NCBI GenBank assembly: GCA_026929865.2
Contig: CM049410.1
Coordinates: 23,616,501-23,680,500, forward strand
Direction of reading: 5' to 3'
Length of the DNA: 64,000 bases
Origin: Hyperoplus lanceolatus
Taxonomy: Eukaryota > Chordata > Actinopteri > Uranoscopiformes > Ammodytidae
The translations under genes and the position numbers were made by a program. Shown here in pieces: positions 1-64,000 of the stretch. The notes beneath the pieces were generated by a model. It was not told the DNA's origin. It saw nothing but the letters and a program-made list of their open reading frames with translations, and made no database searches. Positions within the stretch are counted from its first letter, which is position 1. Each line of letters starts with the position of its first letter.

Positions 1-3149
<3,149 letters not shown>

Positions 3150-3328
3150 GAGGGGATCATCGCTCAGGGACTGGTGTGCAGTGGGGCCGCACCCCTGGAG
3201 CAGTTTTTTGAGGCGAAGGGTCTCACTCAAGGACACAACAACCATGACTCAAGTGGCTGGGCGGGAATCGAACCGCTGACACTTCGATCATTGCCCAACC
3301 CGCTCTACCATCTGAGCCACAGTCGCCG
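3150..3328 (-). mobile_element. tRNA-derived SINE, minus strand
   Basis: Read on the minus strand from about 3328, the sequence begins ggcgactgtggctcagatgg, which holds a polymerase III A-box-like segment (tggctcagatgg). About 35 bases further on is a B-box-like ggttcgattcc. A body with the block tgtccttgagtgagaccc follows, which resembles the ttgggcaagacac block of teleost SINEs. It shares this head with the better preserved element at 60099-60371. No clean poly-A tail or target duplication was seen, so the 3' limit is approximate. Confidence 0.75.
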
Positions 3329-3691
3329 CAATATACTGTATATACAAGGTTTTTGAAGGGTTAAAGCACTACAAAGACAGATGTTCTCATGAGAACCATG
3401 GCGGTAAGTGCTTAAATAACCTCATGGAACTTTCGTTTGGGAGCCCGCTTCTGCCTGTGGGACATTCTTTGATACACAGCTAATCCAAGCTTGACATTTA
3501 GCCTGAGAGGCTAGTTGGGAGGCTTAAGTTACCATGGCTATAAGGCGTGGATTCATTTAAGCAACGTTGATGGAACGCAACTCTGACTAAATTAGGTCTG
3601 TCTTTTCCAAATGAGCTCGGCTTTTCCTTGATCCTGATAATGGAATAGCCCCTGGTGACTACACACCTCTCTAAGCGTGGAGTCAAGTATT

Positions 3692-3836
3692 CTGGAGAAT
3701 GCTTGTTGTCAAAATATCAAAATATCTCATCTACCTGTCCATAGAGTGTGTGCTCCCAGAGTAAATCCAGTGTTAACACACAGCCTTGGTTCTGTAAACT
3801 GGTATGTGGCTATATATGGTGGGCCCCCTTTGGTGA
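3692..3836 (+). repeat. Dispersed repeat A, copy 1
   Basis: This segment resembles 37841-38010 and 43849-44018 in the same orientation. Shared words in the same order are tgttgtcaaaat, a gtgtgYgc block, gttaa.acacagcc, ctctgtaaa or ctgtaaactgg, and a closing gtgggccccctt. It is most likely a non-autonomous element or part of a larger repeat. The class is not recognised. Confidence 0.6.
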
Positions 3837-4453
3837 CATACCAGCTCCAATGGTCAGTGGACTAATCAATCCGCTGTTAAAGGAATTATTTTATTAAACA
3901 ACCCAAGTGTTTCAATAAAGAGTATCTGAGTCAGGCCTTCTTGAAAGGGGAGTCTCTCTACCCCTTTCTGCAAGGACATTCACAGTACCTCTCTTGTGAG
4001 GTCAAACAAGGTTCATAGGAAAACAGTAGATGAATGTTTTACAGTACAATGTTATAATATATATAAGGAACAAAGTTTTGTTAACACCACCCATTAGAGA
4101 TAGTTTTTAAATGTTGGTTTCAATGTGGCACTAAGAAGTTGGGCCTTTATGTGAAATTCAATTAACCACTATCAAGCACTTTACATTGAAACTGATGAGC
4201 ATGTTTGACTATAATTCAATATTAATGCAAAAAGAGAAAGGTTGTGAGAGATATCCCTGGTGATACATGTGCATTTCTCTTCCTTCAGCCTATCTGCATC
4301 TGAAGCTCAAGTGTAATCATGCCATCAGTTCTGAAGCACCATGTTCCTGACAGCTCATTTCCCCATTGGAGCTGACAGTGATGGATGGTGCTGCGTGTTG
4401 CTCTGTGTAAGTAGTATGTGAGTACACATGAGTGTTTAAGTGCATGCATGCAA

Positions 4454-4580
<127 letters not shown>

Positions 4581-5025
4581 ATGAGGCTGCAGCCTGCTAA
4601 GGGTTATCACTGCATGATGTCTTGGGGGCAAACAGTCAGCTAATAAGTCCCCCGGTGAAGGAAACAAAGGAAGACAGAGAGCTAGATAAAGTTGGGAGCA
4701 GAGTTTTAACAACCCTTTATTGAGCAATTAAAAAAGTTTCAGTTTTTAGTCCAAAATGACACCTTGCAACAATTTACTACAAGCAACCCCACTGCAATTT
4801 ACACAGAATACAACTTAACCTGCAGTTATATATACAGTAGGGGAAGGTGGGGTGATTTGTGCAACTTTTTACTCAAAGTGATTTTAAAGTGAGGCCTTGA
4901 CAGTTATGTCTCCAACTCAAATATGTACATATATTTCAGGATGTTGTGCATCCCTGGCAATAAAAACTTTGGATCTGGAATAAACTGTTTAAGAAATATA
5001 GCTTTCGGAAAAAAAGTTGTCTTGT

Positions 5026-5061
5026 CGCACAAATCACCCCACGTAGTGGGTGATTTGTGCG
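5026..5061. repeat. Hairpin-forming inverted motif inside element 1
   Basis: Arms of 14 bp (cgcacaaatcaccc and its exact reverse complement) are separated by an 8-base loop. The arms are internal copies of the element's own subterminal sequence arranged head to head, so this may be a protein-binding site of the element rather than a random palindrome. Confidence 0.85.
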
Positions 5062-5224
5062 TCATTGTGTCACAATGACAAAGTCACCATCATCATCTTT
5101 CTGGCCATCTGAACTCTCATCAGTGGTGTCGTTAAGTGGAATTGAGATGTCACTCTCTCCTGAGCTACTGTAGACTATCACTTTCTTTTGGTGACCAGCG
5201 TATACAGCCATGCCACAGCACAAC

Positions 5225-5562
5225 TCTCAGAAATGTACTTTGCACTAGTTGCTCCGTGCTTGTGGAACCAACTGCCACCTGACAAATGTGATTCCCCCTA
5301 CATTTCTGCCTTTAAATCAAGGCTCAAAACCCATATGTACACCCTGGTGTTTCCTCCCCATTAACCTCTGCACTACTTACTTACCTCTGCACTACTATCT
5401 GTGTTTATGTGGATGTATGGGCTTTACGTCTTTTATTTTGGTTATTGTTATTTTACCTTCATTGTTTACCTACTGAATGCACTATGTACAGCACTTTGGA
5501 CAGTGCAAACTGTCATAAATGTGCTTTTATAAATACATTTTACTTACTTACTTACTTACTTA
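5225..5562 (+). mobile_element. 5'-truncated LINE 3' end with (ACTT)n tail
   Basis: The stretch around 5258-5340 reads as a decayed reverse-transcriptase C-terminus with the signature of a short LWNxLP-like block followed by a FKSRLKTH-like block, typical of L2/Rex1-type non-LTR elements. An AT-rich 3' UTR with a cagcactttggacagtg block follows, then an (ACTT)n tail at about 5538-5562. Clade assignment is by resemblance only. Confidence 0.65.
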
Positions 5563-5976
5563 TAACTCACCCAGGCCCTTGCGCACAAATCACCCCATCC
5601 CCAGAATTTTGGATAATAGGCATGATGCAGCAATTTAGGGTTGACATTGTGCTAACTATATAGACTCAAAGTGTAGCATACCAAAGCACTAAAACATGTG
5701 TCAAATGTTTTCAAACGTGTCTATAATTGTTCAGACACAATAATCAAAAAACCTTGATCATGGAAATTTTACTTTGAAAGGCAAAACACAGTTTTTTGAG
5801 CTTAAATGTGCTTATATCTTATTCCTTGTGTCTCCCTTCTTTACAGGATGAGTCAAATGGATGGCTCTTCTTAAATATGTGGTCACATTTCCAATTTCTT
5901 CCACGGTTTTCTAGAAACAAGGGGTTTTGCAACTTCCAAAATGCACAAATCACCCCACCTTCCCCTATATACAGTA

Positions 5977-6770
5977 GGCTATGCGTATTACAATCAATGC
6001 AGGGATCAGGTTTTAATGTTATTAGGTTTCCGTGTGTCATTTTAAATAAAGATTTCAATGTTTATCAATTTTATCAGAATATGTAAAGCCCTTTCCAATG
6101 TATGTTATGCATATTGTTAATATTACTATGTGTTGCTTTTATAAACTGCCTATGTGTATCTTTATTGATACATCACTGGATAACATATTTAAAATGTACA
6201 ATACACACAACTCTTTATATTTAATAAAGAACATAACATTTTGGATACATTTCTTGATATATGCTATTAGAACCTGTCCCCATAACAGAAGTAGAATTCT
6301 AAAGCAAAAAATAAACTGTAGGAAAACTGCTTGACACTGAGCTCCCTAAAAACAGTCTTCCAGCTGTGCAGAGCCAGCATTTCAACGCGGCTATTCCAAT
6401 TACTCCCATAATTGGCTGTCTTTGCCGAGAGAAAGTGACCATATCTCAGGCTTTTCCTCCGTCAGCTTGACGACTCGTAATTAGAGGAGCGAAAGAGTCG
6501 GTTCCTTCAATTAAACAAGAGTGCAGCAGGAATAAAGAGTTCTCTTTTTAATAAAGTAGAAGACTGAAGGAGCAGCAACACAGAAATAGTATTCGCCTCA
6601 ACTGAACGTAGAACATTAATCAATCGGAATAAACGCTGAATCATGAGTATTGCTAAACATTATTGCAGTATGCATGATGAAAACAGATTGGTGAGTATGA
6701 GCACTATATGTTTGTACTGGTAATTATCATACCTTTACCATATATTGTATAGGTTATTGTTGGTTATTTG
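5977..6770. other. Non-genic stretch, no gene seen
   Basis: AT-rich sequence with short chance frames only. Confidence 0.5.
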
Positions 6771-7071
6771 TCAAAGCTATAGTGTGTAACTTTCCCATAT
6801 AAATGTATATTGTAACATTCAAGCAACAAATGAGTTCCACAAAGCTCTCTCAGTATGGCTGACAAAGGTGCAGAAGCTCAGAAAATACCAAGGGCCCAAG
6901 AATTGTTTCACTACTGCTAGGAAAAAACGCGGACGTACAGAATAATTAAATCCATGCGTGATCACTAAAAGCCTACCTCGTGTGGATGAGCCGACAGTGT
7001 TGTTGTAATTACTCAGAACTCCTCATGGGGGGGCGACAGATGTTACATACTATAGCTTTAATGCAAACTGC
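6771..7071. mobile_element. MITE with ATAGTGTGTAAC-type ends
   Basis: The left end (tcaaagctatagtgtgtaac) is an inverted copy of the right end (gttacatactatagctttaa) with about two mismatches. The right end closes on TTAA; the left end has tcaa, probably a mutated TTAA. The element is about 300 bp with no coding capacity. Confidence 0.7.
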
Positions 7072-7570
7072 ACTCCTGGTAATTATTTAACTCTAGCTGC
7101 TGCTTTAATTGCATCAACACACAAAAGGCCCACTTCTGTCAGCGCTAGTCCTAAATATGGAACTCAACTCAGAACATGAACTGAATTGCTGGAAGTTTTG
7201 ACCCATTTACATTGAGGCTCTGCGGGCAAAGATAGCTCAGAAACAGAGGAAAGCGGCAGGTGGAGCGGTTAATGGCAAGGCGGCTGAGCTGGCACAGGTG
7301 GGTGGAAGCAGGTGAGCCAGGGAGCAAACAGGCAGGTAGCTGTCCCGAGGCACATGGAATAAGTGTTTATTAGTAAAGAGCAGAAACACTAAAAGAATAA
7401 TAGAATGAAACTTGATCAGATTTTGAGCCAGAGGGCAGTTGGTGATGAGTGACTAGGGATTGGGATAGATGAGCGTAGCCAAATTTGATGATGTTAGCCC
7501 CAAGCTGCTGTTTCCATGTTCGGCACCACAACTATTATGTACATACAAGTTTAAGCTTCATATATGTTTG

Positions 7571-7635
7571 TTAAAGCAATAGTGCGTAATTTTTCCATAT
7601 GAATGAATATCGGTAAAGAATTTGCAACAAAAATG
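7571..7635 (+). mobile_element. Solo left end of the same MITE family
   Basis: It begins TTAAAGCAATAGTGCGTAA and runs parallel to the first 65 bases of the element at 6771 (tttccatat, then ttgcaacaaa or aagcaacaaa). No matching right end was found nearby, so it is truncated. Confidence 0.55.
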
Positions 7636-8238
7636 GTGATATTCAGTGTATGTGGTAAACTGATAACAAGATTAAACCGTAGCAGAGGCAAGAACAGCAG
7701 TTCTGTATCAACATGGGCCAGGCAACAATGTTCAGTGAATGGACAGAAGCCATTTAATATAATACTTTAAGTTATTTGAAAAGACCAGTGCTGTTCACAA
7801 TATGAACCATTCTATGAACACAGACTGAATTGAGCTAACTTAACAAACGGATATTCGAATACTCAAATAATTCGGGCCAGCCGTATATATTAGAATATGG
7901 AAGTTCAGATAATCAATGAAGTGGCTCAGTAATATAACAATGATTATTGCCTTATAATATACTTTGGCATATTATGTTGGAATTTCACTTTGTTAATACT
8001 AGAAAAGCAGCCTCACTGTTGAAAAGCAAAAATGATTACCAAATCAATGAAGCTTCTTTTAAAGGTAATTGGTGGTATACTCTGGAGTATACGTATGTAT
8101 GTGTGTGTGTTTGTGTTATAAGTCTGTGCAGACATTGGCTTATCCTTGAGGGATATGACATTTTCTACTACAAACAGCAGCATTGCGCATGGTGAGTCAG
8201 CCTATCAAAAAGCAGAACCCTTTCACCATGTCCACTGA

Positions 8239-8307
8239 AACACACACACATACACACACACACACAGACACACACGCACACACACACCTAAACACATACA
8301 CACACTC
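8239..8307. repeat. Interrupted (CA)n array
   Basis: CA repeats broken by single substitutions (ata, aga, acg), an older and degraded array. Confidence 0.9.
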
Positions 8308-8639
8308 AAAGAAACGACAGATCTCATCACAAATCACAATTTACTTTGAGGTCATTGAAATAGGTTTTTCTTTTCATTTTTGTTTTTTTCTTCCGTATTG
8401 ATTTATCCATTCGTTATTTAACTTTATTCCTATTAAAAGATCCCCTTCTTGTCATGGTGTAAATCACCCGGGATTGAATATGTTATACATCTATTGAGTT
8501 TCTCCTATACATATTTATCATATTGATTCTGATTCTAATACATATTAATCATTTTCAATTACTAATTAATTCCACCCGCTGCAAGTTTTTTAATCCCTGT
8601 GAGGTTAATTTAACTGAAAACAACACTACTCACTTATAT

Positions 8640-8786
8640 TTAAAGATGCCTTACGTAACTTTCTGTTTGTGTTCATTCTTGCATCCCCTTTGGACAAAAG
8701 CGGTAGTGTTTCTACTACGCCAGCTGTAGTTCCTGAAAAATTAGACTGTTTCAGAAATATTTGAAAGTTCCTTGTAGCACCTTTAA
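8640..8786. mobile_element. Short TTAA-bounded MITE, 147 bp
   Basis: TTAAAGATGCC at the left is mirrored by gtagcacctttaa at the right; after reverse complement both read TTAAAGRTGC. Just inside the left end is acgtaact, like the atgtaact of the element at 42651. Confidence 0.55.
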
Positions 8787-8822
8787 CATGTAATGCTTTC
8801 TAGACGCTTATATGGCATAACC

Positions 8823-9860
8823 CAGGGCTGTACAGTGCGACAGTTTTGATCGCATTTGCTACTGAAATTGATGACGTGCGATGATGAATACAAGTCCACT
8901 AGCACTAGTGTGACAGCTTGCTAATGAGCAGATGCTGTCTCTTTGAGACACAGAGGAGAGATGCACAACACTGCGCAACACTAAAGTCAACAGTAGTCGA
9001 CATTAACACTCTCCAAATGCGGTCTAAGGCAAGTAGCCTAAGTTATTGAGTCCACCCTCCACTTTGGCTGGTGAAAGATGTGTGCTCCGGACCTGTACTT
9101 GTGCGGCGATTCCAGCATCTAATACACTTCACCAACGGTAATAACCGGAAGGAGATTACCGCAGTTAAGTTAGCGCGTGTGCAAACAGAACATTTCCTTT
9201 GCGCCTTCACATTAAAAGCCTGTTAATACCCAAACGTGAGTTGACTTTTATTTTGAAGCCAGTAAGAACAGGAAGTTAGTGCTTCACAGCCCTGCAGTGC
9301 ACTAGCTAGAAAGGCAACTCATTCAGCTGCAGAGAAAAGTCAACAGTAGTCTAAAAACAAAGTTTGAAATAAGCCACTGAAGAACAACTTCCAACACATT
9401 CACAACAACCTATTTAATTTATCCTAAATTGTACCAATATGTATAGTTATTTATTTAATAGGCTATGTTTAATGTTTTAAAGTTTGGTTTTAATTAACAG
9501 AAAGACATTTACCAAAAATGTACAAAAAATATATAGATATTAATTTCATGGGGAGAAATTATTCTGAATCAGCAAAAAATTACAATTGGCAGGTTAGATT
9601 TTTTTGTCTAAATTACAATCAGTGCACCCTATTCATTTTTCTACAATTATTTCTGCACACACTAGGATATGATATTAATTGAGAATTTCAAAATAAATCA
9701 AGATGACAGGCTAACATGTCATTAGAGCTAAATGCATGGGTTAAGGTTATGCAAGTTTTCGATCATACTTTGTGTGCTACTGAATTTATTTTTGTGCTAC
9801 TGATTATTTTTGCTTGCTAGCACCAGTGCTACCACCTAAAAAAATAAGCGTACAGCCCTG
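8823..9860. mobile_element. hAT-type non-autonomous DNA transposon, 1.04 kb
   Basis: The left end CAGGGCTGTAC and right end GTACAGCCCTG are perfect 11-bp inverted repeats. The direct repeat gcataaccc flanks both sides (8815-8823 and 9860-9868) and yields an 8-bp target duplication once the one-base overlap is assigned. A CAGGG start and an 8-bp duplication are the hallmarks of the hAT superfamily. Inside, a tttgctactga motif near the left end and repeated tgtgctactga motifs near the right end are likely subterminal repeats. No transposase frame remains. Confidence 0.85.
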
Positions 9861-10674
9861 CATAACCCCTTGTTGTTGCACTTTATGTCAATACTTCTGC
9901 TGTTAACCTCTGTTTTATTAAACTGCAAAGAATATATGATTATGAGTATGGCATGACTATGTTGTTGTTCTGACGGATGTAGTGTGCTGAAGACATATAC
10001 TGTAGGTTACATTATGTCCCATTTTATAAGCCCTGCCTTTTTTCCCCCAGCCTTAAACTGTATAACCAGGGCAACCATTATTCTAATAATAACTTAACCA
10101 TTTGTACTCGGGCCACAGAGGCTGAATTCTGTGTACATGTGTTTGTTGTGTATTGAAAGTGTGTATGTACATCCCATTTGTTGTGATCTTTTAGCTGCCA
10201 CGCATGGTGGAGCAAGGCAATTGAACACTTGCAGCGACAGTCATTCACTCTGCTTGTGGAACCCAAATGTCAGCAGCAAAAGGCTGAGACCTCGAGCTAT
10301 GAAATACTGTAAGCACTGTACGAGTGTCTGGCTGGGGAAATGTCCCCCTCGGACTCGATATGTAGTTATAATTGGCTTGACTTCTGGTTCATTACAGACG
10401 GATACAGGAAAGAAACAGAAGAAGAATTCAGATCAGAATTCAGTTTGCAGTTCACACACTGTCGTCCCTCGTGTCGAATCATGGTTTGGGACACGGGTCG
10501 GCAACTGGCGGGCCGGAAGTAATATCTGGCCAGCTAGATTATTCTGTAAAAAAAAAAAGGTATAATTATTATAACGCATCAGCATTCCTCATGCTCTGCC
10601 TATATAATCACTCCATCTCAATCCAGCCTCCCCTCCATCTCTCTACCTCGATCCCAATGTCCTTTCCTGCTGCG

Positions 10675-10675
<1 letters not shown>

Positions 10676-10723
<48 letters not shown>

Positions 10724-10764
10724 CACTCACACACACATATACATACACACACACACACACACAC
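10676..10764. repeat. (CA)n array, two blocks
   Basis: A pure block at about 10676-10720 is followed by an interrupted block to about 10764. Confidence 0.95.
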
Positions 10765-10900
10765 GCTCACAGAGCCCTCTCTCTGTGGTGAACTAGCCGC
10801 TATTGATTGAATCTGAGGAGATGTCTGAGGAGGAGAGTACTGTTCAGGGCAGGGGGAATAGACTATCCTCAGCTCTCAGCTAATAGATAGCACAGATTGC

Positions 10901-11039
<139 letters not shown>

Positions 11040-11570
11040 GTACACATATTGCCGTGGTGCAAGCTGTTAAGAAGAGAAGCCTGTCTTTTCACAGGCTCCA
11101 TTGACTGAAGCGCAGCATGGAGAGCGCTTGGAGCTTGATGATAGGGCCGATAAGAGCCCTGATGTGGCTGAATGAGCCCCCAGCCGGAGCCCCAGCGAGC
11201 AGGGAAATACAATTTGGTAAATAGTGATGGTTACTTGTGTGAGACAAATAGCCCATTTGGTCAATAATAAAGACAGCTGCCATGCAGGAGGCAAACTGGC
11301 ACGAGTTGGGACAAAGAAGTGGATCAGCCAAAGGAAAGAGAATAGAATTGTGGCAGATATATTAACAAATGTGATGATATAAAAAGGCTGAGGGGTTTCT
11401 GTTGGTACACTGTGTCCATAGAAGGTAAATCCCTATCTCAGGATTTTAAGCAGTATATATAATAGATAAAATCATACAAATAATATTGTACCTGAAATAG
11501 TACTTTAATTATTCATAGTAGAACATTACAATAACATTTATTTAAAAAAACTTGGTGATAAAATGATAAG

Positions 11571-11655
11571 AGGTAACTCAGTAGCTCAGTCTGTATGGGA
11601 CTTGGGTTTGGGAGGGGAGGGACACTGGTTCAAGTCCAGTTACCATTTGATTTTT
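11571..11655 (+). mobile_element. tRNA-like SINE head
   Basis: An A-box-like tagctcagtctg (about 11582-11593) and a B-box-like ggttcaagtcc (about 11627-11638) sit at tRNA-like spacing. The acceptor stem does not pair as in a functional tRNA and no cloverleaf is convincing. A SINE head is therefore more likely than a tRNA gene. The body and tail are not defined. Confidence 0.55.
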
Positions 11656-14377
11656 ATTTGAATGAAACACAATGTAGTTAGTGAGCAGGAGCTAGGTCTG
11701 GGTACATTTATTATAAGAGTGTTTTCTGAACTCTCACTCTTAAGTGCATCAAAACAGTAGTTTTTTTCTTCTGCCAGTATCAGCAGTTTGTATTACTGCA
11801 TTGGCCCGCCATTTAATACCCATCAGCCAGGCTTCTCTCACATTATATTTCTGCTGTTTGTGAAGGAATATACGGAGACCCTGCCCAGCCAGCACTTAGG
11901 AAACCCTGCATAATTTACTTCAAAACAGGAAATGTCATTTGTGATATGAAATGGTGGTGCTCTGAACACAACCACACCAAGCCACATTCACTCCCCTTTA
12001 CATTGAACTGCCCATACAAAATCATAGCTATACCAATGTGCTTATGGTGCAGATAGCCAACAGTTGAATGAAATTTGGTATATTTTATAGCCAAAGATTA
12101 TTATTAAAAATCAATTATTTTCAATATGAGCTAAGCCCCACTTCTGGTATATGTTTCTTTGTTGATCTTGCTTATTTTCAGGATAATGTGTATTTCTGTA
12201 CAAAAAATCATATCAGGCATAAAAGGAGAGCTACACTTAAAAGGAACCAGCAAACACTGAATTGCATTGCACGTCCAGTGTTCGAACCGACTGGCTATTA
12301 ATTCACTATGATGTATGGTAAAGTGGCAGAAATATGACGGTTATGAATTATTGTTAAATATTAAGGCTAATGATTTATTTAATTAGGTTCATCTCTACTT
12401 AAATTGAATGTAAAAAAAAAAAAACAGCTGGCATTTTACTTTGAAGGGGAGCTGTCTGTGTTTCTGGTTTTAGACTTCCTTGTAAAATGTTAAGATAAAT
12501 TATCCTTCATGCACGGACACCCTGTGGCTTACATATTACCATTATATTTTGCCTCATGTTTATGAGGGACTGATTTATTACACTGGACTGCTTAATACCA
12601 TTTATTCAATTGTCACATTTGTTTCATTCTTTCGTCAGTATCCAGTCGCGAAGAGTGTTCTCCTGGATATTCTCTCTATATAATGTCTTCAAATCAATAT
12701 CAACAAAATGCAAGAGGCTCCTCCAGTGCATGTAACCACTAAATCTTTCTGACGTTTTTATGAAGCTCAGCCCGCCATCACACACGCAGCAGCCTTCAAA
12801 TTAATTATTGATTCTAATGATCTTTTCTTTGGTGGCTGGCTGCAAGAGTTTTTTGAATCTTAATAAAGCAGAGAGAAGCAGAAAATGAGCCGCATTCTCA
12901 ATTTCGAGAGAAACTTTAGACAAGAGCCCTGAGGGAAATCCAATGGTAATTTGATTGATTCGTCGGGTTCCTCATTCATGAAACAGATTCCAAACGAACT
13001 CTCTTTTTAAAGTGCGGTAAATCTTTTTTTGTAAATTTGTTTCGGTCTCTCCGGGGCAGCGGTCTACTTCGCGGTGGGGCTATAATCTCAATTAAAAATT
13101 AACTCTTCAAAATGAAGGAGACACAGCTGCACTGAGGTTAGGGCTTACTAAAAAAAAAGTATCAATCCTTCTTTCATTAACGGTGGCCTCATATTTCTCA
13201 ATTAACGTGTTCCCGCCCGCCAAAGCCCTGACGTCGGTATAAGCAGCACACACGCAGAGATTATGAAAAAAATCTGAAGAGGAGATCTTCATACACCGTT
13301 TTCTAAAATGTAATCATGGTAATAGTAGTAGCGGTAATAAGTGCTTTCACTATGGTAGCCTGCAGTTGAAAAAATATTATCTTTGATTTGAAAGTATTGG
13401 GAAGAAACTCTGCTGCCATGCCGTAATAGAGATGCCCCATTATTCAGATGGCTCAATATTATTAATATAACCCATAATTTACATCTGTACATATTGCATA
13501 CACACACACACACACACACACAAATGAATGTTGCGCCGGATCACCTGATCTGGTCTGAATCAAGCCCCAACCTCAGCGATTATTACCAGCATCCAATAAG
13601 GAAGTGACCACAACTGTAGTAACCAGGAAGTGCCACTGGGGGGGGCGGTGCCAAGACCGAGCAGTTTTTCTTTGACTCACTTGTTAGATAGGCTGTTTTC
13701 AAAGTCTTATTAAACCTATTTACAGCCTGGGCCACAAAACCATTTTAGTCTGTATGTTTAGGTCATATCTCCATGACAACACTGAGGGGGGTGAATTTTT
13801 TTGGACCACGCTAGTTTTTATTTAATCGGAGGTTAAACTGTATTGGCGCAATCTCTTGAGTGACAGCTCTCCGCCCGTTGTCCCTCACTTTGCCTCGTTG
13901 GGATACGTCAGCTATCTCCCTCCCCCCGACGTGAGGCAGAGTAAAAACTGCTAGAGAAAACAGAGTAAAAAAAAGCTACTTCCATATTATTTACTATCTA
14001 TGGTCTGAATACAGCCTAAGCTACATTAACCAGTTTGGTTTAATCTCGTAAGCGAGAAACAAAAGAGAGATGAGTTCATGCGTAGGTCAAGTTGTGAAGT
14101 TGAGGATAAATACATTTAAAATCCTAAACTTTGACATGTGTGTCTGAAACAGGAGGACCTGAGGCCTGAGTTCTACTGGCAGATTGACTGTTTTGCACCG
14201 GACCACAGTTTGAAATAAGCAGAAAAGAGAGAAGTTAAGACAACTACCTGTATAAATGAAATGCAGTAGGTACAGTGCTGACGTCATGAGACCTGTATTG
14301 TCACGGCCTGCACTTATTGGTTTTCTTCATTCAGCTCATTCATTGACAATGCCAAGCCCCCCTCCACTCTGCTGAAC
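11656..14377. other. Non-genic stretch, no gene seen
   Basis: AT-rich sequence with a short (CA)n at 13500-13522. Around 13540-14020 a GC-richer segment with GGAAGTG repeats may be a decayed mobile element, but its ends could not be set. Confidence 0.5.
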
Positions 14378-14393
14378 CCACACACACACACAA

Positions 14394-14433
<40 letters not shown>

Positions 14434-14452
14434 CACACACACACACGCACAT

Positions 14453-14530
<78 letters not shown>
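14378..14530. repeat. (CA)n microsatellite, compound
   Basis: CA array with several single-base interruptions in its first half and a pure second half. Confidence 0.97.
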
Positions 14531-14532
<2 letters not shown>

Positions 14533-14771
14533 GTCCTGACCTGCACACACCTGATCCTCATTACTCAGACACTATTAGGATTTCAGCTTTCTGTCCACAC
14601 ACTCAATGCCAGACTGTTCCTGGTCCTCCCTTGCAAGACTCCACAGCAATCACTTTAGGAATGATTCCCTGTTGCCAACTCTGCTGCTTCTTGGTCTGCC
14701 GCCAGGTTCACAGGTGGATATTCCAAACAATTTGAAAACGAGAGAAGAATTGTTGATGGCAAAGCTGTCAG

Positions 14772-17072
<2,301 letters not shown>

Positions 17073-17556
17073 AAGCACATGTTGTGGCTAGAATACTCAT
17101 TTATGGTTCAATTTAAGAAAATAATAATGTTTTGTGTGGTGCTGTGATTGCTGCTGCTCTTTAGCCTTCCAGGAATATAGGAGACAACTTCACATTAACT
17201 ACACAAATTGCATCCGTTGTATATTTAGGTTTTATTAGCTCACTTCAGATTTTTAAGTAATGGACCTTATAATGGAGTCCTGTGATTAGAATAAGAGCAA
17301 GAAGAATATATAGGATCAAAGATAGTAACTCACCTGACACATAAGCAGTGTGTAGCAGCACATACAGTTGCAGCAAGTTTAAAGGATATTGTCCAATAGT
17401 AATAAATGAGAGCTACTAACACAGAGCACGTCCACACAGCAAACAGACAATATGAACATCTCTAAAATAGACTTGAAGTCGCTTATTACGTGCATTGCCT
17501 CTTTCTGCCGTTTTACAAGAGTCAATGGAATAATATTTGTGTATGATGTCATGTTC

Positions 17557-17566
<10 letters not shown>

Positions 17567-17602
<36 letters not shown>
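17567..17602. repeat. (CA)n microsatellite, short
   Basis: Pure CA array of about 36 bp. Confidence 0.95.
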
Positions 17603-17607
<5 letters not shown>

Positions 17608-19058
17608 ATAAAATTCTATGCAGGTTATGTGTTAAATCACCACCACCGTTCTTGGGGTCTGTATTCATTTGCGCCACAAAGCCGACGTTATGTTGACGTC
17701 ATCTATTAATCACACAAAACTCTGAAAACTTCTGTCCTTTTGTGTCCTTCCTTGCAAAAGCAGATGATGGTGCTACGGCAACAACAGCCGCGACATAAAC
17801 CTGGGCGTTCTAGCAGATCAAAGCGTAACGCGCTGCTACATGACCTGAGTAGTTCCAGAGTAAGAGAAACACACAGGGATAGATTGATACTAATGAAAGA
17901 TGACCTTCTCATCCAATAGGGACTCCCCATTACTCCGACAGCTCAATAGTCCCACATATTTCCCATTGGACTGAAACAGGACTGGACAAACCCCAAAGGT
18001 TGCTCCAAGTGCACAAGTCACAATTAGTTAAAAAGGAGGCCCATCAATCCGGTTGATGTTATCCCAAAAATATACACACTCCATGTTTCTTTTAATGTAT
18101 TTTGACATGCAAACCATATGGCCAATAAAAACACTGCCCTTGAATTTATTATGTACATATTGAGTGTTTGTGTTGGTTGCTGATAAGTTGGTGCTGAAAT
18201 ACGTGCCAAAATAGATAGAATGAAAGGCGTTGTCACTGCTCTCTCTCTTTATTTCTAAGGGCACATTCACACTTGGCCCAGTTGCCCCGTACCGTACCGT
18301 GCCGAAAAACAATTACATCATCTTAACTTGAAATCAATAAATGATGCTCTCAAGCAGAAAGACCACGCTATTGGATAAAGATAGGAAATACATGTTCCAC
18401 TACCATTGTGTATCGTCTCTTCTGAAGAACCCTGAAAGTGAGAGAGAATTCAGAACCCTTCTCTCTTTTCATCACTCTTTTTCTCTTTAACTCTATTTCT
18501 GTATTTTTCCCCTTTTAATGCAGCCGTCCGGTTCTTTTCTTCAAAACATCAATACGCCATTGTGCAGTTTGTCTGCCATTTTCACAACGCAAATGATCTT
18601 CCCATGTGAGGAAGCCTGCCTCCCCGCACAATCCTTTATTGATCGCTTCAATCTCATAAAAGCAAAATGGTTGAGTGCTGAGAAAATAATGAAAGAGAGA
18701 CGGACGGACAGCCGAGAGAGAGGAGGCAGGACATCTGTGCTGACGGGCAGTTATTTTCCCTTTTATTTTGAAACTATCAGAAATGAAAAGAAAGAATGCC
18801 CTATATTTGCGTTATGAAAAACAGCAGATGTAAAAAGACATGGGTGTCCACGAACGTAGGTGACAGACAGCAAAGAAAGGCAGGATGGTGAGGTAAACAC
18901 TTAGAGCGAGTGAAGAGAACAAGAGCTGCCTTCTCTAATTCCACAGATCATTAAATTGTAATTTCAACGCCTGATATATTTACGCATTAAAACATTACGG
19001 CCGCCTACCCATCCAATTACTTTGCGGACTTAGCACTTTCTATTCGCACACCCTGCCT
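17603..19058. other. Non-genic stretch, no gene seen
   Basis: A cacacttggcccag...ccgtaccgtaccgtgcc segment near 18270-18303 resembles one end of a hAT-type repeat. No gene is supported. Confidence 0.45.
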
Positions 19059-19379
19059 TTAAAGGCTGACTATGTAACATTATCATTAAAAACAAGGTAT
19101 AGAGTCACACAAAAAATAATCCGACTCAGTGATCACTTCTGCCTGTGTGGTGGTGTTTGTACCTGCACAGCCCCCACCCCCCACCCCCATTTGCTTTGTT
19201 TTGGTTTCTTTGGTTACGTCAGGACGTTTATAGGCGGCAATCAATTGAGCAGTGCACTTGGAGAGTGCAAATAAACACACCACCACTCATTAGGGCAGGA
19301 TTGATCATTGAGAGGGATTCTTTTTTTGACGAGTACATACTTTGTAATTTTATGAAAGTGTTGCATAGTGTGCCTTTAA
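19059..19379. mobile_element. TTAA-bounded MITE, 321 bp
   Basis: The left end TTAAAGGCTGACTATGTAAC and the reverse complement of the right end, TTAAAGGCACACTATGCAAC, differ at three positions. Both outer edges are TTAA. No coding capacity. Confidence 0.7.
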
Positions 19380-19869
19380 AGGAAAGATCACATTGATGGA
19401 AACAACTCACCAGGCTGGTATAACATATAGAACTGTTTGGAAGAGGAGAGGAAGTTTGAGATTTGTATGTGCTGAAATGTAAGTCCAGTGCATTCAAATA
19501 ATCTCATCTAGAAGTACAATATAGTTACAGTATGGGTGTCTGATGTGTTGCAATGGCAGGGAAATGTACATGACTTAATATGATATATTCACACAATTAG
19601 ACAGGAAACTTTGTTTTAACATGCTAATTTTGATGCATGTAAAAACAGTGTCAACGCCTGGGTCCAATCACCATAAACCAGCTCTCTCCAGAGAATTACA
19701 AATGTGTTATGATTCTTATGCTAAATTATGCTAAGTCGTTGTAAAATATATACTTTTATATTTAAAACATCAAATTAAAATACAATTTAAGTTCTGGTGG
19801 CAAGTAATATTTGCCATTGGCAGGTATTGTCTTTATATCAGATACCATGAGAATCAGTTTGGTATAATG

Positions 19870-19872
<3 letters not shown>

Positions 19873-19954
<82 letters not shown>

Positions 19955-19970
19955 GTGCGTGTGTGCGTGC
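19873..19970. repeat. (TG)n microsatellite
   Basis: Pure TG to about 19949, then a tgcgtg-interrupted end. Confidence 0.97.
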
Positions 19971-20532
19971 TCTCAGTTCATGTCACACAATCCATCACTG
20001 GCAGCCCCTCTTTGGGGTGGATCACTGCAGGTTACGGCTGCGCTCCCTAAGCATTGTGGGTGCGTGATGTATGTGCTGTCGACTGGCAGTTAATGAAACA
20101 GCAGCTGCAGCAGCCGGGCTTCTCCATTGGCCTACTCCTCTCCTCCTGCTATCTCCACCTCTGTTTCCTCTCCTCCGTCTAGTTTGTCTCTTCTCCATTT
20201 GTTTTCTCTTCATTCCACCAAAACATTTTGGACCTAAACATGCCAAACCTGCACCAGATGTGAGGATGATACATTCCCTGCATTCCAATACCCATACTTC
20301 CATACTATTTAGTAAGCTAGAATAAGATTTGGGATGTCCCAATACATGCATGTTGAATGCTTTATGCCAAAAATACCAGTATCTAACACATCCAATAGCA
20401 TTTTGCAATGTATGGAAACCAGTAATGCTTTAGTATGTAGTATATTAAAAAGAAAAAGTATGTGATTTAGAACACAGAGATTGTTTCTTTTTCACACCTA
20501 TCAATTATTGTGGTCTGAATCAGTTGGTGAAC

Positions 20533-21092
20533 TTAAAGTGGACCTATTATACTTTTCGACTTTTATGACCTATAAACGTTGTTATAATGATTTATAGTCA
20601 TGTTTAACCATACTAGCGTATCAAATGATTACGTAGATGCATTTAGACGTACTGCCTGCTGACCGTCTGGGGTGTCTGTGCAGAGCACTAAACACTAGAG
20701 CAGCCGGTCAAGAAATCACGTGTTCAAATCGGTTCAAATTTCCTGCCATTGTGTCGTCACAATTCCGGATTTTTCCATATATGGTAATGCTGCAACGTGC
20801 TGGCACGCTCCGGCCATGCCCCCACCATCCTGCTCTCAAATCTACCCGCATGCTGCTGAAAGTGTTCCGGAAGGAAGGTAACCGATCACAACGGAGTGGG
20901 GTTTGCAGGGGGGGAGGCGGCGGAGATGGCCGAAGCACAGTGTTGACAGGGCTTGCTGAATCGCCCAGATGAGAGGAAGCGTTTCCTGAAAATCTGCATA
21001 GTTTTTTGTGATGTGATTCGTGTCAGGTTGCTCTATAGCAGTTTTTAACAAGAAATTGAGACCAGAAAAGTAGTATAATAGGAGATCTTTAA
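20533..21092. mobile_element. TTAA-bounded MITE, about 560 bp
   Basis: The left end ttaaagtggacctattatac pairs with the reverse complement of the right end, ttaaagatctcctattatac, differing at four positions. Both edges are TTAA. An open frame of 111 codons inside (20637-20972) has no recognisable domain and is most likely chance. Confidence 0.7.
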
Positions 21093-22980
21093 CCAAAATG
21101 CAGCGGCATAAGCATTATGAGAACGTTCTTGTCACTCATTGGTCAGATGTGTCTTGGGTAGGAGCAATAACGTAGTTCCTGAACTGATCTACAATTGGTC
21201 AGAATTTCCACACAGGAAAACTGCAGAATGAAACTGCTGTATATTGTCTTCCTCATCCCATAATGCATAGCGCAGCTTGCTGAGTTCATTACGCATGGGC
21301 TTCCTGCAGTTGGGTTGGACGTCGCCACAAACAGACCGCATCAGAGTTGGTTTGGAAGTGTTTTGAGACCACCTCCTCAACGGGGTTACAGTCCACTTTT
21401 TTTAAGGGCACCCGATTATGATAACTGTGTTCTCGCCTGCACATATGAAGCAAACGCGGCAGGCGTGAAAGCGCCATCAAAGTCAAACGATTATTTCTTA
21501 CTATTACCCATGCCCATATAAGGGATGAATGTACAGCTATGATAGAGACTGAACGTGTCAGTAACCCAGCAATTGCAAAGAGTACTGCATAGGTCAGCGT
21601 TTCACACAGTGGGACAGCTGAATAATTTCCCCGCACTCCCCACACCTCCCGTTGGGTTCACAAAGACACCAGTGCATTGCAAAGAGCGTGATCAGGGTGT
21701 AAAGTAACAGGCATAATAAATTGCCGAGGATAAAGCAATTAGCATTAACAGCCAGTGGCTGTCCATGAGTGTATTGCAATTGTATTGAATGAGTGTGGTC
21801 ATCATTTGCTGGCAAGGGTTGGGCTGCTGGTTACACTCTGAAGTGAGAGAAAAAAAGGATAATCGACCATCACAATGGGAATGCCCACTAATGTAAGTCC
21901 TTCTCTCCACAACAACAAAACACACTTGATATAGCACAGTGGCTGTTCATTTAAGTAGTATTTTTCATAAAACCTAACCTGATTGTGATCTTGTTCAGTT
22001 GTCAAGCCTATGATGACACCTGAGATTATATATATATATAATGTATCTGCTGAGACTATTGATTGACATGCAATGTAATAACACTGTAAGCAACATGCTC
22101 ATCTGCAGTTGTTGTGCTTGTTAGACACATGTCAGGCAGTTTGGAATGGGTAAAGTTCTGTTTCTTTGTTATCTGGATTGTGCTGGGCAGGGCATGTGAT
22201 TTACCACTCTGCAAGGGAGAAGATGATTAAATCAATCAATCAAGATTTATTATAGCCCTAATTCATGAAAAAGAATGCCAAAAGAAAAATCACAAGCAAA
22301 ATAAAAATATCAGCACATAACATTCCCTGGAACTATGGCCTGGCGGTTGTATGCCTCCGCGAGCCATTCAATTGCAGAAGGGTGAAAGAACAGTGGCTGT
22401 GAAAACGACAACTTTAAAATGTTGAATTAACACTTTAATAACTGAATTTTAGCTCGTATAATCTCGGGACGATCCAAACTGAATGAACACATAGATTCAC
22501 GTTGAGCTAACGATTTACACACTGACTCATGCTGAATTGACTTACAGAACCAACCAAGAGGAGCAAACAAGTGCCTTTGGTCCTGTAAGTATAGCCTAAA
22601 TAATATGCCTACGCTTTTATATATATGTATGTATTTTTGTACCATAACTGGTTATTGTTTACAAGATTATCAGACTAACCAAAGAATAAAATCTAGTAGC
22701 TCGTGAGGAGATATTCACGTATTTTGCCAACAAGCGTTCTCCAGAATGGCTGACTCCACCTTTAATAAGACTGTATTGGTACTTATCTGTTTTCAGTATT
22801 ATGATGAATGTTATGCCTCCTTCAGCTGCTAAAATTTTCTGTAATCCAAATGTTCCTCCTTCTTTCTCTTCATTTATCTCTCCCTATTCCTTCCCTTTCA
22901 TCTTCATCCCCAACTTTCTAAGCTCTTAATCAGCCTTTTCTCCTCCTTTGATTTGTTCTGTTCATCCTCACTGGTCGGAT
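21093..22980. other. Non-genic stretch, no gene seen
   Basis: A segment near 22230-22290 (aatcaatcaatcaagatttatta) looks like the reversed 3' end of a retroelement. No gene is supported. Confidence 0.45.
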
Positions 22981-22984
22981 AGTT

Positions 22985-22985
<1 letters not shown>

Positions 22986-23025
<40 letters not shown>

Positions 23026-23051
23026 GGTGGGTGGGTGTGTGTGTGTGTGTG
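22986..23051. repeat. (TG)n array with an internal (GGGT)n block
   Basis: TG repeats flank five consecutive GGG tracts separated by single T at 23017-23035, a classical G-quadruplex-forming pattern on the plus strand. A CACGCGCGC end follows. Confidence 0.95.
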
Positions 23052-23200
23052 CACGCGCGCATTGCAGTTAAAAACAGAAACTCAATTAATTTAAGCCTTT
23101 TTAATTAGCCCCAGTCTTGGTTTTACTGCTGTTTCCCTCTCTCCTCTACCCCTTTCAAACAGCACTCATGTTTCAGCTTTGTTCTAATGAGCCCTCACTT

Positions 23201-23276
23201 TCTCTCTCTTCCCTTCTCTCTCTCTCTCTCTCTCTCTCTTTCTCCCTCTCTCTCTCCCTCTCCCTGGCTTTCTCTC
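23201..23276. repeat. (CT)n polypyrimidine tract
   Basis: CT array with CCC and TTT interruptions. Confidence 0.93.
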
Positions 23277-23945
23277 GCTTTGCTTTACTGCAGCTGTCAG
23301 CAGTGCTCTCCCACCAAAATGAAACCCAGCTAAAAAAAATAAGAGATTTTTCTGAGTCCAGTATATAAAGCCCCTCAAAGGAAACAGGCCAGAAAGATTG
23401 GCTTAAAGAATCCTCATTAATTTCAATTATTATTATTCACTGCTCTATGTACAATACCATATGAAGGTGACTTTATATACATATTTACAGGGCTAAAAAG
23501 TACTTGCCACTAATGGTAACCAAAGGCCAAGAATTGGTTGACACTTTCTCAAAATGGCTGTCAATGGAAATCTGGCAACTGTTACTGTGGAGCCCTGAGA
23601 TGAGCACAATTCACTGTGTAATGGCTTTTTGGCTTTATTGCAACAGATATTACTTATGTCAGAAATGCACAATAAGCATTGAAAAAAAATAGGCATGGGG
23701 TTTTGATTGAGCAGCAGACCTTGAAGTAATCAAGCAGATTAGATGAAGTGCCGCCACCACCACAGCAGATGGTGAGAGCCTGCTCGGAGCATTCATATTC
23801 TCCCCAACCTTCTCGCTTTGCAACACAGTTACTTCACAAACTCTTAAACTCTTAGCCAAGACAAAACAACAATAAAAAAGAGCAGATAAATAATTCAGTA
23901 TGTGATACAGCTGGGAGCAAGTTCATATCTGTGTGATGGATCAGT

Positions 23946-24059
<114 letters not shown>

Positions 24060-24687
24060 TTATTATCCTTGACCTCATGCTGAAAATGTACAGAACACAG
24101 TCGGGGATCGGCGTTTGGGGTCCCAGCCTGGCAAACTATTGCCACGGTCAGTATAAACATAAACAAATATTCGGCAAGCGTTCGCTGGACATTGCTTAGT
24201 ATGCCTTCAAGTATCAAGAGGTTATTTCCAAAGATGGAGGATTTTCTATAGTGATCTATTTGTAATTTAAAATCCCCCTGTGGTGTAATTTAAATGGGAA
24301 ATGATTGGAGTTTGGCTATGATAGGAAGATGCATTAATTTATTAGGGTTTTGCCTAACATGTTTGGAATAAAAAGAAAAATTCCAGAAGTTAAATTGTGT
24401 TTGTTCATGTCAGGCTCCTGATTTGCTATGCTGATTTTAACAACGATTCAATCTGCAGTACTACTAACAGCAGTAAACAGGAGCCAATTCCCTCCTATAG
24501 TAGCAATGAATTAGGGACCAGGCCAGCTGCATTTATTCCACAAATATGACCAAATGTGTGTTTGTGTGTGCATGTGTTGGTGCATGTTCACCCATCCTTA
24601 ACGATGTCACAACCTCAGTGATAACAAGCTGCTAAAAGTGACAGGCCATCAGTTGGCATAGCTCTGATGACAGAATGGTCCCAGCTT

Positions 24688-24755
<68 letters not shown>

Positions 24756-24758
24756 GCT

Positions 24759-24812
<54 letters not shown>
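24688..24812. repeat. Compound (CT)n(CA)n microsatellite
   Basis: A CT array to about 24757 passes directly into a CA array with one ata interruption. Confidence 0.97.
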
Positions 24813-26894
24813 GTCGTGTTTTCATCACTTCCGAGGACATTAAATGGAGTTACATTCCCGGAGATTTGCCCTTACCATGACCACTACGTGCCTGACTCTA
24901 ACCTGAGCCTAGACCTTTGTCTACCCTTACCTTCAAGCAAGTCTTCACCAGAAAAATAGAATTATTGACGTTATTGGGACTTTGGGGATATTGTCCCCAA
25001 AAGGAAGGCAAGATCACTGTGAACAGAAAAATGTCCCCAAAACATGAGTAAAACACAACACACACACACACACACACACAGACAGTGGAGCGAAGCCTAA
25101 TGGAGTGGATTTGGACCTTCATCTCAGCACTCCTAGCTCAACCCACCCCCCTCCCCCCTCCCCGACCACCATAACAGCCAGCATTCACCTTTGATCAGGA
25201 CCTAAAATGGCAGCTCTGGCTCGGCTGACATGTCAGACAGCTGCCAATTAGATCAGCTCAGCCTCAGGCGACTGGATCGCAGCCTTGCAGCTATACCCAG
25301 CTTGTTTTCCATGAAGGCAGTGGCTGTACAGAGGTATTTCCTGACCACGCTTTTCTGCTGTTTGGAGGGGCAGATTTTTTCGGAACTTCTTTGAGAATTA
25401 ATATTTAAGTGTTGCCAAGTGTGCCTGTACACGGCTGAACAAGCATGCACACTTCAGATGTGTCACTTTCCAGCAGTCCAAGGCTCATACATTATTTCAC
25501 ACGTATCACTCCACTTGGCCGGGTGTCCTCATGGTGGACTTCTTAGGACACTCACTACTCTGCAGACTCATAATATGACTGCTGTCAGCAGCACTGCCGC
25601 AGAGAACCAAAGGTTCAGTATATAAATAGATGGTGAGTGAATATCTTTTGGATGCAACTCGCCGGTACTATCTCTTTGTACAGGTTATCTGTCAGAATGC
25701 ATGATTGGAGAAATTTCAGAGCTCGGAATTACAATATATGAAAATGTACACAGTCATTTATAACCAGCTTAACCAGCGGATTCATTTAAAGTTTAAACAG
25801 TGTTGTAACCATGGTGTTAAATCACCCAAACCAACTCAATCTAACTGCATCATCTGTCACTCTTGATTTAGTAAGTATTTTTTAGCATCAGCTACTGCAG
25901 CTTTTGTACTGATCTGTGTTAAGAAAACATTCCTCTGTGAAGCCAGTAATGTCATTTTTAAACTTATTAGCTTGACTATTTGTATGTGCTTGAGGCTAAA
26001 TCACCCTCAGCGATGGCTACAGTTGTAGTTAAAAAGTGCATAGTACAATACTTATGCCACAAAAAATATATAAGGTTAAATTGTTTAACGTGCAAATAGT
26101 CAATATGCTGTATAGGAAACTCAGAGCAGAGTCCCGGAAGACTCCATTCTCAGAAGGATATAATAACATGCTCACATAACATGTTAGCTTGACCTTTCAG
26201 AGCCAGAAAGCCTGAAGCTAGCAGTGAAGTGAGCGGCTGACGGGAATATTATAAAGCCTATTAATAACCTTGTCACAGAGTAAAGATCTTTCTCCAGCTC
26301 CCATTCCTCGTGTCTCTCTTTGACTGGATCTCAAAACCCCCATGCTTCAACCTGTGCTGAAAAAGGAACATTAATGCCAAAAGCCTGAAGTGACTCCTTA
26401 AAGATTTCTGATATTTAGAGTTGCCTTGAATCTTATATTTGTGAATACAGACGGGGGAAAAACAGATTTGGTTCCTTCGTTGCATGTTCATTTTTTCAGT
26501 GGCAGTCTACAGCCAGGATCATTCAATGAATATTACAAGGATAGTATTTTACATTCAGCTACAACTTTCAGAAGGAAGAAATCTAAAATTTTGATAGAGA
26601 AGTCTGGAGTTAGTCACAAGAACACAACTGACTAGGCTTGTTAGTAGGTCCTGTGGGGAAGGCAGAGGGAGAACCAAGTTGAATGAGTATCTCCATGATG
26701 AGAAGTAGTGCCCACCCAGTGAATATCAATGATGCTCTAAATTATGGCGAATGTTAGGATATGGCTCGAGGCAGGCGTAGAAAAGTATCTATAGCCACTA
26801 AAATGATAAAAACCTATTAAAAGTAGTCTAAAGAAGTGGCAAGCTTCTGACTCTTCAACACAACGAGTATTGATGAGTATTCAGAATTTCCTAC
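24813..26894. other. Non-genic stretch, no gene seen
   Basis: A short (CA)n lies at about 25057-25080 and C-rich sequence at 25142-25164. No exon, RNA gene or bounded repeat could be supported. Confidence 0.5.
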
Positions 26895-26934
26895 AGGATG
26901 AATAAAGTACATTATCTATCTATCTATCTATCTA

Positions 26935-26966
<32 letters not shown>

Positions 26967-26997
26967 CTACCACCACCATACCTACCTACCTACCTAC

Positions 26998-27051
<54 letters not shown>

Positions 27052-27130
27052 GTCTATCTATCTATCTATCTATCTATCTGTCTATCTATCTATCTACCTA
27101 CCTACCTACCTACCTACCTACCTACCTACC

Positions 27131-27187
<57 letters not shown>
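26895..27187 (+). repeat. Retroelement 3' end running into (TATC/TGTC/TACC)n
   Basis: The words ggatgaataaagta immediately before the array are a common ending of fish retroelements. A complex tetranucleotide array follows: TATC, then TGTC, an interruption, TACC, a long TATC block, TACC again, and TATC to 27187. The array probably grew from the element's tail. Confidence 0.85.
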
Positions 27188-28689
27188 TGTCAGAGCAGCG
27201 GCGTACTTGTTTTCCTACTGCTGACCGTGTCTTTGTGAATAAAGTTTGGAGAAAATGGAGTTGTGAATAATTTTTTATTTTTCTTCCTAGCGATGTATAC
27301 AGTTGCCTATACCCGTTCCTACTATAATGAGAGACGATGTGAATTGACAGTCCTGGTGTTTATATGCAGCAGACCCAACCGCCAATGTGCTCCTTCCCAC
27401 CCAGAGATCAATACATGACTGGGAGGCAAACTTTCCCCCAGGCAAGTGCATAATCAATTGCCATGTTGGTTCTTGCTAATTAAAGTGCCACATTAATACA
27501 TCTCTGCCTACAAGCTTTATCTGGACTAGAAGGGCTGGAGAAGAGAATAATGATAACAGGTTGTGAGAACGAAAATATGAAAATGATCAACATTTATAAA
27601 ACAGAAAAGAAAATAATATTTGAAAAATGAAGCTAAAGTTATCTTGTTAAACAAAACTGTTGAACATGATACAAAAAAGAATCTTCAGCTTTGGTCAATG
27701 ATTAGTGAGAAAGTTTTGTCAACTTGGATATTCATTTATATATTATTATATCGCTTTTTTTACCCTTAAAATATCCTGTTCAGTGTAATTAAATGTAATC
27801 TTTTCATCTTGAAAGTTAGCTGTCGGCAAGGCTCCAGTGAGTCTTAAATGGTCTGACAGACGCAAACACCATCTGAAGCACAAAAATGAAATCTTAACTT
27901 ACTATAAAGTAAGAAAATATAAATAAATAGTGTTACTAAACAAAAATGAATGTGTTGCTCGACCAGTTTGTCTTAAATAAGTTATTTGTATATTAATATT
28001 ATCATTACCATCTAATAAACTATTAACAAGATCGATCTAGTAAGCCTACGATGAGGCTTTTAAAAAACACTTTTTTGAGTAAGTTTCTGTTTTACACATA
28101 TTTGAGGGATGCAAAAATATCATCATTAAACGTTATGGGCAAAAATACACAAAAATATCAAGATTATATTTTTAGAGTTTGTTTTTTAAACTAAGCCCTA
28201 CCCAACAAGCATCCAGTAAAGTGTATTAAAGAGCGGGAGGTGGAGGGGTATGCGAGCTGGTGTTGTGGTGGAGGAGAGGCATTAATATGTTATTTATTGA
28301 TGAGAGACAGAATATGCGGATGTAGCAGAGTGTAGGCGTGGAAGTCCCTTACGCTAGCAGTATGCGCATTCCCCGTTTTTTTAGCACTGCACCACCATCC
28401 TCCCTCCATCCCTCCCTCCCTCCCTCCCTCCCAGCAGTCCTTCTCTTCCTCTGCCTTGGCCCAAAAAAACGCATTTGAAACAGAGCAGTGTTTCTTTTCT
28501 TTTTTTATATAGGAACAGTTTGTCATTTTATGAAATACACTGATTTGATTTCTTGCTTAGAGCGAGCGCGGAGAAGATTGATGACAGTCTCATGCCAGTC
28601 TTGTGTGTGTTAATTATGCAGCTAGAACTATAGGCAATTAGCCTTACCACACACCAACACATTCATATTGATCTTTTCATCTTATTCTA
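27188..28689. other. Non-genic stretch, no gene seen
   Basis: AT-rich sequence. A (CCTC)n-like tract lies at about 28399-28432. Confidence 0.5.
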
Positions 28690-29435
28690 AGAACAAGAAA
28701 AAAAATTGACGTTTCCCAAAATGTCAAACTGGTCAGACCATCGAAAGTGCAATCATACAAATACCTTGGGACTATCATTGATGATTTTGAAGCCAACTGT
28801 GAAGGCTGTGTGTATAAAGGGTCACCAGTGTCTGTATTGTCACATTTTCACATTGATCGAACCATCACGGCCATGTTTTATTGTGCTTTTATTGAATCTG
28901 TACTGTCATTTTAACTTGGTCGCATTTCCCTTAATGAAATAGTTAAGTGGTCTAGTCGGCTGTTTGGAGCGTCTCAGCCTTACCCAGCGTCCCTGTACAA
29001 CCAGACAGGTACAGCGGATTGCTCCCTCCATTTTAAATAATGAGTCTCTTTCCCTTGAACAGTGAACTTCAGCTTCTTCCCTTTTTAGACCCAACAGGCA
29101 GAATAAGACGGTACAAACTAGCTTTGTTCCTGCTGCTATGACTGAGTCAAACAAAAGGTAGCAATTTTGGCACATAAACAATGTCATTTATTTTTTTATT
29201 TTTTTGTAACAATATCTACTTGCAGAGGTTATTTTTATGCGTGTTTTAAACATCCTTTTAATAAGATTGGTATGTCTCCCTCTTATTATCTGATTGGTGG
29301 AACATTGAGTACTTTTTTTTATCATGTTTAAGCAGGGTTTCGTTTGATGTTGTAGTTTGTTTGGAGATTGGCTGCGAGAATGTTATATAATCGTCTTGCT
29401 GCAAAATTAATTCACCCTCGGGTATAAATAAAGTT
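28690..29435 (+). mobile_element. Decayed non-LTR retrotransposon (LINE), 3' part
   Basis: With frameshifts and stops, the plus strand reads as the C-terminal part of a LINE reverse transcriptase. Blocks like FYCAFIESVLSF (about 28880-28915), VKWSSRLFGASQ and, further on, a LLPF...GR.RRYK.. segment match the typical fish LINE C-terminus. The sequence ends with a gggtataaataaagtt 3' terminus at about 29420-29435, which runs into a pentanucleotide tail. The clade was not determined. Confidence 0.65.
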
Positions 29436-29560
29436 ACCTTACCTTACCTTACCTTACCTTACCTTACCTTACCTTACCTTACCTTACCTTACCTTACCTT
29501 ACCTTACCTTACCTTACCTTACCTTACCTTACCTTACCTTACCTTACCTTACCTTACCTT
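29436..29560 (+). repeat. (ACCTT)25 tail of the LINE
   Basis: Twenty-five apparently perfect copies of ACCTT directly follow the LINE end. A short tandem tail of this kind is expected at non-LTR 3' ends, but this one is unusually long and uniform. Confidence 0.95.
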
Positions 29561-30314
29561 AGTTGCTGACTAAAGTGCCAAACAGGACCATGTCTTGTTG
29601 TTGTGTAGACATCAGCACTACCTTTGCAACAAATATGTTGCCTTCCATGTGGCTGCCTCCCTAAATAATAAAACAGTTATACAGTTATTACTTGTGCAAA
29701 GTAGCATTAACAACAGCAGTAAACATCTCTGTAGAGAGAGAGACAGAGAGAGTGAGTAGTGAGGTTCCTGTAAACATTTTTGTTGAAAAACTACAGTAAC
29801 ACTGAAATACATGCCTCTCATGAATTCCTTGTGCACAGGGTCCAAACTGAATCCAGCATAGGAAAGGTAGATTAAGGTTAAGGTCAGAATATAAATTAAA
29901 TTAATACCTATTGCATAAAAAATTCAACTTTAAATAGGCTCCAAAATAAGATCTAATATATAGATATTATGAAAAATCTAAGTCCCAGTATGTATCGAGG
30001 TAAAGTGTGTGCAGTAAATGTAAGTCTGCAGTAAAAAATGGGTCAGTATTTGACAGGCAAAAAGAGAGAGAGAGAGGCGGACTTGTGTCTCGAAACTGTC
30101 AAACATATTAAACTACAGTTTTAATTCATTCATAGATGATGGGAATTTAAATGTCACTGTTAAGCCATAACGTCAAAAAAAGCGTTGAAACTAATGATCA
30201 TGTCTGATAAAAACACTTGAACATGAGCAGAAGACAAAAAGAGGCGAAGAAGGGAAGAAAGGGAGGAAGAAGACAGCGGGCGGGGGAGGATGAGGCTTCT
30301 AATTGATTAGCTAC

Positions 30315-30372
30315 AGAGAGAGAGAGAGAGATAGAGAGAGAGAGTGAGAGAGAGAGAGACACACACACGCAC

Positions 30373-30406
<34 letters not shown>

Positions 30407-30457
30407 TGAGAGAGAGAGAGAGACACACACACACACACACGCACAGAGAGAGAGAGT
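30315..30457. repeat. Compound (GA)n/(CA)n array
   Basis: Two GA blocks, each followed by a short CA block and gcacagagag: the pattern (GA)n-(CA)n-gcaca is itself duplicated. Confidence 0.95.
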
Positions 30458-30630
30458 CAGAATGTTCATTTGCCAAAATGCTGCTGGGGCTGTAACCCCT
30501 CCCTACCTCCTCTTCCACAAAGGAATGGAGGCAAGACACAATTGATACACTCTGTTAGGCCTTATCAGGACCCACTGTGATCAGCTGCACCTCCAGGCCT
30601 GTTCTCTGCAGTTAACACTGGCAGAGAAGA

Positions 30631-30733
<103 letters not shown>

Positions 30734-30864
30734 GTGCGAGTAAATGTGTGTTTCTGTTATAAAGATAGCAAATATGGAGAGGTGATTTATAAATGGATAT
30801 GGATGTTATGGATCAACAGAAGACACAGGAGACCTCCACACTGCCCTCTACCATCAGGGCCTGA

Positions 30865-30940
30865 GAAACACTATGTGAGAATGTGGTTCATTGACTTAAA
30901 TTCAGCATTCAACACCACCAAAATGAGACCTAAGGCTCAA
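30865..30940 (+). mobile_element. LINE reverse-transcriptase fragment
   Basis: The frame reads HYVRMWFIDLNSAFNT, which matches the conserved FIDFSSAFNT motif of L2/Rex1-type LINE reverse transcriptases with two or three substitutions. Only this short piece is recognisable and it lies in otherwise unique sequence. Confidence 0.65.
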
Positions 30941-32279
30941 CATGGGCCCGTTTGACTGGGACCTCAACTACCTGATGTTCCCTCAGTGGTCTGGCCAGTC
31001 TCAGACAGAAAATGAAATACAAATTAAAATTTAACTGACACTTCCAGTGAAACTGTATTTTTCCTGTCAAGATTATAATGCAAACACTTAATTGTGCTAC
31101 ATATTTCCTTAAATGTTGTGTAGAGTTGTATGCATGCAAACATAATAATTTTGTTCATTTACCCAGACATATAATAACTTGCAAAAGGGCAAAAACATTG
31201 ACATGAAACCTGCCTCCATCGGACAGACAATCATGCCGACCAAGAGCTATGGGGCTTAATCTCTGTACCAAATTAGCTTGCATCTATGTACAGCGAAGTG
31301 CAAGCTCCAGTAGTAACATCCAGATATTTACCCGAGATTTGTAATGTGATCCCATGTGGTCAGATGAATTGATCGCCTATGGATCTCGCCATGTAGCAGG
31401 TTCTAATGAGAAGTATGAAAACCAGTGGTGGCCTCACAATAGGGTGAGGGAAAAAAACATTAAGAATAAATACATGATATTTGTACAGCGCTTTTCTCAG
31501 TGCTCAAAGTCGCTCGGGAATCGGGATGACACAGCTGCACCGTTTGACACAGCGACTCTCCACGCCAGCGTGTGCTGAAGTTAACTGCGCCAAGCTAGAG
31601 CTGACAGGAGTGAACCACCACACTGGTGAAGAGAACACAAGGACATGAATGATGCAACACGAGCACGCGATATAAAGGGTCTGAAACTGTGGTCCCACAG
31701 CAGGAGCCATAACACATCCCTCTGTAAACTGCTGCTTTACCAGAAAAGAATCCAGTGAGACAGCCGAAGAGCCAGCAGCAGCTCCGCACTCCCTGTGACA
31801 CAGCCAGCAATCAATAGATGACTTCAGCATTTCATGAATGACAAAATCAATATTTTATTTTGATTTTGCTATTCTAATGTATTCTATTAGACAGCGACGG
31901 AGGCAAGTGAACAGAAGACGCAGCATCTGGGGGAGTGACATACTCACACGCTAAGCAAACACTTTTTCATTACCCAGAGTATGAATTTATCACAATTTTA
32001 ATCACACTTTGGACAGAAATGTCCCAGGGCTAATGTGGGAGGCTGTGCCAAACTTAAGGAATGGACTGACGCTTAAAACCTTGACTATTTAGAGGAATAC
32101 AGAAAAAATCATCAACACATCCCTTTGAGCTGTCAGAATACACCAAAATGATTGCTGATCGATTGATTGATTACGGACGTGTCACTTTTTTCATGGCTTA
32201 TGAGTTTGTATGCCTGAAGTTAGGAAGGATACCAAAATAAGCGAACTGTGCAAGACTTATTTTTTGTCAGCCTGTTGTT
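30941..32279. other. Non-genic stretch, no gene seen
   Basis: The words tacagcgcttttctcagtgctcaaagtcgct near 31482-31513 look like part of a reversed retroelement 3' end. Otherwise no feature can be supported. Confidence 0.45.
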
Positions 32280-32511
32280 GGGGTACCAAGCGGTCCCAGG
32301 AGGGTGGAGCTACACAATACAATCCGTTGATTGGTTGACGGAATAGCCATTTCCATTTTAGAGATAAACTGCCTTGTGCAGTCACCTTGGCAAGAGCGAA
32401 GACTCTTGTGTATAGAGAATGTTTTTGGGCGCACAGCTGTTTGTTTATTGTGTGGTGTTTTTCCTCTTCATTGAATTAATCAGCGGGCTACACTGTGTCC
32501 TGCTGCTACCA
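32280..32511 (+). repeat. Dispersed repeat B, copy 1
   Basis: It runs parallel to 49380-49579. Shared blocks in order are ggtaccaagcggt, gtggagctacaca, ttgattggt, gaatag, atttcc, the block ggcaagagYgaagaYtcttgtgt, ttgtttattgtg and actgtgtcc. It looks like a non-autonomous element of unknown class. The 3' end is uncertain. Confidence 0.7.
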
Positions 32512-33235
32512 TGTCACAAGGTTGAATGATTGAATGTCAGAACAGTTTATATTTGTTGATGAAATGATTCTTGGTGTGATTATTGATCTACCCGCTGCAG
32601 CTGCTCCAGATGTTCCACTTACTTAAAAGGGTGGGGAAAAAGCCAGGGCCCCTAAAATGATCCTGCTTAGGACCCCCAAGATGTATAGGGGCTGGCCCTG
32701 ATCACAATAGCTACGTTTAAACGGCTCTGACCCATAAACTGTATATATGCTGAGCACGGCTATCGCTGTCCAGAATAAACCCCACCTATACAAAGTAAGG
32801 ATGCTGTCGTAAAAGGAAACGCAAGCCAGATGTACTAGGTTACTGTGCCCTGCTGAACCAGGCTATACTGAACCGAACCGTGCTGCTGCTCAGTGGAAAC
32901 GAGGCGTAGAAGGGTCTGAATCTGTGTGCTGACATAGTTTCCTCCGCAGCCATGGAGGAAATGAGGGTTTTTCTTTAATCACGTATCCTCCTAATAATCT
33001 CCTGGTCTCTGGCCGACAACTTGAGCATCCATGACCAGCACACTTCAAGGGGAATAGGCTTATGGAAGAAGACACGGATAAGGGAAAGAGGGAGGGAGAG
33101 AGAAAAAAGTGAAGAGTGAAGAAAAAAGAGACAGAGAATGAGAGATACAAAGAGAGAGGGGGGGTATTTAAAAAGGAAAAAAAAAGATTTCCCTGTAGTA
33201 TAATTTGCTGATACAGACGATACTGTGATGAAGAG
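32512..33235. other. Repeat-derived sequence, no gene
   Basis: The segment 32643-32690 starts ccagggcccc and ends ggggctggccctg, like the two ends of a very short or deleted hAT-type element. The segment 32840-32905 (gaaccgaaccgtgctgctgctcagtggaaacg) also looks like repeat debris. Confidence 0.4.
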
Positions 33236-33311
33236 AGACAAAAGAGAGAGAGAGAGATAGTGAGAGAGAGAGAAAGAGAGAGAGAGGGAGAGAGAGAGAG
33301 GGAGAGAGAGA
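33236..33311. repeat. (GA)n purine tract
   Basis: GA repeats with occasional GGG and TAG interruptions. Short CA arrays lie nearby at about 33389-33440 and 33523-33542. Confidence 0.93.
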
Positions 33312-34089
33312 AATCCCCAGTAGGCAGACTGCAAGTTAAAATAAGGGAGAAAAAACTAATTAACTGATGAAGTCCCGTTGCGGGCTACACACACACACAC
33401 ATATACACACAGACACACACACACAGAAACACACAGACAATTATCCGCAGAATAGAGACCTCCTGCCCCCTGCTGGTCAAACACACTCAGCCATAGAGGA
33501 GGTGATCAGCAAAGGTTAAGGGAACACACACACACACACACACCTGGGTGAAAGTTGCGGTACAGGAATAGATACAAAAAGGGTGATAAATAGTGTGTAA
33601 TATAAAATATCAACAGTTAGTATTAGATCTGAAACCTAATGCTAAGCATGTGAAGGACGTTTGTGGTAAGAACAACATAGTGGGGGTAAGGACTTAGGTA
33701 AACTTAACATTAACAAACACTTTAATTTCAAAATGACTCCTTGCCAAATGTCAAATGCACAGCATATGTCCATCAATTCACGATATTAATCTTAAAATGG
33801 GAAAAGTGAAAAGCAAGAGGATATCACCCCATCACCCTCAGAATCAGAATGTATATGGTACTGTTTCATGTCCACTGGAGAGCAGCAGAGCTTACTCAAG
33901 CTTCACTGTTTAACTAACCACAACAAGGCAAATACTTACTGGAACATGGGGTAAGCACTTTAAAATATTTTGTAAGTGTTTCAAATGTATAGGGAAGATG
34001 TTAAAAAAAATTAGATAACACCTCATTGCATTATATTCAGACAATGCTGAAATGAAGATGATTCAAGATCATTCTTTTGTATTTTTTTT

Positions 34090-36345
34090 CTTTTTTATGG
34101 TGAAAAACGAAAGGTTTATTCAAAAGACCTTCTTGAGAATAACTTACAGTGTGAAATGTTTCTTTCAGAGAGTGACAAAGGCGCGACTGGGTTTGGGAAG
34201 CGATAATAGTGAAAAGCTAGAGCTGGCGCTTCTGCTAACACACATCCTTTCCCCTAAGTGTCTCTTTCTTTTTACAAATATTGTGTATACTGTAAGTTGC
34301 GTGAACCTAGTAAGTATTGTGTTGCCTGTCTCCCCCACATACTGTAAACCACAGCGTATATATCTGATTAAATATACACAGTTCTTGGAATGGACATTAC
34401 CATTGTCTCTGTGTTGAAAAGCATTATTTTTATAAAGGTTGCACACCTGGGATTGGGGCTGAAAAGCTTCTCTGTGCCATTAAGGTCTCCACCAGTGGTT
34501 TGATTTTAGCTTTAACTAAAGTTTCCTGCAGGATCCTTTTTCTTTCTTAATGCAGCAATAATCCTGTGATCCTGTAAATAGTGAGTCTTGTCTATAAAGT
34601 TGTTGAAATAATTTGTAACCACTCTATCTAATTGTACTGCTGCAGGAGAGTAGGGGAGAACGGGGTAATTTGTCACACGGGTTGGTTGTCACAATCGTTA
34701 TATCTCGGAACCAGAAGGCGCTGTCTATGACATTTTGGTATGTAAATATCCAGAATTGGGATCAGCGGTCACCTACATAGTCTTCCTTGGAGTTAGGCTG
34801 CTGAATTTGAGGTGAGACGACTGTTTGTGTTTTTCATGTCAAATTGAAAATATTTAGCTCCTCAGTATTTTTCTTCTAGGCTTTTACACAATGGGTTTAT
34901 AACAAAACACTTGTTACCCATACAAAGTGTGAAGGGTAAACTATATTTTAGATTGTGGTTAAGCTAATTAGTTGTCAGATGGTTGTTGGCCTTGATGCTA
35001 GCAAGAAATTCAAGTTGGGGTTGGTCGTCACATTTTTTGGGGGGTTGGTTGTCACATGTTATCTCAAGGCTGCAGCCAGAAAAGGAACCCAATAACGAAA
35101 GAAATTGTCAAGCTGTATCCTCACTGACACCCCAGAGAAGGAAAGAATAGAGCAGGAAAAGGCAGCTAGCAAAAAGGGCAACACAATCAAAACAACCCAG
35201 TGCATCCCAAACTAGACCAGCTGCCAAGGCTACAGTGAGTTATGTAGGCCTCTTTTTCAACTTGACAATGCAATTAAACTTTCAAATTTAGTTCTACTTT
35301 CTTGCCTTCTTTTTAAGATTATTCCCATTAAGATAACATTGTGACAAACAACCCCATAGTGTTTGACAACCGACCCCTTGATGTGGTTGGTTGTCACAAT
35401 GTGTAAGGGTGTCTTTGATGATTAATTTCTTCTTTATTACAATGAGATAGAAAGAGTGAGGGGTGCATATTTCAAGCCAACACCTTAAGCTTCAATTTAA
35501 TGTAGGAATGACTATTGAAATATGTTTAGGTGATAAGCAATTCTCACTAGAGTAAAAAGTGTGCCTACTTACCCCGTTCTCCCCTACGTGGTTATGACCG
35601 GAAGCAGAGAGCTGATGACAAGGGGCTTGGTTTGAAAAAAGACCTTGAGTAGACTACCCTCTAGTGGACAAAGTCAAAAACAGCACCCATTGTGGGCTTA
35701 TTGAAGTCTTCCTGTCTAGTGCAAAATCTGTGAAACCTGAGCAGCTGTGAGTAGGCCTACATAAGTGTTTTAGGGTGAAAGCTAAACTTTAACAACAGAG
35801 CATGAGTATCTGTATCCTTAAAGCACATCTTGATATCCAGTTTAATACTCTACTTTCAAACTCAGGAGCCTTGAATGTGGACGTATCCAGAGAGTCAACA
35901 GAAATACAATTAAAATTGGATTTGACCTTAATGGATGCATTATGGTTGTTAAGAGTGATTCTAAATTGATCAAATTCCTCCCTCTCGAGTGTGGCAAAAT
36001 TCCTCAGATGTCGTCTAAGAACCTGAAATAATGTATGTATTTCTCTTCTTTGGAGCTAGAGGCCGGGGCAGTTGTCTTCCACTGTGCCATGAATATGTTA
36101 GCATAGGCCGCAAAAATGTCTTGCCCATCGCCGTTCCCTTGATTCATAAAAATAATTCCCCATTAAATTTGAGGTCAATTAGTAAGATTGATTAACACAG
36201 TACTTGTAAAAGCTTGTTGTCAGGCCATTTATTGTCAGTATATTTATGGATTGGATTTTTCATGGCTTGAAGCCCTTCTGTAATATCTATGTTTGTATAA
36301 ATACTATGTCAATGGTGATAAAAATGATCCTACAAGAATCTAAAA
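34090..36345 (-). mobile_element. Decayed Penelope-like retroelement (RT plus GIY-YIG), split by element 2
   Basis: On the minus strand two diagnostic parts occur in the right order. First comes a reverse-transcriptase segment (about 36340 down to 35830): a FITIDIV...T.I block, then GTAMGK, AYANIFMAQWE and YFRFLDDI, with stops and frame changes. A stretch like FKDTDTHALL at about 35810 continues it. Further down, at 34165-34446, a 93-codon frame carries NCVYLI..I.CGLQYVGETGN, which matches the GIY-YIG endonuclease of Penelope-like elements. Reverse transcription from an EN-nicked chromosomal site is the family's known mechanism. The 936-bp element 2 sits between the two parts. The RT start is missing, frames are broken, and the copy is surely inactive. 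Confidence 0.82.
34651..35586. mobile_element. 936-bp inverted-repeat DNA element, TAGGGGA type (element 2)
   Basis: The ends are a perfect 18-bp inverted repeat, taggggagaacggggtaa at the left and its complement at the right. The flanks share only TA with the termini, suggesting a TA target. Inside, the subterminal motif GGTTGGTTGTCACA and variants recur at about 34680, 35023, 35044 and 35388, and inverted at about 35342 and 35362. There is no transposase frame. End layout matches element 1 at 4838-5967 (TAGGGGA, then GGGGT, then ATTTGT). It interrupts a Penelope-like element and is therefore the younger insertion. Confidence 0.82.
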
Positions 36346-36810
36346 AAATCATAGAGTATCCTTAATATAGCTGGAGTGTTTGGTCGAGAGAGGATTAAGA
36401 TTAAGAAGTCTATGGACTCTGCGGTATAATAAGTATCGCTACCACTTTTCTTTTGACATTTTTTCAAAGTACAGGTACTCTTTTCTAACTCACATGCTAG
36501 CTGATTCCAACAGCTCTAAGGCAGCGCAAAATCTTACAGCAAATCCTGTTGTTTTTCATACGTGTGAGCAAGAGAGGCCTCTCTCTTTTCACCGGGCCCT
36601 TCAGGCTTATGTGAATCGGCTCTGTTTTATAGTCTCATAAAAATTATCTTAACTATGCAACAAATCAATATTGAGGTCCTGTCAAATGTTTCTCAGCACT
36701 GTCTTTATTTGAAGTATTTTCCAGTAACGCTTATGCAGAGCTATTTTAAGGTTAGCTTTTCCTGTGGGTGCGCTCTGGTTGGTCGGCTCTGCTGCTGTGA
36801 GAATAAACAA
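36346..36810. other. Probable 3' region of an unidentified retroelement
   Basis: The sequence just before the array ends ctgctgtgagaataaacaa, like other element ends in this window that run into tandem tails. No protein motif was recognised. Confidence 0.35.
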
Positions 36811-36906
36811 ACACTCACTCACTCACTCACTCACTCACTCACTCACTCACTCACTCACTCACTCACTCACTCACTCACTCATTCACTCACTCACTCACTC
36901 ACTCAC
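36811..36906 (+). repeat. (ACTC)n tetranucleotide array
   Basis: About 24 copies with one ATTC variant. It directly follows an aataaacaa motif, as in a retroelement tail. Confidence 0.95.
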
Positions 36907-37840
36907 AAGCCCCAACAGTGACCACATTCATTTCCTGACCTTAACCTGGAAAAAAAATGCTGCGCTCATCTATGCAACTAATTTTCGATTGAACCCTAGG
37001 AGCAAGACAGTTGACTTCCCATTCTCCATTAGGTCAAATCGGGTTAGTTGGATAATAGGTGACCTTTGGCGCCTCTCTCCCATAGCTGCCTGTGGGTTTG
37101 GCCTGGAGAGACTTTGGAGAGAGGTATGTGCTGTGTGCTGATCTCCGACCTGCTGCAACCAAGCAGCCACCGCCTCAGGAGAATCTCTTCACTCATCTGG
37201 TCCACTTAAACAGATACCACTCTGTAAACAGATTAGTCCAGATATCTATCATACTAAGTGTACAGTCTCATTGCATTTTTTTTTTCTTTTTCGTATTGAA
37301 AATAAGTAGGGTCTCCTCATTCTACACCAGCAATTATTACACTCCTCTGTTGATCCCTGTTCTGTGTTACTTGTTTAAGAGGCACAATTCATGTCAACCA
37401 AAACATGTAATCAGCTTCAATGCAAAGAGGAAACAGAATACATATAGCCTATCAATTATACTAAAAAAAACAATTATAAACATAATAGGATGATATAACA
37501 ATCTATTGCATGTAATACTGTATATATTATTATGACTTAAGGGTTGGCATCAGGTTGTATTCAAGTCATTTAGACAGCCTACAACAAAATATGTATTTTT
37601 AACATCATGGTTGCTGGGTGGGTGGGTTGTCATACTTAAAGGCGTGATGTACACTCCACACATACAGTACAGCATGTGTTCAGTGTGTGTGAGGTCAGGA
37701 ATTTATTATTATCTTTTACAAGGCCTGCGAGCAGCTGTTTATGCTCCAGGTAAGAACTGTAAAGGTGCTTCGGGTAAGATCCTTTTGTCTGAATCCAGCT
37801 GTCCAATCAGCTTCAATAAGACCAAAGTGTCCAATTACCA

Positions 37841-38010
37841 TTCTGAAGAACACATGTTGTCAAAATCCCTTTTTGTCAAAATCAGTGAATATTTCCTATC
37901 AATGCAGTACTTGTCGTCACTGCTGTGTGTGCACTGAAGAAAAATATGGTGTTAATACACAACCCAGGCTCTGTAAACGGGCATGTTGCTAAATACAGTG
38001 GGCCCCCTTT
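37841..38010 (+). repeat. Dispersed repeat A, copy 2
   Basis: It shares ordered words with copies at 3692 and 43849: tgttgtcaaaat, aaatcagtgaa, tgtgtg.gc.ctgaa, gttaatacacaaccc, ggctctgtaaa, gggcatgttgct and gtgggccccctt. Confidence 0.65.
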
Positions 38011-38432
38011 AATGACTCGTCCAGAGCTCTCAGGTCGTCTGGGACAGGCCTACTTGAAGTCCCCAGAGTTAGGACTAAAGGAGAAGGAGAAGCAGCTTTC
38101 AGTTTTTACGCACCAAATATATATGGAAAAAACTCCCAGAAAACTTGAGGTCTGCTGCAACTCTCAGCTCTTTTAAATTAAGTCTGAAGACTTTTCTATT
38201 TCCCATTTAACCGGTCATTTTTATTTTATTTTAATGTCTTATTTCTTATAATTTTTTTGTTTTTTACTTTTTTTTATTCACTTTTTTCTTATGTGTATTC
38301 TATGCTTGATGTATTTTAATCTTGATGTATTTCATGACCCTGTGAAACAGTTTGGGTGGCCATAATTGTGTCTGATTGGTGCTATATAACTAACCTTGCC
38401 TTGCCTTGCCTTGCCTTGCCTTGCCTTGCCTT
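38011..38432 (+). mobile_element. LINE 3' end with (CCTTG)n tail
   Basis: The first part reads as a decayed L2/CR1-like C-terminus (a KEKQLSVF block, then an SSF-K-SLKTFLF-like stretch around 38165-38200). An AT-rich 3' UTR and the words gtgctatataactaa follow, a typical LINE ending, then about seven copies of CCTTG at 38394-38432. Confidence 0.65.
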
Positions 38433-38754
38433 TGTTTGCTTACTAGTTTACCGTGAGGAGATATTTACTGATTTAGACAAAAAGAGATAATGACAACAGG
38501 CATTCTCCAGGACCACTGACTGCCACACACACCGTTAATAGACACAAAGGCAAGAACTGTAGGTTGTAACAATAAAAGGTGGGTGGTTGGGTCGGGGTAT
38601 TCCTTGAAGCTAACACTACGCCTCATGTATCATACTGGTGTTTCTATCTAAATTGCTCTGCTTTGTGGAATTCTTTGCCCCCAACAATTCGGCGCAGACA
38701 TCTAGCACCGTGCAATAGTATTCCCTCAGGCCAGTTGGAGCAAGAGTATACACA

Positions 38755-38755
<1 letters not shown>

Positions 38756-38812
<57 letters not shown>

Positions 38813-38820
38813 CACACACA
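38756..38820. repeat. Compound (CT)n(CA)n array
   Basis: A short CT run passes into CA with two ctca interruptions near the end. Confidence 0.95.
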
Positions 38821-38978
38821 AATACGCTGGTAGTCACACTCACAAATGTGTATATACATACAGATGCACCATCTGGAACTATCAAGCATACCACAGGAAA
38901 CAGGCCAATTAGGCAGCTTTAGAGAGAGCGAAAGACAGGAGTCAAACCCATGTGACTAAATTCCCACAGACAGCACTA

Positions 38979-39437
<459 letters not shown>

Positions 39438-39559
39438 ATGCTAGGACATTGAGGGGCTCCTGTGATCCTATGGGGATAGTGAGGGGCACACATAAGCCCT
39501 GTGGCTCTGAACCAGTGAGGAGTCGTCTAACAGTGGCTTTTTATGAATTGCATAGAGGC

Positions 39560-39675
<116 letters not shown>

Positions 39676-40459
39676 CCTTCAGTGGGTGTAGACCCTAAAT
39701 GCAAACACTCTGAATCCCACCAGAAGTGTTGGGAAACTGATTTGATTAACTTATTGCTCAGATGCCCTTACAATGATTGTGGCTGAACAACAGTGACACA
39801 AATATGCAAAAGATGGCTGTCCCAGCCCACTAAAATGAAGGTAGTATTTAGCTCCAGCTCCTATATCTGGCATGTAGACTCTTATGATGGATGAAAACCA
39901 TATGGAATCTACATCCAGTGTGTTGACAAGGTAGACATGTAAGGTAACTGGTCATTGAATATAACCTATAGCCTATAGTGAGAGTGGTAATGAAGCGTAA
40001 CCCTCAATAGTCTCTGAAGCCCCTTTCACACTTGCCAAAAACTTGTTTAAACATGTGATGATAATGATTTTAAAGAAATATGCCTATATACATACATAGG
40101 TCACAATAGATGTAGGATTATCCTAGTAGATAACTTCTTTCTTTTTATTTAAACTACATTATAAACACCGCCCGAAACTCAAATGTTATCACTCCCAGTC
40201 CAAAAATTAGGGATGGGTCCATAGTCATGCAGGTTTTTTGTCACACATATAGACCTAATGGTCCTGTGGTTTTTATCAGGGTGTGTCTAGGTGACCTTTC
40301 TAGATCTGTTCTTTACTGTAGGCTAGGGGACTATACTCCAGCCTCCAGGGTGGGATTCTTGTGAAAACACTGCTCAATAGAGAGTTATCTATTATCAGAG
40401 TGGAGCCAGGGGAAAAAAGCGAAGAAAAAGACAATTTTCCCTGAGGATTTTTTCCAGGT

Positions 40460-40746
40460 GTTTGAGTCGGCTCCGCCCAGCAGCTGCCCCCTGCCCCGCC
40501 CCCCTCACACAGTGTCCCCCGGCCCGGCCGGGCTGCAGTCTGCAGAGCGACCCACACCAAGCCATCGCCATCTCTCACTACTGATGCACTCGTGAGGACA
40601 GCAAGGCGCCCGGCCTGCGTGCACACATCCGCGGGGAACACTCTTCGATAGGGAAAACATACTACAAGGTTTTCTGGAGAGATCCGCTTTTTTTGTGTTT
40701 TCTTTCCCTCGTCTGACTTTGTGGAGCCTCGCGCACTCAAGACAGG
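40460..40746 (+). promoter_or_regulatory. Probable GC-rich promoter and 5' UTR
   Basis: GC content and CpG frequency rise sharply here against the AT-rich surroundings. CCGCCC-type GC boxes stand at about 40472-40479 and 40494-40504, and a perfect palindrome cccggccggg lies at 40523-40532. No TATA box is evident. The region leads directly into the ATG at 40747. The transcription start itself cannot be placed from sequence alone. Confidence 0.65.
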
Positions 40747-40801
40747 ATGTCGGAGCTTTCCGTCAATGACCACCTCGAAGGGATTTTATCAGATTTTGAA
40801 G
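40747..40801 (+). CDS. First coding exon of an unidentified Ser/Pro-rich protein
   Basis: This exon encodes 18 residues (MSELSVNDHLEGILSDFE) plus the first base of codon 19. The ATG has A at -3, and an in-frame TGA lies 33 bases upstream at 40714-40716, so this is the first usable start in the frame. The exon ends at a good donor, G/GTATGT at 40802. The leftover G joins the CA that opens exon 2 to make an alanine codon, and the chain continues LKRSFDIEDVDD. The joined segment is acidic and likely helical. The exon sits at the end of a GC-rich promoter. I do not recognise the family. Confidence 0.85.
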
Positions 40802-40827
40802 GTATGTCGGGCTGTAATATTGAATTA

Positions 40828-40832
<5 letters not shown>

Positions 40833-40865
<33 letters not shown>
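40833..40865 (+). repeat. (CTG)11 trinucleotide repeat just inside intron 1
   Basis: Eleven uninterrupted CTG units begin 31 bases after the splice donor of exon 1. TTG units follow. The repeat is in the sense strand of the transcript. Confidence 0.97.
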
Positions 40866-40868
<3 letters not shown>

Positions 40869-41560
40869 TTTGTTTGCGCGTAATAAAGGCAAATGAATAG
40901 AGCTCCCGGCTGTTTGAGGTTATACGCTTTTATGTCCAAAAAATAATGTGAGGAAAAACAAGAGAAGTGGATTAAATGCAAACTTAGTCTAATACATTGG
41001 TGAATTGTAGGTTATATTTGGGCTGGTTTGGGGTTGAAAAAACTATTGCAAGACGTCAGCGTGGGCTCTGGGAAAATGCAATAGACTTTTTTTTATTTTC
41101 TTACATTTATGGACGAATCTATTAATGCAAAAAACAACAGAAAAGTTAGATAAGATGTAAGATTATACATGGAATCAATGTAAATGATCATAAGAACATA
41201 ATGCAAGCATTCTTTTGCCACTAGCTACTGTAGACTATGGGCTAATTACATTTAAAGCACTCAGGCATCATTGTAAGTGTTGTGAAAAATCTAAAATATG
41301 GTATTCTGAATATAGCTGAACTGTTTGAGGGTATTAGGTGTTCCTTTTTCACTCCCTTCTTCCAGGTTGAATTACCCTTTGATTGACTAAAATGACAAGA
41401 ATGTAACTCAAATAAGTCATGAGTTGGCCTATAATTTAGAGTCGAATTAACAGAGTCAGATGTCAAACAGCCTGGACAGGTAAGAGAGCAGCTAATAACA
41501 TAGTGTAAGCCAAGCCTTGAAAAGCTCTCTGTGTATGTGTGTGTGTGCACACTGGGGGGT

Positions 41561-41562
<2 letters not shown>

Positions 41563-41633
<71 letters not shown>

Positions 41634-41656
41634 AATGAGAGAGAGAGAGAGAGAGA
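41563..41656. repeat. Compound (TG)n(GA)n array
   Basis: TG to about 41628, then tatgtgaat and a GA run to 41656. Confidence 0.97.
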
Positions 41657-42650
41657 AATAAAAAGTGTGTCTCATCGGCAGACAAAAGTGTCTTTCAGAA
41701 GTAGTAAACCTAGCTGCTTAAACGAGCTGGCTGTGGCTTCAAAGGCTTTTGGCTTATTGCACAAAGTTCAAGCCCCTCGGCTAGACAGTTACAACTGTTC
41801 TGAGATGTATACATACGTTCATCATTTTCAATTAAAGGCTATAGCTAACACTTCAATAATATAATCGATTCATATGTATAGGGAAAATGGAGAAACTGAC
41901 TAGGAAATAAAACATCCAAAACTTACCCTCAACAAACAACCAAAAGCCCAACCATATACCTTTTTTCATTTATTGATCGACACATGTGACAATAGTGACA
42001 ATAGTGAAATCGCCCCCGAAAACAAAATGTTTTAGATTGAAGAGGGTGTTGTTATTATGATCGGAGCACAGGAGGCAGTCAGGTGATGTCATGAGTGCAC
42101 TAAAACTGATTGTGGTCTCCACCCTCTGCTTATTGTCATATTCAGTAATATTAGTATGATATGATCTAATTGTCATATGATAAACATAATTACTTAACTT
42201 CTGCTGGGGCCAGTACTGTTACAGAACAAGCTTAGTGTTGCCTGTTGTCAGTGATGTTAAAGACGGAACCAAAATGTTTTCCATTGTCTTTTAAACAGTG
42301 TAAATCAAGCAGATTGTGATTTCATTAACAGAAGAACAATGAACCCGAAGAGGCCTTTAAGTGTTCCTCTTAGGTGTGACGGGACAGTGATAGAGGTAGA
42401 GAATGTCAGAATGGATGGACTTTGCTCTTCCTGGGGGTGATCCGTCATGTCCCGGGACCCTGCAGGGACAGCACAACAAAAGCCGCCCTCTCCCCTTTCA
42501 TTCTTACTTTCTTCCCACATTCTTGTGTTGAGACAGGTGTTGATCTGTGCCTCTAAACAAATTAGTGTAGCCTCTGGCTTTGGCTGCTTTTTTGCAAAAC
42601 TGGTGTCTATGTGACACGGTCAAACCCCTGTCATATGACATGAGACTGCC

Positions 42651-42930
42651 TTAAAGGTGCACTATGTAACTTTTGGTGCGTTATGGAAGTGGAAATTTTC
42701 TAAGGTATTTTTCATAACTGACTAAACAAACTTTCCTCACTGGAAAATTGGATCCCTTGGAGCACTGTTTGAAGCTAGAAAGCTATGCCTCCTTAAACAT
42801 GACTGTTTCACTGTTGGGCCCACAGTTTGGTTTACAAACATATTTTAGTCTTACGTTTGGTTCCACATATGTGTTGTAAGCTAACTGCAGGCTCTGTAAA
42901 TGTAAACTCACCCCCCTAGGGCACCTTTAA
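42651..42930. mobile_element. TTAA-bounded MITE, 280 bp
   Basis: The left end is TTAAAGGTGCACTATGTAAC and the right end is ctagggcacctttaa. Inverted similarity covers about 10 outer bases, and both edges are TTAA. It belongs with the elements at 8640 and 19059. Confidence 0.7.
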
Positions 42931-43190
42931 CAAAGACATACATTTTCTGCGTCACAGACGTAATTCACTCAATTATTATCAACCATAATAAGTGTTCCTG
43001 CACTATCTTGTTTAGGGCTGAGAGTGGTAGAAGATCAGCTGTGATGGATCTAAATGTGATTTGGTAACAGGGGAGCCATTGTTGATGTTGGGCTAGCCGA
43101 CCAGCTGTGGAATGCCTCACCTCCAGCAACCACTGCTGTGCTAATCAGATGGATAGGAGCCACTATCTAACATGTGATTTAACTCAACTC

Positions 43191-43292
<102 letters not shown>

Positions 43293-43848
43293 GGCTGGCA
43301 TTTAACAACTCCAATATAACAGCATACTGTACAGTATATTGCCGTTCGGTACAACACTAAATATAACTATGAAGTAAATAAATAATAAACTTGTATTTGC
43401 ATTTACACATTTCTGACAGTGTCACCAAAAGGTAGAAGTTGAGGCCGGGCACTTGTATTAAAAAAAGGCTTTCAGGCTAATAAAAAAAATACAGATAAGG
43501 GTGTTGATTGACAGGTGTCCACACAGTTGGTTTTTAATGTTGCCCTGTGGCTGAGAAATATTTCTTGAACTGACAGTTTCATGAGGGATCCTTCTGGGGA
43601 AGTTGTAAATTATGTCAAACAGCTCAAATTGTTCCATTACTAAACCACCATAGTGCACTTAGCAAAACATGGACAAAACGTAATTTATGTACTGTACTAG
43701 TATCTGCCTTTGGGATGGTCAAAATGAGTTTGAACGACCACTTCAGCCATTATTTTTTCCTTGCATCAGAATATGCAACTGTCTTATTTCCCAGTGTTGA
43801 TGCATTTCAACTCCCCTGGTAAGCAGCAGATTTACAGTCAATTAAAGG

Positions 43849-44018
43849 TGGGATCAGCGATTCTGAAAACTGCTTGTTGACAAAATCACTTCATGTCAAA
43901 ATCAGTGAAAATCTTCTCACAAGATGCCAACTGTCCGTACTGTGTGAGCGCTGAAAAGAAATGTTAATACACAGCCTAGGCTCTGTAAATGGGCATGTTG
44001 CTTTCTACGGTGCCCCAA
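43849..44018 (+). repeat. Dispersed repeat A, copy 3
   Basis: This copy is preceded by ttaaaggtgggatcagcgattctg at about 43842, so the repeat may be part of a TTAA-type element. It shares aaatcagtgaaaat, tgtgtgagcgctgaa, gttaatacacagcc, ggctctgtaaatgggcatgt and a closing ggtgcccc with the other copies. Confidence 0.65.
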
Positions 44019-44431
44019 GTTGTGGAAGGTCATTTTCTATGGAGTTTCTTAACCGTACCCTCAAAACAACTTTTGGTTTCCCAAAATAATGTTTTATAGT
44101 TGAGGTGATATGTGCCACAGTATATGATGGGAACTTTTTTCATAAAAGCATGAAACGTGATACATTTGTATAGTTTGGAGCCCTGGACATTTTGCAGATA
44201 TGGAGCCATGGCAAAAACAAATGTAATCATGGTGGGAGTGGGTGTGGCGTCCATTTTACTTTCCGCCATAGCCTGATTATGCAGTGGAGGGCATTGGGGG
44301 CCTTTGGGTGACATGGGAGATTAGAGGAGGTCAGGGGGACTAAAATGTGCCCCTCTCAGTCCCGTCACATCCTTGTACTGCACCACAACCAGCTAAGATC
44401 AAAGAGGGTCCCATGACTTAGTGACCCAGTG

Positions 44432-44432
<1 letters not shown>

Positions 44433-44501
<69 letters not shown>
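44433..44501. repeat. (CA)n microsatellite
   Basis: Pure CA array of about 69 bp. Confidence 0.97.
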
Positions 44502-44502
<1 letters not shown>

Positions 44503-44717
44503 CTCGTTGTTTTTGCTTATGACAAGTGGTGAAAACACAGTACATGTTCCCCTCTGACATTCCAGCCTGCATTAACGCTGTGGTGCACAGCCCAGCCCAG
44601 GAGACACCCTTTCTGTGTGTTGTTCTGTCCATCCTAAAATACTCCAGGAAATCATAGAGCACTATACAGGTCATAAACACACATTAAATCACATCCACTT
44701 GTAGCATGTCCCGTGAT

Positions 44718-46271
<1,554 letters not shown>

Positions 46272-46355
<84 letters not shown>
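46272..46355. repeat. (TG)n microsatellite
   Basis: Pure TG array of about 84 bp. Confidence 0.97.
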
Positions 46356-46356
<1 letters not shown>

Positions 46357-47289
46357 CACACGTGTCAATGACTGCACATGCTGTTTGTCTGTCAGAGTTC
46401 TACCTGTATGGAATGTAAAGGACCAGGGGGGTTGCACACAGACATGCCCAGACTGAGGAGTTTATAAGGAGTTTGGGGGAAATGTCACTGTAGCAAAAAT
46501 CAGCCTTGTACTGTTGTAAAGGGGGCCAGAAAAAAAAAACCTTTTCTCCACCCATATAAATGCTAACCTTAAACCTAAATATCCCTTCAATTGTACGCTA
46601 AACTAAGAGCAGACAGACATTCATTGTATGTGTATCTTACTTTGGGAGTCTATAGCCAAACTGGGTACCCTTTTTAATGGTGGAAAAGGTAAAACAAAAG
46701 AACATTGTTTTTACCTTGAAAAAGTCTCTGCTTCAAACAAAGGAAACAGAATTGTCTAATTGATAGAAGTTGTGTGCCAAATAATGTCATACATACGTTT
46801 TAGGGCCGTATGCTGTTTGTATCTCCAATCACTTTTTCGATGAAGCTCACAAAAGCAATCAGACAAAATCAGACCTCAAACATTTCAGTAATATCATTTT
46901 AAACAATGCACACAAGTCATGTGTACGTTAATGCTACGGCAGCTCGACATGATAATATTGTATATGTTTAAGTCTGCTTTTTAAGAAATTTATAAATTAT
47001 TATTATAATTTCTGTTCACAGAAAATAAGCTCTGTTTTTATAAAGCAGGACATGAGTTTCAGCACTCATCCATGCCAGCTTCAAGGAAGACATTATCAAT
47101 TTCCAGCCAAATGTTTGCATACAACATGTCAATTCAATTAAATTCAGTTTATTTAAGAAGGGGACAGTGCAAATTAATAAAACACATGATCATACATGGG
47201 TTAAAAATGCTAGAATTAGCCAAAAGGCTATTTTTCATCTGTAGTCCTCCCCTGACATGAGGAAAATTCCAGTTTACTCGTTCTATGTC
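46356..47289. other. Intronic stretch, no gene seen
   Basis: AT-rich sequence. The segment 47130-47245 (gtttatttaagaaggggacagtgcaaattaat) resembles a reversed fish retroelement end. Confidence 0.45.
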
Positions 47290-47888
47290 TTAAGGCCAGG
47301 ACACACCAGTCCAACTACCGACCGTCGCCCGAAAATGGAGTCTGCCGTTTCAGGCAGCTCCAGTCTCCTCGTCGCGGCTAAAAAAGTGCCAAGAACACAC
47401 CGAGCCGACTACTGACTTTCCGTACACTCTGCGCTTGTGCAGGATTTAATGTCTCCATAACAGCAGGCGGCACTAATCTGTATTGTGGCCCAAAAAATAT
47501 GGAAAGCGGAAATGATGGGACAGCTGTCTAGTCCATAAACATAGATATAAATAAGTATTTGTGTGTCGAGCAGTCAATTCAAGGGTTGATGCATGTGAGT
47601 ACTCGCTGAACGAAACAAATAAACACATTAAAACAATGGCTAGCGATGCGATACTGTTGTCAGCCGTTTGTGCTACCCGCCTCACTTCCGGGCTTCACTG
47701 ATTCGCTCGCCCTCCACCAATCAAATTGCTCCAACTGAAAGACTGCCCGACGTGTTCAATCGGCGGAAAAGAAGCCCGACGACATCCGACGTCACCGAAC
47801 ACACCAAACAGATTCGTGTCCCCGCCCCCTCCAGACTCTCCGACCATGTCCGATGGCCGATTATCAGGCCGGTGTGTCCTGGCCTTTA
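47290..47888. mobile_element. 593-bp inverted-repeat element with AGGCCAGGACACACC ends
   Basis: The outer 15 bases (aggccaggacacacc) are perfectly inverted at the two ends (47293 onward and ending at 47885). The flanks are TTA on both sides, extendable to TTAA. A TTA duplication would suit PIF/Harbinger; a TTAA duplication would suit piggyBac or Kolobok. The interior is GC-rich, with many CGAC/GTCG words, and has no convincing transposase. Confidence 0.8.
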
Positions 47889-48221
47889 AAGACACCAGAC
47901 ATGATGAGAGGCATGATAGTCAGAAATTAAATCTTAAAAAATATGTTTAACAATCTGCTTGTGATAACTGCTATAACATCATTGGACAACTTGAAAAAAC
48001 AACAAAAAAATCCACTAGTTGACTAGTGGCTGTCTTGGTTTATGTGGAGTAACAAAAACATGGCTTACACAGAGGGGCTGCATTTGAAATTAATTTTATG
48101 GAATTGTTTCTTTAATAAGCAGTTTACTTAAATTGATAGTTTCCGCTTGAAGCATAATTGAGAAAGATGAAGCACATAGCAGGGCAATGTGCTGGTCTGT
48201 TTACACAGGAAGATACTTATC

Positions 48222-48406
48222 ATCACACACACACACACCCACACACACACACACCTTTCCCAGATAATTTGCGTGTGTGTGTGACAGAGAGAGAGAGAAG
48301 ATAGATAGAGAGAGTTAGAGCCTCCCTTTATCAGATTGAGGAGACATTGTAAGAGGAGAGGGTCTGCACAACTATGAGAATAGAGGGAGTGGAGCGTAGG
48401 CAACAT

Positions 48407-48501
<95 letters not shown>
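48222..48501. repeat. CA-rich region with a long (CA)n at 48408-48501
   Basis: A short interrupted CA array at about 48222-48254 and GA-rich sequence at 48282-48315 precede a pure CA array of about 94 bp. Confidence 0.95.
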
Positions 48502-48502
<1 letters not shown>

Positions 48503-49185
48503 GCAGATCAGAGTTGAGAGTCGTTGCACCACTGCCAGTAGTAATTATTTCCCCCAGCATTTGACAGCGTGCCAGTAATTACCTGATACCAGGACACCTT
48601 ATCTTCTGAATGGAGGGGCAGGTTGACACTTGTAGCCTCAGCGAAGCCAGTCGAGTCCACACACACCTCAGCACACATCCCCCTCCCCAGCCTGTCTGGA
48701 GCCAACATGGGCTGGGAGACATTAGCTGCTAAGGTATAGGCACTAGTTAGAGATGTGTGCTATAAGGCGGAGCTGATTATAAGTGTTGTTTATGTTGATG
48801 TTGTTGAATGAATCAATTCTTTCGTCCATAATAAATCAACAACGATAACAGCACTTGCTAAAATGCGTGGGAGTGGCTGAAATGTTGTCCAATTAGGCAG
48901 CCTATAGGATTCTCATATAAAAGCCAGTATTTAAATTATGGTCTTCTTGACCAGCAAAAACAAAAATATTGAGCATGAATATTAATCACATGCCTCACAC
49001 GATAAACTCAGTTAATTGAACATTTCCCCAGCGCTAATTCATCATGTCATGTCATACTAACCACTCTTTTGCTCTTACTTAAAGTGGTTAGTTTGAAAGC
49101 GAAACAGTTCCAAACCACATCTAGTATGCAAGGCAGCCCATTGCACTGAGCTTTGTTTTTTCAATGTTATACACCTTAGTATGCG
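48502..49185. other. Intronic stretch, no gene seen
   Basis: No exon, RNA gene or bounded repeat could be supported. Confidence 0.5.
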
Positions 49186-49378
49186 GGTGGATGTGGCTAA
49201 GCAGGTATACAGTAGGTAAGCAGTTCTCCACTGATTGCAGGGTTGGTGTTTCGATCCCCTGCATCCTGCCTGCAACATGTGGAAGTGTCCCTGGGTAGGG
49301 ACACTAAACCCCAAATTGCTACCGATGGTTAGCTTGCAGCCTGCACGGTTGCTGCTGCCATCAGTGTTTGCTGTGTGT
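49186..49378 (+). mobile_element. tRNA-derived SINE, degraded
   Basis: An A-box-like tggctaagcagg (about 49194) and a B-box-like gtttcgatccc (about 49248) are followed by a body with the block ggaagtgtccctgggtaggg, aaaccccaaattgct and gctgccatcagtgt, a layout seen in teleost SINEs. It stops exactly where repeat B copy 2 begins, with no poly-A tail between. Confidence 0.7.
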
Positions 49379-49379
49379 G

Positions 49380-49579
49380 GGGTACCAAGCGGTACCAAGC
49401 CGTCCCACAGGGTCCGAATGGAGCTACACACTGCAGTCCTTTGATTGGTCGTTAGAATAGTAATTTCCTTGCAAGAGATAATGCCAAGTCACCTCGGCAA
49501 GAGTGAAGAGTCTTGTGTTTAGACTGAATCTATGGCGCGCGGCTCTTTGTTTATTGTGCTATACTGTGTCCCGCTACAC
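49380..49579 (+). repeat. Dispersed repeat B, copy 2
   Basis: Parallel to 32280-32511 over the whole length, with small insertions and deletions. The opening ggtaccaagcgg is partly duplicated in this copy. Confidence 0.7.
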
Positions 49580-50018
49580 TGAGCGATCATAATTTATCTA
49601 GCATTATTTAGCCCATTAAGCGTGCAGTCATGAATGTAAAACTAGATATTTATGTTTAACCAAACAATTACAGCCAAGACTAACGTGACATCACCTGATG
49701 CTTGCACCTTTAAAAAGTGGAGCATGGTTTCCCATTTTATGTCAATGATATGCGTTCATCTTCTTTGAACACAGATGTTCATCCAGCACCATCTGTTTCA
49801 CTGGTAGAGACTGATTCCCTCCTTGAGCCCACATCAACCCCCAATCTATATGGGGCCCGCGCAACTTCACTGAATGCACTGTCTTTATGCCTTTTCCTGC
49901 ATCATGTTTTCCCCAACGTAAAGGCACTTTAAACAGCTAGTTTACTTCATTAATTTACAAATCTGTAACATTAACAATCAGCATAATGCCCCACTGAAAA
50001 CTCAGCGTCAAGGGAATG

Positions 50019-50165
<147 letters not shown>

Positions 50166-51124
50166 ACTGAGAGGTCATTGGTCTGGTCATACAACACAGA
50201 CTGTGTCTGAGTGTTAAGAGTCCTATAATTACATACATAGCACTCTGAGTTGAGCAGTGTGGGTGCATGCACTCGTTCTCCCGCCCAATCTTAAGGTGAT
50301 AAATGGTGAATGCCATGCCTTGTGTTGCAGTATGAGAAATGTCCCTAGATACCCTGAAGTAATATAAGAAGTGTTGCTCTTCAGTGTTTAACAAGCACAT
50401 ATTTGTGGGAAAGAAGTCTACAAAATTTCACAAGATTTTTCCCGTGCCACAAAAGCTTGATATAGTAGTCAGACAGGTTGTAGAAATTACTCTATACAAA
50501 AAGTTGGCAAAAAATGGGTTTGCAAAAATATTCAGAATGCAATCGGAAGAAGAAATAATCAAGGTTTCCTTTTTAGGATTGGAAAACCAAATTAAAAGCG
50601 AAGGGTATTTTTCATGGGAATAATTGTTACTATGGTATTCTCCCTGTTGTGAAATGCAAAGGAATCAACTAAATACAAATATTTTCTTTCCAACACTGCA
50701 AGTAGTGGCTTTGGATACCTCTGAATGAACTCTTACCTTCATTTTGGAGCTACATTCTATATGCCTCTCCTTCAGGGACCTCCACTTACCTATCCACTAC
50801 ATCTCAATGTGTATCACATTGCAGTTGTTGGTTTTTGTAACATGAACCCCGCGTTGGATGCCCTGACTCTAACTCTGACCTCAATCCACCCTTTGTGCTC
50901 TTCTGAGCAGTGACAAGGAAACATTCACATACTGTAGAACATATACATTTACACACACACACAAACACACACACTGCGGCTGGCAGCATATGCAAACAAA
51001 AATATGTGTTCAACCTAATGTGTTTTTGTTTTTATTTCATTTTGTTTTTGAAATATAATACTTTAGACCTACATTTATGTTGAAAAAAATGTTAAAGACT
51101 TGTTATTTTTCTTTCCATCTACAG

Positions 51125-52702
51125 CACTGAAGAGATCCTTCGACATTGAAGATGTGGACGACATACCATCATCCTTCTCCACAGCTTCCCCCGTCTCTAA
51201 CCCTGTGTCTCCGTCCGCGTCCCATTTCTTCCTGAACCACAACAAAGCCGGCGAGGTGCGTGTAGGAGGAGACCAGTCCCCTTCACTGGCCTTCAACAAC
51301 AACAACAACAACAGCCTGAGCCCTGGAGCCCACCACGCCCGCATCAGCCTGAGCGCCAACCCCAGCCCGGTGTTTAAGTCCCGTAACGTAGTCAGTAGCA
51401 TGTCCTTCAACCGAGGGACCATGAACAAGCCGACCATCCACAGCAATGGTTCATCCGTGACCAGAGCGGCTTCCTTCCAGAGCAGGTTAAACAGTTACTC
51501 CATGCTATCCGGGCCAGGCAGTGACAACGACAGCCTTCACAGCTCCACATCCAGCCTGGAGTACCCTGGGGTGGTTGGATGTGCCCTCCCTCCTACTAAG
51601 CTGGGGTCATATCCCAGCCCTCTACTTCAGGGGGAATACCTCAGAACCCAGCCCCAGCTTCCACAGCAACACCCAGAGAGAGGTGCCAACTTGGGAAGCA
51701 ACCCACCCCTGAAGAAGTTCTCCTCCCATGGGAGTGTTTTCCCCCCTGAGATGGATCACAGTTCAGGCATAATGCTGGGTGTTCCCGAGCCTCGAAGGGT
51801 GAACCATGGCTCCATGTCCAACGTAGACCTCCAGATTCACGATGGAGGAGGAGGAGGAGGAATGGGGGGTATGCAAAGGGGAGGCAGTGCAGGTATGATA
51901 TCTCCAGGGCTGAGGTATGCCAATGCCAACTGGAATGGTCATGTTCATAATGCCAGTTCTTATGGGGAGGAGGGCTACTATAGCTCCAAGAAAAATGGCC
52001 ATCAGCAAGTTCCCGAGATCCTCAAGCCTCCCCAGCCCAAGCCCAAAGAGACTCCACGTCTCAACAAGTTTCCCTTGGATCTGGATAGCTTGGTGAGCAG
52101 CACCTCAACCACTTCCCCCACCAAGGCTCAAGGAGGATCCATGAACCGTAGTCCCCCCAAGCCTCCTACAAGGAGCACAGCAGGCCTCCAACAGCACACA
52201 AGCTCACCGTCCAGCTCGGCCAGCCCTTCAGCCTCTCTCAGTAGCCTGGACAGCTCCTCTGACACCCCACCCATCTCCCTCCATCATCCCTTCTTGCCAT
52301 TGTCCTCATGTTCTCCGACTCCCTCACATGGCCCCATCCCTGTCCCAGAAATTAGTTGGCCCATTTCTCCAGCCCAGAGCCCACGGCTGGAGATTCTCTC
52401 AGGGTCCCAAGTTGCCCAGGTGTTCCCCAACCTGCCTACCCCTTACAGCCCATCCAACAGTGCCTCCAACTCCAGAGCCATGCGGTCTGTGGAGGTTGGT
52501 GTAGGTGAAGCCAGAGATAGTGTAGGCTCAATCTTACAGAGGATTGCTTCATTCTCCCGGGATGCTGTCACTGACATCACCCCAGATGTTGTGATGCAGT
52601 GCCCTGAAGTCCAAACCAATGGCGGGCCATCATCCAAATTTGGTCGTCCGGCTGAGACCACACCCGTTACCCCACGGAAGCTGGGGAAGAAGACACAAGA
52701 AG
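51125..52702 (+). CDS. Large second coding exon of an unidentified Ser/Pro-rich protein
   Basis: The exon opens after CTACAG and closes before GTAAGA; both junctions are phase 1 and its length (1578) is a multiple of three. It completes codon 19 and encodes residues 20-544. Residues 20-32 are acidic (SFDIEDVDD). The rest is low-complexity: six Asn at 76-81, six Gly at 259-264, Pro/Lys-rich KPPQPKPKETP at about 319-329, a possible SH3-binding RSPPKPPTR at about 360-368, many SP/TP sites and a Ser-rich block at about 370-400. A more ordered-looking GSILQRIASFSRDAV lies near 486-500. There is no signal peptide, membrane segment or catalytic motif. A cytoplasmic or cytoskeletal scaffold is a plausible reading, but that is inference; the family is not recognised. 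Reading past the donor meets a stop at 52729-52731. Confidence 0.92.
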
Positions 52703-55527
52703 GTAAGATGTTCAAGATGTCTTTTTCATAATGTATAACCACATAAGATTGCATTTCTCCATGTCTGGAGTGGGCTTCATGAATGTTAGTGTAGCTCACT
52801 TGGTTGTGCTTGTGGCTACCCGCATTTCGCTCTTTGTGTGTCTTTGGTACCTCGTCAGTATCTGCATGTTGTAAGCCTCGCAACTCTCTGGTGTCCAAGT
52901 CCTGCAGTATTTATAGTGCCGAACATAAATGTAGCATCATTTAAAACGGTTTTTCCTATCCACATAATCCAGGCAGCATTTATGTTCAACCTCAAAACGT
53001 TATAAAGAAAACAATTTGGTAATCTATAGACGTTATTTCTGTGAGACAGGGTCCACATTACACCATAATGGATGACGGTATCTGACAATCATTCTTGAGT
53101 TGATTCTCCAATGGTTACAGTATTTACATTAATGTTATTATCCTTGCACATTGCTGGTTTGAAATGCTGCAAATAGAAAGCATCCATCTGTCGTCACAGG
53201 AAGCAGGAAGTTCTGGAACCTGGAAATTCTGACAAAAACATTCAAAAGTTGGCGTAGCAAAACATGGAAAACACATGTCACCTAACAGTGTGACCTGGTT
53301 TGTGTGTGTACAAAGGTCTGTTGAACAAATGGTGACAGAGAACTTCCTTCTGTTTTCATGTAGTGTAGAAGACAAGTGAAGGTTAGCAGATGATCTGAGC
53401 AGCCACACCCATTGTTTCCTTTTTCACTGAGCTTGAACACGTGCACAGATAATACAATACACACACCAACGTAGATATACATATTTTTAGTCCACCTCCT
53501 CCCAGATAGATTTGGCTCCTACTTCCTCCGCAACATTCACTGAAAACCTTCTAAAATGATTACCAATCTTTTATTATCAAGAAATGTTTAAAACTAAAAC
53601 TAGAAGCTTGTGAACAAATATGAGGCATATGCTTTTGGGCCCTGTGTTCAGATTTTCCAGTTCTCTCCTTAAATCTCATTAGGGAATTAGTCTAATTCCT
53701 CTGAGATGAAAGAGAGATAACAGATGGATCCAACTGTAATCAATTCATAAGACAACTCTCACTCCCCTGAAAGCTGACAAGAGAGTTAAACAAAACCTGT
53801 GTGCATTTCAGTGGTATTTAACAAGGATGGTCATTCAAAGATTGAGGGAATTTTTAATAACATTATTTAAGTTGAATCTTTGGCAACAGTTTAAGCATAG
53901 CCCATGAAAAAAATCACACTGACCATCGGTGTTCACGTTGTAAACAACAGGCAGGATGTTCGTGCTGACCTAATTATTTTGCTCTATCCAGATAATTTCC
54001 CATAAAAAGAAATGAAAACAACAGCAAACTAAAAAAAAAAGGCCCGGGGCATGTTCCTCTACTTCCTATCCTCTGCTCCTCATTAAGACAGTAGAGGAAA
54101 GCAATGCATACAAATACTTGTTTTTGTACCGAAGTGTTCTAAAGTATAAAATAATGTGTTGATCTGGTCCGTAAGTAATGAAACTGAAGAAACCCAATCC
54201 ATCATCTAATTGCAGTCGACAGCAATTATCAGCATGAGCTAAATAAAGATCAGTATTGTTCTCTGTGTTCCCCCCTTCACCCCGAAGATTCCCTTTCCAT
54301 ATATCTCGCCCCATCTCCACCCACCTGTGGGAAATGCTCTTATCTTCCATTTTCCCACATATCTTTGCTTTATCAGCTCTGCATTCCTTTCTACCTCTTT
54401 CCCTCATTCTCATTATTCTATAAGCATGACTATCCAACAGCCACCATGCTGAAAACCCAGTGTCCAAACACCACGGACAAGCACTATCATTGTCTAGAAT
54501 GGATTTATGCAGTTCCTTTTTCCTTGTTTTTGATAATTCTTTCTTTTCTAACTTGGTCTTTTTCACTCTTTAGCTACATGCCCAGGCTTGTCAGACCTCC
54601 CCCTCCTAATCTCTCTCTCTTTCTGATTCAAGTTTTAATGACAGTCATTTAAGGGATAGATTCCTCCCCAGCAGATGTCTAAACCATCCTCACTTTATAT
54701 AATGAAAGGTATAAAAGCTATATCCAGATATATTAAAGGGGGTATACAAGGGTTATGATAGGTAGACCAATGGGAACATTCAAACTGTAAGTGGTATTTT
54801 GAAGGGTTTCTAAGAAGGTTACACCTCTGGTTTCTTACTCAAAGTGAACATCATATAGATGTCAATTAATGTTAGACATCAATTAATATCTAGGTCACAA
54901 GCTGGAGGACTCAGGAGTAAGGTGGATTTGGCGTGACATTGTCAAGAGACATTGGTGTGCACAAATAGGCGATCCTTATTGTTTTGAGCTTCATAATTGT
55001 CATGTTGGACACCTGCTTAAGTTTTGACATGTTGAATTCCAGCAGTGTTCGATGGTTACAGTATTACTTGCAGAATTTGGTCGGCATCCGTGGAATATTA
55101 AGGACCCTGGACAGGACAAAGAATTAACCCCAAAAGCTGACAACAACAGCTGACATTCACAGTTTATAGGCCATCCTCAATAAGTCAGTGGACGGCCAGA
55201 GAGAGATCAAGAACATTTACATTTTGTTCATTCAAGAAGGAACAGGAAAAGCTCAGTGCTATTATTGTATTGTTGTGTGTGCAAACTTCCACAGTCAGGA
55301 AAGTGGATCAATTCAAATAGAGCCAATCAGATCTTTGCACAAAGGAACCGCCTCTCTCTCTCTCTACTGTTTGTTGCTGTATCAGTGCGGTAGGTTGTCC
55401 TTTCCATTAGCTCAGATTAGAACCCCGTTTCCTCTCCAGTTGTTTGAGTCAAGGCCCCAAAATGTGTTTCCTGCACCAAATAAGATTAGCTCATCCTGTC
55501 TGTTCAGGGTTGTTATATAAACACAAT

Positions 55528-55531
<4 letters not shown>

Positions 55532-55599
<68 letters not shown>
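55532..55599. repeat. (CA)n microsatellite
   Basis: Pure CA array of about 68 bp. Confidence 0.97.
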
Positions 55600-55603
<4 letters not shown>

Positions 55604-56159
55604 CGCACCATGGTAGACAGTGTTGAAGACACTGACAGAGCTGTAATGGGTAGGCTTACTTCTGATGACAATATTCAAACGAGAAAAATGCCTTAATAGA
55701 CGTGAGGTTAGGTCAAAACTTGAAAACTGATGTTTAAATACAGGAAGACACACAAAGTAAAAGGACATTCATTCAGGAGTGATGACTGGGTGATTCAAAT
55801 GTGGGAAGGCAGCTGAAGGTTAAGGTAAGACTCATGAGTTGACAAGTTCACAGTAACTCAAAGCAAGACAATTGAACAGATGGTGGATCAAAGGCTTGTG
55901 TAGGCAGAGGTTCTTCAAAGTACCGCTGTGGTGATGAGTCACATGGGCCACAATGTCTCACAATAGAATAACAGACACAATGTCTTTGTTTGGGCTCCAG
56001 TATCTTAAGAAAACAAAATTTGAAGTATGCAGTGTGATGTTGGATATACTGATAAGGGTTAAAAGCTGCTCTGTGTGTGTATCTTTTTGTGTTAATTTTC
56101 AGAAAGTAGTTGTTTGCATCTGGATTTACAGTAAACCAAATATAGTGGGGCAGGGGGGT

Positions 56160-56440
56160 TTAGTTGTTGGACATCCAGTCCTTAATGGCAACCAGTCATT
56201 TGTGTAAGAAGGACAGTTTATCTCTGTTTTTTGGCTTAAATATGAAGATAGAGCTGAATATCATCAGCGTAATGAGAGATAGGATATTTGATTATGACAT
56301 AATTCAATAGGAGCATACTGTATACAACGCAAATAATGAAGGGCCCAAGAAACAGCCCTGGGGAACACCACATGACAGAGTAGAAGTTTCAGAAACATTA
56401 GAACCAAGTGAATGGTCCCATGATTTCCGTGCTAACGAAA
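56160..56440 (-). mobile_element. LINE reverse-transcriptase fragment, minus strand
   Basis: Read on the minus strand with frame changes, the sequence gives CGVPQG-FLGP at about 56360, HYADDIQLYL at about 56245 and AIKDWMSNN at about 56170. These are the GVPQGSVLGP, YADD catalytic and IK-WM blocks of L2/Rex1-type LINE reverse transcriptases, in the right order and spacing. The copy is broken and incomplete. Confidence 0.8.
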
Positions 56441-56483
56441 ACACCGACAGATTTACCCACTAATTGGCAAATTGGTTAATGGC

Positions 56484-56800
56484 TAGATGATATAGCGCTT
56501 TTATTTAAAGTGCTTTATAAGACTTTAGCCACTCATTCACTTATTCACACCCACACCGATGACAGTGAGCAATGTCTGGTTCAGTGTCTTGTCCATGGAC
56601 ACTTGGACATGTGGACAAACGTCAAATGTAATCAAATCAGTTTTATTTGTATAGCCCAATATCACAAATAGACATTTGCCTCAGTGGGCTTTACATTCCA
56701 TACTGTATGGAAGGAGGTGGAACATCAGTCCTGTGATCAGTTGATGAACCCTTCTACCTCCTGAGCCACAGCTTGCCCGTTACAGCTATATGTTGTCCTT
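56484..56800. repeat. Probable reversed retroelement or SINE-like repeat
   Basis: The words gtgtcttgtccatggacacttggacatgt resemble the reverse of the SINE block around ttgggcaagacac. A following ttttatttgtatagcccaatatcacaaat segment is typical of reversed fish repeats. Boundaries are not defined. Confidence 0.45.
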
Positions 56801-57531
56801 AGGTCAAATGTCTTACAGTCAGTACGTTTACATGACATTAGAGAAAATAGATTTATTGCGTTAGTCCTTCATGACTCGCTTACCATGGCCGCACGCTAGC
56901 AAGTGAGATCTACTGGAAAAGGGTCCAGCTCTGACAAGTTTAAAGCGGCTGAAAGGGGGCACATTGCCACCTGTCAAAGCAGAGTTTGAAATACATCAGT
57001 CAATAAATCGATTCCCTTCAAGGACAAGGACAGTAGTCTGATTCAATGGCCAATCGTAGCTCTACTTAACTGTGCATGTAAACATCTTTCTCTTTAATCA
57101 AAAGGGAAAGTTACTCTCCCCAAAATATTGACAGTGTGTTCAGGAAGTATTGTAAAGCAGGGAGAGCAGAGCCCTGTTCAGGGTGAAGCTAACTAGAAGA
57201 GGACAGGAAGCAGGAGACCAACACAGAGCAGTGGAAGACAGTCAGCAGTGACTAGAGGAAATCCCCCCGTCTTTCCTCCTCTCTTGTTTTATTAGCGCTG
57301 TTTGGCCAAACTGTTGAAGGATCTCTCGTTACACACAGTCGGCTGTGTTGCCGTTGGCTTGGTTGGTGGCTGGTTAGTACATGCCCCAGTGGTAGCTCAG
57401 ACCTTTCCGTGGGGAATGTTCTAGACCAAAGGGTCAGAAAAACACAGGCCTTGTCATGGAAGTGTCTCACTCACTCACTGCAGCCATGTGTGAAGGCAGG
57501 GGATCTCTGTTTGGGGGCACGTACAGACCGG

Positions 57532-59682
<2,151 letters not shown>

Positions 59683-60098
59683 TGTATAATGAGGGTCGGA
59701 GCACAGACACTGTTTGTGTACAATAGATAATTTAAAAAACTAATGTTTAAACCAGACGCATTTGCAGCGACAAACTGGCTCCGCTCTGACGCCAGCTGTT
59801 AACCCTTGAACTGGGTAATATGGACTGCAATTAGAAAAGGAGCCCTTCACAGATGTTGTACTTTCAGATGGTTAACTACTAGCACATGCACTAATATTTA
59901 GCCTATGAAAAATATTGTCAAGTATGATATAAGGAATTTGAAAAGGATAATGTTTCATCTTTTGAGAATTGCTTAAATGTGGGTGACCCAGTGGTGGGCA
60001 CAAGGTAGAGCAGAATGGAAATCGCCCCTGCCCTTTTTGTTCGGATTGTCTAAGTGCTTTTTTTCAAACCTTTATTCATATTTTAATGCTAATGGCTG

Positions 60099-60371
60099 GG
60101 CGACTTTGGCTCAGTTGGTAGAGCGGGTTGGCCGATGATCAAAGGGTTGGAGGTTCGATCCCCGCCCTGCCACCTGTGTCATAGTTGTTGTGTCCTTGGG
60201 CAAGACACTTCACCCACCTTGCCTCGTGTGAATGTCGATAGTTAGCCTGCTATCGGTGTATGAATGTGTGTGTGAATGGTAACGTGTAATTGGGAACAGG
60301 TCTCCCTTGCAAAAGAGTCTTCGGACTCAATGGGATATACCTGTATAAATAAAGGTTAAAAAAAAAAAAAA
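60099..60371 (+). mobile_element. tRNA-derived SINE, well preserved, with target duplication
   Basis: The element starts ggcgac, followed by a full A-box match tggctcagttgg (about 60108-60119) and a B-box match ggttcgatcc (about 60151-60160). The body carries tgtccttgggcaagacactt, and the end is ataaaggtt plus about 14 A. The direct repeat aatggctg stands immediately before (60091-60098) and after (60372-60379), a good 8-bp target duplication. It is transcribed by polymerase III if active, and mobilised by a partner LINE by analogy with other SINEs. Confidence 0.88.
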
Positions 60372-61110
60372 AATGGCTGATGGTACTTCCACACCTGCCT
60401 ACAAGGGGTCATACAAGGGACATTGGAGTGGCTCAGGTGCCCCTCTGGCCTTGGGGCAGTAATTAAGATTTTTATCCTACGGTATGCACTTTCTATTAGC
60501 ACACCCCGCTGTACCCCACTGGCTTCACACATCACCTTTTTTTTGTATATCTGACTTGATGGGACACTTCCACACTATTTTGTTGTGATGAGATCACATC
60601 AAAGGGCACCACATGTGTTCCAATTGATTCCAGCAATCAAAATAAAGTCATATGTTCCATGTGGTATGCTTTGGTCTAGATCTCGATAAACACTTTTTCT
60701 CCATCTAGTGGCTCCCCTTTGTTATTACAAAAATGTACACACAAACAACTTACCAAGGCAACGTAAAGAACCCCATCTTTCTTCGCTTTTTGTTTGTCTA
60801 TAGAGGGACACGGCAACAATATAGATGTCATAAGTAAAGCCAAAGATAGAAGTTATAGTCTCATAGGTTCACATATACAGGGTTTTGGAAATTGTTGTCT
60901 GTCTACAACAAATGATGATTAATGCTTGATTATTCAAAATATTACACAATGTAGCCATTTTTTGTACAGGTCTAGTGCATTGAAAACTTATTGAACTGTT
61001 TTTATTATTTTGTGTAGCATAAATCCAATAATCTTCACAGAATTCCAAAATGTTTTACTTAGGCAAACTCCATACACATATGCTTTGGAAAAAGCTAGTG
61101 ACTGGACTAC

Positions 61111-61258
<148 letters not shown>

Positions 61259-61267
61259 TGTTTTCCA

Positions 61268-61291
61268 GCTGTTGGCTTATAAGCCAACAGC
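61268..61291. repeat. Perfect 24-bp palindrome
   Basis: gctgttggctta is followed without a spacer by its exact reverse complement. It lies 12 bases after the end of the TG array. Confidence 0.97.
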
Positions 61292-61690
61292 GAAACATGA
61301 TCTATTGAGAGCTGTTTCATGAACAGTTTCATTCAACAAACTCGGTCATACAGGGATGTGCATGCGGACACACACACTTGCACACACACACGCCCAGTTT
61401 GTGTTGATGCCTATGCTTCCGCTGGATGACAAATGGAAGGCTGAGGAAAGCGAAAGAGCAAAGAGAGAAAATAATAGCTTGAGAGATGGATGGAGAAACA
61501 GTTATCGGCGCTCCTCCCAGCCTATCAACAGGTCATAAACCAATTCTTGCCTGAGGAAATAGCCAAGATAAGACTTTTACATTTTGGTGTGTGTGCGTTT
61601 GTGCGTGTGTAGGTCAGCAGTGAGGTGCAGCTGTATGTGGGCTATACATAATCCTCTTTATCAGCAGAGGCCTGGGTGTGTCTGTTTGTT

Positions 61691-61694
<4 letters not shown>

Positions 61695-61730
<36 letters not shown>
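61695..61730. repeat. (TG)n microsatellite, short
   Basis: Pure TG array of about 36 bp. Confidence 0.95.
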
Positions 61731-61734
<4 letters not shown>

Positions 61735-62951
61735 CTCCATCACCATGACCCGCACAACCCTGCTGTTTAGTCTTGTGCACTTTTACACAGTTTTTCTGCT
61801 ATCATAGAATGAGTACTTCTGTTCTCCGTTCAGAACCTCGACTAAATTCACATGAAAAACATCTCAGACTCTGAGAAGTGGTTAAGTGAGGCATGTGCCT
61901 TGTGCCTAACATTCAAGGGGGCTAATGTATCTGTAATGACCAGAATACGGTGCCGCCTTGAACAGAGTGACAGTGTGGATCAAGACCCCTGCAGATTTGC
62001 ATTGGTGACCCTGTTCTTTGCGTGATGCATAAACACTGAACCTGGCCCTGCCCTCAAACCTAAAATGTTTTAAAGTTTTGCCACCTTCAACTTCAACAAA
62101 GTTCATGTAAAACAAAAGAGATCCATTCTTTGAGTTTATAAAACATTTATTATTTTTACTTACTTACTTTACTTACTTAATTTACGGAACAATCTTTTAT
62201 TAGGCCAGCAGTTACCTATTATTGTGGCATCTTCTTTGCCAGTGAGCTTTTAACTTAAAGGATCGTTAAAACATTTTCCAGTTCATCTTTAAACAGCTCT
62301 CTCATGTCACCCACAACCCCGTTCACAGTAGAACAGCAGTAGTACTCGGGTGTTGGGGAGTTCCCCTTTATGTGTGATGTAAATATGCGATGGTGGCATT
62401 AGTTACAGACCCACAGATAATTATCACCAACTGTTGTGTTGGTGTGATGATGCTTGGTCTGCTGCCCCCACATGGCCAGAGAGGGATAATAGTATATGGA
62501 GCCAATTTTGGGCCAAAAGTTTTGTTAATTTGATTTTGAAAAATATATGTTTTTTTTCCCCCTTTCATATCCGTTAATTTAAACCTTTTAACTGTTGCCC
62601 TATCTGCCAACTTGGAGGCATCAGCGCCATCTCCCTAAACACATATCTTTCCATAACCCATCATCAATATTTAAAATACCTTTGCAGTGTATCTTTAATT
62701 TATTTTAAATAAATAATAATACATTGTTGTAGTTTTCAAAGTTCAACATCAAAACTTGACATTCCAGTTTCAGTTATTATCATTACCAAACTTCTTTGAA
62801 CCCAGAATTGGCGTAATAGTTCTTTACAACTTTTAATGTTGTTGAATGTAACAATATTGTCATCTAACAGTTGTCGTTGAGTCATATTGCCAGCAGCAGT
62901 TCTAACCAGGAAACAGATTCCCCCCCCATGCCAGGAAATGCATCATCCTCT

Positions 62952-62952
<1 letters not shown>

Positions 62953-62987
<35 letters not shown>
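62953..62987. repeat. (CA)n microsatellite, short
   Basis: Pure CA array of about 35 bp, ending in tatac. Confidence 0.95.
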
Positions 62988-62992
<5 letters not shown>

Positions 62993-64000
62993 GTGCCACG
63001 CCCCATTCACACACGCTCAGGCAGTCCTCTGACATCCTGCCCAGTTGGGTATGTATGTTACTGCTGACAGCCGTGTCTCCAGACCAGGTAAAGACCAGTT
63101 CACTCCTTCCTGTACGCTGCCCCTTTAAATGTCTTTTAACTGGAATGCATTCCTCTCTATCTGCGAGGTGAACTCTTCCCATGTGCTGTTTTATGCTTTT
63201 AGCTAAGGGCACTTGTTACTGTGGTGATTCAGGGTTGGCATTTCACATCTGAACATGTGAAAACTAGTTTGCATGCTTGTGTATGTTGGCAATGGCATCT
63301 TAGTACAGCGAACAGCGACATATTGAAAGAATTTTATTTACTGTGCAACAAGAAATGAAATCGAAAATAAGGGAAATGAAAGTGTAGTAATTAACGGTTT
63401 GGCTAACAGATGTGTTTAAGGCGAGACATTGCAGGTGATAGGATAACAGCTTTAACTTGTAGATATCATCATCAAACTTTGCAAGTTGATTACTTGCATT
63501 AAAACTATTATTTCATTATTAACACAGCTTCAGAAATGTTTGAATGTGTATGTCAGTTTGGCTATATCTATTATGAATACATTTACATCCCTCTAAAAAC
63601 CAAAAATCTAAATGTTGTATAAACTTCAAATATTTATTTATTTTTATTTTAACATAATAGTGTCCAAAGTTTATACGGAACAGATTTTGTGTACAGCTTT
63701 TTTTCTTGATTTTCATCAGCTGTGTTCGATTTGACAGTTGTGTGACAGTTAGAGAAAAAGATTTGATAGATTACTATATATCCTGGTCTATGGCAGCTGA
63801 CAAAACAAAACTGAACTGAGCTGCTCAAATATCATGTTAAAACTGATTGAGTCTTGGTTAGTATGCTGTTTAACAAAAAAGGAGGGAGAATATTTCATTA
63901 CCCACTTTACCCTATGATATGAATCCCATTCAATTGCATCTTGAGATCAGTATGTGTGTGGTGTTTAGTCGTAAGAGAAAGGCTTTAGAAGGGAGCTTTT

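Follow-up and report, generated by a model that had tools for sequence, protein, structure and literature searches.

An internally deleted pogo-superfamily transposon with an iterated internal motif in Hyperoplus lanceolatus, and a seemingly related family with two end types

The 936-bp element 2, at 34651..35586 on the plus strand of the window (the whole stretch of 64,000 nucleotides analysed), is almost certainly an internally deleted, non-autonomous transposon of the pogo superfamily (IS630-Tc1-mariner group), which would have been moved by cut-and-paste into TA by the transposase of a full-length relative. The placement in this superfamily follows from a coding relative that has identical ends and a DDE_1 domain, and from the duplication of TA. 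The end sequence, TAGGGGAGAACGGGGTAA, is perfect over 18 bp in the left (34651..34668, plus strand) and right (35569..35586, minus strand) terminal inverted repeats, which pair with each other; one flanking base pairs too, and complementarity between the two arms is 90% over a span of 29 nt (34650-34678 at the left end). Perfect inverted pairs did not exceed 17 bp in any of 20 random first-order sequences as long as the window, and the position and perfect 18-bp inverted ends reported in the initial annotation are exact. Inverted ends of this size are within the 40 bp given for pogo elements (type 1) in the accessible part of PMC7386202. The element is bordered by TA at 34651..34652 and at 35585..35586, the two copies of a 2-bp target-site duplication; no longer duplication is present at element 2, and a sister copy has an empty site with a single TA.

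The coding partner that the initial annotation had proposed to look for was found in the host genome (807 Mb, 527 contigs). Low CpG and plentiful CA repeats give a teleost-like impression. Among its 23 matches to DDE_1 (PF03184), one, L023 (within L046, contig C21), is bounded by the ends of element 2 and measures 2,679 bp. Its open frame of 473 residues matches PF03184 with an E value of 1.5e-20, covering 4-177 of 177, and has 35 residues between the second and third catalytic aspartates, as in the DD35D spacing of the Passer family. Approximately the whole of element 2 is collinear with this copy in three blocks, 1-409 (87% identical), 409-583 (87%) and 588-936 (90%), the missing parts being L023 760-2173 and 2360-2676, which amount to two internal deletions. 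As the L023 frame lies at 733-2151 and the first deletion covers 760-2173, nearly the whole transposase frame is gone from element 2. Between the two deletion junctions a short piece of the transposase's tail-coding region survives (35059..35233, plus strand), which is 87% identical to L023 2174-2359 and reads ILTDTPEKERIEQEKAAS, the same as in L023; such tails we take to be pogo-like. A full-length pogo element would have lost nearly all of its transposase frame while both ends, the subterminal repeats and the tail-coding scrap stayed, and the shortened element would have inserted by cut-and-paste at TA, with duplication of the TA, using transposase presumably supplied in trans by a full-length relative. 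Non-autonomous (MITE-like) pogo and Tigger derivatives have a transposase gene deleted internally, kept ends and a high copy number. Element 2 resembles them in its internal deletion, retained ends and many copies, but differs in retaining an internal array of a motif derived from its ends.

In a protein search with the L023 transposase, which gave 39 matches out of 52 candidates, L023 alone matched the full query with no stop; the runner-up is 74% identical with seven stops, and the remaining matches are 24-61% identical and shorter or broken, a distant one on contig C13 (28%) also having an open frame. The C21 copy is 10-13% different from element 2 and is not necessarily the one that mobilised it. 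Its tail sequence runs on in a second reading frame, possibly on account of an intron or a frameshift. Members of the pogo superfamily have an N-terminal helix-turn-helix of psq or CENP-B type; the Pfam match of L023 in this region is weak (HTH_psq, E 0.2), and the related L026 frame matches HTH_psq (4.6e-4) and HTH_Tnp_Tc5 (1.8e-4), both slightly below the curated cut-off. Within the window itself Pfam detected no transposase in nine peptides from the two elements 1 and 2, 20 of the 72 frames that passed the complexity filter or three further frames, and Rfam gave no match at the gathering score. Among viral contigs, an exact 16-mer is present in nine stretches (L001-L009), the gapped end pattern has no occurrence, and tblastn returned no relative for two peptides. 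The motif strings and LTDTPEK-like peptide strings were absent from the open-access full text searched, a search that lies outside the repeat databases.

The motif that was said to be repeated some six times in both orientations inside element 2 is indeed so disposed: at up to 2 mismatches GGTTGGTTGTCACA occurs six times (three exact, two with one mismatch and one with two), four on the plus and two on the minus strand. The exact copies are at 34680..34693, 35043..35056 and 35385..35398, all on the plus strand; those with one mismatch are at 35019..35032 (plus) and 35340..35353 (minus), and the one with two mismatches is at 35362..35375 (minus). Versions of the motif are also part of the ends, GGGGTAATTTGTCACA within the left end (34662..34677, plus strand) and the degenerate GGGGTAAGTAGGCACA within the right end (35560..35575, minus strand). 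The best-repeated 14-mer of element 2 has six copies, compared with three in the ten highest of 100 shuffles, and only two other 936-bp tiles of the window hold at least six copies of a 14-mer (24 at 29017 and six at 38377), both of which are short tandem repeats. Over the whole window, GGTTGGTTGTCACA is found 13 times at up to 3 mismatches, not above the chance mean of 11.4: the signal resides in close, clustered matches and not in the window-wide count. Preceded by GGGG, the motif reads GGGGTTGGTTGTCACA and is a variant of the left end's inner half, GGGGTAATTTGTCACA, from which it differs at three positions. The iterated motif, a reworked inner half of the terminal repeat, most likely provides the sites at which the N-terminal DNA-binding domain of the transposase binds.

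Copies of element 2 are numerous. Its left-end sequence at up to 2 mismatches has 7,300 places in the genome (3,606 + 3,694) against 3 for the backwards pattern, and a DNA search with the whole element gave 2,744 candidates at first look; the 40 best of these, element 2 itself included, were scored and are 96-100% identical over 923-936 of the 936 bp. Eight loci were excised: L015 has the left end alone, and the other seven are complete at both ends, as elements measuring 510-950 bp. We have aligned 11 copies (element 2, L010-L014, L016 and L062-L065), leaving out L015, with its one end, and L017, with 510 bp. In this alignment 7 of the 84 internal motif columns vary, versus 161 of the 798 other columns (p 0.008), and the right-end columns are likewise conserved, with 1 of 27 varying against the same 161 of 798 (p 0.044); conservation of the left end was excluded as evidence, as six of the 11 copies had been selected by an exact left-end match and are biased in this respect. 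Element 2 departs from the coding element at 7 of 138 positions within motif and end sites and at 90 of 798 elsewhere (p 0.024). This low variation at the motif sites fits sites retained through use; descent from few sources could also reduce variation.

In an alternative reading the array is a by-product, for example a hairpin-prone sequence or a replication or silencing signal, with a conservation merely inherited from few source copies. Few sources could indeed underlie many copies, and hairpins are possible between some motif pairs (35336-35402). We nevertheless regard this explanation as unlikely, given that within the element-2 family the motif columns vary less than the remainder, that changed iterated motifs are seen in four of the five other pogo loci scanned (a count with no chance control), and that the two types of the element-1 family differ strongly at four of the five motif sites, the two ends among them, while the remainder does not.

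The survey of other pogo loci covered the five DDE_1 loci besides L046 that were scanned with a custom flexible pattern; there was no chance control, and these are old copies whose borders are approximate. Iterated motif versions were present in four of them: GGGACAGTTGTAACA twice and GGGATGGTTGTAACA in L056, GGGTAGAGTTGTAACA and GGGTATGGTTGTAACA in L058, GGGTAATCTGGGACA twice and GGGTAATGTGGTACA in L049, and GGGGGCAATTGTAACA twice in L060. In L053 the flexible pattern detected no iterated motif of this kind, and an 18-bp inverted pair, CTAATCTGGGACAGTCAT, flanks the transposase region. The best stretches of these loci are 55% (L056), 54% (L058), 47% (L060), 35% (L049) and 33% (L053) identical to the L023 transposase. 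From the diverging motifs we infer a diverging recognition sequence of the transposases. The suggestion of a family of common design whose recognition sequence has diverged finds support in the four of five loci with a motif of their own, with the same lack of a chance control, and in two discrete types among the listed ends of the element-1 family. Element 2 is ordinary in kind; the set that surrounds it looks like a natural record of changing transposase recognition sequences.

Element 1 (4838..5967, plus strand) represents a related non-autonomous family and has perfect 26-bp inverted ends of type A, together with an iterated GGGTGATTTGTGC. The two elements are of the same design, inverted ends plus an iterated motif, as the initial annotation had stated; of the end blocks that it considered common to both, ATTTGT is common to element 1 and the left end alone of element 2, the right end of element 2 having GGGGTAAGTAGGCACAC. 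The ends themselves are not chance occurrences: besides the 7,300 places of the element-2 left end, the left-end pattern of the element-1 family, TAGGGGA(12 free)TTGTGCAACTTTT, has 2,751 places in the genome and the right-end pattern, TAGGGGA(12 free)TTGTGCATTTTGG, has 2,402, with 0 for either pattern backwards. As for the interiors, described as unrelated, no convincing alignment was obtained, yet ACTTTTTACTC is common to the left end of element 1 and the right end of element 2, just inside each. An in-register match of this kind arose in 138 of 200,000 random draws (for one of four end pairs tested), while under free local alignment 76 of 1,000 shuffles score as high as the ACTTTTTACTC stretches.

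The case for a common descent of elements 1 and 2 would be founded on their ends, and it is rather improbable that they are unrelated lineages whose end likeness arose by convergence. In favour of convergence, the interior alignment is matched by 199 of 200 shuffles in forward and 11 of 200 in reverse orientation, and no element-1 transposase came to light at 22 of the 23 DDE_1 matches, inspected over regions of 9 kb. What weighs against it is that the outer bases agree at 13 of 18, equalled at 33 of 127,964 window positions, that ACTTTTTACTC is in register inside one end pair, and that both elements are TA-bordered and iterate the inner half of their end. The coding partner was obtained for element 2, in the form of its DDE_1 relative, and not for element 1 at any of the 23 DDE_1 matches: no transposase lies between element-1 ends in the 9-kb regions at 22 of them or within some 1.5 kb to either side of the remaining one. 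L049, L059/L066 and L060 do no more than carry element-1-family copies in the vicinity.

Within the element-1 family the ends diverge sharply while the remainder stays near-constant. The two patterns given above fix the outer seven and the inner bases, such that other types could escape them, and the typing was done by eye on the first 100 left and the first 100 right ends listed, all on contig C1. Type A, TAGGGGAAGGTGGGGTGATTTG, which is that of the window, accounts for 64 left and 68 right ends, and type B, TAGGGGAGAGTGGCCTAAGTTG, for 36 and 32; single-base variants are present among these 200 ends, and intermediates are not. For 74 of the 100 listed left ends a partner is found 400-3,500 bp away, giving 55 A/A, 19 B/B and no mixed pairs, an unmixed pairing that was equalled in 0 of 100,000 shuffles; the remaining 26 left ends have no listed partner.

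Complete copies of type A (element 1 and L068) and type B (L060 and L067) were compared site by site. Between types, 27 of 106 motif and end positions (25.5%) differ in each of the four comparisons, versus 33 of 998 or 41 of 1,004 in the remainder (3-4%; p 9e-14 and 3e-12). Between the two B copies the classes are alike, with 5 of 106 at the sites and 32 of 993 in the remainder (p 0.39), and between the two A copies the differences are 0 of 106 and 2 of 1,020. Other alignments of element 1 with L060 give a like pattern (sites 20/80 versus 47/1,030, and 24/100 versus 43/1,010). L049, whose right end is lost, which alone amounts to 11 site differences, was excluded, as was L066, in which the left part is missing and the alignment at the left end takes in a non-homologous stretch; uncorrected, L066 differs from type B, too, at 12 of 44 site positions (p 0.0002-0.0003). 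Four of the five motif sites are changed between the types, and the fifth (5582-5597) bears the A sequence in both. The likeness among sites is 11.2-11.6 of 15 within B, approximately that of the same site compared from A to B (11.4-11.6 of 15), and 14.0 of 15 within A. Only A being homogeneous, and the B sites being as unlike each other as A is from B, strict concerted evolution is disfavoured. Homogenisation is seen in type A, which departs from B chiefly at the motif sites, and possible routes to it are conversion from an internal site or selection on the ends.

We tentatively propose, with somewhat less than even confidence, that a non-autonomous element can draw on its subterminal motif copies, as on a reservoir, to rewrite both ends jointly and switch transposase, type A having arisen from a more diverse B and then undergone a burst, and sister families, element 2 included, being earlier outcomes of the same process. 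The conversion would have concerned four of the five motif sites, the one internal site of B that already has the A sequence being a possible donor, and the burst would have followed it, type A being near-uniform in the two complete copies compared. What becomes testable with this set is whether parasites of transposases switch enzyme through a joint rewriting of repeated binding sites.

Two further stretches of element 1 were noted. At 5164-5561 there is a peptide with LWNQLPPDKCDSPYISAFKSRLKTH and a TTAC tail, apparently a LINE 3' end, through which L049, L060, L067 and L068 align; it seems to have been co-carried during amplification. On the minus strand, a 54-residue frame (5062-5226, VIVYSSSGESDISIPLNDTTDESSDGQKDDDGDFVIVTQ) has no Pfam match and no relative among the viral contigs, and to our eye resembles pogo transposase tails.

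In respect to the target site, no repeat beyond TA is found at the borders of eight of ten elements, the exceptions being L014 (3 bp) and element 1 (7 bp outside TA); of four additional copies, all but L062 are flanked by TA on either side, and L062 has TC at one of its borders. One copy of element 2, L012, is nested in a copy of the window's element 3 (47292-47886), and its two flanks, once brought together over one TA, align continuously with the intact element 3 of the window, where the TA corresponding to the empty site is at 47600..47601. This one empty site, which is that of a sister copy, shows a TA duplication and counts against the 8-bp duplication of hAT, the TWA of Harbinger and the AT of ISL2EU; indeed, neither an 8-bp nor an AT or TWA duplication was seen at the borders and empty site examined. 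Element 1 is bordered by a 13-bp direct repeat, TATATACAGTAGG (4829-4841 and 5966-5978), which is longer than TA; by eye, L060, L067 and L068 show no such repeat. The right flanks of element 1 and of these three loci all start with TAT, perhaps as a target preference.

TAGGGG ends and subterminal repeats suit hAT too. An origin of element 2 in another superfamily, be it hAT (TAGGG ends, 8-bp duplication), PIF/Harbinger (TWA), ISL2EU (AT), P or MULE, can draw on the 7-bp repeat outside the TA of element 1 (11 bp if TA is counted) and on ISL2EU ends, which usually start with GG in the accessible parts of PMC4482050 and PMC9179366, but is very improbable in view of the TA empty site of the sister copy, the eight of ten borders with no repeat beyond TA, the DDE_1 relative with the same ends and, by eye, the flanks of L060, L067 and L068 in the element-1 family, which have no long repeat. 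Duplication length and the DDE_1 partner led us to discard hAT, ISL2EU, PIF/Harbinger and P. Among the known systems closest to element 2 is the Passer family, also of the pogo superfamily, which the available portions of PMC9976928 and PMC7386202 describe with TA duplication, short inverted ends, DD35D and occurrence in ray-finned fish, as for element 2 and L023; the likeness to L023 is one of described features, and iterated subterminal motifs are unmentioned in those portions. The zebrafish P-element-like Pdre2, from what is accessible of PMC10983969, shares with element 2 terminal and subterminal inverted repeats and a fish host but has an 8-bp duplication, a THAP9-type transposase and another end sequence. 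ISL2EU and PIF-Harbinger elements, in the parts of PMC4482050 and PMC9179366 just mentioned, have ends often starting with G and animal hosts including fish, as element 2 does, and differ in their AT or TWA duplication and in their transposase.

Element 3 of the window has ends AGGCCAGGACACACC, TTA on both sides and an inner repeat GAACACACC(G/A)A, and would be PIF/Harbinger-like, as judged from its TTA duplication. At 51100-52731 a serine-rich open frame of 543 residues, perhaps a large host exon, has no Pfam match and no convincing solved relative. Elsewhere in the host genome, three DDE_1 loci (L041, L043 and L045) have common inverted ends around CGTATTGGTCCGAATATA (18-27 bp) and appear to represent another pogo-like element of about 1.4-1.9 kb.
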